Of a DNA stretch of 64,000 nt, positions 1 through 64,000 are shown one piece after another. How positions within the stretch are numbered: position 1 is the stretch's first letter; every line of letters starts with the position of its first letter. Position numbers and translations under genes: made by a program. The stretch is from Rhodococcus sp. IEGM 1379 (lineage in GTDB: Bacteria; Actinomycetota; Actinomycetes; Mycobacteriales; Mycobacteriaceae): NCBI RefSeq assembly GCF_030056815.1, contig NZ_JASHKR010000023.1, positions 1 through 64,000 on the forward strand. The letters run 5' to 3'. Under the pieces are notes generated by a model. That model saw nothing but the letters and a program-made list of their open reading frames with translations. It ran no database searches and was not told the origin of the DNA.

Positions 1-820
1 AGTTCGGTGCGGCTTGGAGGGTGACGGAGGTGAGGAAGGTGCGGCCGAGGTTGGTCAGCAGTGGGCGGATGGCGGTGTCGGCGCGGTTGTAGGTTTTGAG
101 GGCGTATTCGGTGCCGGTCCAGACGACTGCGGTCAGGGAGGTGACGAGGTTGGAGAGGGAGCCGAAGGTTTGTCCGGGGACGTGGGCTTCGCCTTGTGCG
201 GGGAGGGCTGCGCCGTGGGCGTCGACGGCGAGGGCGCCGGCGATGGAGAGGACTCCGGGGGCGGGGAGGTTCGCGAAGCCGAGGTTTTCGTCTTGGAGGG
301 CGGTGGTGATGGCGTCGAGGGTGGCGCCGGGTCCGGCGGTGACGGTGGAGATGGGTCCGGTGGCGTCGACGTTGACCCAGTTCAGGTGGACCATGGTGTC
401 GGCCAAAATGACTTTGTCGCGGGGGGCGTCGTTGACGATGGTGAGGGGGGTCCAGCCGTGCATGGCTCCGCGGGGGCGGATGGTGTAGCCGTTGGTGTGG
501 CCCCAGTTGGCGAGGCGGACTGCGTCGTCGGGGGTTTTGGGGGCGCAGGTCCAGATGGTGTCGAGCATGATTTCTTTGGACCAGTTTTGGTAGGCCTGTT
601 GGTAGAGGGCGATGCCTTCGGGGAATGCGGGGGGTGTGGGGAGTGTGGGGACGGGGCCGGCGGATCCGCTGCTGCCGCTGCTGCCGCTGCTTCCGGCGGG
701 GATGGCGTAGGCGGGGGTCCAGGTGCCGGTGAGGGTGGTGGCGGCGAGGGCGCTGGCTCCGGCGGCTGCGGCGATGAATCCGCGGCGGGTCAGTCGGGTT
801 GTTTCGTTTTGGGCAGTCAT
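1..820 (-). CDS. FAD-linked cholesterol oxidase (BCO2/VAO type), Tat-exported, C-terminus beyond left edge
   Basis: The open frame begins at ATG 818-820 and runs off the left edge, so about 273 N-terminal residues are visible. The N-terminus has a twin-arginine signal (RLTRRGFIAAAAGA, residues 9-22) with a following Ala-rich segment, so export is expected. A short Gly/Ser linker (GSSGSSGSSG, 43-52), encoded by a 9-bp tandem repeat, comes next. Residues 115-125 (RPRGAMHGWTP) match the FAD-binding segment of vanillyl-alcohol-oxidase-fold enzymes. His121 has the same number as the histidine that covalently holds FAD in type II cholesterol oxidase of Brevibacterium sterolicum. A second FAD segment, TVTAGPGATLDAI, follows. 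The family oxidises cholesterol to cholest-4-en-3-one outside the cell, which fits the steroid genes next door. Substrate is inferred from family and context; another sugar- or alcohol-oxidising VAO enzyme is possible. Confidence 0.8.
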   Translation of the reverse strand, partial: MTAQNETTRLTRRGFIAAAAGASALAATTLTGTWTPAYAIPAGSSGSSGSSGSAGPVPTLPTPPAFPEGIALYQQAYQNWSKEIMLDTIWTCAPKTPDDAVRLANWGHTNGYTIRPRGAMHGWTPLTIVNDAPRDKVILADTMVHLNWVNVDATGPISTVTAGPGATLDAITTALQDENLGFANLPAPGVLSIAGALAVDAHGAALPAQGEAHVPGQTFGSLSNLVTSLTAVVWTGTEYALKTYNRADTAIRPLLTNLGRTFLTSVTLQAAPN

Positions 821-874
821 GTTCGGGCTACTCCATCAGGGGTTGAGAACTACAGCGAGTTCGACAGGTGGATA

Positions 875-1732
875 TCAGGCAAGGGTGAGAACTACATCGG
901 CCAGGGCGGGAGTTTCGCGCTCCGCAGCAAACGCAGAGATCAAGAGTTGCCCTTGGTTTTTCCAAATTCGGATACTCAAGTTCTCGCCCGGAAATACTAC
1001 ACCGGCAAACCGGGCGCGAAATCCGGCTACCTGCGAACTGTCGCCGTCAAACATGGTATCTACTGCGGCCTTGCAGACCATTCCGTACGTGCACAATCCG
1101 TGCAGGATTGGTGCCGGAAATCCTGCTGCGGAAGCGAATTGAGGATCCGAGTGCAGCGGATTTCGATCACCGCACATCCGGTACAGCAGAGCCTGCTGGG
1201 GGAGAACCGGCAGCAGAATCTCGGCGTCCGGCTCGCGATCAGGCAACGAAACCGACTCTGAGGGACCACGTTCGCCGCCGAATCCGCCTTCTCCGCGAGC
1301 GAAGATGGACGAGCGTGCAGTCCACAGCGGACTGCCTTCGGCGTCGACGGTCACCGACTCCTGGACGATGACTGCAGCCTTGCCCTTGTCCCATATCTCG
1401 GAAATTCGGGTTGTGGTTTGTCCACTCCCACTAGCCGGGATCGGTTGGTAGACAGTGACTTCCTGGCTTCCGTGAACGACTTTGGCCAGATCTATTTCGA
1501 TGCCGGGGAACGAAACCTTGGGAGCTTCGGTGGCGTGGAAATTGGCTGCGACTGTCGCGAAGGTCGGCAGCACCTGCGGCTTGGTGTCGTCGAGGTAGCG
1601 CAATTCGTTCGTGTCGAGCGGGCGCGCTCCGGCGCCGAGCGCCAGATGGTAATGCTGCACGTCCGACGGCGTCCATGAAAATTCTTGTGGCGCAAGCTCT
1701 GCGCCCAGAGCGATGCTGGGATCAATTGGCAT
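875..1732 (-). CDS. hsd4B: MaoC-like 2-enoyl-CoA hydratase of sterol side-chain degradation
   Basis: This 285-aa protein has the double hot-dog layout of (R)-specific 2-enoyl-CoA hydratases. The hydratase-2 motif sits in the C-terminal half, with Asp189 and His194 as the expected catalytic pair (YRMCGDRNPLHSD, 184-196) followed by GFPAPILHGLCTYG. The N-terminal repeat lacks the catalytic motif, as is usual. It starts 11 bases inside the end of kstD, so the two are co-transcribed and probably translationally coupled. The same pair is adjacent in M. tuberculosis (Rv3537 kstD, Rv3538). The likely job is hydration of a steroid enoyl-CoA ester during beta-oxidation of the cholesterol side chain. 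The symbol follows Rv3538/rhodococcal usage; ChsH3 is another name used for this family. Confidence 0.85.
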   Translation of the reverse strand: MPIDPSIALGAELAPQEFSWTPSDVQHYHLALGAGARPLDTNELRYLDDTKPQVLPTFATVAANFHATEAPKVSFPGIEIDLAKVVHGSQEVTVYQPIPASGSGQTTTRISEIWDKGKAAVIVQESVTVDAEGSPLWTARSSIFARGEGGFGGERGPSESVSLPDREPDAEILLPVLPQQALLYRMCGDRNPLHSDPQFASAAGFPAPILHGLCTYGMVCKAAVDTMFDGDSSQVAGFRARFAGVVFPGENLSIRIWKNQGQLLISAFAAERETPALADVVLTLA

Positions 1733-3434
1733 TGTCGACTCCAGCGTCTGCGGTGCTGGCCTTGGCCTTCTTCATGCGATCGGCAATGTCGAGAACGGCA
1801 AGGTAGCCGAAAGTCATTGCGGGACCGATGGTTGCGCCCGGACCGGCATAGGTATGGCCCATGACGGGTGCGCTGGCATTGCCCGCGGCGTAGAGGCCGT
1901 CGATGACACTGCCGTCTTCGCGAAGTGCGCGACCGTTGACGTCGGTGCAGATTCCGCCCTTGGTTCCGAGGTCTCCCGGAACCATCTTGATGGCGTAGAA
2001 CGGCGCCTTGCTGATCTCGCCGAGGCTGGGGTTCTTCAGTCGCGGATCGCCGTAGTACGCGTCGTAACCGCTGTCGCCGCGACCGAAATCTTCGTCCTTT
2101 CCGCTGCGCGCGAAGCCGTTGAACCGCTCCACCGTCTCGGTCAGAGCGGACACGGGAAGCCCTGTCTTCTCGGCCAATTCGGCGATTGTTCCAGCCTTCA
2201 CGACGACGCCGGCCTTGAGCCAGCGACTGGGGAAGGGCGAGCGCGGCGTGATGCCGGCGAACGTGTAGCGGTTGCGGTAACGCTGATCGAGGATCATCCA
2301 CGTCGGGATGTTCTCGCCCGGGCCTTCACCCTGGCCGAATTCTCCGCCGTACATCGCATGCGTTGCCTCTACGTACGGTGCCGCTTCGTTGCCGAAACGC
2401 TTGCCGGACGTGTTGACCATCATCGAACCGGGGAGCGTGCGCTCGGACAAAGCGAACCACGGTCCGCCCGTCAGCGGGATCGACGGACCCCACCAAGCGT
2501 CGTCCATGAAATCGACTGCAGCGCCCAGTTTCTGGCCTGCCGCGATGCCATCGCCGGTGTTTGCCTTTGCGCCGACGGTCCATTCGGTGCCGATGGGGCC
2601 GCGCTGGTACTTCTCGCGCATTTCCTTGTTGTGCTCGAACCCGCCCGAGCCGAGGACGACGCCGTGGCGAGCGTGGATGACCTGCTCTTCGCCGTCGATC
2701 AGGACGTTGACGCCGCGAACTGCGCCGTCTTCGGTGTACAGCGAGGTGAGCGGTGTGTTCAGCAGGATGGGGACACCAGCCGACTGAAGGCCGAGTCGAA
2801 TGCCGGCGACAAGAGCCTGGCCGCGAACGAGGAGGTCTTTGCGGGTTGCCTTGGCTGCGAGGAATCGCATGCCGACCTTCATTGCGCGCAGCGGTCCGCG
2901 CGGGTTGCGCATCAGCAGGTTGAGCCACTTGTAGTCGGCTTGGGTGATGACGAAGTTCTTGGGTGCCTTGACGTAGTCGGGTTCGAGGTTCTTGCGGTCG
3001 GCGCCCAACTTGTTGCCGTCGAACGGGGTGGGCTCGACGCTGCGTCCGCCGACGCGTCCGCCGGGGGCTTCGGGGTAGTAGTCGGAGTATCCGGGAACCC
3101 ACTGCAGTTCGAGGGGGCTGTTCTTCAGGACGAAGGACAGCATTTCCGGTCCGCGGTCGAGATAGGTGTCGATCCGCTCGGGGGCGACGACGTCACCGAT
3201 GATGCTGTGCAGGTACGAACGCGCGGCCTCTGGTGTGTCGCTCACCCCTGCGGCCTGAAGTGCTTCGTTGTTGGGGATCCAGACGCCACCGCCTGATCGG
3301 GCAGTGGATCCGCCGTAATGGGCGGCCTTCTCCACGATGACCACACTCAAACCCTGATGGGCCGCGGTCAAGGCCGCTGTCATACCTGCTGCACCACTGC
3401 CGACGACGACGATGTCGTATTCCTGCTTGCTCAT
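1722..3434 (-). CDS. kstD: 3-ketosteroid delta1-dehydrogenase
   Basis: A 570-aa flavoprotein. Residues 6-17 form the dinucleotide-binding strand and GSGAAG loop, and an FAD segment (YGGSTARSGGGVW) follows at 40-52. Active-site features of the family are present: Tyr119 in YSDYYPEAPGG and, near the C-terminus, Tyr529 with Gly533 in TYAGPG, which match Tyr119, Tyr487 and Gly491 of R. erythropolis KstD1. The enzyme introduces the 1,2 double bond in ring A of 3-ketosteroids. A GTG three codons upstream is possible, but it would place the N-terminus inside the KstR operator, so ATG 3434 was chosen. No clear Shine-Dalgarno precedes it, which hints at a leaderless transcript. The hydratase gene overlaps its 3' end. 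Confidence 0.95.
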   Translation of the reverse strand: MSKQEYDIVVVGSGAAGMTAALTAAHQGLSVVIVEKAAHYGGSTARSGGGVWIPNNEALQAAGVSDTPEAARSYLHSIIGDVVAPERIDTYLDRGPEMLSFVLKNSPLELQWVPGYSDYYPEAPGGRVGGRSVEPTPFDGNKLGADRKNLEPDYVKAPKNFVITQADYKWLNLLMRNPRGPLRAMKVGMRFLAAKATRKDLLVRGQALVAGIRLGLQSAGVPILLNTPLTSLYTEDGAVRGVNVLIDGEEQVIHARHGVVLGSGGFEHNKEMREKYQRGPIGTEWTVGAKANTGDGIAAGQKLGAAVDFMDDAWWGPSIPLTGGPWFALSERTLPGSMMVNTSGKRFGNEAAPYVEATHAMYGGEFGQGEGPGENIPTWMILDQRYRNRYTFAGITPRSPFPSRWLKAGVVVKAGTIAELAEKTGLPVSALTETVERFNGFARSGKDEDFGRGDSGYDAYYGDPRLKNPSLGEISKAPFYAIKMVPGDLGTKGGICTDVNGRALREDGSVIDGLYAAGNASAPVMGHTYAGPGATIGPAMTFGYLAVLDIADRMKKAKASTADAGVDNAN

Positions 3435-3435
3435 G

Positions 3436-3449
3436 TAGAACACGTTATA
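3436..3449. promoter_or_regulatory. KstR operator upstream of kstD
   Basis: The 14-mer tagaacacgttata matches the KstR consensus tnnAACnnGTTnnA at every fixed position. Its end lies one base from the kstD start codon, so bound KstR should block initiation of kstD directly. KstR itself is not encoded in this window. Confidence 0.9.
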
Positions 3450-3513
3450 GAATGATAGGGGTGTCAGTCCATGCTTTCTGCCAGGAAGTATTTCCGAACG
3501 TTGTCAGTGATAA

Positions 3514-3527
3514 AGAAACACGTTGCA
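3514..3527. promoter_or_regulatory. KstR-like operator upstream of the FAD-dehydrogenase operon
   Basis: agaaacacgttgca carries the AACnnGTT core and the terminal A; only the first base (A for T) departs from tnnAACnnGTTnnA. It is 23 bases before the GTG start at 3550 and 65 bases from the kstD operator, so the divergent promoter region may hold two KstR sites. Confidence 0.6.
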
Positions 3528-3549
3528 GTGAAATTGAGGATGGTGCGGT

Positions 3550-5196
3550 GTGACCTGGGATACTTCGGTTGATGTCCTCGTGGTCGGGTTCGGGGTGGCC
3601 GGCGCCAGCGCGGCACTCGAAGCAGTGGCGGCAGGTTCGTCGGTGATGGCGATCGACCGGGCGTTGGGAGGTGGCGCCAGCACCATTTCCGGCGGCATCG
3701 TCTACGCGGGTGGCGGAACGTCGGTTCAGAAAGACGCCGGCGTCGACGACACTCCGGAGGCCATGCTCGCGTATCTCGAACGCGAGGTCGGCGACGCGGT
3801 TACGCCCGAGACTCTGCGACGTTTTGTCGATGAAAGCCCCGCGATGGTCGACTGGCTCACCGGTCACGGTGTCCCGTTCGAAGCATCGCTCTGCCCGTAC
3901 AAGACCTCCTACCCGAGTAACAAGCACTACCTGTACTACTCGGGTAGCGAGTCTGCCGGCGGATTCCGTGACGCGGCCAAACCTGCGCCTCGCGGCCATC
4001 GAGCCAAGGGTCGAGGAACCTCAGGCAAGATGCTCTACAGTCCGATGGCCGAATCAGCTGTGGCAAAGGGCGTGCAGTTGCTCGGCCAAACCCGCGCCGA
4101 TCAGTTGATCATCGAGGACGGGCGGGTGATCGGCGCACTGGCACTGACGCTTCGGGACGCACCGGCGAGTGTTCGCCGGCGTCACGCCGTACTCGGATCT
4201 TTGTCGTCCAAGCCGGGCGTCTACGCTCCGCAGCTGCGCACGATTCTCGACGCCCGTATCCGGAAGATAGAGAAGAAGTACGCCAAGAAGATTCGCATCC
4301 AGGCCCGTGGCGGCGTGATTCTCACTGCCGGCGGATTCGTGTCCAACCGCGACATGATGCGCACGCATGCTCCCGCGTACAAGGGCGGAATTCCGCTCGG
4401 CACTTCCGGCGATGACGGCAAGGGAATTCAGCTCGGCATCGATGCCGGCGGTGCCACCGACAAACTCGGCAATGTTTCGGCCTGGCGATTCATCGTGCCG
4501 CCCAGCGCATTTCTCGGCTCGATACTCGTCGGACAATCCGGTAGCCGTATGGTCGACGAATCTCGTTACGGCGCGGCTCTCGGTCAAGCAATGGTCGAGA
4601 AGAGCAGTGGAATCGGCTGGCTGCTTGCCGATTCCGGTCTGGTTCGTGAAGCGAAGGCGCAAATCCCCGATCAATCCATGTGGTTTCAGCGAGTCCAGAC
4701 TATGGGAATGATGCGAACCGCAGTACACGGCAACACTATTGCCGAGGTGGCGCGGAAGGCTGGGATCGACGCGGCCGGACTCCAGACCACCGTCGACGCC
4801 CACAATGCTGCTGCCGCAAGCGGGCAACCTGATCCGATGGGCAAACCATCCGACTTCGTGCGGCCGGTACTGACGGCGCCGTTCACGATGTATGACGTCT
4901 CGGTCAAGCCGAACATGATGAATCCGTGCCCGATGTTGACCCTCGGCGGTCTGGTTGTCGACGAGACCACCGGTGCTGTGAAAAATGAAGACGGGCATGG
5001 CATTCCCGGCCTGTATGCCGCCGGACGTAGTGCTGTCGGAATTTGTTCCAACTCGTACGTGAGCGGATTGTCGCTCGCTGACTGTGTATTCTCGGGCCGC
5101 CGGGCCGGACTGCACGCGTCCATTTTTTTCCGACGCCCGGAAGGCCTGAAAGCCACGCAAAGCGGCGCTGGCGTCGTAAGCTCGGTGTGTGACTGA
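3550..5196 (+). CDS. FAD-dependent dehydrogenase of the 3-ketosteroid dehydrogenase/fumarate reductase superfamily
   Basis: 548 aa from GTG 3550, with GAGG about ten bases upstream. The N-terminal FAD strand and loop (VLVVGFGVAGASAALEA, about 9-25), the GGGASTISGG segment and a second FAD-binding segment near the C-terminus (GIPGLYAAGRSAVGICSNSYVSG) place it in the flavoprotein superfamily that contains KstD and Kst4D. It lacks the Tyr-x-Gly-Pro-Gly element of KstD, so it is not a second delta1-dehydrogenase. It resembles uncharacterised FAD-binding dehydrogenases such as mycobacterial Rv0785. It is divergent from kstD, has a probable KstR site, and overlaps the following SDR gene by eight bases. 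A steroid or steroid-derived ketone is the reasonable substrate guess. Confidence 0.75.
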   Translation: MTWDTSVDVLVVGFGVAGASAALEAVAAGSSVMAIDRALGGGASTISGGIVYAGGGTSVQKDAGVDDTPEAMLAYLEREVGDAVTPETLRRFVDESPAMVDWLTGHGVPFEASLCPYKTSYPSNKHYLYYSGSESAGGFRDAAKPAPRGHRAKGRGTSGKMLYSPMAESAVAKGVQLLGQTRADQLIIEDGRVIGALALTLRDAPASVRRRHAVLGSLSSKPGVYAPQLRTILDARIRKIEKKYAKKIRIQARGGVILTAGGFVSNRDMMRTHAPAYKGGIPLGTSGDDGKGIQLGIDAGGATDKLGNVSAWRFIVPPSAFLGSILVGQSGSRMVDESRYGAALGQAMVEKSSGIGWLLADSGLVREAKAQIPDQSMWFQRVQTMGMMRTAVHGNTIAEVARKAGIDAAGLQTTVDAHNAAAASGQPDPMGKPSDFVRPVLTAPFTMYDVSVKPNMMNPCPMLTLGGLVVDETTGAVKNEDGHGIPGLYAAGRSAVGICSNSYVSGLSLADCVFSGRRAGLHASIFFRRPEGLKATQSGAGVVSSVCD

Positions 5197-5941
5197 CGTA
5201 TTAGACGGAAAAATTGCATTGGTGACCGGCGCGTCTTCGGGCTTGGGGCGCGCCGTATCCGAAATTCTGACCCGACGGGGCGCACAGGTTTTCGGCGTTG
5301 CCCGCGGCGAAGAGCAGCTTCGGCAATCGATGATCGATGTGGCGGGTGCTGTTGGCGAGCAGAGGTATTCGGCTTCCGATGTTTCTGATTCCGCGCAATG
5401 TGCTGCGGCGGTTCAGAAGTGTGTCGACACTCTCGGCGGTATCGATATCCTGGTCAACGTGGCCGGTTCGCACACGCTCCGCCACACGGCTGAGATTGCC
5501 GATGACGAGTGGGCACATGACCTCGCCGTAAACCTCAACGGACCGTTCTTCCTCTCTCGCGCAGCGCTTCCGCATCTGCTCGAGCGCGGTGGCAACATTG
5601 TCAACGTGTCCTCGATCGCCGGGCTCGAAGGGCAGGCCTACTCGGCCGGATACTGCTCTGCCAAGCACGGTTTGATCGGGCTCACCCGAGCGATGGCGAT
5701 GGAGTTCACCGGAAAGACCTTGCGCGTCAACGCCATCTGCCCCGGCGGCATGATGACCCCGCAGGTCACCGGATTTACCTTTCCGGACGGCGTCGACTTC
5801 GACCTCGTGATGAAGGTCGCCTCGCCTCGCGGACTCATGGAAGCAGAAGACGTCGCGAAAATGGTGGCGTTCATCGCCTCCGACGACGCGTCCGCGATCC
5901 ACGGTGCTGTGTACTCGGTAGACAACGGAAAAATGGCATGA
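5189..5941 (+). CDS. Short-chain dehydrogenase/reductase
   Basis: A 250-aa classical SDR starting at GTG 5189 inside the end of the FAD-dehydrogenase gene. It has the cofactor loop TGASSGLG (13-20) and the catalytic set Ser141/142, Tyr155 and Lys159 (YCSAK). The usual NNAG element reads NVAG. The C-terminus is of the common VDNGKMA form. The tight overlap on both sides (8 bases upstream, 4 downstream) shows a three-gene operon with the flavoprotein and the VOC protein. It probably interconverts a hydroxyl and a ketone on the substrate of the flavoprotein; the exact substrate cannot be read from the sequence. Confidence 0.85.
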   Translation: MTDVLDGKIALVTGASSGLGRAVSEILTRRGAQVFGVARGEEQLRQSMIDVAGAVGEQRYSASDVSDSAQCAAAVQKCVDTLGGIDILVNVAGSHTLRHTAEIADDEWAHDLAVNLNGPFFLSRAALPHLLERGGNIVNVSSIAGLEGQAYSAGYCSAKHGLIGLTRAMAMEFTGKTLRVNAICPGGMMTPQVTGFTFPDGVDFDLVMKVASPRGLMEAEDVAKMVAFIASDDASAIHGAVYSVDNGKMA

Positions 5942-6417
5942 CACCGCTGGTCTCGGGACCGATCTTCCAGATCTGCTGGGTGGTGGAGGACATCGCCGCT
6001 GCCGAGCGGGACTTCACCGAGAAATGGGGAGTTCGGCGCTGGCTGCGCTTGCCCGACATCACATTCGGCCCCGAGACCACCACGTACCGCGGTAAGCCGG
6101 CGGAGTACACCATCCACGTGTCACTGGGCTATGTCGGAACTCAGCAGATTGAGCTGATCCAGCCGGTTTCGGGACAAAACCTCTATACCGAGTTCCTCGA
6201 GAAGCGCGGAGTGGGTGTCCACCACGTGGCGTGGGTGCCAGACGATTACGAGGAGACTCTCGCCGAAGCCGGCCGGCGTGGGATGCCGATCCTGCAACAG
6301 GGTCGCGCCGGTATGGAATTCGCGTACGTGGATGGCGGCGCCTTGGGCGGATACGTGGAACTCATGAAGCTCACTCCGGAGATTCGCCTGATGTTCGATT
6401 CCCTTATCGACGATTGA
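5938..6417 (+). CDS. VOC-family (glyoxalase/epimerase-like) protein
   Basis: 159 aa starting in an ATGA overlap with the SDR stop. It has the two-module vicinal-oxygen-chelate pattern: an N-terminal IFQICWVVEDIAAAERDF segment, GVGVHHVAWVPDDYEETL in the middle (candidate metal-binding His), and a closing YVELMKL segment with the expected Glu. Spacing is similar to methylmalonyl-CoA epimerase-like proteins rather than extradiol dioxygenases, which are twice as long. It is the last gene of a probable KstR-controlled operon. A ring-opening, isomerase or hydrolase-type step on a steroid intermediate is possible, but function is unassigned. Confidence 0.75.
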   Translation: MTPLVSGPIFQICWVVEDIAAAERDFTEKWGVRRWLRLPDITFGPETTTYRGKPAEYTIHVSLGYVGTQQIELIQPVSGQNLYTEFLEKRGVGVHHVAWVPDDYEETLAEAGRRGMPILQQGRAGMEFAYVDGGALGGYVELMKLTPEIRLMFDSLIDD

Positions 6418-6480
6418 AAACCTTGGACCAGTAGGCGTTCGTCGCGGCGGGAGTTCCGCGTGCGCTCGCTAGGCTGAACA

Positions 6481-6792
6481 TCAGGGCTCGTAGTCTCCCG
6501 CAGTGGCTGCCCGGAGCGCCTGAATCGAGGTGAGCTCCGGAGGCTGTGTGAGGAAGGCCTCGACGATCAGGGGATCGAAGTCGTCGGAGAGCACCACGTC
6601 AGCTTTGGTGGGGAAGTAGCGGAAGAACGTGCTCTCCGAGATTTCGCACGCATCGATGATCTGTTGCACGGTTGTCGCGTCGTAACCTCGCTCTTGAAAC
6701 AACCGGAGGGCTTGCGCTTGGATAGTGGCTCGGGTGCGGGCCTTCTTGCGCTCGCGGAGACCGACAGGCCGCAGTTCATCGTGTTTCGGCAT
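6481..6792 (-). pseudogene. 3'-truncated TetR-family regulator
   Basis: Only 103 residues remain from ATG 6792. The N-terminal DNA-binding domain is intact: RERKKARTRATIQAQALRLF, then a helix-turn-helix ATTVQQIIDACEISESTFFRYF. The reading frame ends at TGA 6481 just after the first helices of the ligand domain (ELTSIQALRAATAG). Family members are normally about 190-210 residues, and the 60 bases before the next gene contain no remnant of the missing half. It overlaps the 3' end of a broken MFS gene, so the pair looks like a regulator/efflux locus in decay. A short, functional DNA-binding protein cannot be ruled out. Confidence 0.7.
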
Positions 6793-8343
6793 GAGTGTTG
6801 CCCTGCGGCAGGAAAAGTAGGGCCAGAACGAACCCGACCACCGCGATACCGGTAGCCGCGAGGAGTGAGGTGTCCATGCCGTGGACAAACGCGGTTCGAA
6901 CGGACTCGAGAAGTGACGCCGAACCGCTCCGTTCCGAAACGGCTACATCGCCAAAAATGCTTTCGCGCACCACCGTCGCCGCGTCGGGTGGCAGCGCGCT
7001 GACATCGATGCGAGACAAGTATCCGGACGTGAGAACCGCACCGAGGATTGCGGTGCCGAAGGGGCCTCCCACTTTGTTGACAGCCTGTAGGACCGCAGAA
7101 CCGACACCGCTGCGTTCCTCGGACAGTTCGGTGAGGGCAGCAGCGGCCGAGGTCGCCATGGCCAGGCCCATCCCGAGCCCGACAATCGCCATCCATCCAG
7201 CAACAAACGCGCCGCTCGAGGCGACTCTCGTGAAGGATCCGAAAGCGAAACCTACCGCAAGCAAGGTAAACCCGAGCGCAACGGTAACTTTGGCGCCCAG
7301 TCGGCCGGCGAGGCGATCTGCAGGAACCGCGCCCACCACAAGACCGGCGATCAAAGGCAGTAGTCGAATCCCGGATCCCATCGCGTCGGTCCCGAGTACC
7401 CCCTGGAAGTACTGCGGCATGGTGAACAGACCGCCGATCATCGCAAGCACTGCAACGGCAGCTATGATCACGCCCCACATGAACGATGCCGATTGGAACA
7501 ACGTCAGGTCCAGTAGCGGTTGCCCGTCGGGCCGACGACTCAGCCGTCGTTCCCACTGGAAGAATTCCACCAGCACCAGGATTCCGGCGGCCATGAAGAG
7601 CAATGCATCGACGTTGGTCCAGCCGTCCTGTCCGGCTGTGATCAAGCCGTAGGTCACCGCCACCAAGCCTGCCGACGACGAGGCCATGCCGATCGGATCG
7701 AGGCCCGGGCGTTGCGCTGCAAGCGATTCCGGCACCAATGCCGTGACCGCAATAATTCCGATCAGTACTACCGGCACGTTGAGCAGGAACACCCAACCCA
7801 CCAGTAATTGGTAAGGAGCCAGCCTCCCGAAATGGGCCCGAGTGGAAGTGCGACGAAGTTGGCGGCGGTCCAGACGCCGACGGCTTTCGGTCGTTCCACT
7901 TTGCTGAAGAGCACGGTGAGTGCGGAAATCGCCATCACGATCACCCCGGCGCCGGCTAGTCCCAGAATCGCTCGAGCGACGAGGAAATCGGTTGGCGACG
8001 TCGAATATGCGGAAGCGATCGAACCGACTGCAAAGAGTCACAATGCGATGAGCATCAGCTTCTTGCGACCGTAGCGGTCGCCGAGAAGTCCAGCGGGGAG
8101 CATGGCCGCTGCGAGTACGAGGAAATAGGCCGACGAAAACCACTGTAGGTCGGCCTCGGAGGCATGGAGGCTGTCGGCGAGCGTCGGGAGGGCGACGCTC
8201 AGGATCGTTCCGTCGAGGCCGACAGCAAGGACTGCGAGGCTCACGGCGCCAAGGGCCCACCAGCGCCGAGGACCGAGATCTGTTGTGACTGTGATTTTTG
8301 AGGTATTCGCTGAGACTGCGTCATTCATGATCGGGTCATTCAT
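6776..8343 (-). pseudogene. DHA2-type MFS efflux transporter, disrupted by a stop and a frameshift
   Basis: From ATG 8343 (AAGGAG six bases upstream) the frame encodes MNDPIMNDAVS and the first membrane helices, with the motif-A-like GDRYGRKKLM. A TGA at 8038-8040 interrupts LMLIAL/LFAVGS. The same frame then continues with recognisable transporter sequence (ARAILGLAGAGVIVMAIS, GPISGGWLLTNYWW). Near 7795-7802 the frame shifts, after which VGWVFLLNVPVV and the remaining ten or so helices run uninterrupted to the stop at 6776. Two lesions in one gene argue for a real pseudogene; two sequencing errors are the alternative. The intact gene would be about 520 residues with 14 helices, exporting drugs or toxic metabolites. 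Confidence 0.8.
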
Positions 8344-8351
8344 GACTGTCT

Positions 8352-8365
8352 CCTTCAATTGAAGG
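8352..8365. promoter_or_regulatory. Palindromic operator candidate for the TetR/MFS locus
   Basis: ccttcaattgaagg is a perfect 14-bp palindrome that begins within the Shine-Dalgarno region of the MFS gene. It is a likely binding site of the now truncated TetR protein. Confidence 0.4.
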
Positions 8366-8401
8366 TAACTGCCACAAAAATTCTAACTCTGACGACTGAC
8401 A

Positions 8402-8441
8402 ACGAGTGAGGGCCGACCCGATTGGGTCGGCCCTCACTCGT
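8402..8441 (-). terminator. Terminator hairpin after the kshA operon
   Basis: An 18-bp perfect stem (8402-8419 with 8424-8441) with a 4-base loop lies just beyond the stop of the small gene following kshA. There is only a weak T-rich stretch on the minus strand after it. Confidence 0.75.
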
Positions 8442-8452
8442 CGTAGTTGTGG

Positions 8453-8812
8453 TCAGCTGGATTCCGGATCACGCACCGAAATTGTGCCGTCCACGACGGC
8501 GTCGGCGATGCTGTCGTGGAGTTTCGGGCAACCGTCCTTGAGTGCCGAAGTCTGCCCCGACGCGATGGCGTCCTTGAACGTGTGGCACCGCAGTGCGGGA
8601 TCGGAGGTCCACTGAATGCTGGTGTGCTTGTACGTGTTCTTGCGAACCAATACACAAGCGCCACAAGCTTTGCAGTCAACTTCCTGCAAACCTGAATCCA
8701 GGTATTCGTGTTTGTCTTCGACGGTCTGGGCTGCGATTGCCTCGAGCCGTGCCGGCTGCCCGGCAAAGTCCGGAGCCTTGGCCCAACGGTGGTCACGAAT
8801 CGAGGCGCTCAC
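8453..8812 (-). CDS. Conserved Cys-rich hypothetical protein linked to kshA (Rv3527-like)
   Basis: 119 aa from GTG 8812, two bases after the kshA stop, so clearly in the same operon. The protein has a cluster CKACGAC (CxxCxxC) near residue 45, followed by single cysteines in LRCHTF and DGCPKL. This spacing could bind a metal or Fe-S cluster, but does not match a standard ferredoxin. In M. tuberculosis an uncharacterised gene (Rv3527) follows kshA (Rv3526) in the same way. Being tied to a Rieske oxygenase that needs electron delivery by KshB, a role in KshA maturation, stability or electron supply is conceivable. No function is established. Confidence 0.8.
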   Translation of the reverse strand: MSASIRDHRWAKAPDFAGQPARLEAIAAQTVEDKHEYLDSGLQEVDCKACGACVLVRKNTYKHTSIQWTSDPALRCHTFKDAIASGQTSALKDGCPKLHDSIADAVVDGTISVRDPESS

Positions 8813-8814
8813 GA

Positions 8815-9975
8815 TTAAACCTCGGCTTCGTTCTTTGCCGCAGCTTCGGCGGCTTCCTTCTCTGCCTTCTGGCTGGCGAGGTTTTCTTCGACCTCGGCGT
8901 GCCAGGCTTCGTTGGCCTTGGTGGTGTCCACCTCGAACTCGAAGCGCTGCGTCATCTTCTCGGTGACGTCGGCCTTGTCGACATAAAACTGCTCGTACCA
9001 GCGTCGCAGCTGGTAAACCGGGCCGTCTTCTTCGCACAGCAGTGGGTTTTCGATCTTGGTCTTGTTCTTCCAGATCGCGACGTCCTGGAGGAAACCTTCA
9101 CTGATGCCTTCGGTGAACTTGGCAGCCAGCTTGTTGGAAACTTCGTCCGTGAGGCCCGTGGGCTTCTTGACGGTCACGCCCCACTGCAGCACGAAGGAGT
9201 CCGGGCTGATCGGGTAGTGGCAGTTGATGAGGACGCTCTCGACCTCGAACCCGCTGTAGCTGTTCCACAGGGGGTTGACCATGTACGACGGTCCGTAATA
9301 TGCGGCCTCGGAGCGAAGCAGCGTATCTCCGCCGTACTGCGACGCCATTCCGATATCGGGGCGTCCCGTGGTGTTGAGGTACTGAGTGGCGACCTCCCCT
9401 TCGAAGACGTTCTTGAAGAACGTCGGGAAGGCGTAGTGGATGTAGTAGAAGTGCGCCATGTCCACGACGTTGTCGATGATCTCGCGGCAGTTGGAACCTT
9501 CGATGACCATGGAGTTCCAGGTCCAGTCGGTCCACTCGTCGCTGTAAGCGCCTTCGATACGCGGGATGACGATGTCCTCGGGCGGGGGATTGCCCTCGGG
9601 GTCGTTCCAGACGAAGAGCTGAGCGTTCTGCTCGAGGGTGTGCCAAGCGCGCGTGCGAGCGAGCGGGGGAACGCGACGTGCGTAGGGGATCCCGGTGCAC
9701 TTTCCGTTGCCGCCCCAGCGCCAGTCGTGGAACGGGCAAGCGATGGAATCGCCCTTGACCTCGCCTTGTGTGAGGTCACCGCCCATGTGGCGGCAGTAAC
9801 CATCAAGGACCTTGATGTCGCCCTTGGTGTCTGCGAACACTACGAGCTTGGTACCGAAAGCCTCGATCGCGTGCGGTTTGCCGTCTTTGAAGGTCTTCAG
9901 AAGACCCAGGCAATGCCACCCGCGGGCGAAACGGGTCTGTACCGTTCCCACGTCGATCTCGCGAATTTGCGCCAT
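8815..9975 (-). CDS. kshA: 3-ketosteroid 9alpha-hydroxylase, oxygenase component
   Basis: A 386-aa Rieske non-heme iron oxygenase. The Rieske cluster ligands are Cys61 and His63 (CRH) with Cys80 and His83 (CPFH). The mononuclear iron site is seen as His174 and His179 in DMAHFYYIHY with Asp297 in EGFLQDVAIW. KshA hydroxylates C9 of androstenedione-type steroids; together with KstD this triggers opening of ring B. The C-terminus is an Ala/Glu-rich charged tail. Electrons come from the reductase KshB, whose gene is not in the window. ATG 9975 was chosen because it gives the family N-terminus MAQIREIDVG. A KstR box lies 30 bases upstream, and hsaA is divergent. Confidence 0.97.
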   Translation of the reverse strand: MAQIREIDVGTVQTRFARGWHCLGLLKTFKDGKPHAIEAFGTKLVVFADTKGDIKVLDGYCRHMGGDLTQGEVKGDSIACPFHDWRWGGNGKCTGIPYARRVPPLARTRAWHTLEQNAQLFVWNDPEGNPPPEDIVIPRIEGAYSDEWTDWTWNSMVIEGSNCREIIDNVVDMAHFYYIHYAFPTFFKNVFEGEVATQYLNTTGRPDIGMASQYGGDTLLRSEAAYYGPSYMVNPLWNSYSGFEVESVLINCHYPISPDSFVLQWGVTVKKPTGLTDEVSNKLAAKFTEGISEGFLQDVAIWKNKTKIENPLLCEEDGPVYQLRRWYEQFYVDKADVTEKMTQRFEFEVDTTKANEAWHAEVEENLASQKAEKEAAEAAAKNEAEV

Positions 9976-10004
9976 TGTGACGTCACATCCCTTCTCGCTG
10001 TTAG

Positions 10005-10018
10005 TAGAACACGTTATA
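10005..10018. promoter_or_regulatory. KstR operator upstream of kshA
   Basis: tagaacacgttata is identical to the kstD operator and fits tnnAACnnGTTnnA fully. It lies 30 bases before the kshA start codon. Confidence 0.9.
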
Positions 10019-10107
10019 GAACGAACGCCAGTTTCGCTAGATTTTGCGAGCACTTGTTACAGCATTGCGGCCGCAAATGAGACCTTTGTCGATGTCTCGA
10101 CAGAAAT

Positions 10108-10121
10108 GAGAACGTGTTCTA
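10108..10121. promoter_or_regulatory. KstR operator upstream of hsaADCB
   Basis: gagaacgtgttcta has the AACnnGTT core in a near-perfect palindrome; only the first base departs from the consensus (G for T). It lies 49 bases before the hsaA start at 10171 and about 90 bases from the kshA operator. Confidence 0.85.
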
Positions 10122-10170
10122 GTCTCAAGTGTAAGTGAATCATCCGATCGATAGAGACGGGAGCGTCGAA

Positions 10171-13694
<3,524 letters not shown>

Positions 13695-13705
13695 CAGCTT
13701 TTGCT

Positions 13706-13741
13706 CACTGCGCGCCTCGTGGTTCGACGAGGCGCGCAGTG
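13706..13741. terminator. Bidirectional terminator between hsaB and the Abi-alpha gene
   Basis: A perfect 15-bp stem (13706-13720 with 13727-13741) with a six-base loop lies between two convergent genes. It has a T-rich stretch on neither side, as in many actinobacterial terminators. Confidence 0.75.
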
Positions 13742-13745
13742 CTGT

Positions 13746-14588
13746 CTATACGCTCGGTTGGGCGTTCGGCAACGAGAAGCAGGTGTGGCAGAAGTCCTCA
13801 CCGAAGGGCGTCAGCACGATGCTGCGACGCACGATCTTGTTGGAACGCCCAGCGCGGCGGACGGCGTCGAGCACTGAAGGTTGCACCTCGACCACCTGAT
13901 ACCGATTGGCTTCGACAGGTTCGCGGGAGAATGACACCAGCCCCAGCCGATGCAGGTTGTTGAGATAAGCATTGGTGCGATCAAGGTGCCGGCAGCCGGC
14001 CAGTTCGCCGATCATCGACAATCCCTCTTCGATCATTTCCGATCCCACGCCAAAGGGCCGAGCAGTGCGCACATCGACGCTCGGTTGCGCACCGGAGATG
14101 GCGAGCAACCTCAGGATTCGCGCTTCGTCGGGTGCTGTTTCGTCGAGGATCCGGTCGTAGGCCGGGTGGAGATCGTCGCTCTCTGTGACGTCTGCGGAGC
14201 GGTCGAGCAGGTTGTCGCCGCGCAGGCGCAGGGCAGCGAGGGCCGATTCGGCGCTTTGCTTGCGAGAAGGTCGCGCCATCATCGCGGATCGCAGGTTCTC
14301 GGATCGGGAAGGTGTTTCGCCGGTGGGACGCGGCTGGATATTGGCGGATTGGGCAGCTTCCGCGGCGGCTTCCGTCGCAGCTTGAACGATCTGCCGGGTC
14401 GCCTCTCGCGCCGTGCCGAAGGCCCATCCCGTCAACTTCAGCGACGTGAGTGTGGTGGTGGCGGTCAAGCCGACAAGGCTGCGGATGAGTCGCTTTTCGA
14501 CGGACTCTTCTGATGCCATGTCGGTATCCCATTCGTAGGTGGGTTCGTCGAGTATGAATCGATGATCGTGTTGTTCAGTCATGGTCAT
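13746..14588 (-). CDS. Abi-alpha (DUF4393)-like protein
   Basis: A 280-aa protein starting at ATG 14588 in an ATGA overlap with the upstream DUF445 gene. The N-terminal third has a hydrophobic/amphipathic segment (LVGLTATTTLTSLKLTGWAF) and an Ala-rich helix. The C-terminal two thirds (from about LHPAYDRILDETAPDEARIL) are typical of the DUF4393/Abi-alpha family: repeated EARIL...ISG, GSEMIEEGLSMIGELAGCRH, YLNNLHRLGLVSFS. The C-terminal FCHTCFSL contains two cysteines. Family members have been linked by annotation to abortive infection, but many actinobacterial copies are uncharacterised. Coupling to a membrane protein suggests the two act together at the membrane. Confidence 0.7.
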   Translation of the reverse strand: MTMTEQHDHRFILDEPTYEWDTDMASEESVEKRLIRSLVGLTATTTLTSLKLTGWAFGTAREATRQIVQAATEAAAEAAQSANIQPRPTGETPSRSENLRSAMMARPSRKQSAESALAALRLRGDNLLDRSADVTESDDLHPAYDRILDETAPDEARILRLLAISGAQPSVDVRTARPFGVGSEMIEEGLSMIGELAGCRHLDRTNAYLNNLHRLGLVSFSREPVEANRYQVVEVQPSVLDAVRRAGRSNKIVRRSIVLTPFGEDFCHTCFSLPNAQPSV

Positions 14589-15859
14589 ACTCCGAATATC
14601 GCGAGGTGCAGGAAACCGGCCAATGAGCCGAGTACGGCTCCGTGCACGAACAGCAGCCATTCATCTTGTTTGACGGCTGATCGCAGTAGCTCGCTGAAAT
14701 CTTCCGGCGACAGTTTGTTCATCTGTACCGTGACAAAGATCCGGATTTTCTCGGACTGGCTTTCGGCGAATGCCGCGTCTTCGAAAACGCGGGGGACAAG
14801 GTCCAGGACTTCAGTAGTCGCCAGGCTCGGAAGACGGTTGTAGCTTTGTGAGCCCACAGTCATTTTCACGACGGATCGTGCCCAACCGACGGCGTCGTCG
14901 ACGGATTCTCGTAGTACCTGATCGAGCATTCGCCGGGTGCGGTCGGAACGGGGGCCTTCGAGTAGTTCGGTGCCGATGTTCTCGAGGGTGACAACGTGGT
15001 CGGCCAGTGTCTTTGCATAGCCGGCAATGATTTCCGTACGACGCTTGAGGAAGAGTCCCTGCCGCCACGGAACCCAGCGACTGGGCGTGATGGGTTCGAA
15101 GATCATCATGATGCCGAGGTAGTTCACGACGTAGCCGATGATGACACCGCCGACGGGCAGTACCCACCAGAACGGTAGGAAATGGAGCACGGCTACCAGT
15201 ACGAAGCCCATGGGGAACCCGAAGTAGAAACCGAAGTTCTGCATGAAGCGCAGTTCTTTGTTTCCCATGGTTCGGAAGATGTCGTTGAGAAGTTTCGGGT
15301 GCGAAGACAGGTATCGGATCACCATGAGTTTGGCGTCGATGAACTCGTCGATGTTCTCTTCGATGCGGGCCGTGATGGTGCGGACGCTGGCCGGTAGGTC
15401 ATCTTCGACCTTGCGGAAGACGGCTTCCTTCACGGGGTTCGGGAGGTTGTGCCAGAGCTGAGGATTTTCGGCGGTCATGATTCGAGTGACAACACCGCGG
15501 ACTTCGGTCCGTGAGATGGTGACCAGATGTTCCGCGATGCTGTCGGGATCGAGTTCACGATAGAAGTCGGCGATACTGCCGACTTTTGCCAGTGACTTGT
15601 CCACCGCGATCGACGCCATCTTCTCGGCGCGAGAAGGAACAATGCCTTGCCAACCGAAACGACCGTCACTGGTAATTGCCGGGATCACCTGCACTCGGCG
15701 CGGTAACAGCGGGAACAAGAACTTGAGCCCCGGAACTTTGATTCCGTGGAAATTGATCGGCGCAAACAACATCAGCACACCAGACCAATTGGTGATGTAC
15801 CCGATGATTCCAGTGAACAACGGGATGGTGATCAACTGTTCGAGCAAGTGGTCCGGCAC
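14585..15859 (-). CDS. DUF445 family membrane protein
   Basis: 424 aa if GTG 15859 is used (AGGAGG ten bases upstream); TTG 15868 three codons earlier lies against the Shine-Dalgarno and is less likely. The N-terminal hydrophobic segment IPLFTGIIGYITNWSGVLMLF and the repeated central one VIIGYVVNYLGIMMIFEPI are the G-Y-x-T/V-N-x-x-x-V/I-x-M-x-F signature of DUF445. Hydrophobic segments also occur at FPMGFVLVAVLHFLPFWWV and at the C-terminus. Function of the family is unknown; YheB/YwpB-type proteins are relatives. It is the first gene of a two-gene operon with the Abi-alpha protein. Confidence 0.8.
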   Translation of the reverse strand: MPDHLLEQLITIPLFTGIIGYITNWSGVLMLFAPINFHGIKVPGLKFLFPLLPRRVQVIPAITSDGRFGWQGIVPSRAEKMASIAVDKSLAKVGSIADFYRELDPDSIAEHLVTISRTEVRGVVTRIMTAENPQLWHNLPNPVKEAVFRKVEDDLPASVRTITARIEENIDEFIDAKLMVIRYLSSHPKLLNDIFRTMGNKELRFMQNFGFYFGFPMGFVLVAVLHFLPFWWVLPVGGVIIGYVVNYLGIMMIFEPITPSRWVPWRQGLFLKRRTEIIAGYAKTLADHVVTLENIGTELLEGPRSDRTRRMLDQVLRESVDDAVGWARSVVKMTVGSQSYNRLPSLATTEVLDLVPRVFEDAAFAESQSEKIRIFVTVQMNKLSPEDFSELLRSAVKQDEWLLFVHGAVLGSLAGFLHLAIFGV

Positions 15860-16017
15860 CGTTGCCAATCCTCCTCATATCCGAGAATCTCACGTTCGGA
15901 CATGGTCGCCGAAGTTGTGTGTCACTGGCCCGAGAACTGCCATCCCGGTTGCGTCAGCATAGAGTGCCGACAAATTGGGTCTGGGATCGGTTCCGAAGTT
16001 AATGTAACCTGACGTCC

Positions 16018-16074
16018 ATGGTCAGTTTTGTGCAGTACACGACGACGCCGGTTTTCTTCCGGCGCATCGATTAG
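16018..16074 (+). CDS. Putative threonine-rich leader peptide of the thrS-like gene
   Basis: An 18-codon ORF, MVSFVQYTTTPVFFRRID, ends 116 bases before the synthetase-like gene. It holds three consecutive threonine codons (ACG ACG ACG, 16039-16047). The bases just after these codons form a 6-bp hairpin (16046-16051 with 16059-16064), and an outer helix pairs 16020-16024/16032-16037 with 16076-16086, enclosing the Thr codons. A rho-independent-type hairpin follows at 16099-16122. This is the layout of ribosome-mediated attenuation: a shortage of charged Thr-tRNA would stall the ribosome on the ACG codons. A clear antiterminator pairing was not found by eye, and there is no strong Shine-Dalgarno. 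Confidence 0.55.
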   Translation: MVSFVQYTTTPVFFRRID

Positions 16075-16098
16075 CTACTGCTGACCGAACCCATTCCA

Positions 16099-16136
16099 GC
16101 CCCGGGAGTTATCGCCCGGGGCATTGTTATTTCTTG
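16099..16136 (+). terminator. Attenuator-type terminator upstream of the thrS-like gene
   Basis: A perfect 8-bp GC-rich stem (gccccggg, 16099-16106, with 16115-16122), an eight-base loop and then attgttatttcttg, which is T-rich. It lies between the leader ORF and the start codon at 16191, so read-through is needed to express the gene. Confidence 0.7.
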
Positions 16137-16190
16137 GGCGTGCGGCTCTGGGCGTGCGGCTCCCGGTTCATCCGAAACGGAGCATCCGCC

Positions 16191-17411
16191 ATGAGCCTCG
16201 ATCACCGTGTACTCGGACGCGAATTGGAACTGTTTGCCACTACTCCCGTCGTCGGCGCAGGCCTGCCGTTGTGGCTGCCCGACGGCGCAATCATCAGAAC
16301 TGAACTCGAAAAGCTGGCTGCCGAGGAGGCGGCCGGGTCCGGTTGCCGGGGCGTCTACACACCAGTCCTTGCGAAGAAGGAGTTGTACGAGCGTTCCGGC
16401 CATTGGTCCAAATTTTCCGAAGACATGTTTCCGGAGATGAAGATCGGCGGTGAGTCGTTCCTGTTGAGGCCTGCCAACTGTCCGCATCACGCGCAGATAT
16501 TTGCTGCGCGGGGACGCAGTTATCGAGAGTTGCCTTTTCGAGTCCGCGAACGCGGTTCGATGTTCCGAAGCGAACTGTCCGGGGTTCTCGGCGGGCTGAG
16601 TCGGGTGAGGCAGATCAATCTCGACGACGCACATGTCTTCTGTAGCCCCGCGCAGGTACAGGCGGAGGTGATGGTGGCACTCGACGCGATCGAGCGGTGC
16701 TACTCGATTCTGGGGATTTCGGACCGCGAGTATCGACTTTCGATCCGTGGGGCGGAGGGTCAGTACCTGCGTAGCGACAACCAATGGGCGGACGCGGAGG
16801 ACCAACTGCGTCGCGCATTGGCGGAGAGGTCGATCACCTACGTCGAAGCAAAGGGTGAAGCTGCCTTCTACGGCCCCAAGATCGATGTCCAGGTGCTCGA
16901 CGCGCATGGCCGGGAAGAAACTCTCTCGACCGTTCTGCTCGACTTCAACCAACCTGAGCGATTCGAGTTGGAGTACACCGTCGAGGACGGATCCAAGGCG
17001 CGCCCGATCATGATTCACCGTGGGCTGTTGGGTTCCATGGAGCGGATGACCGCACTGTTGATCGAACGGTTCGAAGGTCGGGCGCCGCCGTGGTTGGCGC
17101 CCAATCAGGTGTCGGTTCTACCGATCTGCGACGAGCATGTGGCAGCAGCTGAAGAACTTCGGTGCCGTCTCGCGGATCGTGGTGTGCGGGTTGTTGTTGC
17201 GTCGGGCGGATCGTTGGGGCGACGAATTCGTGAAGCTCGCACCCATCGGGATCCCTCTATCGCGGTGATCGGGGACAGCGAAATGCGTGACGCTGCAGTC
17301 AATGTTCTGTTGCCGGCGTGGGATCAGAAGTCAGGAGTTGATGCGGGAGTCTTTGTGGATCAGGTTGTTTCGGATATCTCGAGCAGATCGCTTACCCCGA
17401 GTGGGTACTAG
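16191..17411 (+). CDS. Threonyl-tRNA synthetase paralogue without TGS and editing domains
   Basis: A 406-aa class II aminoacyl-tRNA synthetase core from ATG 16191. Motif 1 lies near LPDGAIIRTELEKL, motif 2 is RERGSMFRSELSGVLGG, and motif 3 is IMIHRGLLGSMERM. The three zinc ligands of ThrRS are recognisable: Cys in PANCPHH, His in DDAHVFC and His in MIHRGLLGS. A C-terminal anticodon-binding domain follows (PNQVSVLPICDEH...). The N-terminal TGS and second-catalytic/editing domains of the normal 640-690-aa enzyme are absent, so mischarged Ser-tRNA would not be edited. It is likely an inducible second ThrRS used in threonine shortage or against a ThrRS inhibitor. The leader peptide and attenuator upstream support control by Thr-tRNA charging. 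Confidence 0.85.
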   Translation: MSLDHRVLGRELELFATTPVVGAGLPLWLPDGAIIRTELEKLAAEEAAGSGCRGVYTPVLAKKELYERSGHWSKFSEDMFPEMKIGGESFLLRPANCPHHAQIFAARGRSYRELPFRVRERGSMFRSELSGVLGGLSRVRQINLDDAHVFCSPAQVQAEVMVALDAIERCYSILGISDREYRLSIRGAEGQYLRSDNQWADAEDQLRRALAERSITYVEAKGEAAFYGPKIDVQVLDAHGREETLSTVLLDFNQPERFELEYTVEDGSKARPIMIHRGLLGSMERMTALLIERFEGRAPPWLAPNQVSVLPICDEHVAAAEELRCRLADRGVRVVVASGGSLGRRIREARTHRDPSIAVIGDSEMRDAAVNVLLPAWDQKSGVDAGVFVDQVVSDISSRSLTPSGY

Positions 17412-17857
17412 CTGCCCGCCGGGAGCTCATGGAGAGCGCGCACCAAAGGAGCGAGTTCCGTTGTCTTGCAAGCCTCTTCGAGTGCGGCTTCGAGAGTCGC
17501 GTCATGCGTCGGTCGGGCGCTGTCGAGCAGTTCCCGGCCGGCTGGGGTGAGTTCGGTGTAGATGCCGCGGCGGTCGTCGGCGCACAGAATGCGGGTGAGG
17601 AGGCCGCGGTCTTCAAGGCGATTGACCAAGCGGGTGGTGGCGCTGCTGCTCAGCGCGGCTGCGCGAGCCAGCTGAGCCATGCGCATGTGCCAACCGTCCT
17701 GGCGGCTCAAAGCGTCGAGAACGGTGTATTCGACGACGGACAGTTTGTGCTCACGCTGGAGAGCGCGTTCGAGTTCGGTATCGAGAGCGCCGTGGAGGGC
17801 GGCGAGCGTGCGCCACCCCTGCGAGCGGATTTCGACGGCGTCGTCGGCGATCCCCAT
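17408..17857 (-). CDS. MarR-family regulator
   Basis: 149 aa from ATG 17857 with AAGGAG seven bases upstream. It has the winged-helix pattern of MarR: LSVVEYTVLDALSRQDG, the recognition-helix region MAQLARAAALSSSATTRLVNRLEDRGLLTR (about residues 59-88), and the wing DDRRGIYTELTPAGRELL. It is divergent from an MFS pump, so it probably represses that pump and itself. Its 3' end overlaps the thrS-like gene by four bases in convergent orientation. Confidence 0.88.
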   Translation of the reverse strand: MGIADDAVEIRSQGWRTLAALHGALDTELERALQREHKLSVVEYTVLDALSRQDGWHMRMAQLARAAALSSSATTRLVNRLEDRGLLTRILCADDRRGIYTELTPAGRELLDSARPTHDATLEAALEEACKTTELAPLVRALHELPAGS

Positions 17858-17919
17858 GTGATTCTCCTTGTCCGTTTCCTGCGAGCTCAGGTTACCAGCT
17901 TGCGCATGTAGCGAGCGCA

Positions 17920-17948
17920 TGCAACTATTTATCGCGCGCCTGCAACTA
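17920..17948. promoter_or_regulatory. Direct repeats, candidate MarR operators
   Basis: tgcaacta occurs at 17920-17927 and again at 17941-17948, a 21-base period (two helical turns), in the divergent promoter region between the marR and MFS genes. Confidence 0.4.
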
Positions 17949-18000
17949 CTGCACACGCCTGCTACAGGCTGACGCGTAAACCTGTGAAAGGAACATCGAG

Positions 18001-19182
18001 ATGCCATTGGGTCTCATTGCCCTCGCTATGGGCGGGTTCGGGATCGGCCTCACCGAATTTGTCATCATGGGCCTCCTGCCCGAGGTCGCTGGTGACTTCG
18101 AGGTGACCGAATCCGTCGCCGGCTACCTGATCTCGGGCTATGCGCTGTCCGTGGCGATCGGTGCGATCCTGCTGACCGCGGCAGTCATACGCTTCGAGCG
18201 CAAGAAGGTGCTGCTGTCGCTGATGGTGCTGTTCATCATCGGAAACCTGATGTCGGCACTCGCTCCCTCGTACGAGGTCATGATGGGCGGCCGCATCGTC
18301 GCAGCACTGTGCCACGGCGCGTTCTTCGGAATCGGATCCGTCGTGGCAGCAGACATGGTCGCGCCCAACAAGCGCGCCGGAGCCATTGCGATGATGTTCG
18401 CCGGTCTGACCATCGCCAACGTTCTCGGTGTGCCGTTCGGAACACTGCTCGGCCAGCAACTCGGATGGCGCTCGACGTTCTGGGCCATCACCGTCATCGG
18501 TGTCATCGCCTTGATCGGAATTGCCGCACTGGTTCCGACGACGCCCGCACATACGTCTAACGGTGGACTGCGCAGTGAATTGGGCGCCTTCCGCAACAAG
18601 CAGGTCTGGTTCTCGATTGCCATCACGATCCTCGGTTACGGCGGAATGTTCGGTGCGTTTACCTACATCGCCTTCACCCTCACCGAAGTAAGTGGTTTTG
18701 CGACCTCCAGCGTCCCGTGGCTGCTCATCCTCTTCGGATCGGGATTGTTCGTCGGAAACTTACTGGGCGCCAAGGCAGCTGATCGCGCGCTGACGAAGTC
18801 ACTCGTCTGGACTCTGGCAATTCTGACCGTCGTACTGATCGTGTTCGCGGCTACTGCGGAGAGCAAGATCATGACCGTCATCTCGCTGTTCCTGATGGGC
18901 GCCTTCGGCTTTGCGACGGTACCCGGCTTGCAGATGAGGATCATGAACTACGCGTCGGAGGCGCCGACCATGGCATCGGGCGCGAATATCGCGGCCTTCA
19001 ACGTCGGTAATGCACTGGGCGCCTGGCTGGGCGGTATCACCATCGCCGCCGGATTCGGGTTCACTTCACCGATCTGGATGGGAGCGGTAGTCACGGTTGT
19101 CGGCCTGCTGGTGCTGCTGGTCGCGTCGTCGGTGGATCGTTCGCCGAAGTTGCCGGATCGGGATGCGGTATTGGTCGGATAG
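18001..19182 (+). CDS. MFS drug:H+ antiporter (AraJ/Cmx-like, 12 helices)
   Basis: 393 aa from ATG 18001 with AAAGGA upstream. The N-terminus (LIALAMGGFGIGLTEFVIMG) and motif LPEVAGDFEVTESVAGYLIS are typical of the DHA1 group that includes AraJ and the chloramphenicol exporters Cmx/CmlR of actinobacteria. About twelve hydrophobic helices are visible. It exports an unidentified compound; the adjacent divergent MarR regulator suggests induction by that compound. A long hairpin terminator follows. Confidence 0.88.
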   Translation: MPLGLIALAMGGFGIGLTEFVIMGLLPEVAGDFEVTESVAGYLISGYALSVAIGAILLTAAVIRFERKKVLLSLMVLFIIGNLMSALAPSYEVMMGGRIVAALCHGAFFGIGSVVAADMVAPNKRAGAIAMMFAGLTIANVLGVPFGTLLGQQLGWRSTFWAITVIGVIALIGIAALVPTTPAHTSNGGLRSELGAFRNKQVWFSIAITILGYGGMFGAFTYIAFTLTEVSGFATSSVPWLLILFGSGLFVGNLLGAKAADRALTKSLVWTLAILTVVLIVFAATAESKIMTVISLFLMGAFGFATVPGLQMRIMNYASEAPTMASGANIAAFNVGNALGAWLGGITIAAGFGFTSPIWMGAVVTVVGLLVLLVASSVDRSPKLPDRDAVLVG

Positions 19183-19215
19183 TGCCCGTTTAGTACGGTC
19201 TGTACCCCACTTCTA

Positions 19216-19270
19216 TTGAGCGAACGTACCTTTCGGCGCATCTAAGGCGACCAAAGGTACGTTCGCTCAA
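19216..19270. terminator. Long bidirectional hairpin between MFS and ceramidase genes
   Basis: An 18-bp perfect stem (19216-19233 with 19253-19270) with a 19-base loop lies between convergent genes. The left arm begins ttgagcgaacgtacc. There is no T-run, and the length is greater than usual for a simple terminator. Confidence 0.7.
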
Positions 19271-19312
19271 CGGAGGGGTGGGCTCGGACAAGGACGGTTC
19301 AGCTGGCCCGAG

Positions 19313-21340
19313 TCAGGAGATCTGGAATTCCGTCGTCATGCCGCTGAAAGGCGTGATCTGCCCAGTGCCCCGAGCCTTCGACGCACTGAAATGCTGGATC
19401 CGGTAGGTACCTGCCTTGGTTCCGGCGGGTACGTCCCAAGTGATGCGGGCGACGGAACCGTTACTGCCGACGCGACGCCAATGGAGCTTGGTGGACCAGT
19501 CGTTGTCGTCGGCGACGCGAATCCACTGTCCACCGGCGTTGCGCTCGATTTCGTAGAATGTCCCGTTGCGTTGGGTGTCGTTCTTGGGGTGTCCGGTGAC
19601 AAATTCGACGGCAACCTGCTGACCGGCGGTGCTGTCAGTAGGTTGGATGGTCGCAGTGCCGAATTGTGTTCCGGGCAAAGGCTCGTCGAAGTCGACGCCG
19701 GGGCCGAAGCTGGGCTGGAAGCCGGACAGGTCAGCGGGTGCGGGGCCGCGCGGCGGTTCGACGCCATCTCGCATGGAGGCTGCGAGCGCGGCGTATCCCT
19801 GCTGGTAGGCGGGGAGGGTGTAGCGGCCGAACATCGTCGAACCGCCCTCGTACTGCTGGGAATCGTATTCCTGAGGCGTGGTGCAGTAGCTCGAGTAGGA
19901 GTTGGCGTAGCCCTGGAAGATGACGTTTTCGAGCGGGACACCCAACTCTGCGGCCACGGTTCGACGCACCCGCAGGCCGGAGACGATGGTGAATTCTGCT
20001 GGGCCACCGACGATGTAGAACTGGCCGATGCGCAGGATCTGAATCTTCAGAACGTTGGGGACCCAGCCGCCGGGTGGGAGCAGGCCGACCGGAACTACGA
20101 CGAGCTTGGGTGCCTGTGCATCCTGAAGCCACTGGGGGACAGGTGCATCCATGCCTCCGAGGGCGTCGATCATGGGGTTGCGGGTGCCCTCGGGGAAGAT
20201 CGGGATTGCCGGTCCGTCCTCGACGCTGCCCGCGCTCATAGCGGCACCGATTGCCGCGGGAGCAGTGCGATGCTCGCGTCCGTCCGGGGTGAACTTTCCG
20301 CTGACGATCTGGTTTGCCATGTCCAGGTACATGATTCGGCTGTCGACGCCACCGGTGAGAGTTTCCGACGCGGAGTTGTAGGCAATCTGAGCGGCGGCGA
20401 CCTGGCGTTGCCCGATGATGCGGGCGTTTTCGAACTCGTCTTCGGTCGGGCCACGTCCCGGTTCGAGGAACAGGTTCGGGGACATGTCGCCACTGTTGGT
20501 CTGGGGGAATGCGGCCACAAAGTTGGGGGTACCGTCGAGGTAGCGGACGCCCTTGTCGTCGTGCTCCCAGAAGTAGGCGGCTGCGCCCTTGTTGTCGCCG
20601 GAGATCAGATGGTTCTCGTTGGTGAGGGATGCACAGTGGGTGGCGAACCAGTTGATCGAGCCGATGTCTTTGCCACTCTGACTGATTCGCAGGACGCGCA
20701 TGTGATGGTCGTTGCCACCGGGGTAGTACGCCTTGTCTTCTTCCGGGTTGAGGTCGAAGGCAACTCGGGAGCGGTTGACGCTGGCGTCAGTCAGGTCGGA
20801 GCGTCCGAACCGCACGGTGCCGGGCGCAAGATCGGCGTGCGCGGCGCTGATCGCTTCGACCATGCCGTTCACTTCGGCTTCGAACACCTGAAGTTCGAAG
20901 CCGAGAACCGCGAGGTTGTAGGCGTAGTTGTGGGAGGCGCCGCCGCAGGCCGCATGGGAGTGGATGGCCGTCAGCATGACGTTGCGTTCGGTGTACAGGT
21001 CACCGAACTTCTGGCCGAGTCGACGCAGTACCTCGTCATGTACGGATTGGAAGATCATGCAGTTGTCGACGCAGACGTACATCACTCGCGCGTTGCCGTC
21101 ACCGAAAGCGAAGGCGCGGGCGCGCATTCGCTGATGTAGACCTTCGGCGCGCTGCTCGAAGCTCGAGTAACCCATCATCCCGACCTCGGCCACGGGGCCG
21201 GTGACGTCGGAGATTCCGACGCCGACCTGCATGGACCCCGATGGTGCGGAGGGTTCGGCATGAGCATGCGTGGAGCCCAGTACTGCGAGCGCTGGAGCAA
21301 CGGCGGCACCTGCCAAGACGGTGCGTCGAGTGATGTTCAC
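19313..21340 (-). CDS. Neutral/alkaline ceramidase, exported
   Basis: 675 aa from GTG 21340 (AAAGGA upstream), which gives the Tat-like signal MNITRRTVLAGAAVAPALAV followed by AHAEPSAPSG. The mature domain matches neutral ceramidases: GISDVTGPVAEVGMMGYSS at the start, zinc-binding TAIHSHAACGG and FATHCASLTNENHLISGDNK, and the catalytic serine 287 in NSGDMSPN, corresponding to Ser274 of the Pseudomonas enzyme. The C-terminal Ig-like domain (from about ATIQPTDSTAGQQ) is complete. It should hydrolyse the N-acyl bond of ceramide outside the cell. It stands alone between terminators and shows no direct link with the steroid genes. Confidence 0.92.
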   Translation of the reverse strand: MNITRRTVLAGAAVAPALAVLGSTHAHAEPSAPSGSMQVGVGISDVTGPVAEVGMMGYSSFEQRAEGLHQRMRARAFAFGDGNARVMYVCVDNCMIFQSVHDEVLRRLGQKFGDLYTERNVMLTAIHSHAACGGASHNYAYNLAVLGFELQVFEAEVNGMVEAISAAHADLAPGTVRFGRSDLTDASVNRSRVAFDLNPEEDKAYYPGGNDHHMRVLRISQSGKDIGSINWFATHCASLTNENHLISGDNKGAAAYFWEHDDKGVRYLDGTPNFVAAFPQTNSGDMSPNLFLEPGRGPTEDEFENARIIGQRQVAAAQIAYNSASETLTGGVDSRIMYLDMANQIVSGKFTPDGREHRTAPAAIGAAMSAGSVEDGPAIPIFPEGTRNPMIDALGGMDAPVPQWLQDAQAPKLVVVPVGLLPPGGWVPNVLKIQILRIGQFYIVGGPAEFTIVSGLRVRRTVAAELGVPLENVIFQGYANSYSSYCTTPQEYDSQQYEGGSTMFGRYTLPAYQQGYAALAASMRDGVEPPRGPAPADLSGFQPSFGPGVDFDEPLPGTQFGTATIQPTDSTAGQQVAVEFVTGHPKNDTQRNGTFYEIERNAGGQWIRVADDNDWSTKLHWRRVGSNGSVARITWDVPAGTKAGTYRIQHFSASKARGTGQITPFSGMTTEFQIS

Positions 21341-21427
21341 GGGTGTCCTTTCCGGCGGCCGACGCCAGTTGGTCAACCGTCCAGCAGTGTAGCCCGTGTC
21401 ACATATGTGTGGAAAGGGTAGTCGCAA

Positions 21428-22156
21428 TCAGATTTCCGTCGCCTCTCCGAACGTCATTGCGAGGCCCGATATCGTCGTGGTCATCAGAGCGCGGCGAGGC
21501 AACCCGAGGCGTCGTAGTTCTGCCGCCATCGGATGACTTCCGAGTTGAATTTCTGCCCCGCCGGGTCGTGACTTCACGCCGGTCGGTGCCATGTCCCACG
21601 ATGTACACCGGGTGACGCCGTCAAGATGCGAATAGGCGGCCAGTGACATGTTCGCCCCGGATCCAGGAACGCTCACTCCCGACTTCACGCTCAACTGTGT
21701 GATGAGTTTTCCGCCCAGGGAAACCGAACCGCGCTTGACGGATCCAACGTGCTCGGTATCGAACTCCGCCAACACCTTCGGGAATCCCCAGATTTCACGT
21801 CCGGCGGCTTTGGTGAACTCGCCGTCGACTGGCAGTTGGTGGATGAGTGCGCCCGCGGTGCCGGAAGCCAGCGACCGTAGATCGCCCAGTACCGACGTCT
21901 CCGGCGGGGCGGTATGGCTTCGCACCATGTACGTCACGCCGAATTCGTTGTACGGCCCCAGATCTCCGTCCACGTAGTCGACAAACACCAACCCGCACAG
22001 AGCGCGTCCGGGCCGGTACTGAAGGACCGTCAAGCCGGTGTAGTCGATGATCGACTGAGCGGTGATGCTGGGAACGGAATACATCGCCATGAAGGCCGAC
22101 GCGGTCCGAACCTCGACGGGCATTTCGACGGTCTTGCCCAGGATGCTGTAACTCAC
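21428..22156 (-). CDS. Acetoacetate decarboxylase-family protein, 5' end possibly frameshifted
   Basis: From GTG 22156 the frame gives 242 aa. Family features are visible: SIIDYTGLTVLQYRPGR, VDYVDGDLGPYNEFGV, REIWGFPKVLAEFD and a C-terminal SHLDGVTRCTSWDM. Upstream in the same frame the codons read KIHIYDQHGGVVSYSILG, which looks like real protein, yet no start codon occurs there. An ATG with a good AGGAG at 22197 is one base out of frame. A single missing base around 22193 would join the two and add about 13 residues. The ADC fold here probably acts on a beta-keto acid or related substrate. Either translation starts at GTG 22156, coupled to the small upstream ORF, or the gene is frameshifted. 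Confidence 0.7.
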   Translation of the reverse strand: MSYSILGKTVEMPVEVRTASAFMAMYSVPSITAQSIIDYTGLTVLQYRPGRALCGLVFVDYVDGDLGPYNEFGVTYMVRSHTAPPETSVLGDLRSLASGTAGALIHQLPVDGEFTKAAGREIWGFPKVLAEFDTEHVGSVKRGSVSLGGKLITQLSVKSGVSVPGSGANMSLAAYSHLDGVTRCTSWDMAPTGVKSRPGGAEIQLGSHPMAAELRRLGLPRRALMTTTISGLAMTFGEATEI

Positions 22157-22197
22157 GACGCCACCATGCTGATCGTAAATGTGGATCTTCCGGTCAT
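22153..22197 (-). other. Short ORF overlapping the decarboxylase-like gene start
   Basis: ATG 22197 with AGGAG upstream opens a 14-codon frame (MTGRSTFTISMVAS) whose TGA overlaps the GTG at 22156 in a GTGA junction. It is probably the true 5' end of the decarboxylase gene put out of frame by one base, or else a coupling leader ORF. Confidence 0.45.
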
Positions 22198-22243
22198 CGA
22201 TATCTCCTGCTCCTAGGTGCGCTCGCGCAGTCTTGTGCTCTAT

Positions 22244-22257
22244 AGGAACAGGTTCTA
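22244..22257. promoter_or_regulatory. KstR-like operator upstream of the decarboxylase-like gene
   Basis: aggaacaggttcta has the AACnnGTT core, the terminal A and a partly palindromic form; the first base is A instead of T. It lies 47 bases before ATG 22197. It is a weaker call than the kstD and kshA boxes, because the neighbours are not steroid genes. Confidence 0.4.
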
Positions 22258-22283
22258 CTCAGCGAGGCAAGGGGAGTAGGCCG

Positions 22284-22718
22284 TCAGCCGGGCAATGTGC
22301 AGCCGGGCTGCGGCGCGTCCTCGGAGAGGGGACTGCCGCTGGGATTCACGTAGACGATCATGAGGACCAGCGGTGTTGTCTGTGAGTTGTTGCCGATGTG
22401 AATATTTCCGGATCCGCTCGGCTCGATGAGAGTGTTGCCGGTTTGGTAAATACCGTCGACACTGCAATCGGAGCGGTAGTGGCTCAACGTGCCGGCGGCT
22501 ACAAATCCGTACAGCGTTCCGTCGTGGAAGTGCCAGCCGGTGGATCCGCCCGGCTCGACGGTGATCTTGCGCAGGACGTAGTCCTTGTCGCCAACTGTCA
22601 CCTGGCCGAGGATTTCGCCGTGCACACCGGTGCCGGGGGTTGCCGACGCGGTCAGTGGCGTCAGAGACAGGCCGACCGCGGCGGACAGGGCGAGCAGAAC
22701 CTGATGTCGTTTACGCAT
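22284..22718 (-). CDS. Secreted cupin-domain protein
   Basis: 144 aa from ATG 22718. The N-terminus is a Sec signal peptide (MRKRHQVLLALSAAVGLSLT, cleavage expected after TASA). The remainder is a single cupin: VEPGGSTGWHFHDG carries two candidate metal-binding histidines, and GNIHIGNNSQ another. There is one conserved-looking Cys pair (DCSV and PGCTLPG), possibly disulfide-bonded outside the cell. Function is unknown; many such actinobacterial proteins exist. It ends about 127 bases from the start of the decarboxylase-like gene and is on the same strand upstream of it. Confidence 0.8.
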   Translation of the reverse strand: MRKRHQVLLALSAAVGLSLTPLTASATPGTGVHGEILGQVTVGDKDYVLRKITVEPGGSTGWHFHDGTLYGFVAAGTLSHYRSDCSVDGIYQTGNTLIEPSGSGNIHIGNNSQTTPLVLMIVYVNPSGSPLSEDAPQPGCTLPG

Positions 22719-22797
22719 GTGCGGCCTCTCAGACGGATGTAATCGACAGTTTTCACCATTTACGTCCGAATTATCCGGGTTTGAAAGATTGTTTCGG

Positions 22798-24027
22798 CTA
22801 CACCGGATGTTCGTCGCGGTCCGACGGAGGATAGAGATAGTGGAAACGCTCGATGAGCCCGTCGATCCAATCCAATCGCGCCGTGAGCATTCGGTGGTGG
22901 CGGGGCAGGGACCGGGATTGGGTACACACAAGAACTGCTCGAATTCGGTTGAACACCAACGGTGACTTCACGGCTGCGGCGATCAGGTCGTCGATTCCGG
23001 TACGGACGAAGTCGTCCAAGCCGGGCAGCGGAATGACGACGCGCAGTGTGCCGGCATCGTCGGTGATACTCAGCGGAACGGTGTGCAGGGATGACGCTCG
23101 AACCAGCAGATCCTCGATTTCGTCGAGAGTTTGGACGGCGGTCGCTGGATCGTTGACCGCCGGAGACAGTGCGCGCAACCCGATGTCGGCGAGCAATCGT
23201 AGTGCTAGCAGCGGATCCTGGATGAAGGTTCTTTCTCGTCCGCCGACGAGGCAGTCCACGACGGTTGCATCAGGGAGATAGCCGTTGTGCACTTCAGCGA
23301 TTGGGGTCCCGTATTGCAATGTGGTGCCAGGAATCTGGAGCAGGACAACCAACGCGTCGGCCTCGTTCGCTGCGTCCTGGAGTTGATTGACCAGAATTTG
23401 TTGGAGCACCGCAGGCGGGTGAGGCCAGATGATTGTCGAATGCATCGTCGATACCGATAGTGTTGGGGCCGATCGATTTTCATCAGTCGGGGGATAAACG
23501 GCGTCCAGGACGAGGCGTCCGCGATCCGCGATGGACGCAAGTGCCGGTGCCAACTGTATTGATGCAAACGCTCTCAACTGGAGTACCCGCAGCAGCGACA
23601 ACATCGCCAATAGCAACAGGACTGCGACGGTCGGAATGATCACGGACACTTCGTTGTGGCCGCTGATCGCAAGGGCTGTGGTGAGGTCGAAGACCGACTG
23701 TCCGATGGCGAAGGCGAAGGTTCGCCAGACAATCGGATCGTCGCGAAAAAGTGTCAACCGAGGTGTGAACGTGGTGGACGCCCACTGCACGACCAGGAAA
23801 AGGAGTGAGAAGATCACCGCGATCGCGCCCAGCAGGCCCAGTCCGATGGCCACCAGCATGTCGGATACTTGGCGCGCGGGCACGACAGGTCCACGCTGAA
23901 CCAACGGAATCGCAAGTCCGGCCGCCAAACCCGCCAGCATCATGACAAGTTGGGCGAACCCAGCCCGCCACCTCCGACGGCGGAGGAGGAAGGCCTTTCC
24001 GATCGGGGCCGAATAGCGCTGATCCAC
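22798..24027 (-). CDS. DUF2254 family membrane protein
   Basis: 409 aa from GTG 24027. Three or four membrane segments occupy the N-terminal third (FAQLVMMLAGLAAGLAIPLV, MLVAIGLGLLGAIAVIFSLL, VSVIIPTVAVLLLLAMLSLL). A long soluble part follows with the DUF2254 hallmarks ADIGLRALSPAVNDPATAV and GRERTFIQDPLLALRLL. The family is of unknown function, with proposals of a transport or gating role. The nearest ribosome-site-like purines overlap the start, so the N-terminus is uncertain by a few residues. It is divergent from the arylsulfatase gene. Confidence 0.8.
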   Translation of the reverse strand: MDQRYSAPIGKAFLLRRRRWRAGFAQLVMMLAGLAAGLAIPLVQRGPVVPARQVSDMLVAIGLGLLGAIAVIFSLLFLVVQWASTTFTPRLTLFRDDPIVWRTFAFAIGQSVFDLTTALAISGHNEVSVIIPTVAVLLLLAMLSLLRVLQLRAFASIQLAPALASIADRGRLVLDAVYPPTDENRSAPTLSVSTMHSTIIWPHPPAVLQQILVNQLQDAANEADALVVLLQIPGTTLQYGTPIAEVHNGYLPDATVVDCLVGGRERTFIQDPLLALRLLADIGLRALSPAVNDPATAVQTLDEIEDLLVRASSLHTVPLSITDDAGTLRVVIPLPGLDDFVRTGIDDLIAAAVKSPLVFNRIRAVLVCTQSRSLPRHHRMLTARLDWIDGLIERFHYLYPPSDRDEHPV

Positions 24028-24126
24028 CTCTTCGAAGATGGGTTATGTAGCGAACAGGGGCATCACCCGAAACGGATGATGTTGTTCTGTCAGCGTCCCT
24101 GCGACCCTGGAAAGGAGTGAAGGCGA

Positions 24127-26514
24127 ATGGACGGGGTGCGAATTGCCATGACGGATCCGACGAGTCAGCGACGCGAGGTACTGCCGGTCCCGGATCACCA
24201 ATATCTGGGGTTGGTGACCTACGACGCGAAGGATCCGGACACGACGTTCCCGCCGATCACACCGCAGTTGCCTCCAGCGGGTGCCCCGAACGTGCTGGTG
24301 ATTCTGCTCGACGATGTGGGGTTCGGTGCCAGTAGCGCTTTCGGTGGGCCGTCGAATAATCCGACCGCGGAGCGATTGCAGCAAAATGGGCTCACCTACA
24401 ACCGTTTTCACACCACAGCCCTCTGTGCGCCGACGCGAGCTGCTCTTCTGAGCGGGCGCAACCATCACTCGGTCGGGATGGGTTCGATCACGGAGACTGC
24501 GACGTCGGCTCCCGGCATGTCGGGTTTGAAGCCGAACACCAAAGCAGCACTGCCGATGACGTTGAAACTGAACGGATACTCGACGGCTCAATTCGGCAAG
24601 TGCCATGAGGTGCCGCCCTGGCAGACATCGCCGGTCGGTCCGTTCACGGCTTGGCCCACCGGAGAGGGAGGGTTCGAGCACTTCTACGGTTTCATCGGCG
24701 GAGAGAACAACCAGTACTATCCAGCGCTGTACGAGGGAGCATCCCCGGTAGAACCGGAGAAGACGCCGGAGGAGGGTTATCACCTCACCGAAGACCTCGC
24801 GGACCATGCGATCGACTGGGTTCGGACGCAGAAGGCCCTGGCGCCGGAAAAGCCGTTCTTCATGTACTTTGCGCCGGGCGCTACGCATGCGCCGCACCAT
24901 GTTCCGAAAGAATGGGCCGACAAGTACATCGGTCGATTCGCGGGCGGCTGGGATGCGCAGCGAGAGGCAATTCTGGAGCAGCAGAAGCAGCGAGGCGTAG
25001 TACCGGCCGATGCGGTATTGACCCCTCGTCCCGAAGCGATTCCGGCGTGGGACACGATGAGTGATGAACTCAAACCGGTACTCGAGCGTCAAATGGAGGT
25101 CTACGCAGGCTTTCTCGAACACACTGACTATCACGTGGGTCGCGTGGTCGATGCCATCGAGGAACTCGGTGCGCTGGAGAACACGTTGGTGTACTACATC
25201 ATCGGAGACAACGGGGCCTCGGCAGAAGGAACCATCAACGGTGCCTTCAACGAGATGGCCAATTTCAACGGCCTCGCGGCAATCGAGACGCCGGAGTTCA
25301 TGGTGGGCGTCAAGGATCTATTCGGTACCAAGGACGCGTACAACCACTACTCGGTAGGGTGGGCGTGGGCGATGTGCACTCCGTTCCAATGGACCAAACA
25401 GGTTGCCTCACACTGGGGTGGCACTCGTAACGGCACTATCGTGCATTGGCCGGCGGGGATCGCGAGCAAGGGTGAGACGCGTTCACAGTTCACCCACGTC
25501 ATCGACGTCGCACCAACGATTCTCGAGGCTGCACGACTACCGGAGCCCACCTTCGTGAACGGTGTGCAGCAGTCGCCCATCGAGGGCACGAGCATGACGT
25601 ACTCCTTCGAAGACGCATCGGCGCCTGAGCGTCACGATCTGCAGTACTTCGAGATGGTCGGCAATCGCGGAATCTATTACAAGGGTTGGAGTGCCGTCAC
25701 TCGGCACAGTATCCCGTGGCTCTTCAGCCAGGAGTTGCCGGCACTCGACGACGACGTGTGGGAGTTGTACGACGGAACAAAGGATTGGACGCAAGCGAAC
25801 GACCTCGCTGCTGAGATGCCCGATCGGTTGGCATCATTGCAGCGACTGTGGCTGATCGAGGCCGTGAAGTACAACGTTCTTCCGATCGACGATCGCAGAT
25901 TCGAGCGGTTCAATCCGGCGATTGCCGGCCGGCCACAATTGATTTCGGGTAAACGTCAGGTTCTGTTTCCGGGCATGAAGCGCCTGAGTGAGCACAGTGT
26001 GCTCGGAATCAAGAATCGATCGTTCAGTGTCACTGCGGCAGTCGATATTCCGGAGGGAATTACCGCGCAGGGTGTTGTAATCGCACAAGGTGGCCGATTT
26101 GGAGGGTGGGGCCTCTATGTCAAAGAAGGCCGCGCCAAGTTCGTGTACAACCTCCTCGGCATGACCGAGTTCATCACCGGGGCCGGTGAGGATCTCCCGT
26201 CGGGCAAGCATCAGATTCGGGCCGAATTTGCATACGACGGTGGTGGTCTCGCCAAAGGCGGAGATGTCACGTTGTATTACGACGGAAAGCCAGTGGGAAC
26301 CGGTCGCGTCGAACTGACCCAGCCGATGGTCTTCTCGGCGGACGAAACAACCGATGTCGGAGACGATTACGGAATGCCGGTCAGTACCGATTACGGCGAT
26401 TCTACCAAGTTCAACGGGCGCATAGACGTCGTGCAGTTGGACGTCGGAGACGACGACCATTCCCACCTCATCGATCCGGAAGAGGTGGCGAGGGTCGCGA
26501 TTTCACGGCAATAG
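24127..26514 (+). CDS. Arylsulfatase (type I, Cys-type), apparently cytosolic
   Basis: 795 aa from ATG 24127 (AGGAG nine bases upstream). The sulfatase signature is CAPTRAALLSGR with Cys100, which must be converted to formylglycine by a formylglycine-generating enzyme not encoded here. Metal-binding residues are visible in VLVILLDDVGFG (Asp62, Asp63) and IIGDNGASAEGT. A C-terminal beta-rich domain (from about SVTAAVDIPEGI) is typical of the 780-790-aa bacterial arylsulfatases. No signal peptide or membrane segment is seen, so it acts inside the cell on a sulfate ester, giving sulfate and an alcohol or phenol. Sulfur scavenging is the usual role. Steroid sulfates would be a substrate worth testing in this neighbourhood. 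Confidence 0.93.
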   Translation: MDGVRIAMTDPTSQRREVLPVPDHQYLGLVTYDAKDPDTTFPPITPQLPPAGAPNVLVILLDDVGFGASSAFGGPSNNPTAERLQQNGLTYNRFHTTALCAPTRAALLSGRNHHSVGMGSITETATSAPGMSGLKPNTKAALPMTLKLNGYSTAQFGKCHEVPPWQTSPVGPFTAWPTGEGGFEHFYGFIGGENNQYYPALYEGASPVEPEKTPEEGYHLTEDLADHAIDWVRTQKALAPEKPFFMYFAPGATHAPHHVPKEWADKYIGRFAGGWDAQREAILEQQKQRGVVPADAVLTPRPEAIPAWDTMSDELKPVLERQMEVYAGFLEHTDYHVGRVVDAIEELGALENTLVYYIIGDNGASAEGTINGAFNEMANFNGLAAIETPEFMVGVKDLFGTKDAYNHYSVGWAWAMCTPFQWTKQVASHWGGTRNGTIVHWPAGIASKGETRSQFTHVIDVAPTILEAARLPEPTFVNGVQQSPIEGTSMTYSFEDASAPERHDLQYFEMVGNRGIYYKGWSAVTRHSIPWLFSQELPALDDDVWELYDGTKDWTQANDLAAEMPDRLASLQRLWLIEAVKYNVLPIDDRRFERFNPAIAGRPQLISGKRQVLFPGMKRLSEHSVLGIKNRSFSVTAAVDIPEGITAQGVVIAQGGRFGGWGLYVKEGRAKFVYNLLGMTEFITGAGEDLPSGKHQIRAEFAYDGGGLAKGGDVTLYYDGKPVGTGRVELTQPMVFSADETTDVGDDYGMPVSTDYGDSTKFNGRIDVVQLDVGDDDHSHLIDPEEVARVAISRQ

Positions 26515-26536
26515 CACCCCGTCGGAAAGGGCCGTC

Positions 26537-26677
26537 ATGTCAAACATCATTCGAAGTATTCACGACCTCGTTCGTCATGCTCGCGGTCCGACGCATCATC
26601 ACCATCATCAATCGTTGCATGCGTCACGACGTATACGCGCGCATCACCTCTTGGAGGCGCCTCACGCTTTCGGCTGA
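26537..26677 (+). CDS. Small histidine-rich ORF (46 aa)
   Basis: ATG 26537 is preceded by GGAAAGG with suitable spacing, 22 bases after the arylsulfatase stop. The 46 residues include a run of five His (residues 20-24) and about eleven His in all, plus many Arg. No family is recognised. Metal binding would be the obvious suggestion, but the low-complexity composition may equally be chance translation of an intergenic stretch. Confidence 0.3.
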   Translation: MSNIIRSIHDLVRHARGPTHHHHHQSLHASRRIRAHHLLEAPHAFG

Positions 26678-26719
26678 ACTGTCGAACTCCTGTACAGGCG
26701 CAGCAGCTAGGCTTCTGGC

Positions 26720-27076
26720 ATGTATCAGGTCGCCAGTCGACGCCGAAGCCAACCACCTCCTGCGCGGTTCGTGTTCGAGGCGTTGGTCGAACCACATCGG
26801 GAGCCAGCCCGGCACTGGCTCGATGTGTTCGAGGGCGGGACCGAACCTGAGATTGTCAAGACTGTCGATCCTGGGTTGGTGATCTGGTCGTCGATCTGGC
26901 GGGGTCGGCCCGACGCGATTATTCGATTCGACATCGAAGCAGTCGGCAACAGCACGATGTTGTGTTGGACGCTGTTCGTGGATGACCCGATACCGTCCGA
27001 CTCGGACGTCGTCCTGATGAGACGACGGCTGAACGTACTGATCAACGCAAATCTACGATTCACATGTGGTCAGTAG
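26720..27076 (+). CDS. Conserved hypothetical protein, SRPBCC-like
   Basis: 118 aa from ATG 26720. The order of elements (FEALVEPHREPARHWLD, LVIWSSIWRGRPDAIIRFDI, GNSTMLCWTLFVDD, RRRLNVLINANLRFTCGQ) resembles short actinobacterial proteins of the START/SRPBCC type, which bind hydrophobic ligands. It ends 83 bases before recC. No catalytic residue can be named. Confidence 0.65.
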   Translation: MYQVASRRRSQPPPARFVFEALVEPHREPARHWLDVFEGGTEPEIVKTVDPGLVIWSSIWRGRPDAIIRFDIEAVGNSTMLCWTLFVDDPIPSDSDVVLMRRRLNVLINANLRFTCGQ

Positions 27077-27159
27077 TACTTCGCAGGTGTCCAGCGAGCG
27101 AGACGTGTCGGTGCGCCGTGGTGAGATAGAAACCTCATCGGGTGAAAAGGGGCGTTCGA

Positions 27160-30100
27160 GTGTTGACGTTGTATCGCGCAGAGCGCTCCGACACACTGGT
27201 CGCAGCTCTGGCCAATCTCCTTCGCGCGCCGCTGTCCGATCCCTTTGCCCGGGAAATCGTCGCCGTTCCCGCGAGAGGTGTGGAACGTTGGCTCAACCAG
27301 CAGCTTTCGGCACGTTTGGGTACCACGACGGCGTCGTTGCAGGACGGAATTTCCGCGAACATCAGCTTCCCGTCTCCGGCTCGCTTGGTCGACCAGGCGC
27401 TCGCCACCGTCAGTGGCGTCAGCGCGGACAACGATCCCTGGGCACCGACGCGTCTGGTGTGGACTGTTCTTGATGCCATCGACGATTCCATTACCGAACC
27501 GTGGTGCGGGGTCTTGGCAAAGCACCTTCGGGGGCTCGGGGTGGGCCGACGGTTCGCGTCGGCGTCGCACGTCACCGACTTGTTCCGCAGCTACAGCGCG
27601 CAGCGCCCACAGATGCTGATCGACTGGGCGGCGGGACGGTTCACCGACGGCCATGGATCACCGCTTGCCGAGGATTTCGCGTGGCAGGCCAGATTGTGGA
27701 CCATTGTTGCAGACCGAATTGATGCGCCTGGCCCAGCTGAGCGTCTCGTGTCGGTGTGCCAGGCATTGCGCGAGGATGCGTCGTTGGTTGATCTGCCCGA
27801 ACGATTTTCGGTGTTCGGACCTACCCGCCTCGCGGTCGATCAACGTTTGGTTCTCGATGCATTGGCTGTTCACCGCGATGTGCATGTGTGGTTGCCGCAT
27901 CCCAGCCCGGCGTTGTGGGAGCAACTCAGCAAGGAATTGCCGACGGCTGCCCGTCGTTCGGCGGATACTTCTGCCCTGATCTCGCCGAATCCGTTGTTGT
28001 CCAGCCTGGCCCGCGATGTTCGAGAGATGCAGTCGAGTCTTTCAACGATCGAGTTCGCATCGGTGCATCTGCCCGCTGAGCCCAGAACTCAGACCCTGCT
28101 TGCGGCAGTGCAAGCAGACATCATTGCGGACCGCGCGCCAGTGTCCGGTGTGAAAGCTGATGGGACAGTGCAGGTTCATGCCTGTCACGGTCCCGCTCGT
28201 CAAGTCGAGGTTCTGCGGGAATCGCTGCTGCGGTTGTTCGAGGACGACCCCACCCTCGAACCTCGAGACGTTCTTGTCATGTGCCCGGACGTCGAAACAT
28301 TTTCACCCTTGGTGCGCGCGGCATTCGGCCAGGGAATTCACGGACACCCCGGACACCGGCTTCGTGTCCGCCTGGCCGATCGCGGTCTACGCCAAACTAA
28401 TCCGATGCTGGCTGTACTGGCCACCCTGCTCGAGCTTGCCGACGGTCGTGCAACCGCCAGTCAGGTTCTCGACCTGGCAGCGAGTGAACCGGTACGCACA
28501 CGTTTCTCGTTCTCCGACGACGAGTTGGAACGGCTCCGTGAATGGGCCACAGCGGCCGGCGCGCGGTGGGGAATCGACAGTCGGCAACGAGCCAACTTCG
28601 GCCTGGCAGGCTTCAAACAGAACACGTTCAACACAGCTGTCGACCGAATCTTGTTGGGTGCAAGTGCAGACGAGTCGGAGAATGCGTGGCTGGATCTGGC
28701 GTTGCCACTCGACGACGTCGAGAGCACCGACATCGACCTCAGTGGACGATTTGCCGAGTACATCGACCGCCTGGCGGTATCGCTGCGTGATGTGGCCGGG
28801 CCTCATTCGCCGTCGGAGTGGCTTCGCGTACTCGTCCGAGCTCTCGATCTGCTCACCGATGCTGCGCCGGCCGACGCGTGGCAGAGCGCGTCGGCGCACA
28901 GTGAACTCGCAAGTGCGCTCCAGTTCGGATCCGGCACCACGCTTGCACTGTCCGACATCCGCGCACTTCTCTCGAAAAGCTTGGCGGGCAGGCCGACTCG
29001 CGCCAACTTTCGCACTGGTGAGTTGACTGTGTGCAGTATGGTGCCGATGCGCTCGGTACCGCACCGCGTCGTTGTTCTACTCGGTCTCGACGACGAGGTA
29101 TTCCCTCGATCCGGGGGTGTCGACGGCGATGACATCCTGGCCCGCGATCCTATTGTCGGGGAACGGGATCTGCGAAGCGAAGACAGGCAACTTCTCCTCG
29201 ACGCAGTCATGTCGGCCGGGGAGCATCTGCTTCTCCTGTACACCGGAGCAGATCCGGTCACCGGAGCAATCCGTCCACCGGCAATTCCTCTGAGTGGCTT
29301 GCTCGACGTCCTGAAATCGACGGTCGGGCAGGAAGATATGACGCAGGTACTCACGCGGCATCCGTTGCAGTCCTTCGACAGGCGGAACTTCCAGCTCGGC
29401 AGTCCATTTAGCTTCGATGCTGCCGCGCTGGCAGGCGCACGGGCCATCGGGGGAACGCCGATCGAACCGCAGACGGTCCGCTCGGCGCCATTACCTCCTA
29501 TGCCGAGCGGTGATGTGGATCTGGCAGATCTGGTGTCTTTCCTGATCCATCCCGCGCGGGGGTTCCTCCGTCAACGGCTCGGTGTACGGGTTCCGGAGGC
29601 GGGCGACGACATCGCAGATTCACTCGACGCGGAACTCGACGGGCTGGCAACCTGGGAGTTGGGAGATCGAATGCTCTTCTCCCGCTTGGCCGGGCGCAGT
29701 TCCGCAGACTTCCGGGCAGCCGAATGGCGCCGTGGAACGTTGCCGCCGTACTCACTCGGTAACACGGTGCTGGGCAACGTCGAGTGGGTAGTGGACCAGT
29801 TGGCGGGCCTCACGTTGCCGCATATGAGCGGTGACGCTACCTCGGTCGACGTATCGGTCGAGATCGGTGACCATCGACGACTCAACGGAACGGTGACGGG
29901 TGTCTATGGCAATTCGATTGTCCGGGCGCAGTATTCGTCGCTGGCGGCAAAACACAGGTTGACGGCGTGGGTTAATCTCTTGGCGCTGGCAGCGGCGGGT
30001 ACTGACGGACAGGTCAATGCGGTAACGGTGGGCCGCGGAGGGAACAGGCGCCCGGCCACCCGGTCGATTCTGGCTGCTCCGACCAACGCGCTGGACGTAC

Positions 30101-30429
30101 TGCGTCAGTTGGTCGATCTTCGCGATCGAGGTTTGCATGAGCCGATTCCGCTGTGGACCAATGCCACTGCCGACTACGCGAACCGGCGTTTTGGTGGTCA
30201 GTCGATCGACAACGCGATGAGTAGTGCCGAGGCAACCTGGGGACGCTCGTTCGGCGACGGAGTTGATCCGAGCAATGTTTACGTATTCGGAGAATCGGGT
30301 GCCTTCGCCGATCTTGCGGCAGGTGCACCACTCGAAGACGAATGTGTGTGGGCCGAAGAACCGACCAGGTTCGGAGTTCTGGCCAACCGATTGTGGATGC
30401 CCTTGCTGGCCAATGAAAGTGCGGAGTAG
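27160..30429 (+). CDS. recC: Exonuclease V gamma subunit
   Basis: 1089 aa from GTG 27160, eight bases after AAGGGG; a GTG six codons earlier is also possible. The start (LTLYRAERSDTLVAALANLL) and the segments VPARGVERWLNQQLSARLG, VHACHGPARQVEVLRESLLRLF and MRSVPHRVVVLLGLDDEVFPR are RecC features. RecC holds the RecBCD complex together and splits the duplex; in E. coli it also recognises Chi. It is followed by recB after two bases and recD after an overlap, so recCBD is one operon. In mycobacteria RecBCD serves single-strand annealing rather than the main recombination route; the same may apply here. Confidence 0.95.
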   Translation: MLTLYRAERSDTLVAALANLLRAPLSDPFAREIVAVPARGVERWLNQQLSARLGTTTASLQDGISANISFPSPARLVDQALATVSGVSADNDPWAPTRLVWTVLDAIDDSITEPWCGVLAKHLRGLGVGRRFASASHVTDLFRSYSAQRPQMLIDWAAGRFTDGHGSPLAEDFAWQARLWTIVADRIDAPGPAERLVSVCQALREDASLVDLPERFSVFGPTRLAVDQRLVLDALAVHRDVHVWLPHPSPALWEQLSKELPTAARRSADTSALISPNPLLSSLARDVREMQSSLSTIEFASVHLPAEPRTQTLLAAVQADIIADRAPVSGVKADGTVQVHACHGPARQVEVLRESLLRLFEDDPTLEPRDVLVMCPDVETFSPLVRAAFGQGIHGHPGHRLRVRLADRGLRQTNPMLAVLATLLELADGRATASQVLDLAASEPVRTRFSFSDDELERLREWATAAGARWGIDSRQRANFGLAGFKQNTFNTAVDRILLGASADESENAWLDLALPLDDVESTDIDLSGRFAEYIDRLAVSLRDVAGPHSPSEWLRVLVRALDLLTDAAPADAWQSASAHSELASALQFGSGTTLALSDIRALLSKSLAGRPTRANFRTGELTVCSMVPMRSVPHRVVVLLGLDDEVFPRSGGVDGDDILARDPIVGERDLRSEDRQLLLDAVMSAGEHLLLLYTGADPVTGAIRPPAIPLSGLLDVLKSTVGQEDMTQVLTRHPLQSFDRRNFQLGSPFSFDAAALAGARAIGGTPIEPQTVRSAPLPPMPSGDVDLADLVSFLIHPARGFLRQRLGVRVPEAGDDIADSLDAELDGLATWELGDRMLFSRLAGRSSADFRAAEWRRGTLPPYSLGNTVLGNVEWVVDQLAGLTLPHMSGDATSVDVSVEIGDHRRLNGTVTGVYGNSIVRAQYSSLAAKHRLTAWVNLLALAAAGTDGQVNAVTVGRGGNRRPATRSILAAPTNALDVLRQLVDLRDRGLHEPIPLWTNATADYANRRFGGQSIDNAMSSAEATWGRSFGDGVDPSNVYVFGESGAFADLAAGAPLEDECVWAEEPTRFGVLANRLWMPLLANESAE

Positions 30430-30431
30430 AC

Positions 30432-33400
30432 ATGGACTTCGATCTGTTAGGGCAACTTCCCGCCGGGACGACGGTGTTGGAGGCCAGCGCCGGTACCGGT
30501 AAGACCTACGCGATTGTGGGTTTGGCTACTCGGTGCGTGGCCGAAGGACTGGCCGACATTTCGCAGGTACTACTGGTGACATTCAGCAGGGCTGCCACAC
30601 AAGAACTTCGCGAACGTACGCGTGAGCGTTTTTCCGGTGTTTCGGCAGCACTGGCCGACATCGACAATGCTCGCTCATCCAAGGATGAGCTAATAAGCTA
30701 CCTAGCCTCCGCCGCAGATGACGAGGTAGCAATCCGCCGTCGTCGACTCCTCCGGGCACTTGCCGAGTTCGATTCCGGAACCATGACCACGACGCACAGC
30801 TTTTGCCAGCGGATGCTCGACAGTCTGGGCATCGCGGGCGAACGGGAACCTGACGCGACGTTTGTCGAATCAGTTGACGACCTGATTGCCGAGGTCGTCA
30901 CTGACCTCTATCTCATTCGGTACAGCGCTCTGGATACGTCACCGCCGTTCTCGATAAGCGACGCACTGGCAATCGCGCGCAGTGCGGTGGCGGATGGACA
31001 GGCAGTCCTCGAACCGGATGCTGATGAAGAAACCGTCCCCGGCCAGCGAGTGTTGTTCGCGGCTGCGGCGAGGGGCGAGGTCGAACGACGTAAGCGGGCC
31101 AAAGGGATTCGCGACTTCAACGATCTCTTGACCCTCCTGCACGGTGTGCTCGCCGATCCGGACTACGGGCCTGAGGCGTGCCGTCGGGTGCGCGAGAAGT
31201 TCCGGGTAGTTCTCATCGACGAGTTTCAGGATACCGACCCACTGCAGTGGGAAATCTTGCGACTCGCGTTTCACGGACATACGACGCTTGTCCTGGTGGG
31301 TGACCCTAAGCAGGCCATCTACGCGTTCCGTGGTGCCGAGGTGCTGAGCTACTTGGACGCAGTCCGGCAGGCCGATTCACATCAGGAACTTACTACCAAC
31401 TGGCGCAGTGATCCGGGAGTTCTGACGGCGCTCCAACACCTGTACGGTGGTGCTGCGCTCGGTAACGAAGACATCGTGGCGCATCCGGTTACGCCGTCGC
31501 ACAAGGTTTCCCGGCTCTCCGGTCAGCCTCCCTTGCGATTGCGTTATCTGCCTCGAACGGGTGTGGGCCCGCTCAACCGGTCACAGTTCCCGGCGGTTGG
31601 TAGATTGCGTAGTCGAATCGCCGAGGATCTTGCTGCGGACGTGGTGCGTCTGTTGCAGAGTGGTTCGAGTTTGAGTCTCGGCGGTTCCCCACGCTCGGTA
31701 GTGCCTGGTGACGTGGCAGTCTTGGTGCGTAATCACAAGCAGGCCGAGATGATTCGCGGCATGCTCGAGTGTGTCGGTGTTCCCTCGGTGTTGGCGGGAG
31801 GCTCGAGCGTTTTCGCGACTCCGAGTGCCCAGCACTGGTTGTGGCTGTTGCAGGCCGTCGAGCAGCCGCATCGCAGCGACAGAGTGCGGTTGGCCGCATT
31901 GTCCCCGATTTTGGGGTATACGCCGGAGGCGGTGGATTCCAACGGAAATACCGTCGTTGCTGCCGTATCGGGTCAGTTGCGGGTGTTTGCCGAGCTGTTC
32001 GGGCGTATCGGTTTTGCCGCGGTGTTCGAACGTATTTCTGCTGAAACAGGTTTGGAGAAAAGGATATTGTCAGCGCCGGCGGGTGAGCGGCAGTTCACAG
32101 ACCTGCGGCATATCGCGCAGTTGCTGGGCCGAGTCGCGGTAGAAGAGTCCTTCGGGTTGAGTGCGCTGGTGCGTTGGCTCAGTGATCGAATCAAGGATCC
32201 TGCTTCGGGAAGCGTGACCGATCGCAGCCGACGTTTGGACAGTGATGCGGCGGCGGTGCAGATCGCGACGGTTCACGCCAGTAAGGGACTCGAGTTCCCG
32301 ATTGTGTACGTGCCCTTCGGTTGGGACAGCGTCGGCGGATTCGCTGCGGCCACTCAGATGCTTCACGACGGGGATGGACGCAGACTGCTTGATGTCGGTG
32401 GGGAATACGGTCCGGGATACGGCGCCAGGAAGCTGACGGCTGAAACTGAAAGTGCGGGCGAGGAATTGCGTCTGCTGTACGTGGCACTCACCAGGGCGCA
32501 ATGTCAGCTGGTCCTCTGGTGGGCACCGGCCTTCGGTACGTCACGGTCTGCGTTGCACAGGCTGCTTCTCGGGCGTAGTCCTGGAATTACCGATCCTGCG
32601 CGGGTAGTGAAGGTGCTTGACGACGGCGTCATCGCGGCGCGTCTGGAATCGTGGCCGGCCGAGAAGTCGGGTGTGATTTCCGTTGAATCCGTGGGGCCGC
32701 ACCCGCCATCCGTCGAGCGGTGGTCTGAATCCGGCACCGAGGCTTACACATTGGAGGCTGCACGATTCGATCGTGATCTGGACACGCTGTGGCGTCGGAC
32801 ATCGTATTCGGCATTGACGGCGGGCGCTCACCACGCACCCACTGCTGACAGTGAGGTCGAGAATCCGGGGAAGGATGACGAACCGGAAGAATCCGTCGAG
32901 GCCGGTCCGGTAGTAGCGTCGCCGCTGGAAGCACTGCCGTCGCCGATGAACGGTTTGCCCGCAGGCGCAGCTTTCGGCACGTTGGTTCACGAAATCCTTG
33001 AAGTAGTGGACACGTCGGCGCAGGATTTGCGCAGCGAACTCGGTGATCGGTGTAGCGAGGCAGTATCAGCGCGGGCAGCGGATATCGATCCGGAAGCACT
33101 TGCCGATGCCTTGTTGTTGGTGATGCAGACGCCTTTGGGTTTCGGAACTTTGGCCACGATCACACCATCGAATCGACTGCCGGAGTTGGACTTCGAGCTG
33201 CCGTTGGCCGGTGGTGACGATCCGGTATTAATGAGTGTCACGCTCCACCGGGTAGCGGACCTCCTCCGAAAGCACTTGCCGCACGACGACATCCTTGTGG
33301 GTTACGCAGACCATCTCGACCGTGTCGAGACCATGCCTATGCGGGGATTTCTGACGGGAAGCATCGATGCGGTACTGCGGATCCCGGGTCCTTCGTTCGT

Positions 33401-33746
33401 GATCGTCGACTACAAGACCAACCGGTTGGGCCGAGGTGATCTCACTGCGGCCCATTACACCCGGGACTTGATGGCGGCCGAAATGATCCGCTCGCACTAC
33501 CCACTTCAAGCCCTGTTGTATTCGGTTGCGCTGCACCGGTATTTACGGTGGCGGCTCGCAGATTACGATCCATACCGGCATCTCGGCGGTGCGCAGTACC
33601 AGTTCGTCCGCGGCATGCTCGGTAAAGGCAGCCCACCGGACTGCGGCGTGTTCGAGTGGAAGCCGCCAGCCACGCTGGTAGTCGAGCTTTCGGATCTCCT
33701 TGCAGGCCATATCCCGTCCGTCGATGCCGTGCAGGAGTCCCGATGA
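30432..33746 (+). CDS. recB: Exonuclease V beta subunit (helicase/nuclease)
   Basis: 1104 aa. UvrD-type helicase motif I is at residues 17-27 (EASAGTGKTYA); motif II lies in VVLIDEFQDTDPLQWE and motif III in LVLVGDPKQAIYAFRGAE. Motif V/VI-type sequence ATVHASKGLEFPIVYVPFGWD and LLYVALTRAQ follows. The C-terminal nuclease has GSIDAVLRIPG and DYKTN (Asp about 993, Lys about 995). It is a 3'-5' helicase and the single nuclease of the complex. The stop overlaps recD by four bases. Confidence 0.97.
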   Translation: MDFDLLGQLPAGTTVLEASAGTGKTYAIVGLATRCVAEGLADISQVLLVTFSRAATQELRERTRERFSGVSAALADIDNARSSKDELISYLASAADDEVAIRRRRLLRALAEFDSGTMTTTHSFCQRMLDSLGIAGEREPDATFVESVDDLIAEVVTDLYLIRYSALDTSPPFSISDALAIARSAVADGQAVLEPDADEETVPGQRVLFAAAARGEVERRKRAKGIRDFNDLLTLLHGVLADPDYGPEACRRVREKFRVVLIDEFQDTDPLQWEILRLAFHGHTTLVLVGDPKQAIYAFRGAEVLSYLDAVRQADSHQELTTNWRSDPGVLTALQHLYGGAALGNEDIVAHPVTPSHKVSRLSGQPPLRLRYLPRTGVGPLNRSQFPAVGRLRSRIAEDLAADVVRLLQSGSSLSLGGSPRSVVPGDVAVLVRNHKQAEMIRGMLECVGVPSVLAGGSSVFATPSAQHWLWLLQAVEQPHRSDRVRLAALSPILGYTPEAVDSNGNTVVAAVSGQLRVFAELFGRIGFAAVFERISAETGLEKRILSAPAGERQFTDLRHIAQLLGRVAVEESFGLSALVRWLSDRIKDPASGSVTDRSRRLDSDAAAVQIATVHASKGLEFPIVYVPFGWDSVGGFAAATQMLHDGDGRRLLDVGGEYGPGYGARKLTAETESAGEELRLLYVALTRAQCQLVLWWAPAFGTSRSALHRLLLGRSPGITDPARVVKVLDDGVIAARLESWPAEKSGVISVESVGPHPPSVERWSESGTEAYTLEAARFDRDLDTLWRRTSYSALTAGAHHAPTADSEVENPGKDDEPEESVEAGPVVASPLEALPSPMNGLPAGAAFGTLVHEILEVVDTSAQDLRSELGDRCSEAVSARAADIDPEALADALLLVMQTPLGFGTLATITPSNRLPELDFELPLAGGDDPVLMSVTLHRVADLLRKHLPHDDILVGYADHLDRVETMPMRGFLTGSIDAVLRIPGPSFVIVDYKTNRLGRGDLTAAHYTRDLMAAEMIRSHYPLQALLYSVALHRYLRWRLADYDPYRHLGGAQYQFVRGMLGKGSPPDCGVFEWKPPATLVVELSDLLAGHIPSVDAVQESR

Positions 33747-35608
33747 CCGACGCGCAACTGGCTCAGCGAGCGCGGGGGATAGTGCGCACGTTCAACGAGG
33801 CTGGAGTTCTTGTGGCCGCTGATGTCCATGTGGCAGCCAGGCTGTGCGCTTTGGGCGGCGAACCCTCGCACGACGTCATGCTGGTTGCCGCCCTCGCTGT
33901 ACGCGCGGTGCGCTCGGGATCGGTATGCCTGGATCTGCGACGCATGCATCTGGTCATCGTGGACGGCGCTACCGAAGCCGACCTCGCGGCGTTGCCGTGG
34001 CCGGAACCCGACGCGATTGTCAGTGCGTTGCGGCTCAGTCCATTGGTGATCGGTGGAACAGCCGGCCCGCTGCGGCCACTGCGTCTAGTGGATACCGACG
34101 ACGGCGAATTGTTGTACCTCGATCGGTACTTCTTGCAGGAGCAGACTATTCGCCGGGTGCTCGACGAACGAGCCGTTACACATCCGGCAATAGATTTGGA
34201 TGCGGTTCGTGCCGGGTTGGATAGATTCTTCGTTGACAATGCGGTGCCCACACCCAGTCCGGACCGCCAGCGTGTGGCGGCGGCGCTCGCGCTCACACAC
34301 TGGACCACCGTCGTTGCCGGCGGTCCGGGAACCGGCAAGACTCACACGGTTGCACGCATTCTTGCGCTCCTCGTAGCCGAGCATGATTCCACGGTAAGGA
34401 TCGGACTCGCCGCGCCCACCGGCAAAGCCGCTGCACGACTGCAGGAATCGGTACGTGAGCAAGCCGAGCTGTTGGGACTTCCCTCTGAACTGACCGCGAT
34501 GACCCTGCATCGGTTGTTGGGTTGGCAGCGCGGTAGTGCCAGTAGATTCAAGTACAACGCGTCCAATCGACTGCCGTATGACGTGGTTGTGGTGGACGAG
34601 ACCTCGATGGTGTCATTGACGTTGATGGCACGCTTGCTCGAGGCTGTGCGTCCTGATGCGAGGTTGCTTCTGGTCGGTGACCCGGATCAGCTGACCTCCG
34701 TCGACGCCGGCGCTGTTCTCGCCGACCTTGTTGCAAGGCCGTCACAGGCACCGGGCAACCCGGTGCTCGACGATGTGGTCGCTGAAGACCTTGCTGATCG
34801 CGATGCGGAAGAATCGCTCTCCGATCTTGATCGAGACCGCCTTCGCGCCGGCATAGTGCAGCTTTCCCGTGGCAGAAGATTCGACGGAACTATCGCGCGG
34901 TTGGCGCACGCGGTCCGAGAGGGCAAGGCTGCCGAGGTCATCGCAATCCTTCGCAGCGGCGATCCTGCCGTGTCGTTCCACTCGCCCGACGATCTGGACT
35001 CCTTGCGTGCGGATCTAGTCGGCAGTTCCGAGGCCGTGACCAGGTTCGCGGAACGGGGCGACGCATCAGGCGCCGTGAAAAGCATGGAAACGCACCGACT
35101 GCTGTGCGCTCACCGTGACGGCCCGTACGGAGTCAGTCGCTGGGCGCAGCACGCCATGGACTGGGCTGGCAGCGCATCCGGGCAGTTCTTGAACCCTGCG
35201 CAGTGGTATCCCGGTCAGCCGTTGTTGGTGACCGCCAATGACTACGAGGTGGGCATCTACAACGGCGATACCGGGGTGATCGTCGATAGCGGCGACGGCG
35301 TACTCATGGCTGCGTTCCAACGCGGGAACGAGACTTTCGAGTTGCATCCGAGCTCGTTGTCGGCTGTGCAGACGGTGTACGCGATGACCATTCACCGAAG
35401 CCAGGGCAGCCAGTACGACACGGTCTCGGTGATGTTGCCGGCGGAGGCGTCGTCGCTACTGACCCGAGAGTTGTTGTACACCGCTATCACTCGCGCACGA
35501 ACCCATGTTCGGGTGATCGGAACAGAGGAGTCCGTGCGGGCGGGCGTCGAGCGTCAGGTACTCCGGGCCAGCGGATTGCGTCGCGAAATTCGGCCCTACT
35601 CGGGTTAA
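33743..35608 (+). CDS. recD: Exonuclease V alpha subunit (5'-3' helicase)
   Basis: 621 aa starting in an ATGA overlap with recB. An N-terminal interaction domain precedes the SF1B helicase. The Walker A motif is VVAGGPGTGKTHTV (about residue 190), motif II is VVVDETSMVS, motif III is LLLVGDPDQLTSVDAG, and the C-terminal MTIHRSQGSQYDTVSV and LLYTAITRAR match motifs V and VI. It drives 5'-3' translocation in RecBCD. Confidence 0.97.
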   Translation: MTDAQLAQRARGIVRTFNEAGVLVAADVHVAARLCALGGEPSHDVMLVAALAVRAVRSGSVCLDLRRMHLVIVDGATEADLAALPWPEPDAIVSALRLSPLVIGGTAGPLRPLRLVDTDDGELLYLDRYFLQEQTIRRVLDERAVTHPAIDLDAVRAGLDRFFVDNAVPTPSPDRQRVAAALALTHWTTVVAGGPGTGKTHTVARILALLVAEHDSTVRIGLAAPTGKAAARLQESVREQAELLGLPSELTAMTLHRLLGWQRGSASRFKYNASNRLPYDVVVVDETSMVSLTLMARLLEAVRPDARLLLVGDPDQLTSVDAGAVLADLVARPSQAPGNPVLDDVVAEDLADRDAEESLSDLDRDRLRAGIVQLSRGRRFDGTIARLAHAVREGKAAEVIAILRSGDPAVSFHSPDDLDSLRADLVGSSEAVTRFAERGDASGAVKSMETHRLLCAHRDGPYGVSRWAQHAMDWAGSASGQFLNPAQWYPGQPLLVTANDYEVGIYNGDTGVIVDSGDGVLMAAFQRGNETFELHPSSLSAVQTVYAMTIHRSQGSQYDTVSVMLPAEASSLLTRELLYTAITRARTHVRVIGTEESVRAGVERQVLRASGLRREIRPYSG

Positions 35609-35684
35609 GCGCCCGGATGCCGGGTACTTATTGAAGGCATTGCCTCCGCTGTCGACGCTTGATCGAGCGATACCGAGACCCCAC

Positions 35685-37022
35685 ATGGACTCCGCAGATG
35701 CCGAACCGCTCAGTAATTCGGAGCGTGCTGAACTGGAGAAATTACGCGCCCAACTGGCGGCGGCTAGCGGAGAGAAGCATGACGGCGGGAAGCGTGGCGG
35801 CCACTCCCGACTTCGGTGGACCGGCGTCGGGATCCTCCTCGTCTTGATTCTGGTGCTGTCCTTCTGTGGTGTTCTTGCTCGGTACGTGCGCAGCGAAGTG
35901 CTCGATACCGACCGCTATGTGCAGACCGTCTCGCCGCTGGGGTCCAATCCGGTCCTACAGGGCGAAATCACCGACAGAATCACCGATGAGATCGATTCCC
36001 AATTGGATATCGAAAAGGTGACCGCAGACGCGTTGACGACTCTGACCGAGAATGCGGAGCGTGTACCCCCGGTAGTGGTGGGGCTCGCGCCCGTGATTGC
36101 GGATCAAGCGAAATCGTTCATCCATCAGGCGGTGGGATCGCTGGTGGCCTCGGATCAGTTCGAAACGCTGTGGATTGAGGCGAACCGACAGGCCCACCAA
36201 TCTCTGACGGCCGTACTGACCGGCGATACAAGAGCTGGAATTCAGATCAATGATCAGGGCGCGGTCAGCATCTCCCTTGCACCGATCATCGAAAGGGCCA
36301 GCACTGTACTCACCGATCGTGGGTTTGCATTTGCCGACAAGATTCCGGACGTGAACAAGACGTTCGTGATTTTCGAGTCACCGAACCTGGTCAAGGCGCA
36401 GCGGGTGGTGTCGGCTCTGGACAAAGCGTCCGCCGTGTTGCCGTGGTTGATTCTGATCGCGGCCGCGGGGGCAATGTGGTGCGCACCTACCGGGTCGCGT
36501 CGACGCGCCCTGGCCTTGGTCGGCCTCAGCATTGCAGTGGCGATGGCGCTCCTGGCGATAGCGCTGAGTATCGGGCGAGCAGTGTATCTGGACGATATTC
36601 CGTCGGATGTCCTCTCGCCTCAAGCGGCGGCGGTACTCATCGACACGCTTCTCTTGCCGCTCAAGACCAGCCTGCGCGCTGTATTCGTTCTCGCCGTTGT
36701 CGTCGCGGTGGTCGGCTACCTCACTGGCCACTCGGCATCGGCCAGCGCCGTGCGCCGCGGGTTCAGCAAGGCTGTCGACTCCGTCAGGTCGGATTCGGAT
36801 CGTGAGCCCAACGCGTTCGAAGAGATATGTGCTAAATATATTGTGGCGCTTCGAGTTTTGTTTGTTGCCATTGCTGTAGCCGTATTGGTTTTCTGGCGAT
36901 ATCCGTCCGGGGTCGTGGTGGCGGTGACAGTGCTCATTACCGTGCTGGCCTTACTTGCCCTCGAGCTGATTGCGCGGCAGGCCCGTGCCCGCGGAAACTT
37001 GGTCGGTACTCAAAAGATGTGA
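35685..37022 (+). CDS. Uncharacterised integral membrane protein
   Basis: 445 aa if ATG 35685 is used; an upstream in-frame start at 35631 would add 18 residues. A short acidic N-terminus with a possible coiled coil (SNSERAELEKLRAQLAAASG) is followed by one membrane helix (GVGILLVLILVLSFCGVLA). An extracytoplasmic domain of about 170 residues comes next, then four C-terminal helices (LPWLILIAAAGAMW, ALVGLSIAVAMALLAIAL, AVFVLAVVVAVVGYL, ALRVLFVAIAVAVLVF with VVVAVTVLITVLALLALEL). Such proteins are common in Rhodococcus and mycobacteria as unknowns. It lies after recD but has its own spacing of 76 bases. Confidence 0.75.
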   Translation: MDSADAEPLSNSERAELEKLRAQLAAASGEKHDGGKRGGHSRLRWTGVGILLVLILVLSFCGVLARYVRSEVLDTDRYVQTVSPLGSNPVLQGEITDRITDEIDSQLDIEKVTADALTTLTENAERVPPVVVGLAPVIADQAKSFIHQAVGSLVASDQFETLWIEANRQAHQSLTAVLTGDTRAGIQINDQGAVSISLAPIIERASTVLTDRGFAFADKIPDVNKTFVIFESPNLVKAQRVVSALDKASAVLPWLILIAAAGAMWCAPTGSRRRALALVGLSIAVAMALLAIALSIGRAVYLDDIPSDVLSPQAAAVLIDTLLLPLKTSLRAVFVLAVVVAVVGYLTGHSASASAVRRGFSKAVDSVRSDSDREPNAFEEICAKYIVALRVLFVAIAVAVLVFWRYPSGVVVAVTVLITVLALLALELIARQARARGNLVGTQKM

Positions 37023-37049
37023 CCTTTCGAGGCTTTCGTGTACCCTTGG

Positions 37050-37200
37050 GTCAGCTTCACGAGATGCGGTGCCAAGCTCCGACTGGCCGCACACCAACCC
37101 CACTGGCGTTCCGGGGTGGTTCGGATGACGAAGCGGTCCGCACCGACCGGTACGGGCAAGAGCGCCCCCGTCCGTGGCGGGCCAAGCCGCAGGAGTTCGT
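37050..37200 (+). ncRNA. Structured 5' leader, riboswitch candidate (SAM-IV-like layout)
   Basis: The 179 bases before GTG 37202 hold several nested perfect stems. gcttc 37054-37058 pairs with gaagc 37130-37134 as a closing helix. Inside it tgcgg 65-69/ccgca 87-91 is stacked on cca 72-74/tgg 84-86 (last digits of 370xx), and acccc 37097-37101 pairs with ggggt 37113-37117. Further stems are cggtc 37134-37138/gaccg 37145-37149 and acggg/cccgt across 37152-37171. A GAG just after the first arm, a GGCCGCACACCAACC-type stretch and GGATGAC before the closing arm resemble the core of SAM-IV and SAM-I/IV-variant aptamers. Assignment to that family is tentative. Confidence 0.4.
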
Positions 37201-37201
37201 A

Positions 37202-37648
37202 GTGAGTGAAAATGTGTTTGATCACGCTGAGTTGAGTCCCGAAGATCTGCTCGATCCAGCGACCCTGGTCCCGGGTGACTTGATCGTTGCCGGGGGAGGA
37301 CGCGTCCTGGTAGTGGGATTTCCGCAGTCGCACAAGGATTCTCGGGGAAAGATTGTCTTCACTGTGGGTACGGTTGCTCACGATGAAACGGTCGGCATCA
37401 CAGTCCTCGGCGAGGAAACCGTCTGGCGCAGAGATCTTTTCGATCCCAGCCGGTACGAGTACGAGGTTGCCCCCACCCGTAGTGGTCTTCAGGAGATCCG
37501 GGCGCTCACGAGGAATGGCGTCAAGGTCGGTGCTCTCAGAAGGTCGCTGTCGGATGGCTCGATCGTCGAAATCAGTCCGGCCAGTTCATATCACCCGTTG
37601 CATGCATTACTTCTAGATCAGGCTCGTGGAGTGCGTGCTGCGGCGTGA
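37202..37648 (+). CDS. Conserved hypothetical protein behind the structured leader
   Basis: 148 aa from GTG 37202 with AGGAG six bases upstream. It is a beta-rich soluble protein (DPATLVPGDLIVAGGGRVLVVG, GKIVFTVGTVAHDETVGI) with an Arg-rich middle and no recognised domain, signal or membrane segment. The long structured leader suggests regulation at the RNA level. It ends at a hairpin terminator shared with the convergent trpB2 gene. Function unknown. Confidence 0.7.
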   Translation: MSENVFDHAELSPEDLLDPATLVPGDLIVAGGGRVLVVGFPQSHKDSRGKIVFTVGTVAHDETVGITVLGEETVWRRDLFDPSRYEYEVAPTRSGLQEIRALTRNGVKVGALRRSLSDGSIVEISPASSYHPLHALLLDQARGVRAAA

Positions 37649-37657
37649 CCGGCAGAG

Positions 37658-37687
37658 TCGGCACCTCCCCGGAAGGGGAGGTGCCGA
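37658..37687. terminator. Bidirectional terminator between the unknown gene and trpB2
   Basis: A 13-bp perfect stem (37658-37670 with 37675-37687) with a GGAA loop lies between convergent genes. Confidence 0.85.
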
Positions 37688-37697
37688 TACCTGTTCG

Positions 37698-38999
37698 TCA
37701 GACGTACTGCGAGTACGCGGGCAGATCCAGCTGACCATTGCCGGACAACCCGATCACGATCACCTCAGGCTCGGTCGCGTTGCGCGCGTGGGCGATTGCA
37801 CCGGCGACGGCGTGAGTCGATTCGGGTGCGGGGATGATGCCTTCGGCGCGGGCAAACACCAGACCTGCCTGCAATGCCTCATCCTGACCGACCGCAATGG
37901 CGTCCATCAAACCGAGGTTGACAGCGTGCGAGACCATCGGCGACATGCCGTGGTACCGCAGACCGCCGGCGTGGATGGCCGGGGGAACAAAATCCTTGCC
38001 CAGCGTGTGCATCTTGAGCAGCGGCGTCAGGCCCGCAACGTCACCGAAGTCGTAGCGGTACTCACCCTCGGTCAAGGACGGGCACGCTGACGGCTCGCAC
38101 GCGACGAGGCGAGTCTTGGTGCCCTCACGCAGATTGTGTCCGAGGAACGGGAACGTCAGACCAGCTAGGTTGGAACCTCCACCAGCACAACCGAACACGA
38201 TGTCCGGCACGGCGTCGCCGGCCTCTTCGAGCTGAACCATTGCTTCCTGGCCTATGACGGTCTGATGCAGCATGACGTGGTTCAGGACGCTACCGAGGGA
38301 GTAGTGGGTATTGGGATCCTGAGCAGCAACCTCGACTGCCTCACTGATCGCCATACCCAGTGACCCCGAGGTGCCGGGGTGCGACTTCAGAAGTGCGCGA
38401 CCAGCTTCCGTCAGATCTGACGGCGACGGGTGGCAGATTCCACCGTAGGCCTCCATCTGGATACGACGGTACGGCTTCGAGTCGAAGGACGAGCGGACCT
38501 GCCAGACCTCGACCTCGAGTCCGAGAAGGGCGCCGGCGAAGGACAACGATGCGCCCCACTGGCCTGCGCCGGTTTCGGTGGTGAGCTTGGTGGTTCCTTC
38601 AAGTGCGTTGTAATACGCCTGAGCTACAGCGGTATTCGGCTTGTGTGAACCGACGGGGCTCACGCCTTCATACTTGTAGTAGATGCGGGCCGGCGTTCCC
38701 AGGGCGCGCTCGAGCCGATGTGCACGGACCAGCGGAGAGGGCCTCCACATGCCGTAGATCTCGCGGACGGTCTCCGGAATCTCAATGTATCGTTCCGTCG
38801 CCACTTCCTGCATGATGAGGCTCATCGGGAACAGCGGCGCCAGATCCTCGGGGCCCAGCGGCTCACGGGTACCGGGGTGCAAGTGCGGCGGGACGGGTTC
38901 GGGGAGGTCGGCCGCCAGGTTGTACCAGTGCGTCGGAACCTTCGACGGGATGGATACGCCCAAAGGCTCGAGCGAACGGTTGAGTGGTGTGGTGGTCAA
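37698..38999 (-). CDS. trpB2: TrpB2-type tryptophan synthase beta-like PLP enzyme
   Basis: 433 aa from TTG 38999, with AAGGAG six bases upstream. The PLP lysine is Lys120 in [21 protein letters not shown] holds the catalytic Glu segment, and FGCAGGGSN is the phosphate loop. Length and the long N-terminal extension are those of the TrpB2 subfamily, which acts without TrpA and makes tryptophan from serine and free indole. It has no trp-pathway neighbours in this window. Confidence 0.92.
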
Positions 39000-39194
39000 C
39001 TAACTCTCCTTCATGGATTTCGGTACCTGACGTTTGAGGTATCGGGTGATCCAATGCAGGAGCGTGCGGACCACCCGATCTGATTCGGGGCAGCACGCAA
39101 TTGCGGCTGACCGTCAGCGGTCAAGCCACCAGGTGTGCGTAGGAAGCAAGGTCACGACGCGATGGTACATCGACGCTCGTGCCCTGCTCCCGTC

Positions 39195-39252
39195 GGCTCA
39201 GCAACTTTCTCGCCTTCCCGGCTCAGCAACTTTCTCGCCTTCCCGGCTCAGC
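39195..39252. repeat. 25-bp tandem repeat, 2.3 copies
   Basis: A 25-bp unit that starts ggctcagcaactttctcgcc is present at 39195-39219 and 39220-39244 without mismatch, and its first eight bases recur at 39245-39252. The last part overlaps the stop codon of the thioesterase gene, so the unit probably arose by duplication of that gene's 3' flank. The remaining sequence from 39000 to 39194 holds the trpB2 leader and shows only short palindromes. Confidence 0.85.
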
Positions 39253-39715
39253 GGAAGACCATGCAGGTGGTTGTTCCGTGTGCCACCAACTTGCCGTTCT
39301 TGTCCAGGATTTTGCCCTCAGCGGTGGCGGTCCGTCCGCCCACGTGAATAACACTTCCGTGTGCGGTCAGTTCGTCCCCGTCGAGAGGCACGGCTCGGAT
39401 GTAGTTGAGCTTGAGTTCGAGGGTTGTATATCCGACGCCGGCAGGAAGCATGGTGTGGACCGCGCAGCCCATGACCGAGTCGAGCAGCGTTGCGCAGATA
39501 CCGCCGTGCATTGTGCCGAGCGGGTTGCTGAAATCATCTCGTGGGGTCAAGGCGAATGTTACCGATCCCTCATTGATCTCGCGCATCTCCATTCCGAGGA
39601 GGCGCCCGATGCTGGGACGATCGGTGACCTGTGTTCCCATCCAACGGAGAAGCTCGAGGCCCGTCATCTGCGCTGGGTCGACTGTCGCGGTCGTCTCGTC
39701 ACTCATTGTTTTCAT
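39248..39715 (-). CDS. PaaI-type hot-dog thioesterase
   Basis: 155 aa from ATG 39715; the inner ATG 39706 has a better spaced GGGA and may be the real start. The hot-dog motif NPLGTMHGGICATLLDSVMG contains the expected His-Gly-Gly and Asp, and IRAVPLDGDELTAHGSV completes the fold. It should hydrolyse an aromatic or short acyl-CoA thioester. It is divergent from a TetR gene with a palindromic operator between them. Confidence 0.85.
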   Translation of the reverse strand: MKTMSDETTATVDPAQMTGLELLRWMGTQVTDRPSIGRLLGMEMREINEGSVTFALTPRDDFSNPLGTMHGGICATLLDSVMGCAVHTMLPAGVGYTTLELKLNYIRAVPLDGDELTAHGSVIHVGGRTATAEGKILDKNGKLVAHGTTTCMVFR

Positions 39716-39723
39716 CCCATCAG

Positions 39724-39743
39724 TATGTAGGTCGTCATACATA
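39724..39743. promoter_or_regulatory. Palindromic operator for the divergent TetR regulator
   Basis: tatgta (39724-39729) and tacata (39738-39743) form a perfect 6-bp inverted repeat spaced by eight bases. It lies nine bases upstream of the thioesterase start and 50 bases upstream of tetR. Confidence 0.6.
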
Positions 39744-39793
39744 ACGTAGCCTATGAGTCGACAGGTGTACCGACGTCCGAAGGATCTGGGGAC

Positions 39794-40372
39794 ATGGCAG
39801 AGCTGAGCTCACGTGATCGCATGGTTCGCAGCGCAGTCGAGTTGATCAGCCGCAACGGTGTCGACGCGACCTCGTTCAACGACGTGATCAAGCACAGCGG
39901 GGCGCCGCGTGGTTCCATCTACCACCACTTTCCCGGTGGAAAGACGCAGTTGATGGTCGAGGCCGTGCAGGCGGCCGGCGCGATAATCACCCGCAGGATC
40001 AGCGCGGCAGCAGTCACCGGTTCGCCCGCCGATGTCATCGATGCCGTCGGCGATATCTGGCGTCGTAACCTCGCACATTCCGACTACGCGATCGGATGTC
40101 CCGTCATCGCCGGCGGGCTGGCCAGAGCGAGTGAGCCCGAAGTTGCGGAAGCTGCTGCCGAGGTTCTCGCCAGTTGGCAGACACTTGTCGAGACCGCGCT
40201 GGAAGCCGCAGGTTCACCGGCAGCACAGGCGCAGTCGATGGCAAACCTGACGATCGCCTCGATCGAGGGGGCCGTTGCACTGTGCCAGACGACGCGCAGC
40301 ATCGAACCCCTCGAACGAGTAATGGTGATCTTGCAGGAACTATCGAAAATTACTGTGGCGCACCAATATTAA
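39794..40372 (+). CDS. TetR-family regulator (LmrA/YxaF-like)
   Basis: 192 aa with a full-length TetR layout. The helix-turn-helix is TSFNDVIKHSGAPRGSIYHHF (residues about 27-47) followed by PGGKTQLMVEAV, which is the LmrA/YxaF subgroup form. A complete C-terminal ligand domain with AIGCPVIAGGLA follows. It probably represses the divergent thioesterase and itself through 39724-39743. Its last 23 bases overlap the convergent aldo-keto reductase gene. Confidence 0.9.
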   Translation: MAELSSRDRMVRSAVELISRNGVDATSFNDVIKHSGAPRGSIYHHFPGGKTQLMVEAVQAAGAIITRRISAAAVTGSPADVIDAVGDIWRRNLAHSDYAIGCPVIAGGLARASEPEVAEAAAEVLASWQTLVETALEAAGSPAAQAQSMANLTIASIEGAVALCQTTRSIEPLERVMVILQELSKITVAHQY

Positions 40373-41225
40373 GTTCGTCCGGATGTGCGCCGACGCGGGT
40401 ACCGTCGTCGAGCGTCGCAATTTCGCTGAGGTCGAGTTCGGTCAATTCGAAGTCGAAGACGTCAATATTGGCGGCTATGCGGGCGTCGTGAACGGACTTG
40501 GGAATCACGATCAAACCGTTCTGCAGATGCCAACGAATCAATACCTGCGCCGCTGACTTGCTGTGACGGTCACCGATGCGGGTGATGACCGGATCCGTCA
40601 GAAGCGTATTCGGCTTGGATGCGGGTCCCCATCCGGCGTTGCTGGTACCGCCGAGCGGGCTCCAGGATTCGACGGCAATTCCGTGCTCGGCAGCCTTCTC
40701 GCGAATCGCGTGCTGGGGGAGGTGTGGATGCAGTTCCACCTGATCCACCGCCGGGAGCAGCCCACCACGGTCGACGAGAAGCTGCAGGTGGTGGGGTTCG
40801 AAGTTGCAAACACCGACAGCCTTCGCGCGGCCGGATTCGGCGATCTTCTCCATCGCGTCCCAGGTGCGGAGCAGACGTTCCTTGTCCTGGAGCGGCCAGT
40901 GAACGAGGTAGAGATCGACGTAATCGACGCCCAGCTTGTCGATGCTCGTATCGAATGCCTTCAATGCAGGTTCGTAACCCTGATCCGAGTTCCACAGCTT
41001 GGTGGTCAGGAAGATGTCTTCGCGGGGAACCGAGGAACTAGCGATACCGCGTCCGACGCCTTCTTCGTTGCCGTACGCCGCGGCCGTGTCGATGTGGCGG
41101 TAACCGGCCTCGTCGAGCGCAAATCGCACTGCGTGTTCGGTTTCGTCGTTGGTGGCCTGCCAGACGCCGAGGCCGAGTTGAGGGATGGTTGTTCCGGAAT
41201 TCAGCGTGATGTCGGGGATGCTCAT
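40350..41225 (-). CDS. Aldo/keto reductase (AKR5-like)
   Basis: 291 aa from ATG 41225. The catalytic tetrad is Asp46, Tyr51, Lys76 and His109 (HIDTAAAYGNE, TTKLWNSD, YLVHWPLQ). The NADPH-binding segment GLIVIPKSVHDARIAANIDVF is near the C-terminus. Members reduce aldehydes and ketones such as methylglyoxal or 2,5-diketo-D-gluconate. It overlaps the tetR 3' end by 23 bases, tail to tail. Substrate not assigned. Confidence 0.92.
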   Translation of the reverse strand: MSIPDITLNSGTTIPQLGLGVWQATNDETEHAVRFALDEAGYRHIDTAAAYGNEEGVGRGIASSSVPREDIFLTTKLWNSDQGYEPALKAFDTSIDKLGVDYVDLYLVHWPLQDKERLLRTWDAMEKIAESGRAKAVGVCNFEPHHLQLLVDRGGLLPAVDQVELHPHLPQHAIREKAAEHGIAVESWSPLGGTSNAGWGPASKPNTLLTDPVITRIGDRHSKSAAQVLIRWHLQNGLIVIPKSVHDARIAANIDVFDFELTELDLSEIATLDDGTRVGAHPDELNIGAPQ

Positions 41226-41276
41226 GTATCCAGGCTAGCGAGGTCGTCTGAGGTTTTCCTGGCATCATTTACCGAC

Positions 41277-42095
41277 GTGACTGGAATCCGAATGTTTGCC
41301 ACCGACCTCGACGGCACTCTGCTGCGCTCCGATCGAACAATTTCGGAGCGTACGGCGCAGGCGATGGAGAATGCGAGACTCGCGGGAATCGAAGTTGTGT
41401 GGGCTACAGCGCGAGCGCGCCATTCCGTGCACACTCTCGCAAGTTCCTGCGGATTTCGCGGTAAAGCGGTGTGCGCTAACGGTGCCGTCATACTCGATCT
41501 TGCCGACGGAACCCCGAGGATTGTCGACACGATTTCCATCGAAACATCTTTGGCGGCAACGGCAATGGATCAGATTCGCACGTTGATTCCGGGTGTGGTG
41601 TTTGCGAACGTCGGGCCTACCCAATTCTTTGCGGAACCGGAATACGCTGCGCTGTGCGACTTCTCGGATCATCACCGCCACCTCCACGAGATGGTTCTCG
41701 CCGACGTTTTGCCGCTGGATATCGAACCGATGGTAAAGATTGTTGCTCGGCACCCGCACGTTCCGAGTGCTGACCTCTACCGGACTGCGGTGGCTGCCGG
41801 GATTGCCGGCGTCGAACTGACCCATTCGGGTGCCCCGTACATGGAAATGGCTGCGGCCGGTGTGTCCAAAGCCAGTGCGCTGGCGCAGTTGTGCGCGGCA
41901 GAAGACATTGAGCCTTCGGAGGTTGCGGCCGCGGGTGACGCCTTCAACGACATGGCGATGCTGATGTGGGCGGGCACCGCTCTGGCGCCGTCGAACGCTC
42001 TGCCCGAGATCCTCGAACTAGCCGATCGGGTATTGCCGAGCCACAACAACGACGGGGTTGCGAGCTATCTCGAGGAACTGGTGGCAGATCAGTAG
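41277..42095 (+). CDS. Cof-type HAD-IIB hydrolase
   Basis: 272 aa from GTG 41277, or 267 aa from ATG 41292. HAD motif I is FATDLDGTLLRSD with both catalytic Asp residues; motif II is ATAR, and motif IV is AAGDAFNDMAMLMWAG. The type IIB cap lies between. Cof-type enzymes dephosphorylate sugar phosphates, nucleotides or PLP. Its 3' end overlaps the convergent hydrolase by seven bases. Confidence 0.9.
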   Translation: MTGIRMFATDLDGTLLRSDRTISERTAQAMENARLAGIEVVWATARARHSVHTLASSCGFRGKAVCANGAVILDLADGTPRIVDTISIETSLAATAMDQIRTLIPGVVFANVGPTQFFAEPEYAALCDFSDHHRHLHEMVLADVLPLDIEPMVKIVARHPHVPSADLYRTAVAAGIAGVELTHSGAPYMEMAAAGVSKASALAQLCAAEDIEPSEVAAAGDAFNDMAMLMWAGTALAPSNALPEILELADRVLPSHNNDGVASYLEELVADQ

Positions 42096-42985
42096 TTTCC
42101 GTTGTTGACGGCCTTCGGGCCGGTGCCGATACCCACTCCACAATCGGTCATGAATTCCGAGAACACCCGATCGAAACGATCCGGGTAGTCAAGATGCGGG
42201 AAATGACCTGCGCGAGCGAAGATTTCGACGCGTCCGAGAGGGAGCTCTGCAACCGCATTCTGGGTGTGGGCGTTGGGAATGATGCTGTCTTCCGCACCCC
42301 AGACCAAGAGTGCCTGCAGGTTTTTGAACTTCTCGAAATGTGGTGTAGCCGTGACAGTCTGACCATGGTAGTTGATCACCGATCGGGCTGTCGCCAGAAA
42401 TGCTTGGCGAGTGGACGCGTCGGCGACGGACGCAAAGCTCTTGCGCGCCTCAGTGGCGCTCGCACCCAATTTGAACAGGCCGATCTTGTTGAACTGTTCG
42501 AGCACCTTGTCCGTGGCGTTGGTCAGCGCCTTCGAAGCGAGGAGGGGAAGCACCAACTCACTGCCCGGCAACGTTGCCGCGCGGAGCAGCGGGCTGACCT
42601 CCGGCCCCAAGCCGCCGCTGGCGACAAGACACAGGCGCTCGACGCGGTCCGGGAACAAGTACAGCGTTTGCATGGCGACCCCGCCGCCGAGTGAATGGCC
42701 CACCACTGTGGCCGACGGGATATCGAGGGCTTCGAGTAGGTCGCGCATAGTTGCAGCATGCGCGCTCAGTGAGTAATCGCCGGCAGGCTTGTCGGATGCG
42801 CCATGGCCGAAAAGATCGGGCGCTATGACGCGGTAGCGCCGCGAAAGTGTTTCGATCTGCGGCTCCCAGTTGGAGTGCGCGCCGAGTAGTCCATGGATCA
42901 AAACGACGACGGGGCCTTCCCCCTGATCGATGTATTTCAGCTGGTCACCGTGCAGTACAACGGTCTGCAGTTGGTCGGTTGCCAT
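42089..42985 (-). CDS. Alpha/beta hydrolase
   Basis: 298 aa from ATG 42985 with AAGG upstream. The oxyanion motif is LIHGLLGAHSNWEP, the nucleophile elbow is VVGHSLGGGVA, the acid lies in WGAEDSIIPNAH and the base in ARAGHFPHLDYPDRF. It resembles lactonase/esterase or meta-cleavage hydrolase relatives, but the substrate is not evident. A separate transcription unit. Confidence 0.88.
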   Translation of the reverse strand: MATDQLQTVVLHGDQLKYIDQGEGPVVVLIHGLLGAHSNWEPQIETLSRRYRVIAPDLFGHGASDKPAGDYSLSAHAATMRDLLEALDIPSATVVGHSLGGGVAMQTLYLFPDRVERLCLVASGGLGPEVSPLLRAATLPGSELVLPLLASKALTNATDKVLEQFNKIGLFKLGASATEARKSFASVADASTRQAFLATARSVINYHGQTVTATPHFEKFKNLQALLVWGAEDSIIPNAHTQNAVAELPLGRVEIFARAGHFPHLDYPDRFDRVFSEFMTDCGVGIGTGPKAVNNGNY

Positions 42986-43146
42986 GATTGAAACCTTCCA
43001 GAGTGAATCCAAAGTATCTGTAACCGGGGAGTGCCCAGTTCCCTCAGTATGCACATCCAAAGGTCTGATGTCGTGGTCATCCGGGGTGTTGTGATGAACC
43101 GTGACCAGGAGTCTGAGTGGAGACATTCAACTCATCCGAGGCGCGA

Positions 43147-43812
43147 TCAGGCAAAATCTTCGAGTTTCCCGAAGGTAAGGGCAACGTCCCACGGGTGGAC
43201 GTTCCAGGTCTGGATCGCTGCTGTGGCGAAGACGCCGGCGGCTTCGATGGTGTCCTGTGATGCCGGCGCAGCCACCGACACTCCTGGTTGATCGTCCGGA
43301 ACTTCAGGCCAGACGCCGGTATCGGCGGGTGCCGGCGCTGCCTCCATGACGGCGCTGGCCGTACCGTCCTCGCTGATCACGGCAAACAGGCAGTGTGGTT
43401 GCGCGGGTGCGTCCCAGCCGCCGAGTTCTGCGAGCCAGAATTCACCGCGTCCGGCGGCCGAGAGTGCAACCGATGCGAGTGCAAGTTCGAGATCGTCCCA
43501 CGGATCTCCGACGACGGGGATCGCATCACCGAGTTGGAAAGGCTCGGAGAGTGCGGCGCTATCGGGGGATGCGAAACGCGGCTGAACAGTGAGTGTTCCC
43601 GCTTGCATATCCAGCATGGCAACTTCACGAAATCTGTTGTCCGGCATCATCGTCCGGGAGATCATTCCGCGTCCGAGGAGTTTGTCGAGGGCTTCGGGAT
43701 TGTCGACGCTCCACAAGTGGGTCTCGTCCTCGGACCAGGTGCGGATCATGCCGCTGACGAGGGGACTGATCAACACAGGCTCGAGTTGCGTGTTGCCTGT
43801 CGGTTCACTCAT
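43147..43812 (-). CDS. Conserved hypothetical protein
   Basis: 221 aa from ATG 43812. A mixed alpha/beta soluble protein rich in Asp, Glu and Ala, with features such as LVSGMIRTWSEDETHLWSV and ALSAAGRGEFWLAELGGWD. No family, signal or membrane segment is recognised. It sits alone between the alpha/beta hydrolase and an SDR; the 89 bases to the SDR stop hold nothing clear. Confidence 0.65.
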   Translation of the reverse strand: MSEPTGNTQLEPVLISPLVSGMIRTWSEDETHLWSVDNPEALDKLLGRGMISRTMMPDNRFREVAMLDMQAGTLTVQPRFASPDSAALSEPFQLGDAIPVVGDPWDDLELALASVALSAAGRGEFWLAELGGWDAPAQPHCLFAVISEDGTASAVMEAAPAPADTGVWPEVPDDQPGVSVAAPASQDTIEAAGVFATAAIQTWNVHPWDVALTFGKLEDFA

Positions 43813-43901
43813 CGCTGGCTCCCGCCGAAGTTTGTGCCGCCGGGCGCGTTCCGGGCGACACCATAAGTATGCCGTCCGGAACTCCCTGCGTAGTCACGCG
43901 G

Positions 43902-44666
43902 TCACATATGTGTGCCGCCGTCAATGCGGATTTCGGTTCCGGTTACGAAGGATCCGTCTTCGGATGCGAGCATCGCGATCACGCCGGCCACTGCGGATGG
44001 GGGAGCAAAGCCGTTGCCGATGGCCGGCAGCAACTTACTGATGAGGGAGTAGTCGATCTCTTCGGGGAATCCGGGGTTGGAGGTCATTCCCGACGCGATG
44101 CTGCCCGGCGCGACGGCAACAGCGCGCAGACCCTGCTTGCTGTATTCGAGAGCGATTGCGTGCGTGAAGGACTGGATGGCGCCCTTGGATGCGGCGTAGG
44201 CAGCCATGTACGGGTGGGCAAATGTTGCGGACGTGGAGCTGAAGTTGACCACTACGCCGTTGCCGGTTTCGAGCAGCGCCGGAAGAGCCTCACGAGTCAT
44301 GAGGAACGTGCCGGTGAGGTTGACGCCGATGACGGTGTTCCAGAAGTCGAGTGACATCTCGTGGGTGTGTGCGGAACGCAGAATTCCAGCCGCATTGACC
44401 AGCACGTCAAGTCCGCCGAGTGCGGTGATGGCAGAGCCGATCTGCTCGTGCACGGAAGTTTCGTTGGAGATGTCGACGGTGACGATGGTGAGCCGGTCGC
44501 CGTCACCGGCTGCTACGGCTGCGGCCCGAGTGAGTTCCAGTCCGTCTTCCGAAATATCGGCTGCGACAACGGTGCCGCCTTCGGACAGGATCCGAGCAAC
44601 TGTGGCCTGTCCGATGCCGGATCCCGCACCACTGATGAGGACACGTTTGTTGTCGAAGCGATTCAT
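43902..44666 (-). CDS. Short-chain dehydrogenase/reductase
   Basis: 254 aa from ATG 44666 (GGAGAG upstream). The cofactor loop is SGAGSGIG (12-19), NAAG is at 91-94, and the catalytic residues are Ser143/144, Tyr157 and Lys161 (YAASK). SDR genes of this kind (Rv3548c, Rv3549c) accompany the ring C/D genes in M. tuberculosis, and this one lies just beyond the fadE33 terminator. Still, a hairpin separates it from that operon and no KstR2 box was seen. Steroid function is therefore possible, not shown. Confidence 0.85.
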   Translation of the reverse strand: MNRFDNKRVLISGAGSGIGQATVARILSEGGTVVAADISEDGLELTRAAAVAAGDGDRLTIVTVDISNETSVHEQIGSAITALGGLDVLVNAAGILRSAHTHEMSLDFWNTVIGVNLTGTFLMTREALPALLETGNGVVVNFSSTSATFAHPYMAAYAASKGAIQSFTHAIALEYSKQGLRAVAVAPGSIASGMTSNPGFPEEIDYSLISKLLPAIGNGFAPPSAVAGVIAMLASEDGSFVTGTEIRIDGGTHM

Positions 44667-44875
44667 GAAGACTCTCCGGTCTGTCGAAGTGGATTGTGCC
44701 GTTTCCCATTCTGCGCGGTGAAGCACACCGAACCAGTGGGCATTCCATTCAGTGAACGAAGACAGCTTGAATCTTGCGTGGCGCTGGTCGGGTTACGGCG
44801 AGGAGAAAGGCCTCCTCAGCTAGCCGGCCATGCATTCCCTTCCCGCAATGTCAGACGGTCTGGGTGAGTTTGACG

Positions 44876-44915
44876 CCAATGCCCCCTCAGCATATTTCGG
44901 CTGAGGGGGCATTGG
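44876..44915 (-). terminator. Terminator after fadE33
   Basis: A 15-bp perfect stem (44876-44890 with 44901-44915) with a ten-base loop lies 32 bases beyond the fadE33 stop and ends the fadD3-to-fadE33 operon. The rest of the 44667-44946 gap shows nothing else. Confidence 0.85.
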
Positions 44916-44946
44916 GGTGGTTTTGCTCAGAGATCCAACTTAAGTA

Positions 44947-45999
44947 CTAGAGCCCTGCGGCAGTTGCCAACTCGGGGAGATAGGCACTTGGCTGTCCGAA
45001 CAACTGCGCACTGCTGTGTGCACGCTTGAAGTACAGCTGAGCGTCGTGCTCCCACGTGATGGCGATTCCGCCGTGAAGCTGGACGGCCTCGGACGTGATC
45101 TGCTGCAAGGCTTCCGAGCAGTACACCTTGGCGATTGCGGCATCACCGGCAGACTGTGTTGCCACAGCCGCGTAGGTCATGGACCGTGCGGTCTCGACCA
45201 ACGCGTACATGTCGGCCATCCGATGTTTGAGGGCCTGGAAGGAACCGATCGCGCGACCGAATTGCTTGCGGGACTTCGTGTATTCCACAGTCTGTTCGAC
45301 GATGGCGGCAGCCGCGCCCACCTGCTCGGCGGACAATGCGATCAAGACAACCGTTCGGATGCGATCGACCAGATTCTCGGACCACTGCAACGGGCGTCCG
45401 CGAACACCGGAGAACGTGACCTCCGCGAGGGTTCGCGTCGGATCCATCGTGGGAACCCGTCGCCGGGAGACACCTTCGGCTGCGGGATCCACTTCGTAGA
45501 AACCGTCGGCCGTCAGTACCAGCAGAGTATCGGCGACATGCCCGTCGAGGACATACGCAGCCGTGCCGTTCAGCGCATCTTCGGTGGCTTCGACGCCGAA
45601 GGTGTTCCAGCCGGCAGCGCCGGCCCAGCACAGTGCGAGGGTGCTTTCGCCGGCGGCGACACCGGGGAGCAGACGCGAGCACGCGTCGGTGTCACCGGAG
45701 AGCAGCAGTGCCTGCGCCGCGAGAATCGCGGAACCCAGCATCGGCGACGGAGTCAGTGTGCGGCCAAGTTCTTCCTGGACCACATGAACTTCAGCCAAGC
45801 TTGCTCCGACGCCGTCGAACTCCTCGGGGATCGCCAGTGCGGCGACGCCGATCTGTTCGCACAGCTTGTTCCACAGAGCGGCGTCGTAGCCGATGTCGGT
45901 GGTGATGGCTGCGCGGACGGCAGCGGAGTCGGAGTGCTTGCTCAGGAGGTCGCGTACCGACGCGCGCAGCGCCGCCTGATCCTCGGTGTCGATGCTCAT
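44947..45999 (-). CDS. fadE33: Acyl-CoA dehydrogenase subunit of HIP catabolism
   Basis: 350 aa from ATG 45999, in an ATGA overlap with fadE32; longer in-frame starts lie inside fadE32. It has the acyl-CoA dehydrogenase fold with the C-terminal QLHGGIAITWEHDAQLYFKR segment, but the N-terminal flavin-contact region is incomplete, as in hetero-oligomeric ACADs. By order and length it matches Rv3564c (FadE33). It is thought to pair with FadE32 or FadE31 to oxidise a ring C/D CoA intermediate after FadD3. Last gene of the operon. Confidence 0.85.
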   Translation of the reverse strand: MSIDTEDQAALRASVRDLLSKHSDSAAVRAAITTDIGYDAALWNKLCEQIGVAALAIPEEFDGVGASLAEVHVVQEELGRTLTPSPMLGSAILAAQALLLSGDTDACSRLLPGVAAGESTLALCWAGAAGWNTFGVEATEDALNGTAAYVLDGHVADTLLVLTADGFYEVDPAAEGVSRRRVPTMDPTRTLAEVTFSGVRGRPLQWSENLVDRIRTVVLIALSAEQVGAAAAIVEQTVEYTKSRKQFGRAIGSFQALKHRMADMYALVETARSMTYAAVATQSAGDAAIAKVYCSEALQQITSEAVQLHGGIAITWEHDAQLYFKRAHSSAQLFGQPSAYLPELATAAGL

Positions 46000-46964
46000 G
46001 ACGCCGAGACTAGCGATTCGACGACGCGTGTGCGGTGCATTGCCGGAGTACCCCAGGCAGTGAGCAGTGCTCGTACCTTGGTGAGCCACAGCGAGAGATC
46101 ATGTTCCATCGTGTAACCGATGGCACCGTGAACCTGGAGACCGACGCGAGCAGCCTTGTAGGCGGCGTCACCGCAGGCGACCTTGGCGGCGGAGATGTCA
46201 CGCGAAGCATCCGCGGAGCCGTCGCGAACCGACAGCGCGGCACCGTGCAGCAGCGGGCGAGCCATTTCGAGGGAAACGGCAACCTCGGCGAGATGATGCT
46301 TGATGGCCTGGAACTGTCCGATGACCTTGCCGAACTGCTTGCGCTGCTTCGCATATTCGGTGCTGATCTCGAGCAGCGTCTGTCCGAGGCCCAGGAGCTG
46401 AGCTGCCGTAGCCAGCGCACCCATGTCGAAGGCTGCCGAGAAGTCGGCGTTGCCGAGCGAATCACCGGCGGTGACCTCGAAGAGCTTGCGGGAGAGGTCT
46501 ACCGACGCCTTGGCTTCGCCGACGACACCCAGGTTGACTGCGCCACCCTGTGCGAGCAGAACCAGGTCCACGGAGTTGGCATCGAGTGCGAACGGCGTGT
46601 TCGGGGGAGCTGCAACCGTCGCGAGGGAACCCTCGGCCAGAGCGGAGAGGCGTTCCGGTGCAACCGAAGCCAGGAGCGTCGGTACTACTGCGATGGTTTC
46701 GACAACCGGGCCGGGAACGGCATGGCGGCCGAGCTGTTCGATCGCGACAACGAGGTCGATGGCGTCGGCGCCCAGACCGTCGTGCTCTTCGGCGATGACG
46801 AGGCCGTTGACGCCGGTCTCGGCGAGGCGCTGCCACACCTTCTTGCCGGGTGCGGTGTCACCGTCGTTCCAGGAGCGGATGACGGCGGGCATGTCGGACT
46901 TGGTGAGCAACGCATCGATGCTCGCAGCGAAGTCCTGGTGGGAGGAGTCGAGCGCGAATCTCAT
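45996..46964 (-). CDS. fadE32: Acyl-CoA dehydrogenase subunit of HIP catabolism
   Basis: 322 aa from ATG 46964 in an ATGA overlap with fadE31. Shorter than classical ACADs (about 380 aa). Recognisable parts are GLVIAEEHDGLGADAIDL, the helix QFGKVIGQFQAIKHHLAEVAV and the C-terminal QVHGAIGYTMEHDLSLWL. This is the pattern of one half of an alpha2beta2 acyl-CoA dehydrogenase. Matches Rv3563c (FadE32) in position. Acts on CoA thioesters from steroid rings C/D. Confidence 0.85.
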   Translation of the reverse strand: MRFALDSSHQDFAASIDALLTKSDMPAVIRSWNDGDTAPGKKVWQRLAETGVNGLVIAEEHDGLGADAIDLVVAIEQLGRHAVPGPVVETIAVVPTLLASVAPERLSALAEGSLATVAAPPNTPFALDANSVDLVLLAQGGAVNLGVVGEAKASVDLSRKLFEVTAGDSLGNADFSAAFDMGALATAAQLLGLGQTLLEISTEYAKQRKQFGKVIGQFQAIKHHLAEVAVSLEMARPLLHGAALSVRDGSADASRDISAAKVACGDAAYKAARVGLQVHGAIGYTMEHDLSLWLTKVRALLTAWGTPAMHRTRVVESLVSAS

Positions 46965-48121
46965 CGGTCCGCCTTAGGTAGGCCGAGCAGACGCTCAGCG
47001 ATGACATTTTTCTGAATCTCGTTGGTGCCTGCGTAGATCGGACCCGACAGGGAGAACAGGTATCCGTCCATCCAGTTGTCGGCCAGCTCGGCTTCGGGGC
47101 CCTGCAGGTCGAGGGCGGTCTCGTGGGTAGCGATATCCCACTCGGACCAGAAGACCTTGTTGATCGAGGACTCGGCGCCGAGCTGTCCACCGTCGGCGAG
47201 ACGCGTCACGGTGCCGAAAGTGTTGAGCTGGTAGGCCCGAGCGCCGATCCAGGCGTCCGCAACCTTGTTGCGCAGTGCGCTGTCGTCGGTGCGTCCGCTG
47301 GCCTTGTACAGCTCGAGCAGGCGGTCGACGGTGGCGAGGAAGCGGCCGGGGCTACGCAGAGACAGTCCGCGCTCGTTGCTGGCGGTGCTCATCGCGACGC
47401 GCCAGCCTTCGTTGACGCTACCGATCACACCGGACTTGCCGGGGTTGGCCGGGTCGTCCGGAACGAAGACGTCCTCGAGGAAGATCTCGGCAAAGCCGGG
47501 CTCTCCGTCGAGCTGATCGATGGGGCGTACGGTGACGCCCTTCGACCGGATGTCGAACATGAAGTACGTGATGCCCTTGTGGCGCTGCGCATCCGGATCG
47601 GAGCGGAACAGGCCGAAGCCCCAGTCCGCGAAGCTGGCACGCGAGCTCCACGTCTTCTGGCCGTTGAGCAGCCAGCCGCCGTCGACCTTCGTGGCACTCG
47701 AGCGCAGGCTTGCGAGGTCGGAGCCGGACTCGGGCTCGGACCAGGCCTGCGCCCAGATATCGTCGGCACGGGCCATGCGCGGCATGATGCGAGCGAGCTG
47801 CTCGGCATTGGCATGCTCGAAAAGTGTGGGCGCCAAGAGGAAGATGCCGTTCTGGCTCACACGTCCCGGTGCGCCGGAGCGGTAGTACTCCTCTTCGAAG
47901 ATGACCCACTCGAGCAGTGACGCGTCGCGTCCGCCGAGTTCCTTGGGCCACGAAACGACGGCGTAGCCGGCGTCGGCGAGAGTGTGCTCCCACTGACGGT
48001 GCTCTTCGAAGCCCTCGGCGGTATCCATCGATTTCAGGGGTGTGGCGGGCACATTCGCTTCCAGGAACGAGCGGACCTCGTCACGGAATGCGGTTGTGGC
48101 GTCGTCGAATACGAGATCCAC
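46961..48121 (-). CDS. fadE31: Acyl-CoA dehydrogenase of HIP catabolism
   Basis: 386 aa from GTG 48121, whose first base is the last base of the echA stop. It has a full ACAD layout: AQAWSEPESGSDLASLRSSA for flavin and substrate, LNGQKTWSSRASFADWGF, and the C-terminal IYAGTNEIQKNVIAERLLG. Position and family match Rv3562c (FadE31). It probably forms a complex with FadE32 or FadE33. Confidence 0.88.
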   Translation of the reverse strand: MDLVFDDATTAFRDEVRSFLEANVPATPLKSMDTAEGFEEHRQWEHTLADAGYAVVSWPKELGGRDASLLEWVIFEEEYYRSGAPGRVSQNGIFLLAPTLFEHANAEQLARIMPRMARADDIWAQAWSEPESGSDLASLRSSATKVDGGWLLNGQKTWSSRASFADWGFGLFRSDPDAQRHKGITYFMFDIRSKGVTVRPIDQLDGEPGFAEIFLEDVFVPDDPANPGKSGVIGSVNEGWRVAMSTASNERGLSLRSPGRFLATVDRLLELYKASGRTDDSALRNKVADAWIGARAYQLNTFGTVTRLADGGQLGAESSINKVFWSEWDIATHETALDLQGPEAELADNWMDGYLFSLSGPIYAGTNEIQKNVIAERLLGLPKADR

Positions 48122-48993
48122 TAGTTTGTTCCTTCCTGCGGCTTGCGAGCGCTGGCAGCCATTGCCTTGGCATCGAGACCGCCAAGTGAATCTTTGCCTA
48201 CTTCGGCATTGTGGGCGTGAGCGAAATGATGGAGACCGAAGACGGAGTCGATGCCGTTGCGCATCCCCATCTGATCCTCACACTGGTTGACTGCTTTCTT
48301 GGTGAGCGCCAAGCCGAAGCGTGGCATCTCCGAGATACGTTCGGCGAGTGCGAACGTCTCCGTTTCGAGTTCGTCGCGAGCGACGACGCGGTTGACCATG
48401 CCGATTTCGTAGGCGCGCTGCGCCGTGAATCGGTCTCCGGTGAACAGCATCTCCTTGGCGAAACGCGATCCGACCATCCACGGGTGTGCAAAGTACTCCA
48501 CGCCGGGAATGCCCATGCGGACAACGGGATCGGAGAAGAATGCGTCGTCGGAGGCGACGATCATGTCGCAGACCCAGGCGAGCATGAGTCCGCCGGCGAT
48601 GCAGGCGCCGTGCACCATGGCGATGGTGGGCTTGGGGATCTCCCGCCAGCGGCGGCACATTCCCAGGTACACCTCCATCTCGCGAGCGAAACGTTGGTCA
48701 CCACCGGGTTTGTCGACATGGTCCCACCACATGGTGGCCTTGTTCTCGTACTCGACGTGATGGTCGCGGCCCGGAGTTCCCAGGTCGTGTCCGGCACTGA
48801 AGTGAGGTCCGTTGCCCGCCAAGACGATGACCTTGACGTCGTCGTCTTCGACGGCGCGCTGGAATGCTGCGTCGAGAGCGTAGGTCACGACAGAGTTCTG
48901 GGCATTGCGGTAATCGGGCCGGTTCAAGGACACAAGCGCGACGGACCCGCGAACCTCGTAGGTTACGACATCAACTTCGATGGGAACGGTCAT
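48121..48993 (-). CDS. Enoyl-CoA hydratase/isomerase family enzyme in the HIP operon
   Basis: 290 aa from ATG 48993 in an ATGA overlap with fadD3. The crotonase oxyanion segments are GNGPHFSAGHDLG and VHGACIAGGLMLAWVCDM. The catalytic Glu positions of ordinary hydratases are not obvious in the MGIPGVEYFAHPWMVGSRFA segment. It is co-transcribed with fadD3 and fadE31-33, so it should act on a HIP-derived CoA thioester. M. tuberculosis has no crotonase gene between fadD3 and fadE31, so this is a lineage difference. It is not EchA20, which sits elsewhere in the regulon. Confidence 0.85.
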   Translation of the reverse strand: MTVPIEVDVVTYEVRGSVALVSLNRPDYRNAQNSVVTYALDAAFQRAVEDDDVKVIVLAGNGPHFSAGHDLGTPGRDHHVEYENKATMWWDHVDKPGGDQRFAREMEVYLGMCRRWREIPKPTIAMVHGACIAGGLMLAWVCDMIVASDDAFFSDPVVRMGIPGVEYFAHPWMVGSRFAKEMLFTGDRFTAQRAYEIGMVNRVVARDELETETFALAERISEMPRFGLALTKKAVNQCEDQMGMRNGIDSVFGLHHFAHAHNAEVGKDSLGGLDAKAMAASARKPQEGTN

Positions 48994-50531
48994 GACTGTT
49001 CCTCGCGCAGAACTGTTTTGAGAATCTTGCCCGAAGGGTTGCGCGGGAGATGGTCGACGAAGCGAACCTCACGGGGAACCTTGAAGCCCGCGATCTTCTC
49101 CTTGAGGAAGGTGATCACCGACTCTTCGGTGAGACCGGCGCCATCGAGTTGAGCGATGTAGACGCGTCCCACCTCGCCCATCCGGTGATCGGGAATGCCG
49201 ATGGCAGCCGATTCGTGGACGCCGGGCAGACGAGCCAGCATTCCTTCGATTTCGGCGGGGTAGACGTTGAATCCGCCGCTGACGTACATGTCCTTGAGAC
49301 GGTCGGTGATATCGAGATATCCACGCTCGTCGAGGGTTCCGATGTCACCGGTGTGCAACCAGCCGTCGGCGTCGATGGCCTTGGCGGTCGATTCGGGATC
49401 GTCGAGGTATCCGAGCATCACATTCGGTCCGCGAAGCAAGATCTCGTTCTGATCGCCCAGCTTGACCTCGAAATCGGCTGTCGCACGTCCCGAAGAGGTG
49501 GAGACCGTGACCGGATCGTCGTCGGTGCGGCACATGGTGGCAACAACGGCTTCGGTCAGACCGTAGGCGGTGAGAACTGCGTCGAACAGCTCGCCCTGCA
49601 TGCGCTCGACCAGGGCGACCGGTACCGGAGCGGCACCCGTGATCGCGATGCGCAGCGACGACAGGTCGTATTCGCCGCGGCGGGGGTGATCGAGGATGGT
49701 CTGGTAGATCGTCGGAGCACCCGGCAGGATGCTGACCTGCTCGCTGTTGATCAGTGCCAGAGTCTCGTCGATGTTGAAGACCGACACCGGAACGATCGTT
49801 GCGCCGTTGAGCAGACACACCAGAATTCCGGCCTTGTAGCCGAAGGTGTGGAAGAACGGGCTGATGATGAGGAAGTTGTCTTTCTCCGTCACCTCGGCGT
49901 TTTCTCCCCAGGCCTGCGCGACGCCGATGGACTGGCGGTGAGCGCTGATCGCGCCCTTGCTGCGTCCCGTCGTCCCGGAGGTGAAGAGGATGTCGCTGAT
50001 GTCGTCAGGCTGCACTGCTATTGCCCGAGCGTCTGCTTCGGCGCGAGCGTCGTCGGTGGCGAGGGCAACGAAGTCCTCGAACTCGACGACGCCGTCACGT
50101 GCATCGTCCCCGTCGACAGTGACCCGGATGACAGTGGGGATCGACAGGTCGGGATTCGCGTCGAGTAGCTGCTGGTACCGGTCGGCCTTGAGGAACTTGC
50201 CGACGATGACCAAGGCAGCGGCGTCGACGCGTTCGATGATGTCGAGTGCCTCGGTGCCCGTGTATCGGGTGTTGATGGGGATGATTGCGGCTCCGGCATA
50301 CTGCGCGCCCAGAAGAGCAATCACCCAATGATGGGTGTTGGGTGCCCAGATGACGACGCGGTCGCCGGCCTTCACTCCGCGGGTAATCAGTGCGCCTGCA
50401 AAATCGCGGACACGCTGGTGCAGCTGTGCAAAGGTCAGTCGGGTGTCGCCATCGGCGATTGCCGCGCGATCACCGAACTCCTCGGCGGCCCGGATGAGGG
50501 CTGATGGGATGGTTCTCGGTTGTTCGGTCAC
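48990..50531 (-). CDS. fadD3: HIP-CoA ligase
   Basis: 513 aa from GTG 50531, with AGGAG seven bases upstream; the longer frame to 50561 would start inside the KstR2 box. It is an AMP-binding acyl-CoA synthetase: P-loop DILFTSGTTGRSKG, then GYLDDPESTAKAIDADGWLHTGDIG and the C-terminal catalytic Lys in NPSGKILK. FadD3 activates 3aalpha-H-4alpha(3'-propanoate)-7abeta-methylhexahydroindanedione (HIP) to its CoA ester, the entry step of ring C/D breakdown. HIP-CoA is the inducer that releases KstR2, so this gene also sets the switch for the region. Order matches Rv3561c. Confidence 0.95.
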   Translation of the reverse strand: MTEQPRTIPSALIRAAEEFGDRAAIADGDTRLTFAQLHQRVRDFAGALITRGVKAGDRVVIWAPNTHHWVIALLGAQYAGAAIIPINTRYTGTEALDIIERVDAAALVIVGKFLKADRYQQLLDANPDLSIPTVIRVTVDGDDARDGVVEFEDFVALATDDARAEADARAIAVQPDDISDILFTSGTTGRSKGAISAHRQSIGVAQAWGENAEVTEKDNFLIISPFFHTFGYKAGILVCLLNGATIVPVSVFNIDETLALINSEQVSILPGAPTIYQTILDHPRRGEYDLSSLRIAITGAAPVPVALVERMQGELFDAVLTAYGLTEAVVATMCRTDDDPVTVSTSSGRATADFEVKLGDQNEILLRGPNVMLGYLDDPESTAKAIDADGWLHTGDIGTLDERGYLDITDRLKDMYVSGGFNVYPAEIEGMLARLPGVHESAAIGIPDHRMGEVGRVYIAQLDGAGLTEESVITFLKEKIAGFKVPREVRFVDHLPRNPSGKILKTVLREEQS

Positions 50532-50556
50532 TGGACTCCTACCTGACACGCTACCT

Positions 50557-50570
50557 AGCAAGTGCTTGGT
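50557..50570. promoter_or_regulatory. KstR2 operator between fadD3 and fadE30
   Basis: agcaagtgcttggt fits the KstR2 consensus AnCAAGnnCTTGnT at every fixed base. It sits between the divergent fadD3 (start 50531) and fadE30 (start 50587), so one site can control both operons. Confidence 0.93.
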
Positions 50571-50586
50571 AGGTTATCTTACATAT

Positions 50587-51816
50587 GTGGACCAGAGCGA
50601 GAGCCCGGACGGGCAGATGACGGACGACGAGTTTGCAGCGGAAGTTTCGCAGTGGCTGGCCGAGAACCTGACGGGCAAATTTGCCCAGCTCAAGGGCAAG
50701 GGTGGCCCCGGTAGCGAGCATGAGTTCTTCGAGCAGCGACTCGAATGGGACAAGCACCTTGCTGCCGCCGGGTGGACGTGCCTGGGATGGCCGAAGGAGT
50801 TCGGTGGCCGCGGAGCCACCATCGCCCAGCAGGTCGTATTCCATCAGGAGTACGCCAAGTCGGGTGCCCCGGCGCGAGTCAGTCACATCGGCGAAGAACT
50901 GCTCGGGCCGACGCTGATCGCCTACGGAACCGACGAACAGAAGCGTCGCTTCCTGCCGGGCATCAACACCGTCAGTGAACTGTGGTCGCAGGGCTACTCC
51001 GAACCCGGAGCCGGCTCCGACCTCGCCAACGTTTCGACGACGGCTCGTCTCGAAGACGGCAAGTGGATCATCAACGGCCAGAAGGTATGGACGTCGCTGG
51101 CTCACGTTGCCCAGTGGTGCTTCGTCGTCTGCCGCACCGAGGTGGGCTCCAAGCGTCACCAGGGCCTGAGCTTCCTGCTCGTTCCCTTGGACCAGCCGGG
51201 TGTGACCGTACGTCCGATCCAGCAGCTCACCGGCACCTCCGAATTCAACGAGGTCTTCTTCGACGACGCCGTCACCGAAGCCGAACTGGTTGTCGGCGAA
51301 CCGGGCGAAGGCTGGAAGATCGCCATGGGCCTGCTCACCTTCGAGCGCGGTGTGTCCACCCTCGGTCAGCAGATCGGGTTCGCCCGCGAACTCCAGGGCG
51401 TCGTTGATCTGGCGAAAGCCAATGGCAGCGACCAGGATCCGCACATTCGCGAGAAGATCGCCCGCGCCTGGGTCGGACTGCGTGTCATGCGTGCCCACGC
51501 GATGCGTACTCTCGACGCGGTCGACGCCGGAACCGGCGGCGGCGAAGCATCGGTCGCAAAACTGTTGTGGGCCAACTGGCATCGCGACCTCGGCCAGCTT
51601 TCGATGGACGTGCAAGGTGCGTCGTCATTGGTTGCTCCGTGGGCCGATTCGGAGGGAAACCAGTCGGACATCACCGATCCCGAGCATCTCGAGCTGGACG
51701 AGTGGCAGCGACTCTTCCTCTTCACACGCGCCGACACGATCTACGGCGGCTCCAACGAAATTCAACGCAACATCATTTCCGAGCGTGTGCTCGGTCTTCC
51801 CCGAGAGGCTCGTTAA
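50587..51816 (+). CDS. fadE30: Acyl-CoA dehydrogenase of HIP catabolism
   Basis: 409 aa from GTG 50587, 16 bases after the KstR2 box; ATG 50617 ten codons later is possible, and neither has a strong ribosome site. ACAD features include WSQGYSEPGAGSDLANVS, INGQKVWTSLAHVAQWCF and the C-terminal TIYGGSNEIQRNIISERVLG. FadE30 (Rv3560c) oxidises the propionyl-CoA side chain of 5-OH-HIP-CoA. The stop is immediately followed by the ipdF start. Confidence 0.93.
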   Translation: MDQSESPDGQMTDDEFAAEVSQWLAENLTGKFAQLKGKGGPGSEHEFFEQRLEWDKHLAAAGWTCLGWPKEFGGRGATIAQQVVFHQEYAKSGAPARVSHIGEELLGPTLIAYGTDEQKRRFLPGINTVSELWSQGYSEPGAGSDLANVSTTARLEDGKWIINGQKVWTSLAHVAQWCFVVCRTEVGSKRHQGLSFLLVPLDQPGVTVRPIQQLTGTSEFNEVFFDDAVTEAELVVGEPGEGWKIAMGLLTFERGVSTLGQQIGFARELQGVVDLAKANGSDQDPHIREKIARAWVGLRVMRAHAMRTLDAVDAGTGGGEASVAKLLWANWHRDLGQLSMDVQGASSLVAPWADSEGNQSDITDPEHLELDEWQRLFLFTRADTIYGGSNEIQRNIISERVLGLPREAR

Positions 51817-52629
51817 ATGTCTGACTCCACAGTAGTTTCGCCCCTGTCCGTCGTTCCGGAAGAAACCCCGGGCCACGGATTGCTCAAGGGCAAGAAGGCA
51901 ATCATCACCGCCGCAGCCGGCACCGGCATCGGCTTCTCCACCGCGCGGCGCGTCCTCCTCGAAGGCGGCGACGTCCTGGTCTCCGACTTCCACGAGCGTC
52001 GTCTCGGCGAGACGGTCGAGAAGCTGAAGGCTGAATTCCCCGGCCAGCAGGTCGAATCGATCATCTGCGATGTTTCCAGCACCGCACAGGTCGACGCACT
52101 GTTCGAAGGCGCAGTCGAGAAGATGGGCCGCATCGATATCGTCGTCAACAACGCCGGCCTGGGCGGCGAAACCCCCGTCGTCGACATGACCGATGATCAG
52201 TGGGACCGCGTCCTCGACATCACGCTCAACAGCACGTTCCGTGCGACGCGCGCTGCTCTGCGTTACTTCAAGGGCGTCGAACACGGCGGCGTTCTGGTCA
52301 ACAACGCGTCGGTGCTCGGCTGGCGTGCGCAGCATTCGCAGGCTCACTACGCGGCCGCCAAGGCCGGCGTCATGGCACTGACTCGTTGCAGCGCAATCGA
52401 GGCCGCCGAGTACGGCGTCCGCATCAACGCGGTCTCGCCTTCCATTGCGCGCCATGCCTTCCTGGCCAAGGTCACCAGCGAAGAACTGCTCGATCAGCTG
52501 GCTTCCGGCGAAGCGTACGGCCGCGCAGCCGAGGTCTGGGAAATCGCTTCGGTGATCGCGATGCTTGCGAGCGATTACACGACGTACATGACCGGCGAGA
52601 TCGTTTCTGTTTCTTCGCAGCGGGCGTAG
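51817..52629 (+). CDS. ipdF: SDR of HIP side-chain catabolism
   Basis: 270 aa starting directly after the fadE30 stop. An N-terminal extension of about 25 residues precedes the cofactor strand; the loop reads TAAAGTGIG (31-39), NNAG is at 111-114, and Tyr178 with Lys182 form the active site (YAAAK). Matches Rv3559c (IpdF) in order and length. IpdF oxidises the 5-hydroxyl of HIP-CoA-derived intermediates. A hairpin ends this operon. Confidence 0.92.
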   Translation: MSDSTVVSPLSVVPEETPGHGLLKGKKAIITAAAGTGIGFSTARRVLLEGGDVLVSDFHERRLGETVEKLKAEFPGQQVESIICDVSSTAQVDALFEGAVEKMGRIDIVVNNAGLGGETPVVDMTDDQWDRVLDITLNSTFRATRAALRYFKGVEHGGVLVNNASVLGWRAQHSQAHYAAAKAGVMALTRCSAIEAAEYGVRINAVSPSIARHAFLAKVTSEELLDQLASGEAYGRAAEVWEIASVIAMLASDYTTYMTGEIVSVSSQRA

Positions 52630-52635
52630 TTCCTG

Positions 52636-52679
52636 CTGTGCGCCTTTTTGATAGTTGCGACTACCGAAAAGGCGCACAG
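52636..52679. terminator. Long hairpin terminator after ipdF
   Basis: A 13-bp perfect stem (52636-52648 with 52667-52679) encloses an inner tagt/acta stem. The arm begins ctgtgcgccttt, the same twelve bases as in the hairpin after fadA6. It lies 26 bases before kstR2. Confidence 0.8.
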
Positions 52680-52704
52680 TGAAGCCCTGGATAGGATGAA
52701 ATTC

Positions 52705-53352
52705 ATGACGCCACCCCGCAATCCCGACGAGACAGCAGGAAAATCCGGCCGCCGCGACGAACTTCTCGCGATCGCAGCCGGCCTGTTCGCCGAACGCGGA
52801 GTACGTGCGACGACGGTACGAGATATCGCCGACGCAGCCGGGATACTGTCCGGCAGCCTCTACCACCATTTCGATTCCAAGGAGTCGATGGTCGACGAGA
52901 TCCTGCACCAGTTTCTGGACGAGTTGTTCGGCAAGTACCGCAAAATCGTCGCCGCCGGTCTTGACAGCCGCGCAACGATCGAAGCGTTGATCGTCACTTC
53001 GTACGAGGCGATCGACGCTGCTCACTCGGCCGTCGCCATCTACCAGGACGAAGTCAAGCATCTGGTCGCGAACGAGCGATTCTCGTATCTGGTGGAACGT
53101 AATACCGAGTTTCGGGACCTGTGGGTGGGTGTGCTCGAGGCGGGTGTTGCCGACGGTAGCTTTCGCTCCGATATCGACGTGGAGCTGGTTTTCCGTTTCA
53201 TGCGCGACACCGTCTGGGTTGCCGTGCGCTGGTACCGCCCGGGTGGCTCGTTGACCGCGCACACCGTGGCAGCTCAGTACCTGGCGATTGTGCTCGACGG
53301 ACTCTCTGATCCAGCCGCGTTATCTAAAACTATTGCTGCACAACAAAACTAG
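52705..53352 (+). CDS. kstR2: TetR-family repressor of the HIP regulon
   Basis: 215 aa from ATG 52705 (AGGA eight bases upstream); ATG 52696 would add three residues. The N-terminal helix-turn-helix region RATTVRDIADAAGILSGSLY closely resembles M. tuberculosis KstR2 (Rv3557c), as do VIYQDE-like AIYQDEVKHL and FMRDTVWVAVRWYRPGG with LTAHTVAAQYLAIVL. It binds AnCAAGnnCTTGnT sites and is released by HIP-CoA. The gene sits between two related hairpins and just before fadA6, with only 11 bases between. Confidence 0.96.
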   Translation: MTPPRNPDETAGKSGRRDELLAIAAGLFAERGVRATTVRDIADAAGILSGSLYHHFDSKESMVDEILHQFLDELFGKYRKIVAAGLDSRATIEALIVTSYEAIDAAHSAVAIYQDEVKHLVANERFSYLVERNTEFRDLWVGVLEAGVADGSFRSDIDVELVFRFMRDTVWVAVRWYRPGGSLTAHTVAAQYLAIVLDGLSDPAALSKTIAAQQN

Positions 53353-53363
53353 GAGTGAAGATA

Positions 53364-54512
53364 ATGTCCGAGGTATACATCGTCGATGCAATCCGCACCC
53401 CCATCGGCAAGCGCGGCGGCGCACTGTCGGCTGTGCACCCCATCGATTTGGGCGCTCACGTAGTCAAGGCCATTGTCGAGCGCACCGGCATTGATCCCGC
53501 AGATGTCGACGACGTCATCTTCGGTTGCGTCGACGCCATCGGCGGTCAGGCCGGCAACATCGCCCGCATGGCTTGGCTCGCAGCGGGATACCCGCAGCAC
53601 GTCCCCGGCGTGACGGTTGACCGTCAGTGTGGTTCCAGCCAGCAGGCCGTCCACTTCGGCGCGCAGGCCATCCTGTCCGGCACCGCAGATCTGATCGTTG
53701 CCGGCGGCGTCCAGAACATGAGCCAGATCCCGATCTCGGCAGCCATGATTGTGGGCCAGCAGTACGGATTCGAAACCCCGACTTCAGGTTCCGTGGGTTG
53801 GACCGAGCGTTACGGCAACCAGGAAGTCTCGCAGTTCAAGGGCGCCGAAATGATCGCCGAGAAGTGGGACGTCAGCCGCGACGACCTCGAGAAGTGGGCT
53901 CTGCAGAGTCATGAGCGCGCCAAGGCCGCTATCGCAGCAGGACGCTTCGACAACGAAATCGTCACCATGGGCGACGCGACCGTCGACGAAGGCCCCCGTG
54001 ACACCAGCCTCGAGAAGATGGCGACGCTCAAGGTCCTCGTCGAAGACGGCCGCATGACCGCTGCTGTCGCAAGCCAGATCTCGGACGGTGCCAGCGCACT
54101 GCTGCTGGCGTCGGAAGAAGCAGTCAAGAAGCACGGCCTCAAGCCCCGCGCGCGCATCCATCACCTCAGCGCTCGCGGCGACGACCCCATCTTCATGCTC
54201 AGCGCGCCGATTCCGGCAACGCAGTACGCATTGGAGAAGGCCGGCCTGACCATCGAAGACATCGACCTGGTCGAGATCAACGAGGCCTTCGCCCCCGTCG
54301 TCCTCGCCTGGATCAAGGAAATCGGCGCAGACCCGGCCAAGGTCAACGTCAACGGCGGCGCAATCGCACTCGGCCACCCGCTCGGTGCTACCGGCACCAA
54401 GCTGATGGCAACGCTCCTCAACGAACTCGAGCGCACCGGCGGACGCTACGGACTGCTCACCATCTGTGAGGGTGGCGGAACCGCAAACGTGACGATTATC
54501 GAGCGTCTCTGA
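53364..54512 (+). CDS. fadA6: Acetyl-CoA acyltransferase (thiolase) of steroid ring C/D breakdown
   Basis: 382 aa from ATG 53364 with AGGAG eight bases upstream. The thiolase active site is complete: nucleophilic Cys in VDRQCGSSQQ, the His of GGAIALGHPLGATG and the second Cys in TICEGGGTANV. Matches Rv3556c (FadA6), which thiolyses a late ring-opened CoA product. It follows kstR2 by 11 bases, so the repressor and thiolase are co-transcribed. A 20-bp hairpin follows. Confidence 0.94.
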   Translation: MSEVYIVDAIRTPIGKRGGALSAVHPIDLGAHVVKAIVERTGIDPADVDDVIFGCVDAIGGQAGNIARMAWLAAGYPQHVPGVTVDRQCGSSQQAVHFGAQAILSGTADLIVAGGVQNMSQIPISAAMIVGQQYGFETPTSGSVGWTERYGNQEVSQFKGAEMIAEKWDVSRDDLEKWALQSHERAKAAIAAGRFDNEIVTMGDATVDEGPRDTSLEKMATLKVLVEDGRMTAAVASQISDGASALLLASEEAVKKHGLKPRARIHHLSARGDDPIFMLSAPIPATQYALEKAGLTIEDIDLVEINEAFAPVVLAWIKEIGADPAKVNVNGGAIALGHPLGATGTKLMATLLNELERTGGRYGLLTICEGGGTANVTIIERL

Positions 54513-54520
54513 CCTAATTG

Positions 54521-54564
54521 CTGTGCGCCTTTATTACCCGCGGGCGGGTAATAAAGGCGCACAG
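54521..54564. terminator. Long hairpin terminator after fadA6
   Basis: A 20-bp perfect stem (54521-54540 with 54545-54564) with a CGGG loop. It shares the outer twelve bases ctgtgcgccttt with the hairpin after ipdF. It also serves the convergent DUF4333 gene five bases further on. Confidence 0.9.
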
Positions 54565-54568
54565 TGGG

Positions 54569-54892
54569 TTAGCTCTGCGGAGTATCCGCTACCTGAACGT
54601 CGAACTTCACGTTGTCGCCGTCGACGCTGGTCACGGTTCCGGTGACGTCGTATTTGGTGCCTTGATCCGTCAGTGTGCAGGTGACGGTTGCATCGACCTC
54701 GGCGTCGAGACCTTCGGGGCAGGTCACATCATCCGGTGCTTTTCCGACTGTCGCTGCGAGCTGGCTGGACATCTGGGCTGCAACCTTGTCTGCAGCAACC
54801 TGCTTGGTTCCGACACTGACCGAGGCCGAGCATGCGCCGGTAGTCAATACTGCCGCTAGGGCGATGGTGGCGGCGAAGTATTTTCTCTTCAT
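54569..54892 (-). CDS. DUF4333 lipoprotein
   Basis: 107 aa from ATG 54892 (GGAGA upstream). A lipoprotein signal MKRKYFAATIALAAVLTTGA with the lipobox Cys at 21 is followed by a DUF4333-type domain: VAAQMSSQLAATVGKAPDDV, TCPEGLDAEVDATVTCTL with two Cys, and a beta-rich end. Such proteins are common and uncharacterised in actinobacteria. Confidence 0.88.
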   Translation of the reverse strand: MKRKYFAATIALAAVLTTGACSASVSVGTKQVAADKVAAQMSSQLAATVGKAPDDVTCPEGLDAEVDATVTCTLTDQGTKYDVTGTVTSVDGDNVKFDVQVADTPQS

Positions 54893-55011
54893 TTGTTCTC
54901 CAGAGTGAGCACGGGGGGCAGGCCTCGGACCGAAGGTCCTCGCTGATATTAGACCCAGGTTCATCTTTTCGGACTCATCGGGTAGGTCAATTTTTCTGGA
55001 GTTCTTCGAGG

Positions 55012-56424
55012 TCAGCGGCGTCGTACCGTCAACTGGAACCCCTCGGGCATCAGTGTCAGTCGCTCGGCCACCTTCAGTTGATATCCGGGATCCGGTTCGA
55101 TGGTGTACTTCTGCAGAATCGTGCCGAGAACAAGAACTGCTTCGTGAATCGCGAATTGTCTACCGATGCACGCACGTTCGCCGGTTCCGAAAGGCTTGTA
55201 CATGTGCGCCGGTCTGGCCTTGATGTTGGCCGGCAGAAATCGATCCGGGTCGAAGGCTTCAGGATCGTTGCCCCACAATGGATCTCGATGCAATGACGGT
55301 ATGAGTACCAGCATCCAATCGCCCTTTTTCATCGGATACTTGCCGACCAGGGTGGTGTCTTTCCGTGCTGCGCGGCCGTAGGCGGGCGCTGTCGGCCACA
55401 GACGCAAGGACTCGTCGAGGACGCGTCGTACGTACCGTAATTTGGCGATCTTCTCGAACGGCGGTTCTTCATCGCCCCAAATCTGATCGACCTCGGCCTG
55501 AGCTTTGGCGAGAATATCCGGATTGTTTGCGAGGTAGTACAGGGCGAATGACAAAGCGCCGGAGGTTGTTTCATGTCCGGCAACCAGGAAGGTGACTACC
55601 TGGTGCCGAATGTTCAGTTCGTCGATTCGGTTCGGGTCGTTCTCCCGAGCCGCGCGCAACATGAGTTCCAGGAGGTCTTCGTGCGCGCCGCCGGGATTGT
55701 CGCGCCGCGCGCGAATCACCTCGTCCACCACTTCGGCCATGTAGGCCTTGCGAACGTCGTCGCGTCGGTCGGCTCGGCGCGCGAGAAGGCGACCTACCGC
55801 AGTCGATTTGATGAAGGTGGTTTGCTGCGAATGTGAGAGCGCACCGATCATCGCTTTGACAAACGGATGCTGTTCTTCACGATCGAACGAGTCGAAGGAG
55901 TAACTGAACCCGGTTCGTCCGATAGTTTCGAGCGTCAATTTGGTCATGTCGGCGGAAACGTCGACGGGGGAGTTGCTGCCGTGTTTGTTGCTGCTGTGTT
56001 TGTCCCAGTATCCGACGAGTTCGCTCGCGACATCGAGCATCGTGCGGTGATACGAGCGCATCGCGGCCTGGCTGAATGCCGGGGCCAGGAGGTTGTGGGC
56101 TTTACCCCAGTTGGGCTCGTGATTGTAGGCGGTGAAGAGGCCGTCGCCGCCGATGCCGCGCAGGGCTTTCACGCCGGGGGCCAGGTGTTTTACAAATCGG
56201 GACTCGTCGGAGAGTTCCGCGACCATGTCTGCCCCTGAGACGAACACGAATCGATTGCCGAGCACAGATCTTTCGAAGATCGGGCCCAGTTCGCGGCCGA
56301 TACTCACGGAGTTCTGCAGTGGTGTCCGGATGTTGATGCCGAGGACGTCGCCGACGATGGGGAGGCGCCGCGCTGGGTGCGGAATGGTGGCCTCGCCGGT
56401 AATCGGCGTTGCGTCGACGCTCAT
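55012..56424 (-). CDS. Stand-alone cytochrome P450, BM3-heme-domain-like (CYP102-like)
   Basis: 470 aa from ATG 56424 with a GGGGGA upstream. The I-helix is FLVAGHETTSGALSFAL, the ExxR pair is in RVLDESLRLWP, and the heme Cys is Cys419 in FGTGERACIGRQFA. The region LFTAYNHEPNWGKAHNLLAP and the whole length closely resemble the heme domain of P450 BM3 (CYP102A1), but the diflavin reductase half is absent: the frame ends in TVRRR and no reductase gene adjoins. It must use a separate electron donor. Fatty acids are the usual substrate of BM3 relatives; a steroid substrate is not indicated. It is divergent from a TetR gene. Confidence 0.92.
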   Translation of the reverse strand: MSVDATPITGEATIPHPARRLPIVGDVLGINIRTPLQNSVSIGRELGPIFERSVLGNRFVFVSGADMVAELSDESRFVKHLAPGVKALRGIGGDGLFTAYNHEPNWGKAHNLLAPAFSQAAMRSYHRTMLDVASELVGYWDKHSSNKHGSNSPVDVSADMTKLTLETIGRTGFSYSFDSFDREEQHPFVKAMIGALSHSQQTTFIKSTAVGRLLARRADRRDDVRKAYMAEVVDEVIRARRDNPGGAHEDLLELMLRAARENDPNRIDELNIRHQVVTFLVAGHETTSGALSFALYYLANNPDILAKAQAEVDQIWGDEEPPFEKIAKLRYVRRVLDESLRLWPTAPAYGRAARKDTTLVGKYPMKKGDWMLVLIPSLHRDPLWGNDPEAFDPDRFLPANIKARPAHMYKPFGTGERACIGRQFAIHEAVLVLGTILQKYTIEPDPGYQLKVAERLTLMPEGFQLTVRRR

Positions 56425-56448
56425 CGATAGTCCCCCGAGAAGAGTTCG

Positions 56449-56499
56449 CTTACTGAATTGGTGTCTGGTACGCAAAGTACGCCTTACTGAATCGGTGTC
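56449..56499. promoter_or_regulatory. Two direct repeats, candidate TetR operators of the P450 promoter
   Basis: A 17-base unit (cttactgaattggtgtc at 56449-56465) recurs at 56483-56499 with one change (T to C), 34 bases apart, in the divergent P450/tetR promoter region. Confidence 0.55.
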
Positions 56500-56520
56500 A
56501 AGTAGTCATCTGATCTCGCA

Positions 56521-56919
56521 ATGGCTACTCCACGAAGACGCCTGGATCGCGAGCAGCGTCGCACGCAGCTGCTCGATATCGGTACGCAACTTTTTGCCGA
56601 CCGATCGTACGAGGACGTCTGGATCGAAGAAGTCGCCGAGATCGCCGGGGTCTCCCGGGGACTCATGTACCACTACTTCCCGACCAAACGGGATTTCTTT
56701 GCGGCGATCGTCGAACACGAATTGGCGGAACAGCAGGCGCGCATTCTCGACGCGTGGGGATTCGAAGGTGAGCGTCGAGTACTTGCTGCCGTTGCTGTTC
56801 GTGGATGGATCGCCTTCGTGCGAGCTGTCTGCCTGGACTGGCTGGATCATCCGTCGATTCCGCAGGAGGAGTTGCGCGCGATCTGCTTGCGCACGTTGGC
56901 CGGAGCCCTCGGGAGTTAG
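56521..56919 (+). CDS. TetR-family regulator, probably with an internal deletion
   Basis: 132 aa only. The N-terminal DNA-binding domain is complete (ATG 56521; LDIGTQLFADRSYEDVWIEEVAE, then IAGVSRGLMYHYFPTKRDFF). The sequence then passes directly from VEHELAEQQARILDAWGFEG to VRGWIAFVRAVCLDWLDHPS and a normal-looking C-terminal end. In full-length relatives of this subgroup about 60-70 residues of ligand-binding helices lie between these parts; that is inference from the usual length of about 195. The deletion is in frame. It is next to the P450 and its repeats, so it may act as a non-inducible repressor or be inactive. Its end overlaps the BASS gene by four bases. Confidence 0.75.
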   Translation: MATPRRRLDREQRRTQLLDIGTQLFADRSYEDVWIEEVAEIAGVSRGLMYHYFPTKRDFFAAIVEHELAEQQARILDAWGFEGERRVLAAVAVRGWIAFVRAVCLDWLDHPSIPQEELRAICLRTLAGALGS

Positions 56920-57818
56920 TCGACCGCCGATGCGGTGGGAGGCCGAGCCTCTGTGAACTTCCGTGACTTGCTGGTGATCAAAGCGCCGAATCCCGCTGCA
57001 AGAGGGAACATTACGACGCCGTAGACCGCGGCCGGAACCGCCAGTTGAACGTTGTCCATCAGGCTGACTGCGATGGTGATTGCCAAAGTGCTGTTGTGGA
57101 TACCGATTTCCATGGAACTGGCGATAGCTTGACGATCCTCGAGACCGAAGACCTTGGGTACGACATATCCGATGGAGAGGCTCAGTACGCAGAACAAGGC
57201 TGCGACGATGCCGATGTCGAGAAGGTAGTCAGCGATGTTCGCGCGCTCCGAGATGACGGTTCCGGCAATGACCAGTGCCAGCACCGCAGCAGATCCGATG
57301 CGAACCGGCTTGTCCATACGCTCGGCAAAGGCGCTCGAGCGCAAGCGAACCCACATGCCGATGGCTACCGGAATCAGGACGACGGCAAAAACTTGCAGGA
57401 CCTTTGTGAACTGGAGGCCGAGGGTGCCGTCGGCGTCCTCAGGTTCGAAGTAGCCGAGCGCGAAGTTGGTGATCAGGGGCAAGGTGACGACGGCGATCAC
57501 TGAATTGACCGCGGTGAGCGTCACATTGAGTGCGACGTCGCCGCGGAAGAGGTGACTGAAGAGATTGGCTGTTGTTCCGCCCGGTGACGCGGCGAGGAGC
57601 ATCATGCCGACTGCCAAGAGCGGATCGAGATCGAAGAGGGTGACCAGACCGAAGGCGGCGGCGGGCAGCAATATCAGTTGGCAGACGAGAGCGATGGAGA
57701 CAGCTTTGGGCGCCTTCGCAACGCGGGCAAAATCACCGACGGTCAGTGAGAGTCCGAGGCCGAACATGATGATGGCGAGTGCGACCGGCAGGCCGACCGA
57801 CGTGAGAGCTGAGTCCAT
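56916..57818 (-). CDS. Bile acid:sodium symporter (BASS) family transporter
   Basis: 300 aa from ATG 57818; upstream in-frame codons add nothing conserved. About nine or ten membrane helices are visible. BASS features include IIMFGLGLSLTVGDFARV, the LAASPGGTTANLFSHLFRGDVALN motif and SMEIGIHNSTLAITIAVSL, with sodium-site-type residues. It may import organic anions; bile acid or steroid acids are attractive substrates here, but the family is broad, including pantoate and pyruvate carriers. Confidence 0.88.
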   Translation of the reverse strand: MDSALTSVGLPVALAIIMFGLGLSLTVGDFARVAKAPKAVSIALVCQLILLPAAAFGLVTLFDLDPLLAVGMMLLAASPGGTTANLFSHLFRGDVALNVTLTAVNSVIAVVTLPLITNFALGYFEPEDADGTLGLQFTKVLQVFAVVLIPVAIGMWVRLRSSAFAERMDKPVRIGSAAVLALVIAGTVISERANIADYLLDIGIVAALFCVLSLSIGYVVPKVFGLEDRQAIASSMEIGIHNSTLAITIAVSLMDNVQLAVPAAVYGVVMFPLAAGFGALITSKSRKFTEARPPTASAVD

Positions 57819-57951
57819 GGGTAATGGCTTCTTCCAGTTACTTGGGGAGAATTTTACTGAAACTACCGCGGTGCCCGATTCTGCGTGGCCATTTGGATAC
57901 ATTGGTGTATCGGGCCGTGACGGAGCGCCGGGGCACGGTTATCGTCGAACT

Positions 57952-58224
57952 ATGTGCCGAAACATCACCGAACTCCGTGGACTCGAACCGCCGGCCACAC
58001 CGGAGGAGATCGAGGCAGCATCTCGCCAATACATACGTAAGGTGAGTGGAATTGCCAAAGTCTCCGACGCCAACCGTGACGCTTTTGAGCAGGCTGTCCG
58101 TGAGGTCACCGCGACTACGACACGCCTGCTCAGTGAACTCCCGCCACGTAAGCAACCCCCGCAGACTGTTCCGCCGCTGCGTCGGCCGGAAGTAGTGGCG
58201 CGGATCGCGGCACGGACGTCCTGA
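57952..58224 (+). CDS. DUF2277 family protein
   Basis: 90 aa from ATG 57952. The N-terminus MCRNITELRGLEPPATPEEI and the following QYIRKVSG are the DUF2277 signature. Function is unknown; the family is widespread in actinobacteria. Five bases separate it from the DUF1023 hydrolase gene, so they are probably co-transcribed. Confidence 0.9.
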   Translation: MCRNITELRGLEPPATPEEIEAASRQYIRKVSGIAKVSDANRDAFEQAVREVTATTTRLLSELPPRKQPPQTVPPLRRPEVVARIAARTS

Positions 58225-58229
58225 TCCGA

Positions 58230-59651
58230 GTGGACCTCACCGATATTGCCGGGTGGGACGTCGAAGCGCTGGAACAGCTTGCCGGAGGTTTGGAAGGTGT
58301 GCTGGTTGCGTATCGCGTTCGGGACCTCCGGAGACGACTGGATTCTCTCTGTAAAGAAGCCGCTGCGGACGAACTGCAGATTCGTGACGACGGTTCCGTG
58401 TCAGCCGTAGCGCCGATCACGGAGGGGCATCCACTTCACGTTCACGCCGCGATGCTGTCCGCCGCCGCACGTGAGCTGATCGGTGAGGCCCTGCTGGTAT
58501 CGGCAGATCTGCACCATGCGACGTCTGTGACGTCTCGAGTCGGGACGGACCTGCGGGACAAGGCTGTCCGTATCAACGAAGAATGGCGCGGCTTCACTGC
58601 TGCGCGGCGACACGAGATGGTGCTTCGCGCACCGGATTTGATCGCCAATCTCGACGGCATTCCGTCGTCCGTCCGGAGTGCAGTGAATCTGCGACGGACT
58701 CAGGCCGAACGTGCTCGACTGCAAGATGATTCGGTTCGCATCTCGCAAGAACTTCACCGGGAGTTCTTCGGCGGCAGATTGAGTAATACCGGAGCCGGCA
58801 TGTGGTACGCCCAACGTAAGCTCGAGGATCTGGACGCTATCGACGAACTGCTCCACGAACAACCCGAGAGAAAACTCGTCCTCATGGACATGCGCTCGGG
58901 TGAACGCGGTTTTGCCGCAGTAGCAATCGGTGATCCGGACACTGCCGACCATATCGCCGTCACGATCCCCGGGCTCAACACGAACGTGAAGGATTCCCTG
59001 CGCGGAATGGTGAGTGAGGCAACACGATTGCGTGACGAAGCGCGCCGACAACTCGAGCACATCGGACGTGACGAGAGCGTAGCGGCCATTGCCTGGATCG
59101 GATACGACGCACCTCAGATTATCGGACCGGGGAAATTCGATATCGGCCGTGCGAGCTTCGACGTCAGTCGTTCTTCGAAAGCCGGGATTGCCGCCGACGC
59201 GTTGGGGAGCTTCTTCCATGGTTTGAGAGCGGCATCGAGCCAGTCGGATGTGCACATCACGGCGCTCGGACATTCTTACGGTTCACTCGCAACTTCACTT
59301 GCACTGCAACGGGGTGCGAGTGCATCAGTAGACGATGTTGTGTTCTACGGATCCCCGGGAGTGCGGGCCAAGGTCGAGGCGGACTTAGGGGTCGAGGATC
59401 GTCACGTCTACGTCATGAAGGCGGAAGGGGACAGTATCGCCGGGTTCGGACGCTTCGGTGGTGATCCGACGCGAACTGAGTTCCAACGGTTGTCGACAGC
59501 AGAGGGGATTACACCCGACGGAGTGAAGCACGAAAGGGCCTTCGGGCATGCCGAGTATGCGCGCACCGGTGACAACGGTGAACTGCGCATGGCCGGCTAC
59601 AACCTTGCCGTTGTAGTGGCCGGATTGCCGGAACGTGCCGTCCAAGCGTGA
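58230..59651 (+). CDS. DUF1023-type alpha/beta hydrolase
   Basis: 473 aa from GTG 58230. The N-terminal half is helical and charged (VRDLRRRLDSLCKEAAADEL and similar). The C-terminal half is a DUF1023-type alpha/beta hydrolase: AVTIPGLNTNVKDSL, AWIGYDAPQ, and the nucleophile elbow ITALGHSYGSLATSLAL, then DDVVFYGSPGVRA. Some mycobacterial relatives are exported or secretion-associated, but no signal is seen here. Substrate unknown. Confidence 0.85.
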   Translation: MDLTDIAGWDVEALEQLAGGLEGVLVAYRVRDLRRRLDSLCKEAAADELQIRDDGSVSAVAPITEGHPLHVHAAMLSAAARELIGEALLVSADLHHATSVTSRVGTDLRDKAVRINEEWRGFTAARRHEMVLRAPDLIANLDGIPSSVRSAVNLRRTQAERARLQDDSVRISQELHREFFGGRLSNTGAGMWYAQRKLEDLDAIDELLHEQPERKLVLMDMRSGERGFAAVAIGDPDTADHIAVTIPGLNTNVKDSLRGMVSEATRLRDEARRQLEHIGRDESVAAIAWIGYDAPQIIGPGKFDIGRASFDVSRSSKAGIAADALGSFFHGLRAASSQSDVHITALGHSYGSLATSLALQRGASASVDDVVFYGSPGVRAKVEADLGVEDRHVYVMKAEGDSIAGFGRFGGDPTRTEFQRLSTAEGITPDGVKHERAFGHAEYARTGDNGELRMAGYNLAVVVAGLPERAVQA

Positions 59652-59924
59652 GGGACGTGTTTGGCGTGCGTGATAAAAAATCTCCGAACTCGTCGTTGGC
59701 AGATGAATCTGGGAATGAAGTGGTTGACAAACGAAACGAAGATGAACAGGCAAGCGGCGAAACACATCTGGAGTTCGGGATTTGACGCGTTGTACTGCAC
59801 GGCGCTGGGAGCAGCGCCTGCGCTGCGTTGTAATGGTTATGCGCGTCTGATCGGTCGATAGAGATGATTCGGTCTGTGTCGAATCCAGGTACTTCGCGGG
59901 CATCGGTCCTCCTGAGCCGGTGGG
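59652..59924. other. Gene-free stretch after the Mce-associated gene
   Basis: This 273-base gap between convergent genes is less GC-rich than its surroundings in its first half (aaaaaatctccg, gaatgaagtgg). A 66-codon frame at 59661-59861 has no ribosome site or family features. No strong hairpin was seen. Confidence 0.5.
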
Positions 59925-60452
59925 TTATCTGGTCACGACGTTGTCCACAAGCCACTGGTCATTCGAACGGACGAGACTGAGGACCATTCGATACTTCTGT
60001 GAGTTTCCTTGCGGCGTAGCAACGTTCTTGGCTTCTTGGTCGACGAACACGAGAACTGTTGCAGAATCCGAGTCGACGCTTTCGACACCGACGTTTGTTG
60101 CTGTTGCGGTCGCCTGACCCTGGCCGCCGGCAACGACGTCGTGAAGTGAGTCCACCATCGTCTTGTAGGTGCCGGCAAACGACTCCGTCGACATGGACGC
60201 GATCTTGTCCTTGTTGGCGTCCAGATTCTGATAGTCGAAGGAGGACATGATGATCGAGTATTCACGTGCGGTGTCCATTGCTTCGGTTCGCAGTGAGTTT
60301 TCGGTGCGAGCCGAGAGCATCTGAAATGCCAGGGCCGCTAAGGCTCCGACGAGCACGATTGCCAGGACTGCAGTGAGGAAGGACCGTCGGCGCGGTTTCT
60401 CGGCGGTCTCGATGTCGACAATCTCGATCTGTGCAGTATCAACGGGGGCCAT
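59925..60452 (-). CDS. Mce-associated membrane protein
   Basis: 175 aa from ATG 60452, overlapping the mceF end by 14 bases. A short basic cytoplasmic start (TAEKPRRRS) precedes one membrane helix (FLTAVLAIVLVGALAALAFQ); the rest is an extracytoplasmic domain with the pattern YSIIMSSFDYQNLDANKDKI and a closing VLSLVRSNDQWLVDNVVTR typical of Mas/Mam proteins. Such proteins stabilise the Mce transporter. Last gene of the Mce operon. Confidence 0.88.
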   Translation of the reverse strand: MAPVDTAQIEIVDIETAEKPRRRSFLTAVLAIVLVGALAALAFQMLSARTENSLRTEAMDTAREYSIIMSSFDYQNLDANKDKIASMSTESFAGTYKTMVDSLHDVVAGGQGQATATATNVGVESVDSDSATVLVFVDQEAKNVATPQGNSQKYRMVLSLVRSNDQWLVDNVVTR

Positions 60453-61659
60453 TTCCCAGTCCTTCCAACATCATTCTCCAGTAGTTCAGGGCATCGACGC
60501 CGGTCGGAATCAGAATCGGATCAGGCACGATCGGCGGTCCGATCGGGGTGCCGGGGATAGTTGAGTTCTGCAATCCCAGATTGTCGGGCCGCGGTGCATT
60601 CTGCGCTCCGCGTTGGACCAGATCGTTGCCCGGGGGACAGTACAGTGCGAGACTCGGGCTGGCGGGGCTGAGATCACCGACCTCATGCCTCGGGGTGTCG
60701 TAATTGCAGACGGGTCCTTGCGTGGCGACCAACGCGAAGTCTGCGCGGTCTCCGTTGACTATGGATGCCAGTTTGGCGAGGCCTTCTGGAATTGTCACAA
60801 GTCCGGTTTCGAGAGCGTTGGTTCGATCGGCGATGATCGGTGCAACGGCGACGAGGTTGGCCAAGACCGCACCAAAGGTGTTGTGGTACTTGTCGAAGAG
60901 TTGCTGGGCGCTAGTGAGAGCGGCTGGTGAGTGATCGGTGAGGTAGATCAGCACCGGAGCGTTGGAATCGAGTTGCTGCGTGAAATTCTTGGCAGCTGAC
61001 ATTCCACGAACAAACGAATCCGATTGCCCAGCCATGGAATCCACCAGGGTGGAGGTGCGCGAGAGCAACGCCGCCAATTCGGTGGACTGATCGTTCAACT
61101 GGGCGGAGAGTGTTCCACCGTTATCGATCATGGTGCGCAGGCTGGGGCCGAGTCCGTTGAACGACTTGTCCAATTCGGTTCCGATATCACTGATCGCCTG
61201 TGGGTCTATGCCCTCGAGTACATCCGACGCCTGAAGCATCAACTGACTCATCTGGACTGGTTGCTGATCCGCCGGCATGGCTATCTCGTCGCCGTCTTCG
61301 AGATACGGTCCCCGATCGGCCTGAGGATAGATATCGACGTTCTGGATTCCGGCGGCACTTCCCATCGTTACCTTGGCGATGCTGTCGCTGGGTATCTCGG
61401 TGTCGCCGCCCAGCGAAAGCTCGATACGAGCTGAGCGGGTACTGGGATCGAGCGCGACGTCGCTGACCTTGCCCACCTGGACGCCGCGATACGTGACGCC
61501 GGTTCCCTTGGTCAACCCGAAAGCGTCGGACATACTGGCGTGCAGACGAATATGATCGCCGAGACCCTGCGGGCCCACGACGTAGACGATGCCGAAAGGG
61601 ATCACCACGATTGCGGTGATAGCGAACAAGACGAGTTGGACGAGAGCGAGTCGTTTCAT
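60439..61659 (-). CDS. MceF-type MCE family protein
   Basis: 406 aa from ATG 61659 in an ATGA overlap with mceE. The N-terminal membrane helix (LVQLVLFAITAIVVIPFGIVYV) acts as an anchor. The MlaD/MCE domain follows: SDAFGLTKGTGVTYRGVQVG and SLGGDTEIPSDSIAKVTMGS. Then comes a long helical region, and the C-terminus is Pro-rich with NLGLQNSTIPGTPIGP. MceF is the last of the six substrate-tunnel subunits. Confidence 0.9.
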   Translation of the reverse strand: MKRLALVQLVLFAITAIVVIPFGIVYVVGPQGLGDHIRLHASMSDAFGLTKGTGVTYRGVQVGKVSDVALDPSTRSARIELSLGGDTEIPSDSIAKVTMGSAAGIQNVDIYPQADRGPYLEDGDEIAMPADQQPVQMSQLMLQASDVLEGIDPQAISDIGTELDKSFNGLGPSLRTMIDNGGTLSAQLNDQSTELAALLSRTSTLVDSMAGQSDSFVRGMSAAKNFTQQLDSNAPVLIYLTDHSPAALTSAQQLFDKYHNTFGAVLANLVAVAPIIADRTNALETGLVTIPEGLAKLASIVNGDRADFALVATQGPVCNYDTPRHEVGDLSPASPSLALYCPPGNDLVQRGAQNAPRPDNLGLQNSTIPGTPIGPPIVPDPILIPTGVDALNYWRMMLEGLGNGPR

Positions 61660-62723
61660 CGAATGCCTCCCTGCAGCAGATCAGTGAGAGTTCCGACCGG
61701 ACCCGTGCTTGCATTGTGCCCCGTGATGCCACCGGTCAGGAGCTTGTCGATGCTTCCCGGAACATCCAGCGCGCCATCGAAAACCAGATAGTCTCCGCGA
61801 ACTGCCCGCGTGAAATTTTCGAGCATCCCGTTCATGTTGGCCAGTGTCGTACCGATTTCGGAGTTGAACGAATCCAGTGTTCCCACAACGGTAGCCGCAT
61901 CCTGCAACGTACTGTCGAGTCCTTGCGGTGACGAGTCGAGAATACGGTTGGCATTGGTGGCAAGCTGTGCGGTCGAGTTCAGCAGACTCGAAATCTGGTC
62001 TTTCTGTCCCACGAGTATGGAGACGACCTCAGGCACGGAATCCAAGTAGCCCTCGATGACCTCGCGTTGCCCGGCCATCTGAGACGAGACCCGCGCAGCG
62101 AGGTCGACAGCGTCGTTGAACTCGTCCTGATGGGTACTCGCGGTAGCCGTCAACGAGGTGAGAGTGTCGGTGAGCGAGCGCACTTCCGCTGACTTGCCGG
62201 AAAATGCGATGTTCAGTTCGCGCACAACGGTATCGAGTTGGTCGATACCACTGCCGGTGATCACGGTGCCGAGTGTGGCAAGCGCGCTCTCGACCTGTGG
62301 CCCTATCTCGGTGCGCGACTCGGGGATCGTCTCACCGTCGCTCAACCTTGCGCCCGAAGGCACCTCCGGTACTCGAAGTCGAATGAACGGGTTGCCTAGT
62401 GCTGAGGGGAGTTCGACTGCGGCTTGGACGTTGTCCGGCAACTGCGTCGCGGTATCCAAACTCAGCGTGACCCGGGCTCCGGAGACGTCGGTGGACAGCT
62501 CCGATACCCGTCCGATTACCTTCTGCCCGCTCCGGACGTCGGCTCCCAAAACCAGACCGTCGGCACCTGCGAGTTGTACGTCCACGGTGTAGGCATCGCC
62601 GTCGGCGGACCGTCCCAGCGGAAGGTCCTGAATGCCGGCGCTACAGCCGCCGAATGCCATGACCGCGACGACACCGATACTGACAGCAACTACACCGGCC
62701 ACCATTCTCGCCGACGGTTTCAT
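61656..62723 (-). CDS. MceE-type MCE family lipoprotein
   Basis: 355 aa from ATG 62723. A lipoprotein signal with the lipobox AFGGC (Cys at about 27) identifies it as the MceE/LprK-like subunit. The MCE domain runs through VDVQLAGADGLVLGADVRSG and VELPSALGNPFIRLRV. Helical region follows. Overlaps mceD by one base and mceF by four, in the canonical order. Confidence 0.9.
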   Translation of the reverse strand: MKPSARMVAGVVAVSIGVVAVMAFGGCSAGIQDLPLGRSADGDAYTVDVQLAGADGLVLGADVRSGQKVIGRVSELSTDVSGARVTLSLDTATQLPDNVQAAVELPSALGNPFIRLRVPEVPSGARLSDGETIPESRTEIGPQVESALATLGTVITGSGIDQLDTVVRELNIAFSGKSAEVRSLTDTLTSLTATASTHQDEFNDAVDLAARVSSQMAGQREVIEGYLDSVPEVVSILVGQKDQISSLLNSTAQLATNANRILDSSPQGLDSTLQDAATVVGTLDSFNSEIGTTLANMNGMLENFTRAVRGDYLVFDGALDVPGSIDKLLTGGITGHNASTGPVGTLTDLLQGGIR

Positions 62724-63799
62724 CAGTTGCCACCAAGTGTCGAAGCGATGCCCAAGGGGTCGGATGCACTGAGCGGGAAGGAAATCGGATTTGTGAACCC
62801 GGCGCCCGTGCAGATCGGCAACTTGTATGTCTCACACAGTGGCTTGGCCACGGCGAACTGGGTGAGGGCCGTCGAGACGTTGAGACGAATTCGTCCACGC
62901 CCGTCGGGGCCGATGGTGTTCGAGAGATTCTGCATCATCAACGGAACGAGGTCCATGAACTCGGCGAGGCCGGGTTGTCGGGTGGCAAGGGTGTCACCCA
63001 GGATCCGAACATTGTCCGCGATGGTGCCGACGTCGTCGCCATGGTTGGTCATGAAGGTATTCAGCTGATCGAACACGACCTGCAGATCCTGAAGCGGCTC
63101 GGAGATGTCCATGTTCTGGCTTGACCACTGGTCGCCCAACTCCCCGAGATCGCTCACCAGTTCATCGAGACTGACTTGCCGTGAATCCAACGCTTCCATC
63201 AACGAGTTCAGGTTGTCGACGAGTGCCCCGATGTCCTCGGACCGGGCGCCGACAACTCCGGTGGCGGTACTGAGATTGCGGATCGCGGTGTTGAACTGAT
63301 CGCCTTGGCCTTTCCAGCCGGTCGCACTGCTTGCGACCAGTTCTCCGAGATTGCCGCCGTCGGAACCGAATACACTTGCCAAAGTGCTGACGCTGCCCAT
63401 CAGTCCGTCGAAGTCGATGGGGGCATGAGCGCGCTCGATCGGAATGATCGCGCCGTCTTCCAGCGTGGCGCCGCCGGTATAGGCCGGGCCGAGTTCGACA
63501 TGACGGTCGCTGATCACCGACGGATTGAGAACGTAGGCAGAAGCATTCGACGGTAGTTCGACGGATTTCGGCATGGACATGGCAACTCGAACCGACGTTC
63601 CACGAGGTTCCAGCGAAGTAACCGTTCCCACCCCGACGCCCAAGACGGTCACCTTGCTGCCCTCGAAGATACCGCCGACGTAGCTGAAGTCGGCATAGAC
63701 GGTCTTGGACTGATCGGTACGTCCGAAGATGTACCAGCCGGGGAGAGCAATCGCGAGAGTCACGACGAGGAACGCAGTGACAGCCTTTCGGGTATTCAC
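62723..63799 (-). CDS. MceD-type MCE family protein
   Basis: 358 aa from GTG 63799. One N-terminal anchor helix (AVTAFLVVTLAIALPGWYIF) is followed by the MCE domain DFSYVGGIFEGSKVTVLGVG and a helical segment, ending with LCETYKLPICTGAGF (two Cys). It is shorter than M. tuberculosis Mce4D (about 450 aa), so identity as mce4 cannot be claimed from this gene. It overlaps mceC by four bases (GTGA). Confidence 0.88.
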   Translation of the reverse strand: MNTRKAVTAFLVVTLAIALPGWYIFGRTDQSKTVYADFSYVGGIFEGSKVTVLGVGVGTVTSLEPRGTSVRVAMSMPKSVELPSNASAYVLNPSVISDRHVELGPAYTGGATLEDGAIIPIERAHAPIDFDGLMGSVSTLASVFGSDGGNLGELVASSATGWKGQGDQFNTAIRNLSTATGVVGARSEDIGALVDNLNSLMEALDSRQVSLDELVSDLGELGDQWSSQNMDISEPLQDLQVVFDQLNTFMTNHGDDVGTIADNVRILGDTLATRQPGLAEFMDLVPLMMQNLSNTIGPDGRGRIRLNVSTALTQFAVAKPLCETYKLPICTGAGFTNPISFPLSASDPLGIASTLGGN

Positions 63800-64000
63800 T
63801 TGCAGCCCTCCATGATGCCCAGCGCGCAGAGCAAGTTGTCGGGGATGACCGCTGCCGGCGCATTGACGTCAGTCCAGTTGCCGGTGCCGGTGGCATTGGT
63901 AACCGAGCGCAGTGCGGAAGGCAGACGCGTCATCAGTAAGTCGATCTGGTCTGCGTTGTTCTTCAGTGTTGCGGTGACTTGGACGAGGTTGTCCGTCATT
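63796..64000 (-). CDS. MceC-type MCE family protein, C-terminal part
   Basis: The frame enters from the right edge and ends at 63796; about 67 residues are visible. They contain VTATLKNNADQIDLLMTRLP, the end of the helical region, and a C-terminal LLCALGIMEGCK with two Cys, as in other MceC proteins. The permease genes yrbEA/B and mceA/B should lie beyond the window. Confidence 0.85.
   Translation of the reverse strand, partial: MTDNLVQVTATLKNNADQIDLLMTRLPSALRSVTNATGTGNWTDVNAPAAVIPDNLLCALGIMEGCK

What the first reader, a model, noticed from the sequence alone, without database searches (positions are those of the whole stretch)
16018..16191. Threonine leader-peptide attenuator ahead of a stripped-down ThrRS paralogue
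An 18-codon leader ORF carries ACG ACG ACG in a row. It is enclosed by a long-range helix (16020-16037 with 16076-16086) and followed by a GC-rich hairpin with a T-rich tail (16099-16136), 55 bases before a ThrRS-like gene that lacks TGS and editing domains. Ribosome attenuation is known in actinobacteria for trp, leu and ilv operons. I do not know of a described Thr-codon attenuator before a synthetase there. If the design is right, Thr-tRNA shortage or a ThrRS inhibitor would turn on an inhibitor-tolerant second enzyme.
Basis: partly seen in the sequence, partly recalled or inferred. Interest (0 to 1): 0.75.

Follow-up and report, generated by a model that had tools for sequence, protein, structure and literature searches.

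The report
Threonine-sensing switch before backup tRNA synthetase
A short decoy peptide rich in threonine codons, with mutually exclusive RNA hairpins behind it, very probably turns on a spare threonine-charging enzyme when charged threonine tRNA runs short, and the same switch recurs before this enzyme across actinobacteria.

Summary
An 18-codon leader (16018-16074, MVSFVQYTTTPVFFRRID) precedes an intrinsic terminator (16099-16122 plus T-rich tail) and a 405-aa ThrRS without editing domain. The switch: region 1 (16046-16051, in the last Thr and Pro codons) pairs with region 2 (16059-16064); region 2 (16056-16062) alternatively pairs with region 3 (16102-16108), which excludes the terminator.

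Of 62 short ThrRS among 80 named relatives, 61 carry the leader. Among 394 class genomes, 61 have this short ThrRS (E <= 1e-99) and 59 carry the element; the other two lie at contig ends. Antiterminator pairs form in 97.8% of cells. The leader is predicted leaderless. All 69 genomes with the short ThrRS that were checked also have a full-length thrS. Three genomes without it carry the element before full-length thrS.

Prior art: S. lividans thrL-thrS (2021, PMC8079986), termination 'not clear'. No Rfam match; no NCBIfam match for five leaders. Inhibitor tolerance is plausible, untested: borrelidin-pocket residues M332 and Q381 are replaced in 90 of 90 short sequences. No expression data exist for the window.

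The parts
16005..16010 (+). -10 hexamer TAACCT, 7 nt before the leader ATG; predicts a leaderless leader mRNA
   Evidence: TAnnnT 6-8 nt before the leader start in 71 of 71 loci (start chosen partly by this); background 106 of 4391 ATGs at 6-7 nt. The simple sigma-70 scan finds no consensus promoter.
16018..16074 (+). Leader ORF MVSFVQYTTTPVFFRRID, ACG ACG ACG at codons 8-10 (16039-16047)
16020..16026 (+). 5' arm of outer helix P1 (pairs 16080-16086)
   Evidence: own partner pairs better than swapped or shuffled partners over 99 elements
16046..16051 (+). Region 1 CGCCGG, inside the last Thr and the Pro codon; pairs with 16059-16064
   Evidence: 100% paired in 61 elements, 4 of 6 pairs never vary
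16056..16064 (+). Region 2 CTTCCGGCG: pairs with region 1 (16059-16064) or with region 3 (16056-16062)
16080..16086 (+). 3' arm of outer helix P1 (GCTGACC)
16099..16108 (+). Region 3: terminator 5' arm 16099-16106; antiterminator partner CCGGGAG 16102-16108
16115..16122 (+). Region 4: terminator 3' arm CCCGGGGC
16123..16132 (+). T-rich tail ATTGTTATTT of the intrinsic terminator
16179..16182 (+). GGAG, likely ribosome-binding site of the ThrRS gene
   Evidence: sequence
16191..17408 (+). Short ThrRS (ThrRS2), 405 aa, no editing domain
   Evidence: zinc ligands C334, H385, H511 (E. coli numbering; role recalled) kept

Best explanation
A classical ribosome-mediated transcription attenuator that senses Thr-tRNA charging and controls an auxiliary ThrRS. 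Shown by sequence and comparison: a conserved Thr-rich leader, predicted leaderless; three mutually exclusive pairings (1:2, 2:3, 3:4); an intrinsic terminator; an auxiliary ThrRS without editing domain beside a full-length thrS. Inferred: with enough Thr-tRNA the ribosome runs on to the stop codon, covers region 2, and terminator 3:4 forms. When it stalls on the Thr codons it covers region 1, so region 2 traps region 3 before region 4 is made, and transcription reads into thrS2. Without translation, P1 and 1:2 form and leave the terminator free. The product would add Thr-tRNA synthesis when the housekeeping ThrRS or the Thr supply fails.
For: Leader in 61 of 62 short ThrRS among 80 named relatives; the exception, L076, is a Levybacteria MAG. 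Element 30-265 nt upstream of the match in 59 of 61 short ThrRS (E <= 1e-99) in 394 class genomes; the other two lie at contig ends. 2:3 pairing in 97.8% of 364 cells, 6 double changes against 0.8 in shuffles. Extension of 2:3 beyond its core: 0 of 2000 shuffles reach the observed mean. With region 1 masked and the RNA ending just after region 3, P(2:3) > 0.5 in 58 of 59 elements (2 of 61 skipped); without a ribosome 1:2 > 0.5 in 55 of 59. Leaderless start predicted in 71 of 71 loci and reported from RNA-seq for S. lividans thrL (PMC8079986, passages). A divergent element (L171, sequence) keeps TTT, and by eye 1:2 (GACGGG/CCCGTC) and 2:3 (ACCCG/CGGGT), with other bases. Full-length thrS in 73 of 73 genomes checked.
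Against: Region 1:2 barely varies, so it gives no covariation. The six double changes in 2:3 sit at one pair; two other measures do not beat the shuffles; and with the partner slid by 1 or 2 columns 85.5% and 78.6% of cells still pair, because the arms are GC-rich. In the window at equilibrium with region 4 present, the terminator wins even with a stalled ribosome, and with the ribosome on the third Thr codon 2:3 is only 0.05; antitermination must be kinetic. U-tracts are weak in several elements. No expression data for this organism.
Confidence: 0.9

Rival explanations
1. Inducible inhibitor-resistance module: thrS2 is kept mainly to survive natural ThrRS inhibitors such as borrelidin, and the attenuator is the sensor of target inhibition. 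This adds a purpose to the best explanation.
For: M332 is A, S or G in 90 of 90 short sequences and M in 30 of 30 full-length ones; Q381 is L in 90 of 90 and Q in 30 of 30; L489 is Q in 89 of 90. Human M411, Q460 and L567 contact borrelidin, and changes at E. coli L489 (= L567) give resistance (PMC4389257, passages); M332 and Q381 as equivalents of M411 and Q460 are my mapping. Eight of 8 short ThrRS fetched from plasmid records carry the element, six of them on records of 122 kb to 1.8 Mb. The S. coelicolor WblC regulon lists a thrS2 (PMC7157823, passages); 30 of 106 leader promoters have GAAA 30-35 nt before the -10.
Against: Eight of 30 full-length enzymes also have Q at 489; a solved housekeeping ThrRS, 1nyq (Staphylococcus, recalled), has L at the 381 equivalent (alignment); Gly463 is unchanged in 90 of 90, so not the obafluorin route; the element also precedes full-length thrS in 3 genomes. 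No inhibition data.
Confidence: 0.35
2. A starvation or translation-stress supply valve, not resistance: ThrRS2 adds charging capacity at low Thr or in the WblC response, at the cost of Ser mischarging.
For: Same element before full-length thrS in G268, G404 and G381; WblC regulon listing of a thrS2 (PMC7157823, passages).
Against: Does not explain the consistent replacement of M332 and Q381.
Confidence: 0.45
3. Translational rather than transcriptional attenuation: the 3' hairpin acts on ribosome access to thrS2.
For: Weak U-tracts in some elements; the S. lividans authors found no uridine-rich sequence after the hairpin (PMC8079986, passages).
Against: In the window the hairpin ends at 16122, 56 nt before GGAG, and has a T-rich tail.
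Confidence: 0.08
4. Chance short ORF beside an ordinary terminator.
For: TTT occurs in 5 of 527 short ORFs of the window.
Against: Conservation.
Confidence: 0.01

Closest known systems
S. lividans thrL-thrS (SLIV_19412/19410), PMC8079986 (2021, passages)
   Same: Leaderless Thr leader (MKRVRPFLETTPGFVPAR) before a ThrRS gene; its TTPG...PAR ending resembles the TTTP...VPAR leaders found here
   Different: One species, two Thr codons, termination reported unclear, no alternative pairing or family described in the passages seen; that SLIV_19410 is a short ThrRS was not checked here
trpS/trpS2 and leuS attenuators in Streptomyces (PMC1262725, passages) and the S. coelicolor TrpRS1 system (Vecchione and Sello; its attenuation is recalled)
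   Same: Leader-peptide attenuation of an aminoacyl-tRNA synthetase gene in actinobacteria; TrpRS1 is an additional, indolmycin-resistant enzyme (PMC9437257, passage)
   Different: Other amino acid, other RNA; PMC1262725 reported no conserved structure for threonine operons
E. coli thr operon leader (recalled)
   Same: Thr-codon leader with overlapping hairpins and terminator
   Different: Controls biosynthesis, not a synthetase; mixed Thr and Ile codons
Anabaena thrS1/thrS2 (PMC4787780, passages) and P. fluorescens ObaO (PMC11252418, passages)
   Same: Second ThrRS induced by stress or conferring inhibitor resistance
   Different: Anabaena thrS2 is Zur-controlled; ObaO resistance uses a change at Gly463, which is kept here

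Membership tests
Classical ribosome-mediated transcription attenuator | Short leader ORF with conserved regulatory codons | tested here: met
   Thr-Thr in 61 of 61 named leaders, three consecutive Thr in 59 of 61 (L054 TTPP, L056 TTAP) (the search pattern itself asked for Thr-Thr)
Classical ribosome-mediated transcription attenuator | Mutually exclusive antiterminator and terminator | tested here: met
   the equilibrium fold of the complete leader favours the terminator in every state
Classical ribosome-mediated transcription attenuator | Intrinsic terminator with U-tract | tested here: met
   Window. A best downstream hairpin of -17.0 kcal/mol or better in 65 of 65 distinct elements, chosen by the script without a control; T in the next 8 bases varies from 0 to 6, and the hairpin of L050 was mis-picked
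Classical ribosome-mediated transcription attenuator | Amino-acid-dependent read-through | not testable with these tools
   needs reporter or term-seq
Rfam families | Match above gathering score | tested here: not met
   Only SAM-IV elsewhere in the window; none in 13 loci; one sub-threshold match in the leader (ncS037, 24.7 bits against 112)
T-box | Match to a T-box covariance model | tested here: not met
   none
Threonyl-tRNA synthetase | TIGR00418 above cut-off; zinc and catalytic residues | tested here: met
   434.3 bits against 383.65; C334, H385, H511, R363, R520 kept
Threonyl-tRNA synthetase with editing | tRNA_SAD domain | tested here: not met
   absent from the 405-aa protein; present in the genome's other ThrRS
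Borrelidin-resistant ThrRS (S. parvulus type) | Y/H/Y/T at the E. coli 312/461/488/489 equivalents (mapping partly mine) | tested here: not met
   window has K/F/N/Q

The most novel reading that the evidence does not exclude
thrL-thrS2 is an actinobacterial, partly plasmid-borne resistance cassette with two-layer control: WblC/WhiB7-type activation by general translation stress, and a Thr-tRNA attenuator that reports inhibition of the housekeeping ThrRS. It deploys an editing-less enzyme with an altered borrelidin pocket and accepts Ser-for-Thr mistranslation while induced.
Probability: 0.3. Interest if true: 0.78.

Novelty: new member of a known kind. Interest (0 to 1): 0.56.

Why it matters
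It turns a single listed S. lividans leader into a defined RNA family with a testable switch, found before 59 of 59 short ThrRS with enough upstream sequence in a 394-genome class survey (threshold E <= 1e-99), and not in Rfam. It suggests that a good number of actinobacteria keep a silent, editing-less ThrRS for moments when Thr-tRNA fails, and it names residues and a promoter box that make the resistance and WblC ideas testable.

Tried and rejected
Rejected: chance ORF; T-box or catalogued RNA; catalogued leader peptide (no NCBIfam or Pfam match for five leaders of 20-22 aa; shorter ones cannot be scanned). The outer helix as antiterminator: in the MFE it accompanies 1:2 and the terminator. 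Resistance by Gly463: the residue is unchanged. Weak model hits: six inspected hits of 32.8-35.5 bits in the class survey, and G608 C9 (36.1 bits) and G613 (34.6) in the phylum survey, have no ThrRS by tblastn; the remaining weak class hits (108 of 394 genomes matched at E <= 0.001) were not inspected. G201 at 35.2 bits and G608 C45 at 34.3 do precede ThrRS, so 36 bits is not a clean border.

Flaws in my own counts. mis-anchored four rows (L032, L037, L038, L052), which lowers the observed value. shuffles: 4 pairs with double changes against a mean of 2.7 (15 of 500 as high) and further pair types 70 of 500, so not decisive. The leader starts were chosen partly by the -10 spacing. The P1 probabilities printed used mis-set pairs and are not used. 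A first residue table used wrong frames for the full-length enzymes and was redone. The 90 short sequences (61 named, 29 by six-frame search) are not all independent genomes; the 61 were found with patterns that include the 488-489 stretch, the 29 were not. Thirteen of the 61 have open frames of more than 60 codons running upstream of the match; I take them as GC-rich chance, since leader and terminator lie there, but ran no profile on them. A1 holds 61 of 65 distinct elements (L006, L007, L009, L025 left out as near-copies), and the end of L050 was set by hand. The tree is FastTree only and dropped one of four short rows from outside the class for length. Pfam found no TGS domain in either piece of the genome's own full-length ThrRS, so 'lacks TGS' rests on the profile start. 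Two of the eight 'plasmid' records with a short ThrRS (L207, 5.7 Mb; L213, 11.85 Mb) are probably chromosomes. Whether S. coelicolor thrS2 of the WblC regulon is the short gene was not verified: SCO3778 is recalled, and that name is not in the main text read; sigma-E binds near SCO3778, called threonyl-tRNA synthetase (PMC10771440, passage).

Full report
Observation. A TTT run alone would not impress: 5 of 527 short ATG ORFs in the window have one.

Conservation. The genome scan kept the best 80 of 540 relatives. Leaders with Thr-Thr lie upstream in 61 of the 80. Eighteen of the other 19 have 182 or more in-frame codons upstream and are taken as full-length ThrRS; the last, L076 (a Levybacteria MAG), is a short ThrRS without the leader. 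So 61 of 62 short forms carry it, in Rhodococcus, Prescottella, Amycolatopsis, Kutzneria, Nocardioides, Kribbella, Promicromonospora, Actinomyces, Micromonospora, Geodermatophilus and others, and one Acidimicrobiaceae MAG. Three consecutive Thr codons occur in 59 of the 61; the peptide after them falls mainly into TTTP..(L/F)RR, TTTP..SGA and TTTP..VPAR types. In 71 of 71 loci (65 distinct elements) a TAnnnT hexamer lies 6-8 nt before the leader start, against 2.4% of ATGs at 6-7 nt in the same loci. This predicts a leaderless leader, as reported from RNA-seq for S. lividans (PMC8079986, passages).

Switch. Region 1 (CGCCGG, partly inside the last Thr codon) pairs with region 2; region 2 also pairs with the 5' arm of the terminator. 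Over 61 elements the 1:2 and terminator pairs form in 91.9% of cells and the antiterminator 2:3 in 97.8%, with six double changes against 0.8 in shuffles, all at one pair. Region 1:2 hardly varies. One element outside the class, L171, keeps TTT, and both alternative pairings can be read in it by eye with other bases (sequence). Folding with the ribosome footprint masked (14 nt ahead of the A site, my assumption) gives 2:3 above 0.5 in 58 of 59 elements once region 3 is out, and 1:2 in 55 of 59 without a ribosome; 2 of 61 were skipped. In the window the stalled fold gives 2:3 at 0.99, 0.82 and 0.05 for the first, second and third Thr codon; with region 4 present the terminator wins at equilibrium, so antitermination must be kinetic. 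The outer helix P1 pairs better with its own partner than with swapped ones over 99 elements (median -14.0 against -11.7 kcal/mol; elements are not independent).

Distribution. A covariance model was run on 394 genomes of the class, and the protein on the same 394. Short ThrRS at E <= 1e-99 occur in 61; 59 have the element 30-265 nt upstream of the match. In G319 the match starts at base 52 of its contig, and in G179 109 bases from the contig end. Of 63 class hits of 36 bits or more, 58 precede these genes, one (G115) a more diverged short ThrRS, three (G268, G404, G381) a full-length thrS, and one (G261) lies at a contig edge with no gene identified. Of 296 genomes of the phylum, hits outside the class at G569, G459, G646 and G608 (C45) precede ThrRS; G608 C9 and G613 do not. 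All 73 genomes checked have a full-length thrS, that of G000 split over two contig ends; 69 of them, G000 included, also show a short match starting at profile position 151-171; G268, G404, G381 and G261 do not. The short forms, 94 rows with three from outside the class, are one clade (support 100, FastTree). In the genus 10 of 28 genomes have it. Of 63 plasmid records with a ThrRS match I fetched nine: the eight short ThrRS carry the element, the one full-length copy does not; two of the eight records are probably chromosomes.

Enzyme. Catalytic and zinc residues are kept. Two residues that I map to borrelidin contacts, M332 and Q381, are replaced in 90 of 90 short sequences and kept in 30 of 30 full-length ones from 29 of these genomes; L489 is Q in 89 of 90, but also in 8 of 30 full-length ones. 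PMC4389257 (passages) names human M411, Q460 and L567 as contacts and E. coli L489 as a resistance site. Gly463, the obafluorin determinant (PMC11252418, passages), is unchanged. Tolerance is therefore a hypothesis.

Promoter. GAAA lies 30-35 nt upstream of the -10 in 30 of 106 distinct promoters, and in at most 3 for other six-base windows. The WblC consensus (GAAAWY, 3 nt, -35, spacer of 16-19 nt; PMC7157823, passages) implies 31-34 by my sum, and that paper lists a thrS2 as WblC-activated; its identity with the short gene was not verified. The window has ACAAATT there, not GAAA.

Prior work. PMC8079986 lists S. lividans thrL-thrS with termination unclear. PMC1262725 found no conserved threonine structure. 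PMC4833913, PMC2965389 and PMC9437257 showed no actinobacterial thrS attenuator in the passages searched. My ten paper searches covered open-licence PubMed Central only, so subscription papers may hold more.

Verdict. A real, conserved Thr attenuator with a defined antiterminator. The kind is known and one member had been listed; the family, its near-perfect tie to an editing-less ThrRS and the pocket changes appear new within those searches.

Noticed in passing
L154, L155, L156 (G268, G404, G381): The same TTTP attenuator precedes the full-length thrS in genomes in which no short ThrRS was found.
   Followed up: partly
upstream of the leader -10 in 30 of 106 distinct promoters, e.g. L109, L139, L143: GAAA box at the spacing of WblC/WhiB7 sites.
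   Followed up: partly
L203 (G383:C6): A second full-length ThrRS with Y, H, Y, T at the E. coli 312, 461, 488, 489 equivalents, the pattern given for the S. parvulus borrelidin-resistant enzyme (PMC4389257 passage).
   Followed up: no
window 37055-37168: SAM-IV riboswitch, 77.4 bits.
   Followed up: no
L206, L208-L212: Short ThrRS with its attenuator on plasmid records of 122 kb to 1.8 Mb: Mycobacterium intracellulare, Streptantibioticus, Kitasatospora and three Streptomyces.
   Followed up: partly
L076: Short ThrRS without the leader in a Levybacteria MAG.
   Followed up: no
window 16935-16937: The window enzyme has Leu (CTG) where E. coli Q484 and 90 of 90 other short sequences have Gln.
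   Followed up: no
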